36,731 nt of DNA from Bacillus sp. FJAT-27245 (GTDB lineage Bacteria > Bacillota > Bacilli > Bacillales > Cytobacillaceae). A program made the translations under genes and the position numbers. The notes under the pieces are model-generated. The model saw only the letters and a program-made list of their open reading frames with translations, was not told the DNA's origin and did not search any database. This document shows positions 1 through 36,731 of this stretch, in pieces (within the stretch, counting starts at the first letter, position 1; each line of letters starts with the position of its first letter). Location of the stretch: assembly GCF_001273955.1 (NCBI RefSeq), contig NZ_LIGI01000001.1, positions 1,546,656 through 1,583,386 of the forward strand. Reading direction: 5' to 3'.

Positions 1-375
1 CTCCATTGTTCTTTTACGCCGTACCTGCAAATGGGCAATCAAGGCATTGTTATCCATACCCTCATGCCAGACTGCCATTTTCATAAACAGCTCATCCTTT
101 ATCATAGGATATTCAGGGGCTTTAAGAAGCCAGCCTTCCAGTTCGGCCCAACCTGATCGTGTCAGTTCATAAACGTTTTTTTGCCTGCCCTTGGTAGCAC
201 TTTCTTTCGCAACGATTAAACCTTGTTCTTCGAGCTTTTTCAGCTTTGGATAAATACTCCCATAACTCATACCCCAATATAACCCCGCCGCTTCATGTTC
301 AAATTCAGCTTTTATATCGTAGCCGGAACTCGGTTTAAAACTTAACACGGCCAAAATTGCATGCTCGGTTGACAT
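1..375 (-). CDS. PadR-family transcriptional regulator (3' end beyond window)
   Basis: The protein starts MSTEHAILAVLSF and continues with the PadR winged-helix pattern: SSGYDIK, then YWGMSYGSIYPKLKKLEEQGLI, then RQKNVYELT. PadR proteins are dimeric DNA-binding repressors that often respond to phenolics, drugs or envelope stress. The HTH and wing occupy about residues 5-80. A helical C-terminal dimerisation region follows and runs off the window at codon 125 (…RRKRTME). The ATG at 373-375 follows a GGAGGG ribosome binding site (381-386). A perfect 8-bp inverted repeat lies just upstream at 400-418 and is a plausible autoregulatory operator. The gene is divergent from the cyclic-di-GMP gene, so one regulator could act on both. 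Family assignment is firm; the ligand is unknown. Confidence 0.85.
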   Translation of the reverse strand, partial: MSTEHAILAVLSFKPSSGYDIKAEFEHEAAGLYWGMSYGSIYPKLKKLEEQGLIVAKESATKGRQKNVYELTRSGWAELEGWLLKAPEYPMIKDELFMKMAVWHEGMDNNALIAHLQVRRKRTME

Positions 376-399
376 AAAAACCCTCCAAATATCAAGATG

Positions 400-418
400 A
401 TATATCACTATGATATAT
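400..418. promoter_or_regulatory. Candidate PadR operator (8-bp inverted repeat)
   Basis: ATATATCA - CTA - TGATATAT is a perfect inverted repeat with a 3-nt spacer. It lies 25 nt upstream of the padR start, overlapping the region expected to hold its promoter. AT-rich dyads of this kind are typical PadR targets. The assignment to this PadR is inferred from position. Confidence 0.5.
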
Positions 419-551
419 TTACAGGAAAGATTTTGCAATTATTTTTTTCAAACAAAAAGGAAAATTTTTCGATATTTTCCCCGGGTTGGAAAATCTTATA
501 GTATGATAGAGGAAGGGAAATTTGTAGAATAGTCCAATTTTTTGTCCGATG

Positions 552-571
552 AATGAACTGTTCATTTGAAC
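552..571. promoter_or_regulatory. Overlapping TGAAC/GTTCA palindromes upstream of the cyclic-di-GMP gene
   Basis: AATGAAC-T-GTTCATT (552-566) is a perfect palindrome, and GTTCA-TT-TGAAC (560-571) is a second one sharing the middle half-site. Together they give three alternating half-sites 34-53 nt upstream of the ATG at 605. The layout suits a repressor operator, but the binding protein is unknown. Confidence 0.4.
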
Positions 572-604
572 AAACAATCTTGTAAAAATTTTGAGGATGA
601 TAGT

Positions 605-2734
605 ATGGAGTTCAACAAGAACATTTTGGATATGGGCATTGCAGGCCATAGAGGGGTTGCAAATGTGGAAAATATCCTGTTTGATCTCGTATTCCGCCAC
701 GCGAAGGATATGGTTTTCATCATGAAAGTCGAGGAGGGGCCAACCTTCCGGTATTTGTTCGTGAATGAAACCGCTTTCCTGCGGGCGGGCATTTCGCACG
801 AGTCAATCGGGAAAACGTTTCAAGATGCCCTGCCTCCGGAGATTGCCGGAAAACTTCAGGTAGAATATACGCGGTTCCTTTCCTCCAATGGCGCAAAGTC
901 GGTGTTCGATGCCTCTTTCACCGAAGAAGGCAAGGAGTTTTTCGGCGAAACCGTCCTGTCAGCGGTAAGGGACCAAGCAGGCTTAATCCAGTATATTGTA
1001 GCGATTACAAGGGATATAACTGAATATCTTCTTGAAAAAAATAAAATCATTGAAAGCGGACAACGATACAGATCGATTGTCGACCATAACATGGATGCAA
1101 TCTTTTCAATTGCAATGGATGGGCGAATCCTCGAATCCAATCCTGCTGCCGTAAAGCTGACGGGGTTTCATGAACAGCAGTTGGTCGGGAGCTCGATTTA
1201 CGAGCTCGTCTCTGATTTGGATTTTGCGAATTTTAAGGCGCTCGTTGAGAATACAGGCAACGGCCAATCGCAGGAATCGCTCGACTGCCGGTTCATCCAC
1301 AGGAAAGGGTATTTGCTTACGCTGCACATCAAAACGGTTCCGATTATCGTTTTCGGTGAAATAAAAGGAATCTATGTCATTATCCGGGACATATCCGAGC
1401 AATCGAAGAATGTGGAAATGATTAAATATATGGCGTTTCATGACCAATTGACAGGGCTGCTCAACAGGAGGGCGCTCCTTGATAAGCTTAATGAACAGCT
1501 TTTTTCCCCAACAAGGCATGATAGTGAGTTCGCCTTGATTTCCATCGATTTGGACCGCTTTAAATACTTGAATGATTCCCTCGGACATCTCGTCGGGGAT
1601 GAAATATTGAAAAAGGCCGCTGCCCGACTGCTGGAATGCCAAAACGACCATTGTTTTGTCTACCGGCAGGGTGGTGATGAGTTTATCATCCTCCTGCTTC
1701 ATACGACGAGGAAGTCCACCGCTTTTTTTGCACAAAGGATCCTTTCCATGTTCAAGCGGTCGTTTTACTTTAATTCACAGGAATATTATATTTCGCCCAG
1801 CATTGGGATCAGCATGTATCCGAATGACGGAAAAGATGCGGAAACACTTTTGAAAAATGCGGATGAAGCGCTTTATCGGGTTAAGGAGCGTGGTCGGGCG
1901 CATTTCCAGTTTTACAGGACGGGCATGAGTTCTTCAGTGACGAATATCCTTTCAATCGAAACGCATCTCCGCAAAGCAATAGAAAAAAAGGAATTGAGCC
2001 TTCATTTCCAGCCGCAGGTGGAGTTGATGACGGGAGAAGCGACGAGCTTTGAAGCATTGCTTCGTTGGAATTCGAAGGAATTGGGCCCCATATCGCCCGG
2101 AGTATTCATCCCTCTTGCAGAAGATACAGGCTTGATTGTCCCGATTGGGAATTGGGTGATTGAAACTGCATGCAGGCAAATCAAGGAATGGAAACGCCTC
2201 GGATATGAAGGGTTCAGAGTTGCCATCAATATCTCCCCGAAGCAGCTACAGCAGCCTAATTTTCCAGCTTACCTGAAAGCGGCTATGGAGCGGCATTTCA
2301 TCGACCCGGCATGCCTGGAAATAGAAATAACCGAGAGTTCGATGCAAAACACGGAAGAAGCGGCACCTGTTCTAAAGACCATTAAAAGCATTGGTGTCAC
2401 TGTCTCGGTCGATGACTTCGGGACAGGGTACTCATCGTTAAGTTATTTGAAGAAGTTTCCAATTGATGTGCTGAAAATTGATCAATCCTTTGTGAAGGAT
2501 ATTAGTGAAAATGCAAAAGATGCCGCCATCGCTTCGGCAATCATCCACCTTGGCAAAAGCCTAGGGGTCGAAGTAATTGCCGAAGGGGTTGAAACGGCCG
2601 GACAGGCGGAATTCCTGGCAATGGAAGGCTGCCAAAAGGCACAGGGGTATTATTTTGCAGCACCGGCTCCTGCCCATGAATTGGAGGGCACATATTTAAA
2701 ACTGCCAATCCCTGCAATGCGGGAATACAGCTAA
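605..2734 (+). CDS. PAS-PAS-GGDEF-EAL cyclic-di-GMP synthase/phosphodiesterase
   Basis: This 709-residue protein carries both cyclic-di-GMP turnover domains. Two PAS-like sensor domains (about 18-135 and 150-266) are followed by GGDEF (about 280-440, signature GGDEF at 356-360 preceded by YRQ) and EAL (about 450-700). EAL motifs seen are FEALLRW (E483), ITES, DDFGTGYSSL, KIDQSFV, EGVE and QGYYF. Both active-site signatures look intact, so the enzyme could make and degrade cyclic-di-GMP. No RxxD inhibitory site is visible just before GGDEF. There is no transmembrane segment, so it is probably cytosolic. The ATG at 605 follows GAGG (593-596) with an 8-nt gap. An upstream in-frame TTG at 566 has no ribosome binding site. 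The gene stands alone, ending in a strong hairpin. The domain order recalls B. subtilis DgcW (YkoW) without its membrane part. Confidence 0.93.
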   Translation: MEFNKNILDMGIAGHRGVANVENILFDLVFRHAKDMVFIMKVEEGPTFRYLFVNETAFLRAGISHESIGKTFQDALPPEIAGKLQVEYTRFLSSNGAKSVFDASFTEEGKEFFGETVLSAVRDQAGLIQYIVAITRDITEYLLEKNKIIESGQRYRSIVDHNMDAIFSIAMDGRILESNPAAVKLTGFHEQQLVGSSIYELVSDLDFANFKALVENTGNGQSQESLDCRFIHRKGYLLTLHIKTVPIIVFGEIKGIYVIIRDISEQSKNVEMIKYMAFHDQLTGLLNRRALLDKLNEQLFSPTRHDSEFALISIDLDRFKYLNDSLGHLVGDEILKKAAARLLECQNDHCFVYRQGGDEFIILLLHTTRKSTAFFAQRILSMFKRSFYFNSQEYYISPSIGISMYPNDGKDAETLLKNADEALYRVKERGRAHFQFYRTGMSSSVTNILSIETHLRKAIEKKELSLHFQPQVELMTGEATSFEALLRWNSKELGPISPGVFIPLAEDTGLIVPIGNWVIETACRQIKEWKRLGYEGFRVAINISPKQLQQPNFPAYLKAAMERHFIDPACLEIEITESSMQNTEEAAPVLKTIKSIGVTVSVDDFGTGYSSLSYLKKFPIDVLKIDQSFVKDISENAKDAAIASAIIHLGKSLGVEVIAEGVETAGQAEFLAMEGCQKAQGYYFAAPAPAHELEGTYLKLPIPAMREYS

Positions 2735-2735
2735 C

Positions 2736-2770
2736 GAAGAACCCTTTATCTGTGTGATAAAGGGTTCTTC
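2736..2770. terminator. 15-bp hairpin between convergent genes
   Basis: A perfect inverted repeat (2736-2750 / 2756-2770, loop TGTGT) lies directly after the cyclic-di-GMP gene stop. There is no clear U-run on either side, so it may act as a transcript end protector as well as a terminator for the converging ykuE gene. Confidence 0.65.
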
Positions 2771-2816
2771 CATTGGGTTTGCAGTGCAACCTGCTTCAAT
2801 TACCCTAGAACAGCGT

Positions 2817-3692
2817 CTACTTCGTTGAGTTTTTCAACGTAAAAACCGTTAATTCGGGTTTCGACATAAACCTGAAAGGGAGCCTTGTTGTTCCCAGCCC
2901 TCTGTTGACATAAAGGGTGAGCGGCACCTCACCGGCTATGGTGTAAAAGCCTTCATGGTATTTCTCCGCGAACGGCGGCTTTACTAGTGCCCCAAAGAAC
3001 GGAATTTTGATTTGCCCTCCATGGCTATGGCCGCTCAACTGGAAATGGAACCCGTAACCAGCGGCGTCGTCGGCGAGGTCTGGGGCATGGGACAATAGAA
3101 TCTTATACGCATTTGCCGGAATGCCTTTGACTGAAGATTCGATATCCGGTTTTCCCAGCATGGCATCGTCAATTCCGGCCAGGTAAATCGATTGGCCATT
3201 CCTTGTGACCGCCACGCTTTCATTCACAAGTGTCCTAAATCCTGATTCACCCATTATGGTTTTATAAAGCTTTGTACCATAGCCGCCATGGTCGTGGTTT
3301 CCATAAATTGAAAATTTCCCAAGCGGGGCATGAAGCGCCTGAAGTATCGGAATGATGGCGTGGGCTGAATCGAATTTATTCGGTTCATCCATTAAATCGC
3401 CGCTAAAGATAATCATATCGGGTTTAAGGCTGCTGATTTTTCCTGCAAGTTCTGTAAGCTGTCCGAGCGTATATTGGAAGCCAAGATGTGTGTCGCTGAA
3501 CTGGACGATACGTATGCCGTCGAGTTGCTCGGGAATGAGAGGGTGGATGATTTCATGTGTTTGGACGTCAAGCAAGATTGGCTCAATTTCCCTTGCATAA
3601 AAATATCCTCCCGCTCCAATCCCCAATGCCGCGAGTGTGCCGCCAACCAAAGATTTAAGAAACGTCCTGCGCGTTTGTTTTTTTGCCATCAT
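2817..3692 (-). CDS. ykuE: Tat-exported metallophosphoesterase (YkuE-like)
   Basis: This 291-residue calcineurin-like phosphoesterase has a twin-arginine signal (RRTFLK at residues 8-13) followed by a hydrophobic stretch, so it should be exported folded by the Tat system. The dinuclear metal motifs are present in order: SDTHLG (D67, H69), GDLMD (D99), GNHDHGG (N132, H133) and GHSHGG. B. subtilis YkuE is a known Tat substrate attached to the cell wall; its natural substrate is not established. The next gene, divergent, is fadH, the same neighbour as in B. subtilis (ykuF), which supports orthology. The start is either of two adjacent ATG codons; the ribosome binding site there is weak. Confidence 0.9.
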   Translation of the reverse strand: MMAKKQTRRTFLKSLVGGTLAALGIGAGGYFYAREIEPILLDVQTHEIIHPLIPEQLDGIRIVQFSDTHLGFQYTLGQLTELAGKISSLKPDMIIFSGDLMDEPNKFDSAHAIIPILQALHAPLGKFSIYGNHDHGGYGTKLYKTIMGESGFRTLVNESVAVTRNGQSIYLAGIDDAMLGKPDIESSVKGIPANAYKILLSHAPDLADDAAGYGFHFQLSGHSHGGQIKIPFFGALVKPPFAEKYHEGFYTIAGEVPLTLYVNRGLGTTRLPFRFMSKPELTVFTLKNSTK

Positions 3693-3828
3693 CTATCTAC
3701 CAGCCTGTCTTGTAAACTCTTTAAAAATTCGGGCATTCAGTTTTAATACTATCAAACTAAAACTTGTAATAGAAGCGGAGTCCTTTACTAAAATACGATA
3801 CCAATTATCAGAACATTCCCACCTTTTG

Positions 3829-3837
3829 TGGTATGCT
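3829..3837 (+). promoter_or_regulatory. Extended -10 of fadH
   Basis: TGGTATGCT is a TGn-extended -10 element 28 nt before the fadH start. No good -35 is visible, which is usual for extended -10 SigA promoters. Confidence 0.4.
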
Positions 3838-3865
3838 TTGGAAAAAGAGGTATGGAGGTATGAAG

Positions 3866-4630
3866 ATGCAGGGCAAAACGGTTATTGTCACCGGGGGATC
3901 GAGTGGGATGGGGAAGTATATGGCGAAAAGATTTGCGGAGGCCGGCGCGAATGTGGCGATTACCGGCCGGTCAATTGACAGGCTTTTAAAGGCGAAGGAG
4001 GAAATGCCCGTGAGCGGGGGAAACATCCTCCCGATAGAAATGGACGTGAGAAATATTGACGATGTCACAAGGATGGTAAAAGAAACAGTTGCAGAATTCG
4101 GGGAAATTCATTATTTGGTCAATAATGCGGCCGGCAATTTTATCTGTCCGGCCGAAAAGCTTTCCCCGAACGGCTGGAAGTCAGTGATCGACATTGTCTT
4201 GAATGGCACATTTTATTGCAGCAGGGAGGTAGGGAAGCACTGGATTTCGAATAATGGAAAAGGTGCAATCATTAACATGGTTGCAACCTATGCGTGGGAT
4301 GCGGGGGCGGGAGTCATACACTCAGCCGCCGCAAAGGCTGGCGTCCTGTCCATGACAAGGACGCTCGCGGTCGAGTGGGGAAGGAAATACGGCATTAGGG
4401 TAAACGCAATCGCCCCGGGGCCGATTGAAAGGACCGGGGGTGCGGAAAAGCTCTGGGAATCGGAAGAAGCGGCCATGCGCACACTTAAGAGCGTTCCGCT
4501 TGGCAGGCTTGGAAAACCAGAAGAAATCGCTGAATTAGCTTATTTCCTCTTTTCCGATAACGCCTCCTATATTAATGGGGAATGTATAACGATGGATGGC
4601 GGACAATGGCTCAACCAGTTCCCGTTTTAA
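3866..4630 (+). CDS. fadH: 2,4-dienoyl-CoA reductase (FadH, SDR family)
   Basis: This 254-residue short-chain dehydrogenase/reductase is needed for beta-oxidation of polyunsaturated fatty acids; it uses NADPH to reduce 2,4-dienoyl-CoA. The dinucleotide-binding motif TGGSSGMGKY is at residues 9-18. NNAAGNFICPAEKLSPNGW, AAAKAGVLSMTRTLAVEWG and APGPIERTGGAEKL are the signatures of the bacterial FadH/mitochondrial DECR branch. Length and sequence match B. subtilis FadH (YkuF) closely. The ATG at 3866 is preferred because GGAGG (3854-3858) sits 7 nt upstream; the ATG at 3860 is too close. It is transcribed divergently from ykuE. Confidence 0.93.
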   Translation: MQGKTVIVTGGSSGMGKYMAKRFAEAGANVAITGRSIDRLLKAKEEMPVSGGNILPIEMDVRNIDDVTRMVKETVAEFGEIHYLVNNAAGNFICPAEKLSPNGWKSVIDIVLNGTFYCSREVGKHWISNNGKGAIINMVATYAWDAGAGVIHSAAAKAGVLSMTRTLAVEWGRKYGIRVNAIAPGPIERTGGAEKLWESEEAAMRTLKSVPLGRLGKPEEIAELAYFLFSDNASYINGECITMDGGQWLNQFPF

Positions 4631-4738
4631 AGTGAATTTTTCGATTGTTAATGGTGAAATGAAACGGACTTGAAAAGTAAGGGACCCATTTCGGGAGGCG
4701 AGGAAAGGTTGGGAAAAATCATGGCCATTCATTGAGTG

Positions 4739-5518
4739 TTAATTATAGCTCACTGCGCGTTTTTTTAAGGCTATCCACGAGTGGATAAACTGTTCTTTGT
4801 CAACACCATGTTGCACTTTGCCGGATAGGGGGTCGTTTACATACACTTTATCCGAATCAAACCCGACAAGGACAACGGCGTGGAGATCCAAAGGAGTCCT
4901 GATTGTCCGTTTTCCATGCAGCCAGGACTCCCATCTATCGGGTAGCCTGAAATCACCGGTCGTCCAGATCACCGCCGGATTTCCCGCCGCGATATGGCTG
5001 AGAACATCCTTAAATTCCTTATTAGTCAAATTTACAGCCCTTCCCGGCAAATACTTGTCCATTAATTCGACAATCGGTTTATCAAACACAGCATATCCAG
5101 GTGCCTTCCCTGTCATATCGCCAACAAACCCGCGAGCAGGGTCTCCCCATCTCTTTATATCCCCCTTTGGCCTATCGAGCGGATCGGATTCTTTCCTGAC
5201 CGCCCGATAAAGCTCCATTTTATCGACAGATACTCCCGCGTAATTCAGGACCATCGCGAGGCTAGTCACCTCGCAGCCGTATTTTAGCTCAGGATTTTGT
5301 TTAATGAGAGGAACATCCAGGATCACCTTATCTGGCAGACCGCCAATCGAATCGTCCTTTGTTTGATTCTTATCAACCATCTGCCCAAAAGGCTTGCTTA
5401 TACCTTGTTCATCCGTAGTTATGGCGGGGGTACGCGTTTGCTGCCCGCCCCTCGTAATGGCATCGCTATTGCATCCCTGGATGAATATTAAACCAGCCAA
5501 GAAAAACCGGATATTCAA
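4739..5518 (-). CDS. Lipoprotein with C39-like (papain-fold) peptidase domain
   Basis: A 259-residue protein with a short lipoprotein signal ending IFIQGC (lipidated C16), a polar linker of about 45 residues, then a Peptidase_C39_2-like domain. The domain shows the catalytic pattern KYGCEVTSLAMVLNYAG (C82), DLHAVVLVG (H213) and VNDPLSG (D229). Related proteins such as YvpB are surface cysteine peptidases or transglutaminase-like enzymes of unknown substrate. The TTG at 5518 is chosen because it follows a G-run ribosome binding site (5524-5530). The TTG at 5533 would include that G-run. It converges on fadH and has no obvious partner gene. Confidence 0.8.
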   Translation of the reverse strand: MNIRFFLAGLIFIQGCNSDAITRGGQQTRTPAITTDEQGISKPFGQMVDKNQTKDDSIGGLPDKVILDVPLIKQNPELKYGCEVTSLAMVLNYAGVSVDKMELYRAVRKESDPLDRPKGDIKRWGDPARGFVGDMTGKAPGYAVFDKPIVELMDKYLPGRAVNLTNKEFKDVLSHIAAGNPAVIWTTGDFRLPDRWESWLHGKRTIRTPLDLHAVVLVGFDSDKVYVNDPLSGKVQHGVDKEQFIHSWIALKKRAVSYN

Positions 5519-5602
5519 AGAAATCCCCCCCAAAAAAAATTATGCGTATGATTATATTCCCCAATTTGCAGGCTGGTATAGAAGAAGCCGTCTGCCAAAA
5601 CA

Positions 5603-5648
5603 ATCCATGATGGGCCGAAACAAAATAATTTTATCCATTTGGGCCGAA
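5603..5648. repeat. Direct repeat upstream of the secreted DUF3993-like gene
   Basis: ATCCATGATGGGCCGAA (5603-5619) recurs as ATCCATTTGGGCCGAA (5633-5648), 30 nt apart. The pair lies in the intergenic region between two divergent export-signal genes, so it may be a tandem regulator site. Confidence 0.45.
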
Positions 5649-5766
5649 CCTGGTTAAACATCTGTGATACAGGGTAATGGATAAGAAGTGCACATGCATA
5701 ACGAATCATATTTAAGTTGATATTGAAATAAATGCCCTGAAGGAGGGCTAAACAGGGGGAATATTC

Positions 5767-6480
5767 GTGAAAAAATCATTGTTTTTGATTTGTGCGTTTA
5801 TGCTGTTTTTGCCTCTGTATACTGAAGCGGAAACAGGTGAGCGGATGGGAAGGGACGAGGCGTTTTCTTTATTAAGGAATGCATTTGAAGCCCAGTTATC
5901 CCTTGGTGAAGAGCTTCGTTCGAAAGAGGAAGTCGATGCAATCCTTGCCCCGTATTTTACAGACAGTTATAAAGGGCTTTTCCTAGAAGCAAACCTTGTT
6001 GAGGAAAACGGAAAATATGTTACATATGGGACCGACTTTGGCCAATACTATATCCCGTACTATGGATTTTCCGACAGTACGCAAGTTGTAGTTGGGAAAA
6101 ATGAAGCGTACGTTTTTGAGTTTTTCCCGGAAAGCACAGACGGGCCGGTGGGCTATGATAGCCATTATGAAGGCCTCTTGCTTGTAAAAACACCTGAAGG
6201 CTGGAAAGTTTCCAAGTATTTATACGACGATATTCCTGATTCGGTTATTTCACAATCTGAGTTACCGGCTGCCGCGGTGGATGAAAGCGGTATGGAGACT
6301 CCTGCCGCACCCGAGCGGGAAAAAGCAGTGGAGGCTGCTTCAATCCATTTCCAGCTCGGGGTGAATCCGATTGGCGGCCTTTTCCAATACGCAGCCTTCA
6401 TTGGTGAGGGGCAGGCTGGAAGCCTCGCTGCTGACGGGAAGATGGATGTTAGGGAAAATGCAAGTGCATTTGCCAAATGA
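5767..6480 (+). CDS. Secreted protein, DUF3993/YhfM-like
   Basis: A 237-residue exported protein with a cleavable signal peptide (hydrophobic residues 5-18, predicted cut near TEAE-TG). The central part (about 30-155) contains LRNAFEAQLSLGEELRSKEEV, LAPYFTD, YVTYGTDFGQYYIPYYGF and GWKVSKYLYDDIPD. This resembles the DUF3993 domain of B. subtilis YhfM as I remember it. The C-terminal 80 residues are Ala/Glu/Pro-rich and low in complexity. The start is GTG, behind an AGGGGGAAT ribosome binding site. Function unknown; the domain call is moderate because it comes from memory. Confidence 0.65.
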   Translation: MKKSLFLICAFMLFLPLYTEAETGERMGRDEAFSLLRNAFEAQLSLGEELRSKEEVDAILAPYFTDSYKGLFLEANLVEENGKYVTYGTDFGQYYIPYYGFSDSTQVVVGKNEAYVFEFFPESTDGPVGYDSHYEGLLLVKTPEGWKVSKYLYDDIPDSVISQSELPAAAVDESGMETPAAPEREKAVEAASIHFQLGVNPIGGLFQYAAFIGEGQAGSLAADGKMDVRENASAFAK

Positions 6481-6497
6481 CCACCAATCCAGGAATG

Positions 6498-6528
6498 CCG
6501 CCCATTTAGAATGGGCGGTTTTCTTTCA
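6498..6528 (+). terminator. Terminator of the DUF3993-like gene
   Basis: CCGCCCATT (6498-6506) pairs with AATGGGCGG (6510-6518), loop TAG, followed by TTTTCTTT. Confidence 0.9.
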
Positions 6529-6564
6529 GAGAATTAAAAATTTCCCTGTTTAATCAGTTTTTAC

Positions 6565-6649
6565 TTGTATGTATGTACAAAACTAATTTATGCTGTTAGT
6601 ATTGGCAAACAAGGAAAACCAGATGAAATCTGGGAAGATCCGTATGGAT
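6565..6649 (+). promoter_or_regulatory. Structured leader upstream of ykuJ
   Basis: The 233-bp gap before ykuJ contains a dyad TTGTA-N6-TACAA (6565-6580). It is followed by a perfect hairpin CCAGAT-GAA-ATCTGG (6619-6633) and a small stem ATCC-GTAT-GGAT (6638-6649). A GGCAAAC string precedes the hairpin. I could not match it to a known riboswitch. Confidence 0.3.
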
Positions 6650-6713
6650 AGAAACGTGCGGGGAGAGAAATCTAATAGCAATAGCTTGTTTGTGTTTTGA
6701 AAGGAGAGAAAGC

Positions 6714-6950
6714 ATGTCACAGCTACAAGGGATTATTACCCGCTTAAAAAATCTTCAGGAACAATCGGGCGGCGGTGAGCCTGCACAACGCTACTTTGAG
6801 GTAAATGGCGAGCGGAAATGCCAGGTTACGTTTCACCCGAAAACAGAAACGTTCGAACTGGAAGTATACAATGATAAGGAAAAACCAAAGCGTTACCAGT
6901 TCGATAATATCGATATGATTACAATTGAAATTTTTGAATTGATTCAATGA
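6714..6950 (+). CDS. ykuJ: YkuJ-family conserved small protein
   Basis: A 78-residue cytosolic protein starting MSQLQGIITRLKNLQ and ending IDMITIEIFELIQ, matching B. subtilis YkuJ (79 residues, structure known, function unknown). The ATG at 6714 follows AAGGAGAG (6701-6708). A longer GTG-start reading frame at 6690 runs through the ribosome binding site and is rejected. In B. subtilis ykuJ is followed by ykuK and ykzF and then ykuL; here those two are missing and a terminator follows directly. Confidence 0.9.
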   Translation: MSQLQGIITRLKNLQEQSGGGEPAQRYFEVNGERKCQVTFHPKTETFELEVYNDKEKPKRYQFDNIDMITIEIFELIQ

Positions 6951-6959
6951 TTAACGCCA

Positions 6960-6985
6960 GGAACCTCGAAAACAGGTTCCTTTTT
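6960..6985 (+). terminator. Terminator of ykuJ
   Basis: GGAACCT (6960-6966) pairs with AGGTTCC (6974-6980), followed by TTTTT. Confidence 0.85.
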
Positions 6986-7031
6986 CAATTCCTGATCCGA
7001 AGCCTAAAATAACCAGAACCCGCCAGAACTA

Positions 7032-7040
7032 TGGTAGAAT
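7032..7040 (+). promoter_or_regulatory. Extended -10 of darB
   Basis: TGGTAGAAT is a TGn-extended -10 box located 38 nt before the darB ATG, between the ykuJ terminator and the gene. Confidence 0.45.
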
Positions 7041-7077
7041 ATATATGGTGTAAAACAAATTTGAGGAGCATTCAGTA

Positions 7078-7524
7078 ATGATAAGTCTTCATAGCGGAGA
7101 ATTTTTAGAAATTAGCATTAGGGATCTGATGATTCCTTCCGAGAGGGTAGCACATGTCCAAATGGGAAATAACCTGGAGCATGCTTTGCTCGTTCTTACA
7201 AAGAGCGGATATACCGCCATACCCGTCCTTGATCCGCACTACAGGCTTCTTGGACTGATCAGTACGTCGATTATTATGGACTCACTCCTGGGGCTTGAGA
7301 GAATTGAATTCGAAAAACTGGAAGAAAAAAAGGTAGAGGAAATCATGAACCACTCCGTTCCCCGTGTGCAAATGGGTGCATCCATTAATCGTTGCGTGGA
7401 ATTATTAATCAATCATCCGTTTTTGTGCGTTGAATCAGGCGATGGGCGGTTTGAAGGGATTCTGCCGCGGAGTACTGTGCTTAACCAGTTGAATAAGCAT
7501 TTAAAAAAGCAGAATAAGAAGTAA
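7078..7524 (+). CDS. darB: Cyclic-di-AMP receptor DarB/CbpB (YkuL), paired CBS domains
   Basis: This 148-residue protein consists of two CBS domains (about 15-75 and 85-145). The stretch AHVQMGNNLEHALLVLTKSGYTAIPVLDP is almost identical to B. subtilis YkuL, now named DarB (CbpB in Listeria). In B. subtilis, DarB without c-di-AMP binds the (p)ppGpp synthetase Rel and pyruvate carboxylase, and c-di-AMP releases them, linking potassium status to stringent response and anaplerosis. GAGGAG (7063-7068) precedes the ATG. The gene is monocistronic, with its own extended -10 promoter and terminator. A second c-di-AMP receptor gene, ktrC, is 8.5 kb downstream. Confidence 0.92.
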   Translation: MISLHSGEFLEISIRDLMIPSERVAHVQMGNNLEHALLVLTKSGYTAIPVLDPHYRLLGLISTSIIMDSLLGLERIEFEKLEEKKVEEIMNHSVPRVQMGASINRCVELLINHPFLCVESGDGRFEGILPRSTVLNQLNKHLKKQNKK

Positions 7525-7536
7525 TTTTTACCAAAG

Positions 7537-7566
7537 GGCTCCCATTAGTGGGGGCTATTGTTTTCA
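7537..7566 (+). terminator. Terminator of darB
   Basis: GGCTCCCA (7537-7544) pairs with TGGGGGCT (7549-7556) including G-U pairs, loop TTAG, then TATTGTTTTC. Confidence 0.75.
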
Positions 7567-7603
7567 GCCATTAACGAATATTTACGTAAAAGAGGTGCAG
7601 TCT

Positions 7604-9112
7604 GTGGGGGAAGCCTTTAAGAAGCAGCAGGCGGGAAAAAAACTCACGCGTCGGCCGCTCGTCCTTGCGTCCGTAATGCTTGCCATGTTCATGGGTGCAG
7701 TCGAAGCAACCATCGTGTCGACGGCGATGCCGGCAATCGTCGGGGAGCTGGGTGGCTTTTCCCTATATAGCTGGGTATTTTCAGCCTATTTGTTAATGAA
7801 TGCCGTAACGGTTCTTATATACGGAAAATTGTCTGATTTATTCGGAAGGAAACCAGTCCTTCTTTTCGGGCTTACAGTCTTTATGATTGGCTCGATCTTG
7901 TGCGGCTTTGCGGAAAAAATGGAAATGCTGATTGTGTTCAGGCTTATCCAGGGTTTTGGGGCCGGCGCCGTGATGCCGATCGCGACAACGATTGTTGGGG
8001 ATATTTACAATACAGAAGAGCGCGCTAAAATCCAGGGATATCTTTCTAGTGTGTGGGGCATCTCGGCTATCCTTGGTCCTGCAATCGGGGGGCTCCTTGT
8101 GCAATATGCAAGTTGGCATTATGTGTTCTGGGTGAACATTCCCCTTGGAATCCTGTCCATGGCAGGCCTTTGGATGTTCCTTCATGAGAAGGTCGAGAAG
8201 AAAAGCCATGAAATTGACTACATAGGCGCAATCCTCGTGACAATCGGAATTTCCTCTCTGATGTATATTCTTGTGGAAGGAGGGCATCGCTGGAACTGGG
8301 TATCACTTCCTTCAGCGGCTTTCTTCCTTGTCAGTTTTACGGCAATCACGCTCTTTGTCATTCAGGAAAAACGGGCAGCGGAACCGATGATGCCATTTTC
8401 GATTTGGAAAGAAAAGTCGATTTTTATTGCAAATATCGTATCCCTTACAACAGGGGTGATGCTGATCGGCATTTCAAGCTTTCTCCCGGCGTTTGTCCAG
8501 GGGGTAATGGAACAATCCCCAATCGTTGCCGGGTTCGCATTAACAGCCATGTCCATCGGCTGGCCCATTGCCTCGGCTTTTTCCGGGAGGATTTCACTTG
8601 CGAAAGGATACAGGTTCACATGCCTTGTTGGGGGAGTCTTACTGATTGTTGGCGGAACTTTTTTTGCGACAATGTCTCCAGGTGCAGGCCCGGTGTGGGC
8701 GGCTTTTGGTTCCTTTTTTACAGGTGCGGGAATGGGACTGACATCGACCGCTTTTATCCTGCTGATTCAGGGGACTGTCGGCTGGCAGCAGCGCGGTATT
8801 GCAACGGCATCCAACATGTTCATGCGAAACCTTGGCAATACGATTGGCGCTGCCTTGCTTGGCGGAATCCTTAATAGCCGCTTTATGGCTTACCTTGAAA
8901 AAAACGGGACAGGCACGGAAGGCAATCCAACGCTTGAAACGGCCAATGTCCTGCTTGATGCAAAAGAGCGGGCCGCGCTCCCCGGGAACGTAAAGGCCCT
9001 TCTCCAGGAAGGCCTTACGGTTTCGCTCCATACCGTCTATATTGGCGTATTATTGTTTGCGATAATCAGCATGGCAGTGATTTTGTTTTTGCCAAAAAAG
9101 AAACCAGCATAA
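7604..9112 (+). CDS. DHA2-family 14-helix MFS drug exporter
   Basis: A 502-residue MFS protein of the EmrB/QacA type. Motif A is GKLSDLFGRKP between helices 2 and 3. Motif C appears as GISAILGPAIGG in helix 5. MGAVEATIVSTAMPAIVGELGG is the typical helix 1 of proton-coupled multidrug antiporters. About 14 hydrophobic segments can be counted. It would export cationic or amphipathic drugs in exchange for protons; the substrate is unknown. The GTG at 7604 is chosen because AGAGGTG (7591-7597) lies 6 nt upstream. The GTG at 7595 is inside that site. The gene sits between darB and ccpC, which are adjacent in B. subtilis, so it looks like a local insertion or lineage-specific gain. Confidence 0.9.
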   Translation: MGEAFKKQQAGKKLTRRPLVLASVMLAMFMGAVEATIVSTAMPAIVGELGGFSLYSWVFSAYLLMNAVTVLIYGKLSDLFGRKPVLLFGLTVFMIGSILCGFAEKMEMLIVFRLIQGFGAGAVMPIATTIVGDIYNTEERAKIQGYLSSVWGISAILGPAIGGLLVQYASWHYVFWVNIPLGILSMAGLWMFLHEKVEKKSHEIDYIGAILVTIGISSLMYILVEGGHRWNWVSLPSAAFFLVSFTAITLFVIQEKRAAEPMMPFSIWKEKSIFIANIVSLTTGVMLIGISSFLPAFVQGVMEQSPIVAGFALTAMSIGWPIASAFSGRISLAKGYRFTCLVGGVLLIVGGTFFATMSPGAGPVWAAFGSFFTGAGMGLTSTAFILLIQGTVGWQQRGIATASNMFMRNLGNTIGAALLGGILNSRFMAYLEKNGTGTEGNPTLETANVLLDAKERAALPGNVKALLQEGLTVSLHTVYIGVLLFAIISMAVILFLPKKKPA

Positions 9113-9116
9113 AAAG

Positions 9117-9139
9117 CCCGGGGAAACCCGGGTTATTTT
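9117..9139 (+). terminator. Terminator of the MFS gene
   Basis: CCCGGG-GAAA-CCCGGG hairpin (9117-9132) with a GNRA-type tetraloop, then TTATTTTTTT. Confidence 0.9.
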
Positions 9140-9156
9140 TTTGGGAATAAATAAGT

Positions 9157-9162
9157 TATAAT
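9157..9162 (+). promoter_or_regulatory. -10 element of ccpC
   Basis: A perfect TATAAT 27 nt before the ccpC start; no clear -35 because the MFS terminator occupies that region. Confidence 0.45.
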
Positions 9163-9177
9163 ATAAGAAAATCTTAT
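9163..9177. promoter_or_regulatory. CcpC-type box (ATAA-N7-TTAT) at the ccpC promoter
   Basis: ATAAG-AAAAT-CTTAT is a perfect dyad that fits the ATAA-N7-TTAT consensus described for CcpC sites at citZ and citB. It begins immediately after the -10 and ends just before the ribosome binding site, a position suited to autorepression. Confidence 0.65.
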
Positions 9178-9189
9178 GGAGGAATGGGA

Positions 9190-10071
9190 ATGTCCTCACT
9201 TTCCGAGTTTCAACTTTTATCCGTACTGGCACAGGAAATGAATATGCGCAAGGCGGCCGAGCGGTTGTTCGTTTCCCAGCCTGCCCTTAGCCAGCGCCTT
9301 CAGTCCATTGAAAAGGAATGGGGCGCGAAGCTTTTTATCCGTTCGCAAAAAGGGCTTGCACTTACTCCCCAAGGTGAAGAAGTCATCCGGTTTGCCAATG
9401 GCGTCCTAGCCGAAGAGGAAAAGGTAAGGGAAGCCATCCACTCAATGGAATCCGGTGTGTCGGGAACACTTAAAATTGCAGTCGCAACCATTGTTGGACA
9501 GCACTGGCTCCCAAAGGTGCTGAAAAAGTTCATTGAGCGTTATCCCCAGGCGAAGATTTCGCTTGTGACCGGCTGGAGCAGCGAAATCCTTCGTTCGCTT
9601 TATGACCACCAAGTCCATATCGGCATTATACGCGGTGCGCCTGAATGGAAAGGGAAAAAGGTCCATTTGTTCGAAGACAGGCTGTTTCTTGTGGATAGGG
9701 AAATTTCGAACATGGAGCAGGTTCTTGAAACAGACCGGCCTTTTATCCAATTTAAGAGCGATTCGAATTACTATCAGGAAATCCAGGAATGGTGGCATCG
9801 CCAATTCAAGCTGCCGCCAAAGAGGACTGTTCTTGTCGACCAAATTGAAACATGCAAACAAATGGCCTTCAATGGCATTGGTTATGCAATCCTCCCGGAA
9901 ATCACACTCCATGGCGCCGGGGAGGATATTTTCAAGCTCCCGCTCCTTGATGAATGGAACCGGCCGATTAAACGGGACACATGGCTTCTTGGGTATGAAT
10001 CCTCGTTTGAACTAAAACAAGTCAGGGCGTTTACGGAGTTGATGCTGGAACATATTAATGATGGGAAGTAA
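9190..10071 (+). CDS. ccpC: LysR-family regulator CcpC (TCA-cycle repressor)
   Basis: This 293-residue LysR regulator has an N-terminal winged HTH (about 1-60, with MRKAAERLFVSQPALSQRLQ) and a substrate-binding-like effector domain. The effector domain shows IGQHWLPKVLKKF, KISLVTGWSSE, VHIGIIRG, PFIQFKSDSNY, VDQIETCKQMAFNGIGYAILP and RDTWLLGYE. Those segments match B. subtilis CcpC (YkuM), which represses citZ and citB and is relieved by citrate. The length is identical. GGAGG (9178-9182) is 7 nt before the ATG at 9190; the ATG at 9184 is too close. A CcpC-type box sits directly upstream. As in related bacilli the gene follows darB, but with an MFS gene between. Confidence 0.9.
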   Translation: MSSLSEFQLLSVLAQEMNMRKAAERLFVSQPALSQRLQSIEKEWGAKLFIRSQKGLALTPQGEEVIRFANGVLAEEEKVREAIHSMESGVSGTLKIAVATIVGQHWLPKVLKKFIERYPQAKISLVTGWSSEILRSLYDHQVHIGIIRGAPEWKGKKVHLFEDRLFLVDREISNMEQVLETDRPFIQFKSDSNYYQEIQEWWHRQFKLPPKRTVLVDQIETCKQMAFNGIGYAILPEITLHGAGEDIFKLPLLDEWNRPIKRDTWLLGYESSFELKQVRAFTELMLEHINDGK

Positions 10072-10143
10072 CGTATTTTTTCTTGTTTTCAAACAGGCGG
10101 TCTGTTAGCGTATTTTTCAAATATGCATCTTGGAGGAAAACCA

Positions 10144-10948
10144 ATGAAAATGATGGACGCCAATGAAATTATTTCGTTTATTCAAAACTCGAAGAAATCC
10201 ACTCCAGTAAAGGTATATATATAAGGCGATAATGAAGGAATGGAAGCCTGATATGATTGTATCGCTCCATATCGCCCCCGAATACCCGGTAGGAACGGTG
10301 GCGCTTAAAGAAGGGCTGCTGTTCGCCAATACATCGGAGTTGTTTATTGATTTGACAGGAAAAGGAGGGCATGCAGCATTTCCGCACTAGGCAAACGACA
10401 TGGTTGTCGCTGCCTGCTATCTTGTATCCCGGCTTCAGACAATTATTTCACGCAATGTTGACCCGCTCGATAGTGCCGTGATAACCATCGGCAAAATCAC
10501 CGGAGGAACGGTACAAAACGTGATTGCTGAAAGGGCTAGGCTTGAGGGGACGATTAGGACCTTGTCACCCGAATCAATGAAAACAGTCAAAAGAAGGATT
10601 GAGGCCATAGTAAAGGGGATCGAGGCGGGGTTTGAATGCGAAGCGGCCATCGATTACGGTGCCATGTACCATCAGGTTTTCAATCATCCTGGGCTCGCAA
10701 CTGAATTTTTCGACTTTGCATCGGCTTTGGACGGGGTAGAAGCAGTCCGCTGCAAGGAGGCGATGACGGGTGAAGATTTCGGCTATATGCTGAAGGAGAT
10801 ACCCGGATTCATGTTCTGGCTTGGGGTCAATTCACCAAACGGCCTCCACCACTCCGGGCTAATGCCCGATGAAGCTGCGATACCCCTGGCCATCCGCCTG
10901 CTAAGCGGGTACATTTCTTTAAAATCCGGGCCAAAGGACAAGCCATGA
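10144..10948 (+). pseudogene. Decayed dapH-dapL fusion (acetylase diaminopimelate route)
   Basis: The 5' end, from a GGAGG site (10132-10136) and ATG 10144, encodes [16 protein letters not shown] and KSTPVKVYI. This is the N-terminus of DapH, tetrahydrodipicolinate N-acetyltransferase. The next codon is TAA (10222-10224) where DapH normally has Lys, and GGC GAT follows in frame. Within a few bases the sequence turns, in another frame, into the C-terminal two thirds of DapL, N-acetyl-diaminopimelate deacetylase: [40 protein letters not shown], then a TAG (10388-10390), then [12 protein letters not shown] to [18 protein letters not shown]. About 200 residues of DapH and 150 of DapL are therefore deleted, the join is out of frame, and there are two nonsense codons. 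The M20 metal site of the N-terminal half is gone, so no activity is expected. An open frame from ATG 10400 (182 codons) remains but encodes only the tail. In relatives dapH-dapL follow ccpC. Confidence 0.9.
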
Positions 10949-11095
10949 GCAAGCTGTTTCCCGTTCTAAAGTAAGGGATGATAGACTTATAATAGGCCTG
11001 TTTCACCTGATTATTTCACGGTGAGATGGGCAAGACTATAAGGGTGGCTATTCTTAGGAACAGTGATTGCTGGTTTGAACGGTGATTGGTTAAAA

Positions 11096-11124
11096 TTGAC
11101 TGTGTTAAGGGGTTGCCCTATAAT
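11096..11124 (+). promoter_or_regulatory. Strong SigA promoter of ykuU
   Basis: TTGACT (11096-11101), 17-nt spacer, TATAAT (11119-11124). This is close to consensus and about 66 nt upstream of the ykuU start. Confidence 0.85.
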
Positions 11125-11190
11125 AGGCGATGTAAAAGGGATAGCGAACAAGCTATCTCCCGTACATAACAATATTTTGGAGGGATTTTC

Positions 11191-11739
11191 ATGCCGGAAC
11201 GTATGGTAGGAAAACAAGCACCGCGATTTGAAATGGAAGCAGTACTGCCGAACAAGGAGTTTGGAAAAGTAAGCCTTGAAGAAAACATGAAAAACGACAA
11301 GTGGACTGTTCTTTTCTTCTACCCAATGGATTTCACTTTCGTATGCCCGACCGAAATTACGGCTCTTTCAGATCGTTATGATGAATTCGAGGATCTTGAT
11401 GCCGAAATCATAGGCGTATCTACCGACACAATCCATACCCATCTTGCCTGGATCAAAACAGATAGGAAGGACAATGGCCTTGGCGATTTGAAATATCCGC
11501 TTGCTGCCGATACGAACCATGTTGTATCCCGCGATTACGGAGTGCTGATTGAAGAAGAAGGCGTCGCGCTTCGCGGCCTGTTCATTATCAGCCCGGAAGG
11601 CGAATTGATGTACCAGGTAGTCAACCACAACAATATTGGCCGTGATGTAGATGAAACCCTCCGCGTCCTGCAGGCTCTTCAAACTGGCGGACTTTGCCCG
11701 GCAAACTGGAAGCCAGGCCAAAAAACTCTTAGCGTTTAA
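11191..11739 (+). CDS. ykuU: Typical 2-Cys peroxiredoxin (YkuU)
   Basis: A 182-residue peroxiredoxin of the AhpC/TSA type that reduces peroxides with a thioredoxin-like partner. The peroxidatic cysteine is in FYPMDFTFVCPTEI (C52) and the resolving cysteine in GGLCPANW (C169). The sequence matches B. subtilis YkuU. GGAGG stands 7 nt before the ATG. It is driven by a near-consensus SigA promoter and followed by a terminator, then ykuV, a thioredoxin-like oxidoreductase that is the likely partner by neighbourhood. The ykuS and mscS-like ykuT genes that precede ykuU in B. subtilis are missing here. Confidence 0.94.
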   Translation: MPERMVGKQAPRFEMEAVLPNKEFGKVSLEENMKNDKWTVLFFYPMDFTFVCPTEITALSDRYDEFEDLDAEIIGVSTDTIHTHLAWIKTDRKDNGLGDLKYPLAADTNHVVSRDYGVLIEEEGVALRGLFIISPEGELMYQVVNHNNIGRDVDETLRVLQALQTGGLCPANWKPGQKTLSV

Positions 11740-11776
11740 TCGGCCATTCGATGGCCAATTGAAACCATCATTATCT

Positions 11777-11812
11777 AAAGACCTAACCAATTCATATGTT
11801 AGGTCTTTTTTT
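11777..11812 (+). terminator. Terminator of ykuU
   Basis: AAAGACCTAAC (11777-11787) pairs with GTTAGGTCTTT (11798-11808), extended by a T-run. A smaller perfect hairpin GGCCAT-TCG-ATGGCC (11742-11756) lies just after the stop codon. Confidence 0.9.
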
Positions 11813-11839
11813 AGCAAACAATAACGGGGAGGCAATGAG

Positions 11840-12295
11840 ATGAAATTACGTGAACCAATGCCTGAACTTGCAGGCGCCACCGAATGGCTGAATGGTGAAG
11901 TGACAAGGGACCAGTTGATTGGCGAAAAGCCGACCCTAATCCATTTCTGGTCAGTCAGCTGCCATCTGTGCAAGGAAGCGATGCCGCAGGTGAACCAGTT
12001 CCGCGACGACTATAAAGACAGGCTAAATGTAGTGGCGGTACATATGCCAAGGTCGGAAGATGACCTGAATATGGAGGATATTAAGAAAACCGCAGCTGAA
12101 CACGGCATTACCCAGCCAATATTTGTTGACAGTGAACATAAGCTTACGGATGCATTCGGAAATGAATACGTCCCTGCGTATTATGTTTTTGATAAGGAAG
12201 GAAAGTTGAGGCATTTCCAGGCGGGCGGAAGCGGCATGAAGATGCTCGAGAAGCGGGTAAACCGCGTTTTGGACGAAACGGAAAAATCTGAATAA
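11840..12295 (+). CDS. ykuV: Thioredoxin-like thiol-disulfide oxidoreductase YkuV
   Basis: A 151-residue cytosolic thioredoxin-fold protein with redox motif CHLC (C41, C44) in FWSVSCHLCKEAMPQV and the cis-Pro segment EYVPAYYVFD. It corresponds to B. subtilis YkuV, whose structure and disulfide reductase activity have been described. There is no signal peptide. The ATG at 11840 lies 7 nt after GGGGAGG (11826-11832); an out-of-frame ATG at 11835 is ignored. It follows ykuU after a terminator of that gene, so expression may come from partial readthrough or an unseen promoter. Confidence 0.93.
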   Translation: MKLREPMPELAGATEWLNGEVTRDQLIGEKPTLIHFWSVSCHLCKEAMPQVNQFRDDYKDRLNVVAVHMPRSEDDLNMEDIKKTAAEHGITQPIFVDSEHKLTDAFGNEYVPAYYVFDKEGKLRHFQAGGSGMKMLEKRVNRVLDETEKSE

Positions 12296-12304
12296 AGAAA
12301 TTGG

Positions 12305-12336
12305 GGCCTGGCACCTTGGGATGCCGGGCCTTTTTT
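12305..12336 (+). terminator. Terminator of ykuV
   Basis: GGCCTGGCA (12305-12313) pairs with TGCCGGGCC (12322-12330) with a G-U pair, followed by six T. Confidence 0.88.
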
Positions 12337-12411
12337 CCTTTGCAAAAGTCGGCTGCCACAAACAATTCGCCATCCCCGTCTAATTTGTAAAGGAATGGGG
12401 GGTATCAGAGT

Positions 12412-13323
12412 ATGGCAAACCTTAAAAAATGGGTGCTAATCATGGTTTTTGGGCTGGCTGCCCTATTGGCGGCATGCAGCAATGCGGGTCAATCGGATTC
12501 AGCGAAAATGTCAGATAGTGCGGGGCAAAACACAATGGACAGGGATTACGGCGACTCGGTTGCAGGGGAAGGGGATAGAAAGGAAAAGTCGGACACATCG
12601 GATGGGGCGAAACCATCCAAGGATGTCTCGGACCGAATGGTTATCCGGAATGCCGAACTTCATTTGCGCGTCAAGAACTTTGAAAATGCCCAAAAATCGA
12701 TTGAATCAAAAGCTGAAAAATTAGGCGGGTACATTGTTGAATCCTCTGTCTCGCGGGATGGAGGCGAGCAGACGAGCGGCATCATGACAATCCGTGTCCC
12801 GGCTGCGAAGTTTGAAAGTTTTTTACATGAAGCTGAAAAGGACGCCGCCGAGGTACTTGACCGTTCAATTCGCGGGGAGGATGTTACGGAACAGTATGTC
12901 GACCTGGAGTCCAGGCTAAGGTCCAAAAAAGCGGTTGAGGCGAGGCTGCTGGATTTCATGAAAGGGGCGACAAAGACGGAAGATTTGCTTCAAATATCGG
13001 CCGACCTCGGAACGGTTCAGGAAGAAATTGAGCAAATAACCGGAAAAATGAAGTATCTTCAAAACCAGTCATCCTTATCGACTATTAAAATCTCCCTTTT
13101 TGAAAGGAAATTGATTGCCAAAGCAACGACACCAGAGGAGCTCGATACGTGGGCAAGAACGAAAAAACAGTTCATCAGCAGCACGAACTTCCTTCTTTCA
13201 GCCGGATCGGGATTAATCGTCTTTTTCGTTGGAAACCTTCCCGTTTTCCTCATTCTAATTGTTGGCGGGCTAATAATTTTCTTTTTCATAAAAAAAGTGG
13301 TAAAAAGAAGGGGAGCAGAATAA
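12412..13323 (+). CDS. DUF4349 lipoprotein
   Basis: A 303-residue lipoprotein: signal ending ALLAAC (lipidated C22), a Ser/Asp/Lys-rich linker to about residue 70, then a DUF4349 domain. The domain begins RMVIRNAELHLRVKNFENAQKSIESKAEKLGGYIVES and includes GIMTIRVPAAKFESFL and VTEQYVDLESRLRSKKAVEARL, followed by a coiled-coil-like stretch. A C-terminal transmembrane helix (about 262-290) ends in a basic KKVVKRRG tail. It would be anchored twice in the membrane with the domain outside. Function unknown. It stands alone between terminators, upstream of the cytochrome bd genes. Confidence 0.88.
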   Translation: MANLKKWVLIMVFGLAALLAACSNAGQSDSAKMSDSAGQNTMDRDYGDSVAGEGDRKEKSDTSDGAKPSKDVSDRMVIRNAELHLRVKNFENAQKSIESKAEKLGGYIVESSVSRDGGEQTSGIMTIRVPAAKFESFLHEAEKDAAEVLDRSIRGEDVTEQYVDLESRLRSKKAVEARLLDFMKGATKTEDLLQISADLGTVQEEIEQITGKMKYLQNQSSLSTIKISLFERKLIAKATTPEELDTWARTKKQFISSTNFLLSAGSGLIVFFVGNLPVFLILIVGGLIIFFFIKKVVKRRGAE

Positions 13324-13376
13324 GCTGACAGCCGTCGAACATCTATTAAGACTGCGGTTTTACCCGATATCCTCTC

Positions 13377-13402
13377 GGCCCGTGTTTGCGGGCCCTGTTT
13401 TT
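13377..13402 (+). terminator. Terminator of the DUF4349 gene
   Basis: GGCCCG (13377-13382) pairs with CGGGCC (13389-13394), then CTGTTTTTT. Confidence 0.88.
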
Positions 13403-13466
13403 TGGCTATAGGAATTACAGCCAAAAAGGGGCAAGTCGTTAGAACATAGATTTGCAGCGACATTTG

Positions 13467-13491
13467 TCACAATTTGTTCACAATTTCACAA
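13467..13491. promoter_or_regulatory. Triple TCACAA repeat / Rex-like site upstream of ythA
   Basis: TCACAA occurs three times (13467-13472, 13478-13483, 13486-13491). The 18-mer 13474-13491 matches 13 of 18 positions of the Rex (NADH-responsive repressor) consensus, with a perfect right half and a degenerate left half. It lies 42-59 nt before the ythA start. Confidence 0.4.
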
Positions 13492-13532
13492 GTGATGTGG
13501 ATGTCTGATTTTACTTTATGGAGGGAAAGCAA

Positions 13533-14864
13533 TTGGAACTTGATAGTGTAATGCTCAGCCGAATGCTAACATCAATGACTCTCGCATTCCATATCATTTT
13601 TGCGACCATTGGCGTGGGGGTTCCGGTCATGATTTCTTTGGCGGAATTCATCGGCATAAAGAGGAAGGATGCACATTATATCCTCCTCGCCAGAAGGTGG
13701 GCGAGGGGTTTTACGATTACCGTCGCGGTAGGTGTGGTTACAGGAACGTGCATTGGCCTTCAGCTTTCGTTGCTTTGGCCAAGTTTTATGAGAGTTGCGG
13801 GCCAGGTAATCAGCCTGCCGCTCTTTATGGAAACATTCGCTTTTTTCTTCGAAGCTATTTTTCTCGGAATCTACTTGTATACGTGGGACAGGTTTAAAAA
13901 GCCGATTTACCATTGGCTTTTGTCCATCCCTGTCATCATCGGTTCCTCGGCCTCGGCCATTTTCATTACCACGGTGAACGCCTTTATGAATACGCCTCAA
14001 GGCTTCACGCTAAGGGACGGAGTAATAACAGGAATCGACCCGCTCAAGGCGATGTTCAACCCAGCGACGCCTTCGAAGGTTTTTCATGTGCTGACATCCT
14101 CCTATATGACGTCGGCCTTCATACTCGCAGCAATAACTGCCTGGGTAATCCTATTCGGCAAAAAGACAGAGTACCATATGAAATCTCTGAAACTTACAAT
14201 GGCCGCCGGACTCATATTTGCCCTGGGAACGGCAGTGGCAGGAGATATATCGGCTAAGTTCCTCGCCAAGGTGCAGCCTGAGAAGCTTGCTGCCGCAGAG
14301 TGGCATTTTGAAACAGGCAAAAACGCCGACCTTATCCTATTCGGTACTCTTGACGAAAACCGGGAGATACATAATGAAATCCGGTTGCCAAAAGTATTGA
14401 GCTTCCTTGCAGGCAATTCCTTTGATACGGAAGTTATAGGGCTTGACAAAATCCCTGAAGATGAACAGCCTCCATTATGGATTCATTATATGTTTGACCT
14501 GATGGTGGTAATTGGCATGTATGCCACTTTTATATCCGCTGTTTTCGTCTTCCTGATGAGGTTTAGGGGGAACCCGTTCAATAAGCCGCTCCTATGGTCA
14601 ATTGTCGCAAGCGGGCCTCTCAGCATGCTGGCCATTGAATTTGGCTGGATATTCGCCGAGGTTGGCCGCCAGCCTTGGATTTTAAGAGGCTATATGAAGG
14701 TGGCGGAGGGGGCAACCAGGGCGGATCATGTCGGGTTGACATTTCTGATGTTTCTTGCGCTCTACCTCGTCCTTGCAGTTATGACAGTCATTGTCCTCAC
14801 CAGGATGTTTAAAAAGAAAACACCTGAGCAGGAATTCGAAGAACGGTATTCCAATGCATTTTAA
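13533..14864 (+). CDS. ythA: Cytochrome bd-type quinol oxidase subunit I (YthA)
   Basis: A 443-residue, roughly nine-helix membrane subunit binding the hemes of a bd oxidase, which passes electrons from quinol to oxygen. Family landmarks: LAFHIIFATIGVGVP (heme b595 His region), FMETFAFFFEAIFLGIYLYTWDRF, HVLTSSYMTSAF (b558 His), the Met in FDLMVVIGMYATF, and the conserved GWIFAEVGRQPW. The Q-loop is short and the total length is below E. coli CydA (522), typical of the YthA/CioA branch. The TTG at 13533 is the start because GGAGGG (13520-13525) stands 7 nt upstream. The ATG at 13518 overlaps that site. It forms an operon with ythB. No cydCD-like exporter is seen nearby. Confidence 0.9.
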   Translation: MELDSVMLSRMLTSMTLAFHIIFATIGVGVPVMISLAEFIGIKRKDAHYILLARRWARGFTITVAVGVVTGTCIGLQLSLLWPSFMRVAGQVISLPLFMETFAFFFEAIFLGIYLYTWDRFKKPIYHWLLSIPVIIGSSASAIFITTVNAFMNTPQGFTLRDGVITGIDPLKAMFNPATPSKVFHVLTSSYMTSAFILAAITAWVILFGKKTEYHMKSLKLTMAAGLIFALGTAVAGDISAKFLAKVQPEKLAAAEWHFETGKNADLILFGTLDENREIHNEIRLPKVLSFLAGNSFDTEVIGLDKIPEDEQPPLWIHYMFDLMVVIGMYATFISAVFVFLMRFRGNPFNKPLLWSIVASGPLSMLAIEFGWIFAEVGRQPWILRGYMKVAEGATRADHVGLTFLMFLALYLVLAVMTVIVLTRMFKKKTPEQEFEERYSNAF

Positions 14865-14881
14865 TAGTATGGAGGCTTGCA

Positions 14882-14905
14882 ATGGATCCGTCGGGAAACC
14901 ATTAA
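14882..14905 (+). CDS. Possible 7-codon upstream ORF between ythA and ythB
   Basis: GGAGG (14871-14875) is followed 6 nt later by ATG and seven codons (MDPSGNH) ending in TAA at 14903-14905. The stop overlaps the start of the purine-rich ythB ribosome binding site (AAGGAAAGGGG, 14904-14914). This may be a translational-coupling leader or simply a chance frame. Confidence 0.3.
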   Translation: MDPSGNH

Positions 14906-14915
14906 GGAAAGGGGT

Positions 14916-15938
14916 ATGATGATGAGCTTGCAGCTTTTGGGCATAACTGTCCTATGGACGTTTTTGTATGGATATCTTATCGTCGCCTCGGTCGATTTCG
15001 GGGCTGGATTCTTTGCCTACTACGGCAAAATAACGAAAAAAGATCATGTTATCAACCATATTATCAGCAGGTACCTTTCTCCCGTGTGGGAAGTTACCAA
15101 TGTGTTTTTTGTTTTCTTTTTTGTCGGGTTGATCGGTTTTTTCCCAGACACTGCGTATTACTATGGTACTGCCCTGCTTATCCCGGGCAGTATTGCACTG
15201 ATTCTCCTTGCTCTCAGGGGCTCGTTTTACGCGTTTGGGAATTATGGCGCTAAAAAAGGTAATAGCTTTTACTTATTCCTTTATGGCGCTACGGGGCTGT
15301 TGATTCCGGCGTCGCTTTCAACCGCCTTGACCATTTCCGAAGGCGGGTTCCTGGAGAAGAAGGGGGACTCTGTCGAATTTCTAGCCATGAAACTGTTTGC
15401 GAGCCCTTATTCCTGGTCCGTAGTATTGCTCGCGATTGTTTCAGTCCTGTTCATAAGCGCTTCTTTCCTAACCTATTATGCCGACAGGGCCAACGATGTT
15501 GACGCCAGGAACGTACTGCGGAAATTTGCTTTGTTTTGGAGTATTCCCTGCATTCTTGCCAGCCTGCTTGTTTTCACAGCCTTGAAGGGCCACAATGCCA
15601 GGCATTTCTCCAATGCCCTTGATATTTGGTGGATGTTTGGGCTTTCGTTCCTTTGTTTTTTGGTGGCAACTATTTTCATTTACCGGAAAAAATGGTTCGG
15701 ATGGGCGTTCATCCTTGTTATGCTTCAATTCTTTTTCGCTTTTTTCGGATACGGGGCGTCTCACCTTCCATATATCCTTGACCCGTTCATCACAATCCAC
15801 ACAGCCGTGACAAATGATGCGATGGGGACGGCGCTCGTAATCGCTTTTATAGCGGGGCTTTTCCTGCTCGTCCCGTCGCTTGGTCTATTAATGAAGCTGT
15901 TCCTTTTCGACGCCGATTATGTGCGTGGAAAAAAGTGA
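14916..15938 (+). CDS. ythB: Cytochrome bd-type quinol oxidase subunit II (YthB)
   Basis: A 340-residue membrane protein with about eight or nine helices, partner of YthA. It begins LLGITVLWTFLYGYLIVASVDFGAGFF, the usual CydB N-terminus, and contains ISRYLSPVWEVTNVFFVFFFVG and, near the end, AVTNDAMGTALVIAFIAG. The start is one of three consecutive ATG codons (14916, 14919, 14922) behind AAGGAAAGGGG. A longer frame from TTG 14877 is rejected because that codon is 1 nt from the upstream GGAGG. It is separated from ythA by about 50 nt without a terminator, so the two form one operon. No terminator is obvious before ktrC. Confidence 0.87.
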   Translation: MMMSLQLLGITVLWTFLYGYLIVASVDFGAGFFAYYGKITKKDHVINHIISRYLSPVWEVTNVFFVFFFVGLIGFFPDTAYYYGTALLIPGSIALILLALRGSFYAFGNYGAKKGNSFYLFLYGATGLLIPASLSTALTISEGGFLEKKGDSVEFLAMKLFASPYSWSVVLLAIVSVLFISASFLTYYADRANDVDARNVLRKFALFWSIPCILASLLVFTALKGHNARHFSNALDIWWMFGLSFLCFLVATIFIYRKKWFGWAFILVMLQFFFAFFGYGASHLPYILDPFITIHTAVTNDAMGTALVIAFIAGLFLLVPSLGLLMKLFLFDADYVRGKK

Positions 15939-15940
15939 TG

Positions 15941-15969
15941 TTTCGGTTTTGTCCCTTTTTTGCTACTAT
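15941..15969 (+). promoter_or_regulatory. Promoter of ktrC
   Basis: TTTCGG (15941-15946), 17-nt spacer, TACTAT (15964-15969) with a TGC extension at 15961-15963. A SigA-type extended -10 promoter. Confidence 0.5.
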
Positions 15970-16000
15970 AGGAATAAATATGTTCCTTGGGGGAATCTGA

Positions 16001-16663
16001 GTGAAAAAAGATTTTGCAGTTATTGGCCTCGGCCGCTTTGGCGGCAGTATTTGCCGCAGGCTGTCCGAACTGGGGATGGAAGTCCTCGCGATGGACAACA
16101 ACGAAGAGAGGGTTAATGAGTACGCCTCCATTGCCTCCCATGCCATTCTCGGGGATTCCACCGATGAGGCAGTCCTGAAGGCAATTGGAATCCGGAACTT
16201 CGACCACGTCATCGTCGCGATTGGGGACAATATACAGGCAAGCATCCTGACTACCCTTATCCTGAAGGAACTTGGGGTAAAGCATGTAACGGCCAAGGCG
16301 CTGAATGATTACCATGAAAAGGTTCTTTTGAAAATTGGCGCCGATGTAGTTGCGCATCCTGAACGCGATATGGGAATCCGCATCGCCAATAATATTTCAA
16401 CGAGTACCGTCCTCGACTATCTTGACCTTTCCGACGAACACAGCATCGTTGAAATTGTCGCAAATGAACGGCTTGGCGGCAATACAATTATCGGCTTGAA
16501 TATCCGCGCCAGGTACGGAATCAACATCGTCGCAATAAAGAGGGGGAACGACATAATCGTTTCTCCGCTGGCAAACGAGAAAATCTGGCTTGGCGATATT
16601 TTGATTGTAATCGGAGCCGACGTGGACATTGAAAGGTTCAGGAAGAAGGTTATAGAAGATTAA
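16001..16663 (+). CDS. ktrC: Potassium uptake regulatory subunit KtrC (RCK protein)
   Basis: A 220-residue cytosolic RCK protein that gates a Ktr-type potassium channel (KtrD in B. subtilis). The N-terminal Rossmann part has GLGRFGGSICRRL, the acidic strand end MDNNEERV and GDSTDEAVLKAIGI. The C-terminal RCK_C domain (about 140-220) contains SIVEIVANERLGGNTIIGLNIRARYGINIVAI, the region that binds c-di-AMP in this family. The start is GTG 16001, 7 nt after GGGGGA. It matches B. subtilis KtrC (YkqB), which also converges on rnjA. A bidirectional terminator follows. Confidence 0.93.
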   Translation: MKKDFAVIGLGRFGGSICRRLSELGMEVLAMDNNEERVNEYASIASHAILGDSTDEAVLKAIGIRNFDHVIVAIGDNIQASILTTLILKELGVKHVTAKALNDYHEKVLLKIGADVVAHPERDMGIRIANNISTSTVLDYLDLSDEHSIVEIVANERLGGNTIIGLNIRARYGINIVAIKRGNDIIVSPLANEKIWLGDILIVIGADVDIERFRKKVIED

Positions 16664-16696
16664 AAAAGGAAGCTTGCGGCTGCAAGCTTCCTTTTT
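16663..16696. terminator. Bidirectional terminator between ktrC and rnjA
   Basis: Perfect 15-bp stem (16663-16677 / 16682-16696, loop GGCT) with an A-run on one side and a T-run on the other, so it serves both converging genes. Confidence 0.95.
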
Positions 16697-16716
16697 CGTA
16701 TTTTCTATCCACTTTT

Positions 16717-18384
16717 TTAGATCTCCATAATGATTGGAAGAATCATTGGGCGGCGTTTGGTTTTTTCATATAGGAATGGGCCGAGTGTATCGGTGATTTC
16801 GTTTTTGATTTCGGACCACTGGGTCGTCTTCCGCTCCATAATCTTGTTCAGATGCTTTGAAATGAGGGCTTGGGCATCGTTGATCAGGTCACCGGATTCC
16901 CTCATATAAACGAATCCGCGAGAAATGATGTCAGGTCCGGAAGCAATCTTGAATTCCTTCATATTGATGCTCACAACAACGACCACAAGGCCTTCTTCTG
17001 ACAAGATCCTCCTGTCGCGAAGGACGATGTTCCCGATGTCGCCAACCCCGCTTCCATCGATATAGACAGAACCAGAAGGGATTTTACCGGCAATTTGAGC
17101 ACTGTCTTCCGAAAGCGCAAGTACTTCGCCATTGTCCATAATAAAACAGTTTTCCTCCGGCACGCCGCAATCGACCGCAAGCTTTGCGTGCATCTTCTGC
17201 ATACGGTACTCACCGTGGATTGGCATAAAGAACTTCGGCTTGATAAGCCTTAGCATGAGTTTTTGTTCTTCCTGGCCTCCGTGTCCGGATGTATGGATAT
17301 TGCTTAGTTTGCCATGGATTACATCGGCGCCAGCGCGGAACAGCATATTAATTGTCCTGCTAACGCTGATTGTGTTCCCCGGAATTGGGGAGGAGGAGAA
17401 TACAACAGTGTCTCCAGGGTTGATCTGTATCTGGCGGTGTGTGCCATTTGCTATCCTCGAAAGGGCGGCCATTGGCTCACCCTGGCTTCCTGTACACAGA
17501 ATGGTTACCTGGTTTGCCGGGAGCCTGTTGATTTGCTGGGCGTCAATAAAGGTTTCCTTTGGTGCACGGATATAGCCGAGTTCCTGGCCGATGTTGATGG
17601 CCGCTTCCATACTCCGCCCAAAAACGGCAACCTTCCTGCCGTTTGCGACGGCAGCTTCAACTACTTGCTGCAACCTGTGGATATTGGAAGCGAAAGTCGC
17701 GAAAATAACCCGGCCATCCACCTTGCGAAAAATATCATCGATACTGTCGCCAACCCGGCGTTCGGACATTGTGAATTCGGGTATTTCACTATTCGTGCTA
17801 TCCGAAAGGAGGCAAAGAACGCCTTCCTTCCCGATTTCAGCCATTTTCGTCAGGTTCGCAGGCTCGCCAACCGGCGTGAAATCGAATTTGAAATCTCCGG
17901 TATGAACGACTTGTCCATTCGGAGTTTTTACAACAATCCCATAAGAATCAGGAATGCTATGTGTTGTTCGGAAAAACGTAACGGCGGTTTTCCGAAACTT
18001 AATGATGTCGTCTTCTTTAATTTCAATAAACTTTGTTGTCCTTAGCAGGCCATGTTCTTCCAACTTGTTTTTAATCAGTCCAAGCGCAAGCTTTCCTCCA
18101 TATATCGGTACATTGACTTCCCTCAAAAGGTAAGGAATCCCGCCAATATGGTCCTCGTGGCCATGGGTAACAAAAAGCCCTTTGATTTTTTCTGCATTTT
18201 TCACAAGGTAGGAATAATCCGGAATGACATAATCAATTCCAAGAAGTTCGTCCTCCGGAAACTTTATGCCGGCATCGATTAGGATGATTTCATCCTGGAA
18301 TTGGACTGCATACGTGTTTTTCCCAATTTCGCCAAGGCCGCCAAGGGCAAAAACAGCGGTTTGGTCATTTTTAACAAATTTCAT
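16717..18384 (-). CDS. rnjA: Ribonuclease J1
   Basis: A 555-residue metallo-beta-lactamase/beta-CASP RNase with 5'-3' exonuclease and endonuclease activity, central to mRNA turnover and 16S rRNA maturation in Bacillus. Zinc motif HGHEDHIGG is near residue 74. [18 protein letters not shown] and, in the beta-CASP part, STASN-like [13 protein letters not shown] and [10 protein letters not shown] follow. The usual C-terminal domain is present. Length equals B. subtilis RnjA. The start codon lies 6 nt after the rpoY stop with GGAG inside the end of rpoY, so the two are translationally coupled. It shares a terminator with ktrC. Confidence 0.97.
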
Positions 18385-18390
18385 AAATAA

Positions 18391-18600
18391 TCATATCTCC
18401 AATACATTAAAGTCTTCATCTTTTTTTTCATATTCCAGGTAGGCACCTTTTACTTGCTGGACAAATTCAATATTGTAGCCTCGGTCGGCCAGTCTTTTTC
18501 TGACATCCCTTTCCGACTCACCCTCGATATAAAGGGATTTGGTATTTTCCCTGATAGGTACCTCGTTGAGCCTTTCCTGGTAATAAATCTTGAATAACAT
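18391..18600 (-). CDS. rpoY: RNA polymerase epsilon subunit RpoY (YkzG)
   Basis: A 69-residue protein with [20 protein letters not shown] and the ending [11 protein letters not shown] typical of the epsilon subunit found in Firmicutes RNA polymerase. It forms a two-gene operon with rnjA, as in B. subtilis. A TATAAT -10 lies on the minus strand at 18641-18636, about 35 nt upstream of the ATG. Confidence 0.95.
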
Positions 18601-18635
18601 GTTTCCTCGCTCCTATCTCCACATTTGCATTGTCT

Positions 18636-18641
18636 ATTATA
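18636..18641 (-). promoter_or_regulatory. -10 of the rpoY-rnjA operon
   Basis: Perfect TATAAT on the minus strand, 36 nt upstream of the rpoY start. The -35 is not clear. Confidence 0.5.
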
Positions 18642-18730
18642 AAACCCCTGGTCCGAATTCCATGCCTGTGCCGGATTCCGGGGGAAACGCTAACATCATT
18701 CCCACTGCCTTTCAATTTACAATAAGGAAG

Positions 18731-18756
18731 GAGCCCTCCGCAAGTTTGAAGGGCTC
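18731..18756 (-). terminator. Terminator of the 23-residue peptide gene
   Basis: GAGCCCT (18731-18737) pairs with AGGGCTC (18750-18756) immediately after the peptide stop. On the minus strand it is followed by a pyrimidine-rich CTTCCTTATT. Confidence 0.65.
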
Positions 18757-18762
18757 AAAACA

Positions 18763-18834
18763 TTAGGCAATGGATTTTTTTCGTAATAAATCTTTCCACT
18801 GTTTTAAAAGCTTTTGTCTGAGCTTCTTTAACAT
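18763..18834 (-). CDS. Small cationic amphipathic peptide, 23 residues, unrecognised
   Basis: An ATG at 18834 opens 23 codons ending in TAA, preceded by AAGGAG about 10 nt upstream. The peptide starts MLKKLRQKLLKQW and ends with KSIA. It has nine Lys/Arg and one Asp. Leu/Trp residues at positions 2, 5, 9, 10, 13, 16 and 17 form one face of a helix. It has its own SigA-like promoter (18884-18857) and a terminator directly after the stop, so it is a complete transcription unit. It lies upstream of rpoY on the same strand. I do not recognise it. It could be membrane-active, RNA-binding or a type I toxin-like peptide; no function is claimed. Confidence 0.6.
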   Translation of the reverse strand: MLKKLRQKLLKQWKDLLRKKSIA

Positions 18835-18856
18835 AGTGGATCATCTCCTTACCTTT

Positions 18857-18884
18857 ATTTTATACCATCCTTGTCCAATGTAAA
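18857..18884 (-). promoter_or_regulatory. SigA-like promoter of the 23-residue peptide gene
   Basis: On the minus strand: TTTACA (18884-18879), 16-nt spacer, TAAAAT (18862-18857). Each hexamer matches consensus at five of six positions. Confidence 0.55.
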
Positions 18885-19088
18885 GCAGCCAGGTGAATAA
18901 TTGGGCTTGTTTTTCCGATTTTCGGGCGTGAATCTTAACAAAAATCGTTCTTCTTGTTACTACTAGTATATGTGTGTCCGTTCAATATCTTCATGGTTAA
19001 TCTTGGAATCGTTAAATGTCAGTAAATTGACAAGATATTTCTGAAAGATTAATGTTTTTACTATTGAAAGACGTCAGGGGGAATGGTT

Positions 19089-20012
19089 TTGGGCAGGCTT
19101 TATGTATCGTTAGTAGGTTTGGGTATGATTTGGGGAACTTCCTTTATGTTTATCAAAATTCTTTTAAAAACACTTGGGCCAGCGGAGGTCGTCTTCGGCC
19201 GTACGTTCTTCGGCGCCGCCATGCTTTTGGCCATCGCCTTTGCTGTGAAAAAATCTTTGCGGCCATTAACGGGGCTTCCCCACGCGAAACTTATCGCCAT
19301 TGCACTTGCAAATAATGTTTTGCCGTGGCTGCTGATATCAGCAGGAGAAACAAAGATAACATCAAGCCTTGCCTCCATTATTAATGCTACTACCCCCATA
19401 TGGACTTTGTTAATCGGGTTTCTATTCTTTTCGGCAAAGCTTCGGAAAAACCAGTGGATTGGGGCTTTCATTGGGTTTTGCGGAATATTCCTTCTTTCCG
19501 ATTTTGGGAGCAACACATTTGGGTCGGGCAATTTGGCGGGCATTTTAATGATGAGTGGGGCGGCGCTTTGTTATGGCATTGGATCGCATATGACGAAGAA
19601 ATATGCCAGTGGAGTGCCAATCTTTGAACTTTCGCTGTATACGCTCGCTTTTTCCTCGGTAGCGAGTTTCATTGCGATGCTCGTAACGGGGCTGCCGGAC
19701 GCATCGGTTTTCTTTAGCCTGCACAATATAGGGGCGTTTGTCGGCCTAGGGGCAGTGGGTTCGGGAATTGCCTATCTTATTTATTATTATCTTGTGCAAA
19801 AAGGGAGCCCTGAATTTGCTGCTCTTGTAACCTATTTAGCACCGGTCTTCGCAATCATCTGGGGAGCGTTCCTTCTCGGGGAGGAAATCCATTTGTCGAT
19901 GATGTTGGGCCTAGGTATTATTTTTTCAGGCGTCTATATATCTTCTATTAAACCAAAAGCTCGTACCGCCAGCAGTTCCAACCAAAAAGCCAAATCGAAG
20001 ACAGCGAATTGA
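19089..20012 (+). CDS. EamA/DMT-family transporter
   Basis: A 307-residue membrane protein with ten predicted helices in two EamA repeats. It starts with GLGMIWGTSFMFIKILLKTLGPAEVVFGR and has the second repeat at about 145-290 (GAALCYGIGSHMTKKY; YLAPVFAIIWGAFLLGEEI). Such DMT proteins export metabolites, often amino acids or purines; the substrate cannot be read from the sequence. TTG 19089 is preferred because AGGGG (19077-19081) is 7 nt before it. ATG 19083 is only 1 nt from that site. The C-terminus is basic and Ser-rich. It is flanked by minus-strand genes and stands alone. Confidence 0.85.
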   Translation: MGRLYVSLVGLGMIWGTSFMFIKILLKTLGPAEVVFGRTFFGAAMLLAIAFAVKKSLRPLTGLPHAKLIAIALANNVLPWLLISAGETKITSSLASIINATTPIWTLLIGFLFFSAKLRKNQWIGAFIGFCGIFLLSDFGSNTFGSGNLAGILMMSGAALCYGIGSHMTKKYASGVPIFELSLYTLAFSSVASFIAMLVTGLPDASVFFSLHNIGAFVGLGAVGSGIAYLIYYYLVQKGSPEFAALVTYLAPVFAIIWGAFLLGEEIHLSMMLGLGIIFSGVYISSIKPKARTASSSNQKAKSKTAN

Positions 20013-20082
20013 AGTTTAAAAAGCAAAAGCCATATTCCATGGCCGATCAATGAAGCATCCGGTTTGGCTTTGTGGAAAAATA

Positions 20083-20107
20083 AGCCGCCCATAAGGATTG
20101 GACGGCT
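20083..20107 (-). terminator. Terminator of def
   Basis: On the minus strand AGCCGTCC pairs with GGGCGGCT (one G-U pair) followed by TATTTTT, just after the def stop. Confidence 0.85.
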
Positions 20108-20114
20108 GAAAAAA

Positions 20115-20669
20115 TCATCTTTCGATAGGAATTGCATTTTCAATCGGCTTATAAGGGTCTTCCTTGTTGATATGGTCATAGAACATAATGCCGTTCAGAT
20201 GGTCAATTTCATGCTGGAAGACGATAGCGGTTAGTCCTTTTAGCCGGAGCTTTACTTCGTTCCCATCCGCGTCGTATCCTTTTACCGTGATACGCGCGTA
20301 TCGTGGGACATAACCTGGGTGGGGCTCATCGACTGAAAGGCACCCTTCACCTGAAGTCAGGTATGCCCTTTCCACCGAATGGCTCACAATCCTTGGATTG
20401 AAAAGGGCGTGGCTATGTACATTCCCTTTTTCGTCATGCACATGGACGGCAATCATTCTTTTCGGCACATTTATTTGCGGTGCGGCCAAGCCTATGCCAG
20501 GGCGAAGCCCGTATTTTTCTGCGATCTCGGTGTTCTGGCTATTTTTAACATACTCAAGGAGGCTCGCAAGGGTTTCCTTGTCTTCTTCTGAGGGAGGCAT
20601 GGGCACTTCATTGGCTGTTTTTCTTAAGGTTGGGTGCCCGTCCCGAATAATATCGTCCATTGTTATCAT
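20115..20669 (-). CDS. def: Peptide deformylase
   Basis: A 184-residue metalloenzyme removing the formyl group from nascent proteins. All three motifs are intact: GIGLAAPQ, EGCLS (C110) and QHEIDHLNG (H153, E154, H157). The insertion between motifs and the length place it in the type 2 (Gram-positive) class like B. subtilis DefB (YkrB). That gene also lies between rnjA and ykyA there, supporting orthology. It is monocistronic with its own terminator. Confidence 0.96.
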   Translation of the reverse strand: MITMDDIIRDGHPTLRKTANEVPMPPSEEDKETLASLLEYVKNSQNTEIAEKYGLRPGIGLAAPQINVPKRMIAVHVHDEKGNVHSHALFNPRIVSHSVERAYLTSGEGCLSVDEPHPGYVPRYARITVKGYDADGNEVKLRLKGLTAIVFQHEIDHLNGIMFYDHINKEDPYKPIENAIPIER

Positions 20670-20850
20670 ATTTTTAGTTCACTCCTGTAAAACAAAACAT
20701 TAATCCCAATCCCTATCGTAGGGAAGAAGTATGACATTAGTCTAGCAGACAATCGCCAAAAAGTTAATTAGATGAATTTTTTGGCCCATTAAAATCGGGT
20801 GGTAAAACCGTCCTGTCAAAAACGGCAGGGAGGCGGCTTGTTGCTGCAAC

Positions 20851-20873
20851 AAAAAGAAGAGGCGGGCACCTCT
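20851..20873 (-). terminator. Terminator of the YjcZ-type gene
   Basis: AGAGG (20858-20862) pairs with CCTCT (20869-20873). On the minus strand it is followed by TCTTTTTG. Confidence 0.75.
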
Positions 20874-20886
20874 CCTTCATATGCCA

Positions 20887-21021
20887 TTATAGCCAGGCGC
20901 AACCGACAATAATCAAAAGAATAAACAGTACAACGATTAAGGCAAAACCCCTGCCCCAGCCGCAAAATCCACCGTATCCGCCAACTCCGACGGGATAGCC
21001 GTATCCGCAGTAACCGTACAT
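20887..21021 (-). CDS. YjcZ-family sporulation miniprotein
   Basis: A 44-residue protein too short for usual gene callers. It has a Gly/Tyr/Cys-rich N-terminus (MYGYCGYGYP… GYGGFCGWG) and a single hydrophobic helix RGFALIVVLFILLIIVGCAW, the hallmark of the YjcZ/YsxB-like sporulation miniproteins common in Bacillus. GGAGGAGG precedes the ATG by about 7 nt and a terminator follows the stop. Members are usually expressed in the mother cell or coat; that is inferred here. A 74-codon frame overlapping it in another phase (to 20816) is a shadow. Confidence 0.8.
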   Translation of the reverse strand: MYGYCGYGYPVGVGGYGGFCGWGRGFALIVVLFILLIIVGCAWL

Positions 21022-21046
21022 AAGCGTTCCTCCTCCACATAACGTT

Positions 21047-21114
21047 CGCCGGCCCTTTTACCCGGGCGACTATTACAGCCTATGCGGGCCCCCATCGGAT
21101 CGTATGGGCCGGCG
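21047..21114. repeat. GC-rich inverted repeat upstream of the YjcZ-type gene
   Basis: CGCCGGCCC (21047-21055) and GGGCCGGCG (21106-21114) are perfect inverted copies 50 nt apart, with a smaller CCCAT/ATGGG stem inside. It would form a long hairpin in the leader of the YjcZ-type transcript. The block is much GC-richer than its surroundings. Confidence 0.45.
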
Positions 21115-21240
21115 CCCACTCATAAAAGGGTATTTCCATGAATAGAGTGGAATATCGCGGACAAGCATTCGTTTAATGAAAGTTGTCAAATGCAAAAACT
21201 CCCGATATAGTTGAATTGTTAAGAAAAGGAGTGATTTACT

Positions 21241-21906
21241 TTGCCATTTTCTCCAACGAAAAAACTGCTGTTCCTTTTAGGGGCAGCCATCATGCTGCTA
21301 ACAGGGTGCATTGGAAAAGAATCACCGGAATCGCAGCTGTACGAAGTGATGGAAAAAGCGGTAAAAGCCGAAAAACAGTTTGAAGCCCAACAAGATCCCC
21401 TCATTGAGCTTGAAACAAAGGAAAAAGCAATTTTTGATAAAATTATGGGCCTTGGCCTGAAGGAATACAGCCAAATATCCACTTTGTCGGATGAGGCACT
21501 AGCCATTGTCGCAAAAAGAAAAGAACATATCGAACTTGAGCGCCAAAGCCTTGAACAATCCAGGCAACAATTCGAAAAAGCATCCGCCATCCTGGATAAA
21601 ATCAAAAAGCCCGAATTGAAGAAAAAAGCAGAATTTCTATATGAAACGATGAAAGAACGATACGAAATACATGAATCGCTCTTTAAGGAATACATGAACG
21701 CACTTGAGGGAGACCGCAAACTGTATACTTCCCTTAAGGCAAAGGATGTATCATTGGAAAACCTCGAAGGCCAGGTAAACAAACTTAATGACACTTACTC
21801 CAGCATCCTGGAAGCGAATGAAAAGTTTAATGAATTAACCGAAAAATACAATCAGGAAAAGCTCGACTTTTATAAATTGGCTGGGCTTATCGGCAAGGAA
21901 TCCTAA
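21241..21906 (+). CDS. ykyA: YkyA-family cell-surface lipoprotein
   Basis: A 221-residue lipoprotein with signal ending MLLTGC (lipidated C23). The mature part is almost entirely charged helix rich in Glu and Lys (about 30-215), probably a coiled-coil bundle. It corresponds to B. subtilis YkyA, a putative cell-wall-binding lipoprotein that also stands directly upstream of pdhA. The start is TTG 21241 behind AAGGAGTGA. A strong terminator follows, so it is not co-transcribed with pdhABCD. Function unknown. Confidence 0.9.
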   Translation: MPFSPTKKLLFLLGAAIMLLTGCIGKESPESQLYEVMEKAVKAEKQFEAQQDPLIELETKEKAIFDKIMGLGLKEYSQISTLSDEALAIVAKRKEHIELERQSLEQSRQQFEKASAILDKIKKPELKKKAEFLYETMKERYEIHESLFKEYMNALEGDRKLYTSLKAKDVSLENLEGQVNKLNDTYSSILEANEKFNELTEKYNQEKLDFYKLAGLIGKES

Positions 21907-21911
21907 TCGGA

Positions 21912-21938
21912 GCAGGCAGAGGATGCCTGCTTTTTTTT
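21912..21938 (+). terminator. Terminator of ykyA
   Basis: GCAGGCA (21912-21918) pairs with TGCCTGC (21924-21930), followed by eight T. Confidence 0.93.
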
Positions 21939-21991
21939 GCCGGCAAAAGCTCCTTCCGTTTGTTACTTCAAGGTAATATATGGGTGAGACA

Positions 21992-22171
21992 GAACTAATA
22001 CAGATTCAGAAAATGAACTAGTACAGATTGATTTATGTTCATGTTATTTTCCAATATTGTAATAGTGGTAAATTTATAGGTCGTGATTATTGACGGTTTG
22101 GAAGGGAATGGTGTAAACTCGATTTGCAGGGGAGAATTGTATTAATTTAATGGGGCCAACAACTGGTACAG
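21992..22171. repeat. Three AACTRRTACAG motifs in the pre-pdhA gap
   Basis: GAACTAATACAGATT (21992-22006) and GAACTAGTACAGATT (22015-22029) differ at one base and start 23 nt apart. AACTGGTACAG recurs at 22161-22171. Tandem direct repeats of this kind are typical operators of MocR (GntR/aminotransferase) regulators; that link is inference. No gene for such a regulator is in the window. Confidence 0.5.
22090..22119 (+). promoter_or_regulatory. Possible promoter in the pre-pdhA gap
   Basis: TTGACG (22090-22095), 18-nt spacer, TAAACT (22114-22119). It is the only reasonable SigA-like pair upstream of pdhA, leaving a leader of about 300 nt. Confidence 0.35.
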
Positions 22172-22288
22172 CATAAAAAGCAGTGCATTGCGGAAATTGG
22201 GTTTCCAATCGCCGCGCTTGTGGAAAACTATATAGATATGCGCCAGCTGCCCTTTGGACATACAGGAGTATCAGGCAGCAATTTATAA
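22151..22288 (+). pseudogene. Coding-like remnant upstream of pdhA, unrecognised
   Basis: The 520-nt gap between ykyA and pdhA holds no complete gene. From 22151 one frame is open for 45 codons to a TAA at 22286-22288. It reads like real protein sequence (…AEIGFPIAALVENYIDMRQL, then PFGHTGVSG) but has no start codon with a ribosome binding site, and a stop lies immediately upstream. It may be the tail of a deleted gene. The parent family is not recognised. Confidence 0.3.
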
Positions 22289-22387
22289 CATTCTTATAGG
22301 GAAAGCATCATATAGCCGCTTTTATGGGTAACATAAGTGAGTATTTACATCCCATTAAATAAGAAACCCCGAATTTGTTTGCTGTAA

Positions 22388-23542
<1,155 letters not shown>

Positions 23543-23544
23543 TC

Positions 23545-24522
23545 ATGGCTCAAATGACAATGATCCAGGCAATCACGGATGCCTTACGCATAGAACTTCG
23601 CAATAACGAAAAGACTTTGATATTCGGGGAGGACGTGGGGGTAAACGGCGGTGTGTTCCGTGCTACCGAAGGCCTTCAAAAGGAATTTGGCGAAGAGCGG
23701 GTATTTGATACACCGCTTGCTGAATCGGGCATCGGCGGATTGGCAATCGGCCTTTCGCTTACCGGCTATCGCCCAATCCCCGAAATTCAGTTTTTCGGGT
23801 TTGTATTTGAGGTAATGGATTCCATTGCCGGCCAAATGTCAAGGATGCGCTACCGCTCCGGGGGGCGTTACAATATGCCGATTACGGTCAGATCCCCATT
23901 TGGCGGCGGGGTACATACACCAGAACTTCACTCCGACAGCCTTGAAGGATTAATGATGCAGACACCAGGATTAAAAGTTGTCGTTCCATCAACGCCATAT
24001 GATGCGAAGGGACTGCTGATTTCCGCTATCCGTGATAACGATCCAGTCATTTTCCTAGAACATTTGAAGCTTTACCGTGGATTCCGTGAAGAGGTGCCAG
24101 AGGAAGAATACACCATCCCACTTGGGAAAGCGGATATTAAGCGCGAAGGAAAGGATTTATCAATCATTACGTATGGCGCGATGGTTCATGAATCACTTAA
24201 AGCCGCGGAAGAACTTGAGAAGGAAGGCCATTCCGTGGAAGTAATCGACCTCCGTACACTGATGCCTTTGGATATCGAAGCAATCGTTGCTTCAGTTGAA
24301 AAGACAGGGCGCGCGATTGTTGTCCAGGAAGCCCAGAAGCAGGCTGGCGCCGCAAATTTTGTTATCAGCGAAATCATGGAGCGTTCCGTCTTGAGCCTTG
24401 AAGCGCCTGTACTTACTGTGGCTGCGCCTGATACGGTTTATCCTTTCTCCCAGGCTGAAAACGTATGGCTTCCAAATTTTAAAGATGTCATTGAAACGGC
24501 CAAGAAAGTACTTACGTTTTAA
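23545..24522 (+). CDS. pdhB: Pyruvate dehydrogenase E1 beta subunit
   Basis: A 325-residue E1 beta subunit completing the alpha2beta2 ThDP enzyme. Typical stretches are [70 protein letters not shown] and the C-terminal transketolase domain with [11 protein letters not shown]. The length equals the B. subtilis protein. It is translationally linked to pdhA and followed by pdhC after 72 nt that contain no terminator. Confidence 0.97.
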
Positions 24523-24594
24523 TAGGACAAGCGCTGCTTAGGCGAAGTTTTATAAACATGAAGATATTCAGGAACAATAGGAGGATGAGGCATA

Positions 24595-25971
24595 GTGTCA
24601 TTCCAATTTAAAATGCCTGACATAGGTGAAGGAATCCACGAAGGCGAAATAGTCAAATGGTTTATTAAACCTGGAGATAAAGTAAGTGAAGATGATGTAC
24701 TTTGCGAAATCCAGAACGATAAAGCTGTTGTTGAAATTCCTTCACCAGTAGAAGGTACCGTAGAGGAAATCCTGGTTGGCGAAGGCACAGTCGCGACAGT
24801 TGGCCAAGTGCTTGTTACATTCGATGCCCCGGGCTACGAAAATCTTCAATTTAAGGGCGACGATAATGAGGACAGCGAACCTGCCGGAGATGAAAAAACA
24901 GAGGCACAGGTTCAATCCACTCTTGAGTCCGGCCAGAAAATTGAAAAAGAAGCCGCACAGGCACCGAAACCGGAAGGCGCTACAGGCGCAGGAGCGGCTA
25001 CTGTAGATGCAGGTCAAAAAGCTGAAGTTGACCCGAACCGCAGAGTCATTGCCATGCCTTCAGTAAGGAAATATGCTCGTGAAAAAGGAGTCGATATCCG
25101 CCAGGTTTCAGGTTCCGGCAACAATGGCCGAATCCTTAAAGGCGATATTGATGCCTTCTTGAGCGGGGGCCAGGCTGCTCCGAAAGCGGAGGCCCAGGGC
25201 GCAGTAACTGAAGCGGCCACTCCGGCAGCAGCCGAAGAGGTGAAGCAGGCTCCTGTTCCACAAGGCCAATATCCTGAAACACGCGAGAAGATGAGCGGAA
25301 TCCGCCGTGCAATCGCCAAAGCGATGGTGAACTCCAAGCATACGGCTCCGCACGTAACCCTTATGGATGAAGTGGAAGTGGCAAGCCTTGTTGCACACCG
25401 CAAGAAATTCAAGGAAGTAGCAGCAGAAAAGGGTATTAAGCTTACATTCCTTCCATACGTTGTCAAGGCGCTGACAAGTGCGTTGAGGGAGTATCCGGCT
25501 CTAAATACGTCAGTCGATGATCAAGCCGGAGAAATTATTCAAAAGCATTATTACAACATTGGAATTGCGGCTGATACAGACAAGGGATTGCTTGTTCCTG
25601 TTGTGAAGGATACAGACAGGAAATCAGTATTTGCCATTTCCAATGAAATTAACGAGCTTGCTTCCAAAGCAAGAAGCGGAAAGCTTGCTCCGGATGAAAT
25701 GAAGGGTGGATCGTGCACAATCACGAACATCGGTTCTGCAGGTGGCCAATGGTTTACCCCTGTCATCAACCATCCGGAAGTTGCCATCCTGGGTATTGGC
25801 CGAATCGCGGAAAAAGCAATCGTAAAAAATGGGGAAATCGTAGCCGCGCCTGTCCTCGCACTATCTTTGAGCTTTGACCACAGGGTTATCGATGGGGCAA
25901 CCGCGCAGAATTTCATGAACCACATTAAGAGGTTGCTGAACGACCCGGAACTCTTGTTAATGGAGGCGTAA
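24595..25971 (+). CDS. pdhC: Dihydrolipoamide acetyltransferase (E2) of pyruvate dehydrogenase
   Basis: A 458-residue core enzyme moving acetyl groups from E1 to CoA. One lipoyl domain (1-80, lipoyl Lys K43 in [11 protein letters not shown]) and an Ala/Pro/Glu-rich hinge come first. A peripheral-subunit-binding domain (about 149-190, [12 protein letters not shown]… [11 protein letters not shown]) and a second Ala-rich linker follow, then the catalytic domain with [10 protein letters not shown] (H429, D433). It is about 16 residues longer than the B. subtilis protein, in the linkers. GTG 24595 is the start, behind GGAGG. Its 3' end carries the pdhD ribosome binding site. Confidence 0.97.
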
Positions 25972-25974
25972 AAA

Positions 25975-27384
25975 ATGGTAGTAGGAGATTTTCCAGTTGA
26001 AACAGATACTATAGTAATCGGCGCAGGCCCTGGGGGGTATGTGGCTGCAATCAGGGCTGCCCAGCTCGGCCAAAAAGTGACGATTGTTGAACGCGGAACA
26101 TTGGGAGGAGTCTGCCTGAATGTCGGCTGTATCCCTTCCAAAGCTCTGATAGCAGCGGGCCATAGGTATGAATCCGCAACCCATTCCAGTGACATTGGCA
26201 TTATGGCGGAAAATGTTACTGTCGATTTTTCCAAAGTACAGGAATGGAAGGCTGGCGTTGTTAAAAAGCTAACAGGTGGCGTTGAGAGCCTTTTAAAAGG
26301 GAACAAGGTTAACATCGTTCGCGGAGAGGCCTATTTTGTTGATACGAACACATTAAGGGTTATGGATGAAAATTCGGCCCAAACGTATACGTTCAAAAAT
26401 GCAATCATTGCGACAGGCTCCCGTCCAATTGAGTTGCCTGCTTTCAAATATACAAAGCGTGTCCTTGATTCCACTGGCGCCCTTGCGTTGGATAAAATTC
26501 CGGCAAGCATCGTTGTAATCGGCGGTGGCTATATCGGAACGGAGCTTGGCGGAGCGTACGCAAGCTTCGGAACAAAAGTAACCATCCTTGAAGGCGCGGA
26601 CGAAATCCTGAACGGTTTTGAAAAACAGATGTCCTCGCTTGTAAAGCGCAACCTTAAGAAAAAAGGCGCTGAAATTGTTACAAAAGCCCTTGCTAAAGGT
26701 GTAGAGGAATCAGCGGATTCCGTTAAGGTGGCGTATGAAGTAAAAGGCGAGGAAAAAACAGTTGAAGCCGATTATGTTTTCGTCATGGTTGGCCGTCGCC
26801 CGAATACTGATGAACTTGGCCTTGAACAGGTCGGCATTGAAATGACCGACAGGGGCGTAATAAAGATTGATAAGCAATGCCGTACGAATGTTGGCAACAT
26901 CTATGCGATCGGCGACATCGTACCTGGACCACCTTTGGCCCATAAGGCTTCGTATGAAGGTAAAATTGCAGCTGAAGCCATAGCAGGGCACCCGTCCGAA
27001 ATCGACTATCTTGCTATCCCGGCAGTCGTTTTCTCTGATCCTGAGCTGGCATCGGTCGGTTATACCGAAGCACAGGCAAAGGAAGAGGGCATTGAAGTAA
27101 CGGCGGCAAAGTTCCCGTTTGCCGCAAACGGCCGCGCATTGGCGCTTAATCAAACCGATGGCTTCATGAAGCTTGTTACCCGTAAGGAGGATGGGCTCGT
27201 CATTGGTGCCCAAATCGCTGGCCCAAGCGCTTCGGATATGATTGCCGAGCTCGGCTTGGCGATTGAAACCGGAATGACTGCCGAGGATTTGGCAATGACG
27301 ATCCATGCGCATCCAACCCTGGGTGAAATCACGATGGAAGCTGCAGAAGTAGCAATTGGTAGCCCGATTCATATCGTGAAATAA
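25975..27384 (+). CDS. pdhD: Dihydrolipoamide dehydrogenase (E3)
   Basis: A 469-residue FAD flavoprotein reoxidising dihydrolipoamide with NAD for pyruvate dehydrogenase, and probably other 2-oxoacid dehydrogenases. FAD motif [17 protein letters not shown], redox disulfide [13 protein letters not shown] (C47, C52), NAD motif [18 protein letters not shown], second FAD motif [16 protein letters not shown], and C-terminal catalytic HAHPTLGE are all present. It starts 3 nt after pdhC with GGAGG inside the pdhC end. A strong terminator closes the operon. Confidence 0.98.
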
Positions 27385-27397
27385 ATGAAACAAAAAA

Positions 27398-27425
27398 CCC
27401 TTCCCACAATGGGAAGGGCTTTTTG
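27398..27425. terminator. Bidirectional terminator of pdhABCD and slp
   Basis: CCCTTCCC (27398-27405) pairs with GGGAAGGG (27411-27418), with A-run before and TTTTT after. Confidence 0.93.
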
Positions 27426-27428
27426 TGA

Positions 27429-27809
27429 TCATTTATTGGTCCCATCCAACACTTTGGATACAGGCCGGATAATCTTCTCCTTGGTTGTAAGTCCGTCAAT
27501 TCTAACCATTACTTTTTCTTTATAGAGGACAATCAGGGCAGGGCCTGATTTAATATTAAATTCGTCGTAGTATTTCTTCTTTTCCTTGCTTGATAGGACC
27601 ATCAGGTTTTCCATTTCATTCGGAAAATCTTTTTTCAGTTCAATCAAGGCATCGTAATAGGCAGCTTCGCGATTATATTCCTTTTCATTAGAGAAGAAAA
27701 TAATTTGTTTTGTATTTTTATCAACTGAAAGCGTTGCCTGCTCCGCTTGGCTGCAGGATGCTGTTAAAAGCAATAAAAAAGAGAGTACGTAAACAGGATA
27801 ACCTTTCAT
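27429..27809 (-). CDS. slp: Slp-type small lipoprotein
   Basis: A 126-residue lipoprotein with signal MKGYPVYVLSFLLLLTASC (lipidated C19). The mature domain contains FFSNEKEYNREAAYYDALIELKKDFP, KYYDEFNIKSGPALIVLYKEK and TTKEKIIRPVSKVL, which looks like a degenerate thioredoxin-like fold without catalytic cysteines. Its place directly after pdhD, convergent, is that of B. subtilis slp (small peptidoglycan-associated lipoprotein). The call rests more on synteny and type than on detailed similarity. The ATG at 27809 is chosen over an upstream frame because it gives a proper signal peptide and a G-rich ribosome binding site. Confidence 0.75.
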   Translation of the reverse strand: MKGYPVYVLSFLLLLTASCSQAEQATLSVDKNTKQIIFFSNEKEYNREAAYYDALIELKKDFPNEMENLMVLSSKEKKKYYDEFNIKSGPALIVLYKEKVMVRIDGLTTKEKIIRPVSKVLDGTNK

Positions 27810-28003
27810 AACTTTTGCCCCCAATAGTCCGAAATGATTCCTACAGCTGGCAATACACGGCATCCCCCACATTTTATCATACGGTTGGCGGCAACCTTCC
27901 CTTGTCATGCAAATGTTACAGAAATGAAAAATATCATTGGCGGGCTTGGCATATACTTCAGTAAATGGCCAGGTTTTCCCTGGGGTTTTAGGCGGTGATT
28001 AGG

Positions 28004-28264
28004 ATGAAGGTGTATGTTTTATTTCTGATCCAGTTTATAATCTGGAGCGGTTATACATTAACGGAGTGGCTGTCGAAGCGGGACCATCCTTTATATAATG
28101 TCCTCATGTTTTTAGTGTTCTTTTATCTAGCGGTTATTATCGGTGAGAATTTTATCGAGTCCCAAAGAAAGGCTCTTTTTCTTACTGCTTTCAGCCTTGG
28201 TCTATATGCGTCCATTCATATAGTTCTTTCTTATTTTGAATTTCCATTTATCTTACAAAAATAA
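28004..28264 (+). CDS. Small three-helix membrane protein, unknown
   Basis: An 86-residue protein with three hydrophobic segments: VYVLFLIQFIIWSGYTL (about 3-19), a middle segment around VLMFLVFFYLAVIIGENFI (33-51), and LFLTAFSLGLYASIHIVLSYF (about 58-78). I do not recognise the family. ATG 28004 follows AGGCGGTGAT, an extended match to the 16S tail; the GTG at 27995 overlaps that site. It stands alone between slp and a DUF1885 gene. Confidence 0.7.
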   Translation: MKVYVLFLIQFIIWSGYTLTEWLSKRDHPLYNVLMFLVFFYLAVIIGENFIESQRKALFLTAFSLGLYASIHIVLSYFEFPFILQK

Positions 28265-28282
28265 TCAGGAGGAAAAAGAAAA

Positions 28283-28308
28283 AAGCATTCCAATATTTTG
28301 GAATGCTT
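28283..28308 (-). terminator. Terminator after the DUF1885 gene
   Basis: Perfect 11-bp stem (28283-28293 / 28298-28308, loop TATT). On the minus strand it is followed by TTTTCTTTTTCC. It also lies just after the convergent membrane-protein gene. Confidence 0.85.
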
Positions 28309-28314
28309 GCCGGA

Positions 28315-28752
28315 TTATTTCCTTGGATTAAAATACATGATTCTTCCGTTAAACAAATGCAGTTCCGCCTGCAGTTTTTTCGCAAGGAATTTACAGAATT
28401 CATTTGCTTTACCTTTGTCTCCTGCGGTCGCACCATCAGGCAGGGTAATCTGGACATACGATTGGATTGCGGAAGTACCATCTTCCGCCTCAACAGCCTC
28501 TTTTCCGACTGCGATAGCAATCGCACGGTAACGGTCGTCTTCGGTTGAATGCAAGTAAAACCATTCTCCCTTCCCTTCTGGCGTTTCCCTTATTTCATAT
28601 GGAAATGCGCTCTCGCCATAGTTCCAGTTAACCTGTGTCCCGGTTTTAGAGGTAATATCCTTGTAATAATGAAAAAAATCCTTTAGTTCATCAAGTGTTA
28701 CAGATTGCTTCGAAGATGAAGGCACAAGTTTTATAAAAGCGTTTTCAGCCAT
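28315..28752 (-). CDS. DUF1885-family protein
   Basis: A 145-residue cytosolic protein beginning MAENAFIKLVPSS and containing TLDELKDFFHYYKDITSKTG and ESAFPYEIRETPEGKGEWFYLH. This matches the DUF1885 family of Bacillus and Geobacillus, for which a structure exists but no function is known. The downstream ATG at 28752 is chosen because AAGGGGG lies 7 nt before it. Family call from memory. Confidence 0.8.
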   Translation of the reverse strand: MAENAFIKLVPSSSKQSVTLDELKDFFHYYKDITSKTGTQVNWNYGESAFPYEIRETPEGKGEWFYLHSTEDDRYRAIAIAVGKEAVEAEDGTSAIQSYVQITLPDGATAGDKGKANEFCKFLAKKLQAELHLFNGRIMYFNPRK

Positions 28753-28907
28753 CACCATACCCCCTTGATTCGTATTTCTGTACATCCCCATTGTAGCATT
28801 GTCTAATTTCGAGAAACAACCGCCAAGTCGGTTAGGAGGCACTTTGTTTGAAATATTGTCAAAACTGAATTATAATAATATTCTAAAAACTTTTAAGGAG
28901 GAGTGTT

Positions 28908-29207
28908 ATGGATCAATTTGAAAAGCTATATGACGAACATGAAAACGTAAAGGTTCGTTTCACTGGCTTCACAACGGAAAATGCCCGCTATGATTTTGGT
29001 GTCGTCTATTCCTCTCTATTTTTCGGAAAGCCCCTTGTCGTTTGTATGCAAACCGGCCGATCAACCCTCCTCGAACCTAAAGACCTTGAAGATATAGAAC
29101 ATTTGCAACATGTTTTTCGGATTAATGATGAAGGACAGGCGAATGAACTTGTCGAATTCTTTTCTGAAATTCTTCCGTCCGCACCATTCATAACTCAATA
29201 TGACTGA
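28908..29207 (+). CDS. DUF3055-family small protein
   Basis: A 99-residue cytosolic protein with ENVKVRFTGFTTENARYDFGVVY, FFGKPLVVCMQTGRSTLL and DLEDIEHLQHVFRI, matching the DUF3055 family conserved in Bacillales. No function is known. AAGGAGGAG precedes the ATG and a terminator follows. It is divergent from the DUF1885 gene. Confidence 0.82.
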   Translation: MDQFEKLYDEHENVKVRFTGFTTENARYDFGVVYSSLFFGKPLVVCMQTGRSTLLEPKDLEDIEHLQHVFRINDEGQANELVEFFSEILPSAPFITQYD

Positions 29208-29213
29208 ATGAGG

Positions 29214-29238
29214 CAGGCCAGACAAAGGCCTGTTTTCT
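29214..29238 (+). terminator. Terminator of the DUF3055 gene
   Basis: CAGGCC (29214-29219) pairs with GGCCTG (29227-29232), followed by TTTTCTC. Confidence 0.88.
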
Positions 29239-29280
29239 CATTGTCAGGAATATTTAATTGAACCTTGTGGATAACTCAAA

Positions 29281-29475
29281 TTGCGATGTAAGTTCGCTGA
29301 AGCCCTCCTTTGGGCTCGCATCTCCTTCGTGCGAGGGCTCATTCAGGGATGTTATTCAGTGTCCTTCGGGCTCCGTCTTATGCTGCTCGGGGCTGACCAC
29401 TAAGGAAAGCTTCTAAGAATAATCATCGGAGGGACAAGCGGTTTGTGCCTGTCGCGAAAGCGCTTGCGCATTTTG
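29281..29475. repeat. Structured, repeat-like intergenic element
   Basis: Non-coding stretch within the 417-bp gap before SR1. It contains GGGCTC (or GGGCT) four times, and two competing hairpins (AGCCCTC 29301-29307 with GAGGGCT 29333-29339; CTCGCA 29315-29320 with TGCGAG 29330-29335). Its end, GGACAAGCGG… GCGAAAGCGCTTGCGC, resembles the ends of interspersed GC-rich repeats common in many Bacillus genomes. That identity is from memory. Confidence 0.4.
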
Positions 29476-29539
29476 TTCTTTTTAAGGAAATGTGGTGTTT
29501 TTTACCGAAAAATAAGCTAAAAGTGACATACAATATGAC

Positions 29540-29568
29540 TTGAAATTTTAAATAGGTTATATTAATAT
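29540..29568 (+). promoter_or_regulatory. SigA promoter of SR1
   Basis: TTGAAA (29540-29545), 17-nt spacer, TAATAT (29563-29568) in a very AT-rich context. Confidence 0.6.
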
Positions 29569-29581
29569 ATAAATAAATTAC

Positions 29582-29595
29582 ATTAAGCGCTTACA
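29582..29595. promoter_or_regulatory. cre-like CcpA site downstream of the SR1 -10
   Basis: On the minus strand TGTAAGCGCTTAAT matches the cre consensus TGWAANCGNTNWCA at all but the last two positions. It covers the first transcribed bases of SR1, a roadblock position. A poorer cre-like palindrome is at 29454-29469. Confidence 0.55.
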
Positions 29596-29624
29596 TTCTA
29601 CTAATCTTAAGGGAGTCGATCAAC

Positions 29625-29750
29625 ATGGGAACAATTGTATGCCAAACTTGCAATTCAACGATTGACCATTTCGAAGATGAAAAAGTGACAGTCCTTTACT
29701 CAAAATGCACGTGTGATAAATGCCATACCCGCAAGGATGATGAACTGTAA
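29625..29750 (+). CDS. sr1P: SR1P peptide (GapA-binding)
   Basis: A 41-residue peptide reading MGTIVCQTCNSTIDHFEDEK and then VTVLYSKC, close to B. subtilis SR1P, which binds glyceraldehyde-3-phosphate dehydrogenase GapA and promotes its action with RNase J1. Cysteines occur as CxxC (C6, C9) and CxCxxC (C28, C30, C33), suggesting a zinc knuckle. AAGGGAG (29609-29615) is 9 nt before the ATG. It is embedded in the SR1 RNA. rnjA, for the RNase J1 partner, is about 11 kb upstream in the same window. Confidence 0.9.
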   Translation: MGTIVCQTCNSTIDHFEDEKVTVLYSKCTCDKCHTRKDDEL

Positions 29751-29798
29751 GAATGTTGGATGCCTCAAGTAGAGCACGGAAAAAATAAATACTAAACA

Positions 29799-29828
29799 AA
29801 AAACAGGATTCCAAAGAATCCTGTTTTT
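29799..29828. terminator. Bidirectional terminator of SR1 and speA
   Basis: Perfect 13-bp stem (29799-29811 / 29816-29828, loop CAAA) with flanking A- and T-runs. Confidence 0.95.
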
Positions 29829-29829
29829 G

Positions 29830-31302
29830 TCATTTTATCGCTTTGTATTCCTTGATGACACGGATGGTCTTGATTTGGTCATCTTCAGGCCCCTGGACAG
29901 GAAGGCCGACCTCCAGGTTCTTTTGAATATAAAGAAGGTTTTCTTTCGTAATGATTTCACCGGGAATAAAAATTGGAATCCCTGGTGGATAAACCATTAT
30001 GAATTCCGCGGTTATCCTTCCTTCTGATTCATCGAACGGAACTACTTCCGTTTCCGAATAAAATGCATCCCTTGGGGTAAGGGCCAGGAGCGGTATATCT
30101 GGAAGGAACACCTTCAATGGCTCAGGCTTCCCTGCTTCCTCAACGCATTCTTCTGCGAGCTCCCTAAGTGCATTTACAAGGATATCGGCTTCACGTTCTG
30201 TGTCACCCGGTGTGACGATGCACAGGATGTTATATAAATCCGAAAGTTCAACTTCGATATTATGCCTGTCGCGCAGCCATTTTTCAACTTCATAACCCGG
30301 TATTCCAAGATCCTTGACGGAAATAATAAGCTTCGTAGGGTCATAATCGAAAGCTGCCTTTGACTTTAGGATTTCAGGTCCCACGCAATAGAGGCGGTCG
30401 ATTTCATTAATCCTTTTCCTCATTGTTTGCGCCAGTCTGATTGTTTTTGAGATTAATTCGCGCCCTTCTGTTGCAAGCCTTTTCCTTGCTACATCTAGGG
30501 ATGCAAGGAGAAGGTAGGACGTCGAAGTGGTTGTCAGCATGCTTAAAATGGATTGGACGCGTTTGGAAGAAACAAGGCCTTCCCTCACGTTCAAAATGGA
30601 ACTCTGGGTCATGGACCCGCCGAGTTTATGCACGCTTGTCGCAGCCATATCGGCACCGGCCTGCATTGCGGACAAAGGTAGCTCATCATGGAAGTGGATA
30701 TGGACTCCATGGGCTTCATCAACAAGGACCGGCACGTCATATGAATGGGCAATTTCGACGATTTTCCGTAAATCTGCGGAAATTCCGAAATAAGTCGGAT
30801 TAATCACGAGCACTCCTTTGGCGTCGGGGTGCTGGTCCAGCGCCCTGGCGACAGACTCGGTCGTAATGCCGTGCGAAATACCGAGATTTTCATCAATTTC
30901 CGGATGAATAAATACCGGTATAGCTCCGGAAAATACAATCGCCGACATGACCGATTTATGAACGTTGCGAGGTACAATAATTTTGTCCCCTGGTCCGCAA
31001 ACAGTCATTACCATCGTCATAATGGCGCCGCTAGTGCCTTGGACTGAGAAGAACGTATGGTCCGCCCCAAAAGCTTCAGCGGCCAGTTCCTGTGCCTCCT
31101 TGATTATCCCCTTAGGGGAATGCAAATCATCAAGCGGGCCAATATTTATCAAGTCAATGCTTAACGCATTGTCGCCAATGAATTCACGGAATTCAGGATC
31201 AATTCCAGTTCCCTTTTTATGGCCCGGGATATGGAATTGGACTGGATTCTTTTTAGCATGTTCAACAAGGCCGGTGAACAACGGCGTTTCATATTGGGAC
31301 AA
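29830..31302 (-). CDS. speA: Arginine decarboxylase SpeA (PLP, Orn/Lys/Arg decarboxylase family)
   Basis: A 490-residue PLP enzyme making agmatine from arginine, the first step of Bacillus polyamine synthesis. PVQFHIPGHKKGTG, FFSVQGTSGAIMTMVM, LVDEAHGVHIHFHDELPLSAMQ and the PLP-lysine motif TSVHKLGGSMTQSS are present. C-terminal VYPPGIPIFIPGE completes the family pattern. TTG 31302 is the start: GAGGTG stands about 9 nt upstream and the protein then begins MSQYETPLF and has the B. subtilis length. GTG 31311 overlaps the ribosome binding site. It shares a terminator with SR1. No speED genes are adjacent. Confidence 0.95.
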   Translation of the reverse strand: MSQYETPLFTGLVEHAKKNPVQFHIPGHKKGTGIDPEFREFIGDNALSIDLINIGPLDDLHSPKGIIKEAQELAAEAFGADHTFFSVQGTSGAIMTMVMTVCGPGDKIIVPRNVHKSVMSAIVFSGAIPVFIHPEIDENLGISHGITTESVARALDQHPDAKGVLVINPTYFGISADLRKIVEIAHSYDVPVLVDEAHGVHIHFHDELPLSAMQAGADMAATSVHKLGGSMTQSSILNVREGLVSSKRVQSILSMLTTTSTSYLLLASLDVARKRLATEGRELISKTIRLAQTMRKRINEIDRLYCVGPEILKSKAAFDYDPTKLIISVKDLGIPGYEVEKWLRDRHNIEVELSDLYNILCIVTPGDTEREADILVNALRELAEECVEEAGKPEPLKVFLPDIPLLALTPRDAFYSETEVVPFDESEGRITAEFIMVYPPGIPIFIPGEIITKENLLYIQKNLEVGLPVQGPEDDQIKTIRVIKEYKAIK

Positions 31303-31554
31303 GATTTCCACACCTCTTTACTGAATGATCGGATCGTTCGACTATGTTCCTGCAGAAGCAAGGCTCCCGCCCAATGAAATCTCTGGCCGGCAGGACATAA
31401 AACAAATGAATTATAGCATTTCTGCTTTTATTTGCAAATAAATATTCATTCCCTTTTAGGTAAATCCAGGCTTTCTATGTAGTTTCCCGTTAATGGAAGG
31501 AAATTAACCGAAATGGGAGAATTACATAAGGGACGGGATGGAGGAGGCATAGAA

Positions 31555-32520
31555 ATGGAGTGGAGAACGAGAGTAACAGAGATGCTTGGAATCGAGTACC
31601 CAATTATACAAGGCGGCTTGGCCCATCTTGCGTACTCTGAATTGGCATCTGCGGTATCCAATGCCGGCGGACTAGGCCAAATAACGGCAATGTCACTGGA
31701 CAGCCCGAAAATGCTGCGGGAAGAAATCCGGAAAACAAAGAAAAAGACGGACAAGCCGTTCGGTGTGAATTTTGCCATCGGGCAGCATGGGCGCCCTTTT
31801 CATCATTATGTTGAGGCGGCAATAGAAGAAAGTGTACCGGTCATCTCCATGACTGGGGGCAATCCTGCGCCTATTTTTAATCAAATAAAAGGTGCCGGGT
31901 GTAAAACGCTCGTCCTTGTTGCCTCGAGAAGGCAAGCGTTGAAAGCGGAACAGCTTGGCGCCGACGCCGTAATGGTGGTCGGACAGGAAGGGGGAGGGCA
32001 TTTAGGAAAGGATGATATAGGAACGATGGTCCTTATTCCCCGAGTTGCCGAATCTGTTACCATACCGGTAATCGCATCCGGAGGAATTGCCGATGGAAGG
32101 GGTCTTATGGCTGCGTTCGCCCTTGGCGCAGAAGGAATTGAAATGGGGACTCGATTTATTGCTGTAAAGGAATGTGTCCATGCAAATGAAAAGTATAAAC
32201 AAAAGTTGCTTGAGAGAGACGAATCCGATACCGTGATTATAAAAAAATCACTTGGTGCCCCAGGAAGGGTTATTCATAATGAATGGGCCGAAAAGATAAT
32301 TGAACTTGAAAAGAAAGGAATAGGGTACGAGCAATTAAAGGAATATATCAGCGGTGAAGCTAACAGGAGGTTCATCTATGAAGGAAAAGTAGAGGAAGGC
32401 TTTGCGTGGGCAGGACAGGCAATCGGATTGATCCGTGACATTCCGACAACCAAGGAACTTTTTGAACGAATCCTCGGAGAAGCATCCGAAATCCGCAGGC
32501 GTTGGGGGAGCTTCGGCTAA
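31555..32520 (+). CDS. Nitronate monooxygenase / FabK-like FMN flavoprotein
   Basis: A 321-residue TIM-barrel flavoprotein of the NMO/2-nitropropane dioxygenase family. Signatures: TEMLGIEYPIIQGGLAHLA at the N-terminus, GADAVMVVGQEGGGHLG (phosphate and catalytic-loop region), IPVIASGGIADGRGLMAAFALGAEGIEMGTRF. Members either oxidise nitronates or act as enoyl-ACP reductase II (FabK); no fatty-acid genes are near, so the specific reaction is left open. ATG 31555 is 7 nt after GGAGGAGG (31540-31547); an upstream in-frame ATG at 31513 has no good site. This gene is not in the B. subtilis order at this locus. Confidence 0.88.
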   Translation: MEWRTRVTEMLGIEYPIIQGGLAHLAYSELASAVSNAGGLGQITAMSLDSPKMLREEIRKTKKKTDKPFGVNFAIGQHGRPFHHYVEAAIEESVPVISMTGGNPAPIFNQIKGAGCKTLVLVASRRQALKAEQLGADAVMVVGQEGGGHLGKDDIGTMVLIPRVAESVTIPVIASGGIADGRGLMAAFALGAEGIEMGTRFIAVKECVHANEKYKQKLLERDESDTVIIKKSLGAPGRVIHNEWAEKIIELEKKGIGYEQLKEYISGEANRRFIYEGKVEEGFAWAGQAIGLIRDIPTTKELFERILGEASEIRRRWGSFG

Positions 32521-32605
32521 CATTGCGCGAACCCCAATCTTTTTGGTTGCCATGAAAAGTGGTAAACTATATTCGCGCTATTAATTAGTAAAGCAGGTGC
32601 GTAAG

Positions 32606-32878
32606 ATGGATTACCAATACCCAATTGATTACACATGGACTACCGATGAAACTGTACAAGTTATCCAGTTTTTTCAGGCGGTCGAGGAAGCGTATGAAAC
32701 AGGAATAGGACGGGATGAATTCATGTCATCGTACAGGAAATTCAAAAAGATAGTCCCGGGCAAGTCCGAAGAAAAGAAGCTTTGCGGGGAATTCGAGGAG
32801 CTTAGCGGCTACTCCTCCTATAAAGCGGTCATGAAAGCGAAGGAGCTTCCTGAAGGTGGCAAACTCCGCATAAGGTAA
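32606..32878 (+). CDS. yktA: YktA, UPF0223-family protein
   Basis: A 90-residue protein starting MDYQYPIDYTWTTDETVQVIQFFQ with later EFEELSGYSSYKAVMKAKEL, the UPF0223 (YktA) family of Firmicutes. It forms a small helical bundle of unknown function. AGGTG (32595-32599) is 6 nt before ATG 32606; the GTG at 32597 overlaps it. The order speA, yktA, yktB is as in B. subtilis, with an NMO gene added between speA and yktA. Confidence 0.92.
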   Translation: MDYQYPIDYTWTTDETVQVIQFFQAVEEAYETGIGRDEFMSSYRKFKKIVPGKSEEKKLCGEFEELSGYSSYKAVMKAKELPEGGKLRIR

Positions 32879-32920
32879 TAATGAACCCCCATGCCGAAAC
32901 GGCATGGGGGTTCATTATTT
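32879..32920. terminator. Bidirectional terminator of yktA and yktB
   Basis: An 18-bp perfect stem (32879-32896 / 32900-32917) with only an AAA loop, followed by TTTTCG on the plus side. Confidence 0.93.
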
Positions 32921-32987
32921 TCGTAGAATTTCCACTGTGGCATTCCCTTATTATGCCACTATCACTTTCGCATAATATTTTGCAGGT

Positions 32988-33608
32988 TTATGTCAATTTA
33001 TATAGGGGTAATATTTGTCTAAATACACCATCAAAATGTTGCAGTAATTCAGATGGGCCCATCTTGACAATTTCATCGCGATCAAAGTGGCAGCCGCACA
33101 GAATTTCCGCTTTTTTAACATCTTTAAGGCGTTGGAAGGAATCATTCAGATCTTCTGTTGAAAGGCTGCCATGGAGGAGCGCTCCAGGCTTCATATGGTC
33201 TTCTGACCAGACATAGTTGTTTGGGATTCCGGTAACGATGTCACCAAGGTGTTTTTGGAAGTTTTCTCCGATTTGCGGTTTCCCTTGGCATTCATAAATA
33301 ACCGCGAACCAGATAAAAAGGTGGGTTTCCCATAGGCCAATCTGAAAGTGGGGCATCATTTTATACCCTCTTCGACTACCTGAGATGGCAACCCACGTAT
33401 CATTCGGTGGATTCTTGGTCCTTCTGGCGTGCTTTGCTACATGGGCAAACATATCCTGCCCTGTCATTTCGGAGAGAATCGGGGCATAATGATCCCCAAG
33501 CCAGGTTAATTTCGGACGGACACGGGAAATTAAAGCTTCCATTCGAGCTTCCAGGCCGTCAATAGAAAAAACATTAAAGTCATCTTGGGTGAAACCATTA
33601 AATTCCAT
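32988..33608 (-). CDS. yktB: YktB, UPF0637 (DUF1054) protein
   Basis: A 206-residue cytosolic protein starting MEFNGFTQDDFNVF with HYAPILSEMTGQDMFAHVAKHARRT, NDTWVAISGSRRGYKMMPHFQIGLW and WFAVIYECQGK, the DUF1054/UPF0637 family. Length and sequence agree with B. subtilis YktB. Function unknown. GGAGG precedes the ATG. It converges on yktA. Confidence 0.93.
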   Translation of the reverse strand: MEFNGFTQDDFNVFSIDGLEARMEALISRVRPKLTWLGDHYAPILSEMTGQDMFAHVAKHARRTKNPPNDTWVAISGSRRGYKMMPHFQIGLWETHLFIWFAVIYECQGKPQIGENFQKHLGDIVTGIPNNYVWSEDHMKPGALLHGSLSTEDLNDSFQRLKDVKKAEILCGCHFDRDEIVKMGPSELLQHFDGVFRQILPLYKLT

Positions 33609-33784
33609 GCGGGCCTCCTGAATTACAGTAATGAAATTATTTTAGCATACAGAAGCCGACTGATAAAAATAGTTGTCCTTATAAGAAGGATAGAATCACA
33701 TTTTGTCGCAGATTCACAAAGAGCTTCATACTATAATAAAAAAATTCGAGAAATAAGATTAATGGCCGGAAGGAGTGCTTACTA

Positions 33785-33979
33785 ATGAAACAGTTAATTA
33801 ACACGACTAGAAAAAAGGCTTTCGATAAGGAAAGGACAGCGGTTCTAAGGCTTGAAATGGACTATGAACTTGCGACGCTGTATGATGCTATGGCGGAAAA
33901 TAATGAAGAGATGAAAAAACATTGCAAATTACGCCTTGAAAAGATCCGGCAGGAACTTCTCCGATTAAAGGCCCTTTAA
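33785..33979 (+). CDS. ykzI: YkzI small protein
   Basis: A 64-residue, highly charged helical protein (MKQLINTTRKKAFDKERTAV… MKKHCKLRLEKIRQELLRLK). It has the size and position of B. subtilis ykzI, between yktB and the inositol monophosphatase gene. AAGGAG precedes the ATG. It ends in its own terminator. Function unknown. Confidence 0.82.
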   Translation: MKQLINTTRKKAFDKERTAVLRLEMDYELATLYDAMAENNEEMKKHCKLRLEKIRQELLRLKAL

Positions 33980-34040
33980 TAAGGGTGGAGAGGAAGACTA
34001 TTAAAAAATTGAGTTGCCATATAGGAAAGCGCAAGTTAAA

Positions 34041-34087
34041 AACGGACTCCCGGCAATGCTGGAGAGTTCGTTTATTATTTTTTGGCG
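34041..34087 (+). terminator. Terminator of ykzI
   Basis: AACGGACTC (34041-34049) pairs with GAGTTCGTT (34064-34072) with a G-U pair, an inner CCGGCA/TGCTGG stem, then TATTATTTTTT. Confidence 0.85.
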
Positions 34088-34184
34088 GCTGTGGGTACCC
34101 TAAAGGTTGATGGACGCCGTTCATTTGTATAAGCTAAACATTACTGGCGAAATAAAAGGAATAACTGTTTGGGGGGATTACCGA

Positions 34185-34979
34185 ATGGATACTGGACACA
34201 TATTTGAACAAGCAAAAAAATGGACTCTTGAAGCTGGGGAGCGGATTCGTTCATCCTTTGATAAAACTCTTAATATCCACACAAAATCAGATCCAAATGA
34301 CCTTGTGACAGACATTGACAGGGACACGGAAAAATTCTTTATTGAAAAAATCAGAGGTGCTTTCCCGGAGCATAGGATCCTCGGGGAAGAAGGTTTCGGC
34401 GATGCTCTTTCAGACCTCGAAGGAGTTGTATGGATTATCGACCCAATCGACGGAACAATGAATTTTATCCATCAACAAAGGAACTTCGCAATATCAATTG
34501 GGATATATGAAAATGGGAAGGGAAAAATCGGCCTTGTTTATGATATCGTCCATAATGAACTTTATCATGCCCAGGCAGGGAACGGCGCCTATTTAAATGG
34601 AAGGAAATTACCGAAACTAGAAAGGGCTAATGTTAAAGAATCGATTATAGCCATGAACGCAACATGGGTGCTGGAAAATAAAATGGTCGACCATAATCTG
34701 CTCATCCCGCTTGTCCGAGAGGCTAGGGGGACCAGATCTTATGGTTCAGCGGCACTCGAACTTGTCTATGTGGCAACGGGCAGGGTAAATGCCTATATTT
34801 CGCCAAGGCTGGCCCCTTGGGATTATGCCGGCGGCGCCATTATAGTAGAAGAGGCAGGCGGAAATGTGACAAATCTTAATGGGGTTAAGCTGGATATGCT
34901 GAACAAATCTTCCGTTTTCGCGGCAGGTCCTGGCCTTCATGGAGATATTTTGGACCGGTATCTTAAAGCTGAAAAATAA
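34185..34979 (+). CDS. suhB: Inositol monophosphatase family protein SuhB (YktC)
   Basis: A 264-residue magnesium-dependent phosphatase. The metal and substrate motifs are LGEEGFG, WIIDPIDGTMNFIHQ and, at the C-terminus, APWDYAGGAIIVEEAGG. B. subtilis YktC has inositol-1-phosphatase activity and the same length. ATG 34185 follows GGGGGGAT by 7 nt; an ORF extension to 34107 lacks a ribosome binding site. It stands between ykzI and ylaF. The nearest terminator is the shared 17-bp hairpin at 35039-35084. Confidence 0.93.
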   Translation: MDTGHIFEQAKKWTLEAGERIRSSFDKTLNIHTKSDPNDLVTDIDRDTEKFFIEKIRGAFPEHRILGEEGFGDALSDLEGVVWIIDPIDGTMNFIHQQRNFAISIGIYENGKGKIGLVYDIVHNELYHAQAGNGAYLNGRKLPKLERANVKESIIAMNATWVLENKMVDHNLLIPLVREARGTRSYGSAALELVYVATGRVNAYISPRLAPWDYAGGAIIVEEAGGNVTNLNGVKLDMLNKSSVFAAGPGLHGDILDRYLKAEK

Positions 34980-35038
34980 GGTGAAGCTTCCATTACTCGG
35001 AAGCATATAATCGAATTTTTCGTCTCGCTTAGACCGGG

Positions 35039-35084
35039 AAAAAAGCACTGAGGGGCGGCGAGCCTGCCCCCTCAGTGCTTTTTT
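35039..35084. terminator. Bidirectional terminator of suhB and ylaF
   Basis: Perfect 17-bp stem (35039-35055 / 35068-35084) with A- and T-runs. The last codons and TGA stop of ylaF (35072-35080) lie inside the stem. Confidence 0.95.
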
Positions 35085-35251
35085 GCAGCTTGTCTTTTCC
35101 GTTTAAAACCTTCCCGCATCGCAAATACTAGGGTAGCAATACAGGCAATGACCCCAAGAATACTTTTTTCCCCGATTGCAATCCCGATGCCGGAAATGGC
35201 CCCGGCAGTTAGAATCGCAATACCGAGGATTCCCCAATTGACTTTTTTCAT
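35072..35251 (-). CDS. ylaF: YlaF-like small membrane protein (DUF5325)
   Basis: A 59-residue protein with two hydrophobic helices (WGILGIAILTAGAISGIGIAI and a second around SILGVIACIATLVFAM) and a basic tail GFKRKRQAAKKH. It has the size, topology and position of B. subtilis YlaF, next to typA. The ATG at 35251 follows GGAG by 6 nt; a GTG at 35275 would add eight residues. Function unknown. Its 3' end is embedded in the shared terminator. Confidence 0.75.
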   Translation of the reverse strand: MKKVNWGILGIAILTAGAISGIGIAIGEKSILGVIACIATLVFAMREGFKRKRQAAKKH

Positions 35252-35366
35252 TATTTCTCCAATCCTTTTCCCCACTATAAGTTGGATTCATCTCGATGAT
35301 TTTTGGGAAAATATATACTTCAAGGACTATTGTAACCAAAAAATTTATAGGTTTCTACTCGGTTTG

Positions 35367-35375
35367 TGTTATAAT
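35367..35375 (+). promoter_or_regulatory. Extended -10 promoter of typA
   Basis: TGTTATAAT: a perfect TATAAT (35370-35375) with TGn extension, about 70 nt upstream of typA. The -35 is weak. Confidence 0.65.
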
Positions 35376-35445
35376 GTTTCAGTTGTACTAGAAATAATAA
35401 GGCTAGAAATGGTTTTACCCATACAAGAGGCAGGAGTGAACTACC

Positions 35446-36731
35446 TTGAATAAACGAAATGATATACGAAATATTGCCATAATTGCCCACGTTGACCACG
35501 GGAAAACAACCCTTGTCGACCAGTTGCTCAAGCAATCAGGAATTTTCCGTTCAAATGAGCATGTCGAAGAAAGGGCAATGGATTCCAACGATATCGAGAG
35601 GGAACGCGGAATTACCATTCTTGCAAAAAATACCGCTATTCAATACAAGGATACAAAAATCAATATTCTAGATACTCCCGGACACGCGGATTTTGGCGGA
35701 GAAGTAGAGCGGATTATGAAAATGGTCGATGGCGTGCTTCTAGTCGTTGATGCATATGAAGGTACTATGCCCCAAACGAGATTTGTGTTAAAAAAAGCGC
35801 TTGAGCAAAACCTAACACCTATCGTTGTTGTCAATAAAATTGATAGGGATTTTGCCCGTCCTGCTGAAGTAATTGATGAAGTAATTGACTTGTTCATCGA
35901 ACTTGATGCAAATGAGGATCAGTTGGAATTCCCGGTGATTTATGCTTCTGCGTTAAATGGTACAGCGAGCACAAATCCCGACCAGCAGGATGAAAACATG
36001 CAGGTGCTTTATGAATCAATCATCGAGCATATTCCGGCACCGGCTGATAACCGTGAAGAGCCGCTTCAGTTCCAGGTTGCACTGCTCGATTACAATGACT
36101 ATGTCGGGAGAATCGGTATTGGACGCATCTTCAGGGGAACGATGAAGGTTGGCCAGCAAGTTGCTTTAATGAAGCTTGACGGCAGTGTAAAGCAATTCCG
36201 TGTAACAAAATTGTTTGGCTTCTTTGGTTTAAAGCGCCAGGAAATCCAGGAAGCATTTGCTGGAGATCTAGTAGCTGTTTCAGGCATGGAAGATATCAAT
36301 GTTGGTGAAACAGTATGCCCGGTTGAACATCAGGAAGCTCTGCCGGTACTCCATATTGATGAACCTACCCTCCAAATGACCTTTGCTGTTAATAACAGCC
36401 CGTTTGCAGGTAGGGAAGGAAAATATCTAACGTCCAGAAAAATTGAGGAACGCCTGCATGCTCAACTTGAAACCGATGTAAGCTTAAGGGTCGAAAACAC
36501 TGACTCACCAGATGCATGGATAGTCTCAGGACGTGGTGAGCTTCACCTGTCAATCCTGATTGAGAATATGCGCCGTGAAGGATATGAACTGCAGGTTTCA
36601 AAACCTGAGGTCATTGTAAAAGAGATAGATGGAGTTCGCTGCGAGCCAGTCGAAAGAGTTCAAATCGACGTTCCGGAAGAATATACTGGGGCGATTATGG
36701 AATCAATCGGAGCGCGTAAAGGTGAAATGTC
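35446..36731 (+). CDS. typA: Ribosome-associated GTPase TypA/BipA (3' end beyond window)
   Basis: The first 428 codons of an approximately 610-residue translational GTPase that acts in ribosome assembly and stress growth. GTPase motifs: AHVDHGKTT (G1), RGITI (switch I), [11 protein letters not shown] (G3), NKIDR (G4), SAL (G5), then domain II ([17 protein letters not shown]) and domain III ([20 protein letters not shown]), which marks TypA rather than EF-Tu. TTG 35446 is the start, 9 nt after AGGAG (35432-35436). Next to ylaF, as in B. subtilis (ylaG). Confidence 0.97.

What the first reader, a model, noticed from the sequence alone, without database searches (positions are those of the whole stretch)
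10144..10948. Relic of the acetylase diaminopimelate pathway: out-of-frame dapH-dapL fusion
DapH residues 1-26 (with an intact ribosome binding site) are joined to the C-terminal two thirds of DapL. There are two nonsense codons (TAA 10222-10224 at a normally Lys codon, TAG 10388-10390) and a frame change at the join. The junction reads sensibly in both frames over TGAAGGAATG (DapH-like GDxEG, DapL-like MKEW), suggesting deletion across a short microhomology. Both enzymes of a pathway considered central to lysine and cell-wall synthesis in bacilli are lost at this locus. The cell must therefore use another route (Ddh, DapC/E type, or second copies) or import.
Basis: partly seen in the sequence, partly recalled or inferred. 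Interest (0 to 1): 0.75.

Follow-up and report, generated by a model that had tools for sequence, protein, structure and literature searches.

The report
Dying lysine pathway replaced by shortcut
This Bacillus-family bacterium has recently broken the three genes special to its ancestral route to a cell-wall and lysine building block, and it carries a one-step enzyme, probably spread between species, that can make the same product; relatives show the same swap at several stages, so it is a real and instructive example of a known kind of replacement rather than a new kind of system.

Summary
Window 10144-10948 holds dapH codons 1-26 behind a good ribosome binding site, a TAA, an out-of-frame join near 10230, and dapL from about residue 139 with one TAG. 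The closest relative (Neobacillus piezotolerans) has both genes intact; 1126 bp are missing here. No second dapH or dapL was found in the genome. The third gene of that branch, patA, 14 kb away, has lost its first 85 or so codons, so DapH, PatA and DapL are all broken; native dapF survives. In 193 family genomes dapH is missing in 17 of 28 with ddh and 3 of 165 without; of those three, one has an LL-DAP-aminotransferase/dapF tandem, two are incomplete drafts. Four species of the genus show four different decay states; the sister species has ddh and an intact acetylase branch. ddh has shifting neighbours and a tree that does not follow genera, i.e. it moves laterally. A kin-corrected test had too few pairs to decide. 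A known kind of event in an unusually clear snapshot.

The parts
9184..10071 (+). ccpC, LysR-type regulator, intact upstream anchor of the locus
   Evidence: NF058504 515 bits over cut-off 400; conserved neighbour in relatives
10132..10136 (+). ribosome binding site GGAGG of the former dapH
   Evidence: sequence
10144..10229 (+). dapH remnant: codons 1-26 open, TAA at codon 27 (10222-10224), dapH-like up to about 10229
   Evidence: tblastn E 2.3e-11; per-base comparison with 58 dapH orthologues
10229..10231 (+). deletion junction (1126 bp missing relative to N. piezotolerans); 1-2 shared bases by the fewest-changes reading
10232..10948 (+). dapL remnant (N-acetyl-diaminopimelate deacetylase), from residue 140 to the end; lacks the HACGHD (from 90) and PAEEG (from 123) motifs of the intact relative
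   Evidence: tblastn E 1.8e-134, 87% identity; motif positions; Pfam M20_dimer and part of Peptidase_M20 in 10400-10945
10388..10390 (+). in-frame TAG inside the dapL remnant (Gln in N. piezotolerans)
11191..11739 (+). peroxiredoxin gene, intact downstream anchor
   Evidence: AhpC-like, 160 bits, below the TIGR03137 cut-off of 272; 94-97% identical in G001, G002 and G006

Best explanation
Recent loss of the acetylase branch of diaminopimelate synthesis after replacement by Ddh. The ancestor of this Neobacillus group made meso-diaminopimelate by DapH, PatA, DapL and DapF. A laterally moving ddh gene entered, giving a one-step route from tetrahydrodipicolinate to meso-diaminopimelate and making those genes redundant. 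In this species a 1126-bp deletion joined dapH to dapL out of frame, and two nonsense mutations arose; patA, at another locus, lost about its first 85 codons. DapF is still intact, and the remaining DapL sequence still shows the codon-position pattern of a working gene, so the break is young. Shown here: the relics, the intact ddh, a sister species holding both routes, parallel losses, signs of lateral movement of ddh. Inferred: that Ddh supplies the cell's diaminopimelate, and the order gain-then-loss.
For: Relic. No dapH over cut-off in the genome (0 of 12 matches; the three best were read and are other acetyltransferases). Only the relic answers a DapL search at E <= 1e-90. Intact ddh at C1:280071-281054: TIGR01921 477 bits (cut-off 180.6), PDB meso-DAP dehydrogenase 3wyb at E 2.7e-158. 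patA truncated here and internally deleted in G006; at that locus it is broken or absent in 11 of 11 dapH-less genomes read (7 of them one genus) and intact in 5 of 5 dapH-bearing ones where the locus was covered (a sixth, G034, was not covered). Family table, 193 genomes: dapH-/ddh+ 17, dapH-/ddh- 3, dapH+/ddh+ 11, dapH+/ddh- 162; Fisher p 2e-14, not corrected for kinship. Genus, 8 genomes: all 4 dapH losses have ddh. Sister G002 has both. Different remnants in the four losers; G000 and G007 keep mutually exclusive parts of dapL. Lateral movement of ddh: G005-G096, different genera, 93.5% in ddh against 71.2% in ccpC; varied neighbours; tree not following genera; GC3 0.33 against 0.400-0.586 in 28 window ORFs. 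Young: changes private to the dapL relic by codon position 8, 3, 32 against 14, 5, 32 on the intact sister's branch; neutral share estimated 0.00-0.10, upper limits 0.23-0.39.
Against: No experiment shows that Ddh is expressed or is the source of diaminopimelate. The genome also has two aminotransferases that NCBIfam names LL-DAP aminotransferase (L217, L218) plus an intact dapF, so a second route is formally possible. The kin-corrected test is inconclusive: 3 independent pairs on well-supported branches (9 on all branches), median p 0.5. G012 and G023 (and G013, which has no ddh) keep a dapL although dapH is gone, so the branch does not always decay as a unit. G027 and G189 lack dapH and ddh; both are incomplete drafts (94% and 66%). 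The DNA upstream of ddh is itself AT-rich (GC 0.35 against 0.46 for the window), so ddh's low GC3 may partly be regional. No clean empty site for ddh was found. The genes before and after the branch (dapA, dapB, lysA, murE) were not searched for.
Confidence: 0.88

Rival explanations
1. LL-diaminopimelate aminotransferase route: one of the two aminotransferases (L217, L218) makes LL-DAP directly and the retained DapF epimerises it, and this, rather than Ddh, made the acetylase branch dispensable.
For: L217 passes NF006756 (545 over 507) and L218 passes NF005815 (557 over 545), both named LL-DAP aminotransferase; dapF is intact (205 bits over cut-off 115). A tandem of a PRK06290-type LL-DAP aminotransferase and a non-native dapF exists in other genomes of the family, including G013, which lacks both dapH and ddh.
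Against: L217 misses the TIGR03540 equivalog cut-off (544 of 593) and lies between a D-serine ammonia-lyase gene and an aldehyde dehydrogenase gene, so it looks catabolic. G001, G030 and G057 have an L217 relative but no dapF match at E 1e-15, so the route cannot finish there. None of the five best of this genome's nine TIGR03540 matches, read with NCBIfam, is of the PRK06290 type. L218's distribution was not traced.
Confidence: 0.08
2. Assembly or sequencing error: the deletion and stops are not in the organism.
For: Reads could not be examined.
Against: Two separate loci of the same three-gene branch are broken in this assembly (5 contigs, 99.99% complete), and three other species of the genus have lost the same genes by other breaks.
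Confidence: 0.02
3. The 182-codon DapL fragment (10400-10948) is still made and kept for some other function.
For: No frameshift in about 720 bases and a codon-position pattern like that of a working gene.
Against: It lacks the HACGHD and PAEEG motifs; a young break predicts the same pattern; the other losers keep other pieces of dapL, or none; the nearest GGAGG lies about 31 bases before 10400, too far for an ordinary start.
Confidence: 0.02

Closest known systems
Acetylase (N-acetyl) branch of diaminopimelate/lysine synthesis, Bacillus type (DapH, PatA, DapL, DapF)
   Same: dapH-dapL lie between ccpC and a peroxiredoxin gene in intact relatives, as recalled for B. subtilis ykuQ-ykuR (B. subtilis order recalled, from no call); patA lies some 14 kb upstream
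   Different: all three branch-specific genes are broken here; only dapF is intact
meso-diaminopimelate dehydrogenase (Ddh) pathway, first found in Bacillus sphaericus, Corynebacterium and Brevibacterium (PMC4176475, passages)
   Same: full-length Ddh over the curated cut-off; according to that paper one reaction circumvents the four acyl-pathway enzymes. No lysine riboswitch near ddh, as reported for Bacillales (PMC5584792, passages)
   Different: sits in a genus where half the species held still have dapH, with the old genes still visible as relics and native dapF still intact
Genomes with two diaminopimelate routes (Bacteroides fragilis and Clostridium thermocellum, Ddh plus LL-DAP aminotransferase; PMC4176475, passages)
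   Same: two routes coexist in 11 of 193 genomes here (dapH and ddh), among them the sister species
   Different: here the coexisting pair is Ddh plus the acetylase branch, and the window's species has passed on to loss
Alternative lysine-pathway variants counted in gut genomes (PMC9026213, passages)
   Same: acetylase, succinylase, LL-DAP aminotransferase and Ddh variants are listed as alternatives, with gene displacement and loss discussed
   Different: the passages seen list end states; here relics and a two-route sister show the change under way

Membership tests
Pseudogene (decayed dapH-dapL) | disabling changes relative to intact orthologues | tested here: met
   TAA, TAG, 1126-bp deletion and frame change against intact copies
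Pseudogene (decayed dapH-dapL) | relaxed selection in the remnant | tested here: inconclusive
   dapL pattern still that of a working gene, neutral share 0.00-0.10 with upper limits 0.23-0.39, hence a young break
Acetylase-branch genome | intact DapH over the TIGR03532 cut-off | tested here: not met
   0 of 12 matches over cut-off in the own genome
Acetylase-branch genome | intact PatA (NF005817) and DapL | tested here: not met
   PatA matches profile positions 86-381 of 387 only, 498 of 575 bits; DapL relic only
meso-diaminopimelate dehydrogenase (TIGR01921) | full length, over curated cut-off, C-terminal domain PF16654 | tested here: met
   477 bits over 180.6; PF16654 260 bits over 30; 3wyb E 2.7e-158
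meso-diaminopimelate dehydrogenase (TIGR01921) | catalytic activity in this organism | not testable with these tools
   needs an assay
LL-diaminopimelate aminotransferase route | aminotransferase over the TIGR03540 equivalog cut-off | tested here: not met
   best 544 of 593.25; two other NCBIfam models with that name are passed
LL-diaminopimelate aminotransferase route | intact DapF | tested here: met
   205 bits over 114.65, no stops
Succinylase route | DapD | tested here: inconclusive
   TIGR00965 not run; of the 12 hexapeptide matches the three best were read and are maltose-type, heptaprenylglyceryl-phosphate and serine acetyltransferases

The most novel reading that the evidence does not exclude
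In this bacterial family a single small, laterally moving gene (ddh) repeatedly displaces an entire conserved cell-wall branch: after it settles, dapH, dapL and patA decay at two loci, then native dapF is lost or exchanged. The 193 genomes hold every stage (acetylase only, both, fresh relics, clean loss, loss of dapF), and a second tandem (LL-DAP aminotransferase, dapF, mostly with glnA) does the same in parallel. It would be a natural series for measuring how fast a redundant essential pathway is discarded.
Probability: 0.5. Interest if true: 0.55.

Novelty: new member of a known kind. Interest (0 to 1): 0.42.

Why it matters
Diaminopimelate synthesis is needed for the cell wall, and the acetylase branch is the common route in bacilli. 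The locus catches its replacement in progress, with a sister species still carrying both routes, and offers a ready comparison for testing when a redundant route becomes free to decay. It also warns that annotation by analogy with B. subtilis would wrongly credit such strains with the acetylase route.

Tried and rejected
Second intact dapH or dapL: not found. Hexapeptide matches to the DapH model, read for three of 12 (L001-L003): other acetyltransferases. Plasmid or phage carriage of this ddh: only distant relatives (5 plasmid records under 60% identity, 5 uncultured phage records at 35-64%), so no vector is named. RNA control of ddh: no lysine riboswitch in six ddh neighbourhoods, only two purine riboswitches. 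Promoter scan at ddh: one 11-of-12 site at L190 8008-8036; total count (4) not clearly above shuffles (mean 3.5, sd 1.4). Empty site of ddh, near-identical G003 (no ddh) against G005 (ddh): in G003 only a 64% match to one flanking stretch, so the flank is missing as well and no clean empty site was shown. Independent-pairs test: too few pairs; the same without the drafts G013 and G027. Long microhomology at the join: less parsimonious than a join at 10230. Literature: seven searches; no title or listed abstract start deals with loss of dapH or dapL in ddh-bearing bacilli. Listings were capped (20 shown of 52, 39 and 117), and only open-licence texts are held. Passages were seen in PMC7424261 (nothing used), PMC4176475, PMC5584792 and PMC9026213; no paper was read whole. 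Older work on Bacillus sphaericus was seen only as citations. Rows dropped: 4 of 90 genomes (G010, G011, G014, G052) gave no ccpC long enough for the tree; G034 did not cover the patA locus.

Full report
What is there. The window comes from a 4.6-Mb genome in 5 contigs (C1:1546656-1583386), 99.99% complete. Its closest named relative at this locus is Neobacillus piezotolerans YLB-04 (ccpC protein 94% identical). Between ccpC (9184-10071) and a peroxiredoxin gene (11191-11739) lies the relic: a good ribosome binding site, dapH codons 1-26, TAA at codon 27, a join near 10230, and dapL from about residue 139 to its natural end with one TAG. In N. piezotolerans dapH (236 codons) and dapL (377 codons) are intact at the same place. 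Of 81 loci compared (80 relatives and the window), 70 hold both genes near full length; of the other 11, L040 and L045 are cut by contig ends and the window is one.

The junction. Each base was compared with 58 dapH and 70 dapL orthologues aligned without gaps. Apart from variable third positions, dapH agreement stays high through 10229 and falls to 0.03 and 0.00 at 10231-10232; dapL agreement is 0.59 at 10231 and 0.94-1.00 at 10232-10233. From the coordinates the missing piece is 1126 bp relative to N. piezotolerans.

No spare copies. The DapH model finds 12 matches in the genome, none over its cut-off, the last being the relic. The DapL search at E <= 1e-90 finds only the relic.

The bypass. 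ddh lies at C1:280071-281054: 328 codons, 477 bits to TIGR01921 (cut-off 180.6), with the DAPDH_C domain, closest solved sequence 3wyb. The dehydrogenase route makes meso-diaminopimelate from tetrahydrodipicolinate in one step and circumvents the four acyl-pathway enzymes (PMC4176475, passages seen).

A second broken locus. patA, the aminotransferase of the same branch (NF005817), lies about 14 kb upstream of dapH, 3.7 kb outside the window. In this genome it matches profile positions 86-381 of 387 only; in G006 about 256 residues in the middle are gone. Between conserved neighbours it was not found in G001, G007, G057, G028, G029, G061, G046, G041 and G031, and is intact in G002, G003, G004, G005 and G033. 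So 11 of 11 dapH-less genomes read there (4 of this genus, 7 of another) have no intact patA at this locus, against 5 of 5 intact in dapH-bearing ones; G034, also fetched, did not cover the locus. Only the syntenic place was read in the relatives, not their whole genomes.

Decay states in the genus. Of 8 genomes, dapH is present in G002, G003, G004, G005 and absent in G000 (this one), G001, G006, G007; ddh is present in all but G003 and G004. At the locus, G000 keeps dapH's start and dapL 139-375; G006 a match to dapL 235-256; G007 dapL 19-82, with no peroxiredoxin gene in the stretch read; G001 nothing recognisable. G000 and G007 keep parts that the other lacks, so their deletions are separate events, although a shared earlier point mutation is not excluded. 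G002, sister of G000 in the ccpC tree (support 91), has ddh and intact dapH, dapL and patA.

Family-wide pattern. Of 193 genomes, 28 have ddh and 20 lack dapH. The table is 17 (dapH-/ddh+), 3 (dapH-/ddh-), 11 (both), 162 (dapH only) (recounted); Fisher p 2e-14, and 0.017 when counted by genus. Neither follows the tree. On a ccpC tree of 86 genomes (30 chosen for ddh or dapH status or genus, the rest a hand-picked part of the dapH-bearing ones), dapH status changes at least 9 times and ddh status 13 times. Independent pairs on well-supported branches number only 3; ddh typically goes the same way in 2, the other way in 0 and does not differ in 1, median p 0.5. That test neither confirms nor refutes. 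Of the three exceptions, G013 carries an LL-DAP aminotransferase and a dapF in tandem; G027 (94% complete) and G189 (66%) stay unexplained.

dapF. DapF is not found in 7 of the 17 dapH-/ddh+ genomes against 5 of the other 176 (Fisher p 7e-6). Five more of the 17 (G023, G029, G031, G041, G046) have as their single match a different dapF: those of the other four are 69-71% identical to that of G029, and all five are 29-32% identical to the native one of this genome. In four of the five it follows an LL-DAP aminotransferase gene (G023's contig ends there), and in all five glnA follows. G051 and G058 have a dapF about 27-31% identical to either type. Native-type dapF thus survives in 3 of 17, all in this genus (G000, G006, G007); for G006 and G007 this rests on bit scores.

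Lateral movement of ddh. Nucleotide identity of ddh far exceeds that of ccpC across genera (G005-G096 93.5 against 71.2%) and is lower within one genus (G155-G156 69.8 against 77.6%). Neighbours differ between genera and partly within this genus. In the ddh protein tree this genus mixes with another, and three genera share one deep branch (quick method, few starred branches). Inside the genus, ddh of G000 is nearer to G001 (92.1%) than to its sister G002 (88.7%), so exchange after arrival is likely. GC3 is 0.33, below the 28 longest non-overlapping window ORFs (0.400-0.586; the set holds the relic's own ORF and one antisense to the peroxiredoxin gene), but the DNA upstream of ddh is AT-rich too (GC 0.348), so composition alone is weak.

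Age of the break. Changes private to the dapL relic fall 8, 3, 32 on codon positions (outgroup G004), like the intact sister branch (14, 5, 32) and ccpC (8, 3, 33); the neutral share is estimated at 0.00-0.10 with upper limits of 0.23-0.39. For patA the figures are 7, 11, 48 against 14, 8, 44 on the sister branch, or 9, 14, 39 against 12, 5, 43 with G003 as outgroup: second positions make up 17-23% against 8-12%, so patA may have been relaxed somewhat earlier. Most divergence of dapL from the sister predates the break.

Rival. Two aminotransferases pass NCBIfam models named LL-DAP aminotransferase. L217 lies among catabolic genes, is found in all 8 genus members whatever their dapH or ddh status, and is missing in 11 of 17 dapH-/ddh+ genomes (73 of the 193 genomes searched). 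It does not explain the losses, but with dapF intact it could contribute in this strain.

Verdict. A true, young, multi-gene relic, best explained by pathway replacement. Both the Ddh bypass and exchange of lysine-pathway variants are known kinds; the value lies in the clear stages and in the second broken locus.

Noticed in passing
L136 249-3791 (G029); also L299, L300, L301 and, without glnA in the stretch fetched, L297 (G013): Tandem of a PRK06290-type LL-diaminopimelate aminotransferase, a non-native dapF and mostly glnA: a second replacement route in this family, present together with ddh in four genomes and alone in G013, which has neither dapH nor ddh.
   Followed up: partly
L225 5395-6315 (G000 C1:1542050-1542970, 3.7 kb upstream of the window): patA lacks about its first 85 residues; in G006 (L310 2228-2590) about 256 residues in the middle are gone. 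Used in the main argument.
   Followed up: yes
window 29572-29718: SR1 small RNA (RF02376, 46.2 bits over gathering 45), a marginal match.
   Followed up: no
L302 and L303 (G051, G058): dapF genes only 27-31% identical to both the native and the tandem type: a further kind of epimerase gene in dapH-less genomes.
   Followed up: no
L178 1196-2305 after reverse complement (G023); G012: dapL kept although dapH is gone and ddh present, so DapL may have another role there or decay lags.
   Followed up: no
L177 52-937 (G018): ccpC of this dapH-less, ddh-bearing genome has stops and a frame change, so the neighbouring regulator looks broken too.
   Followed up: no
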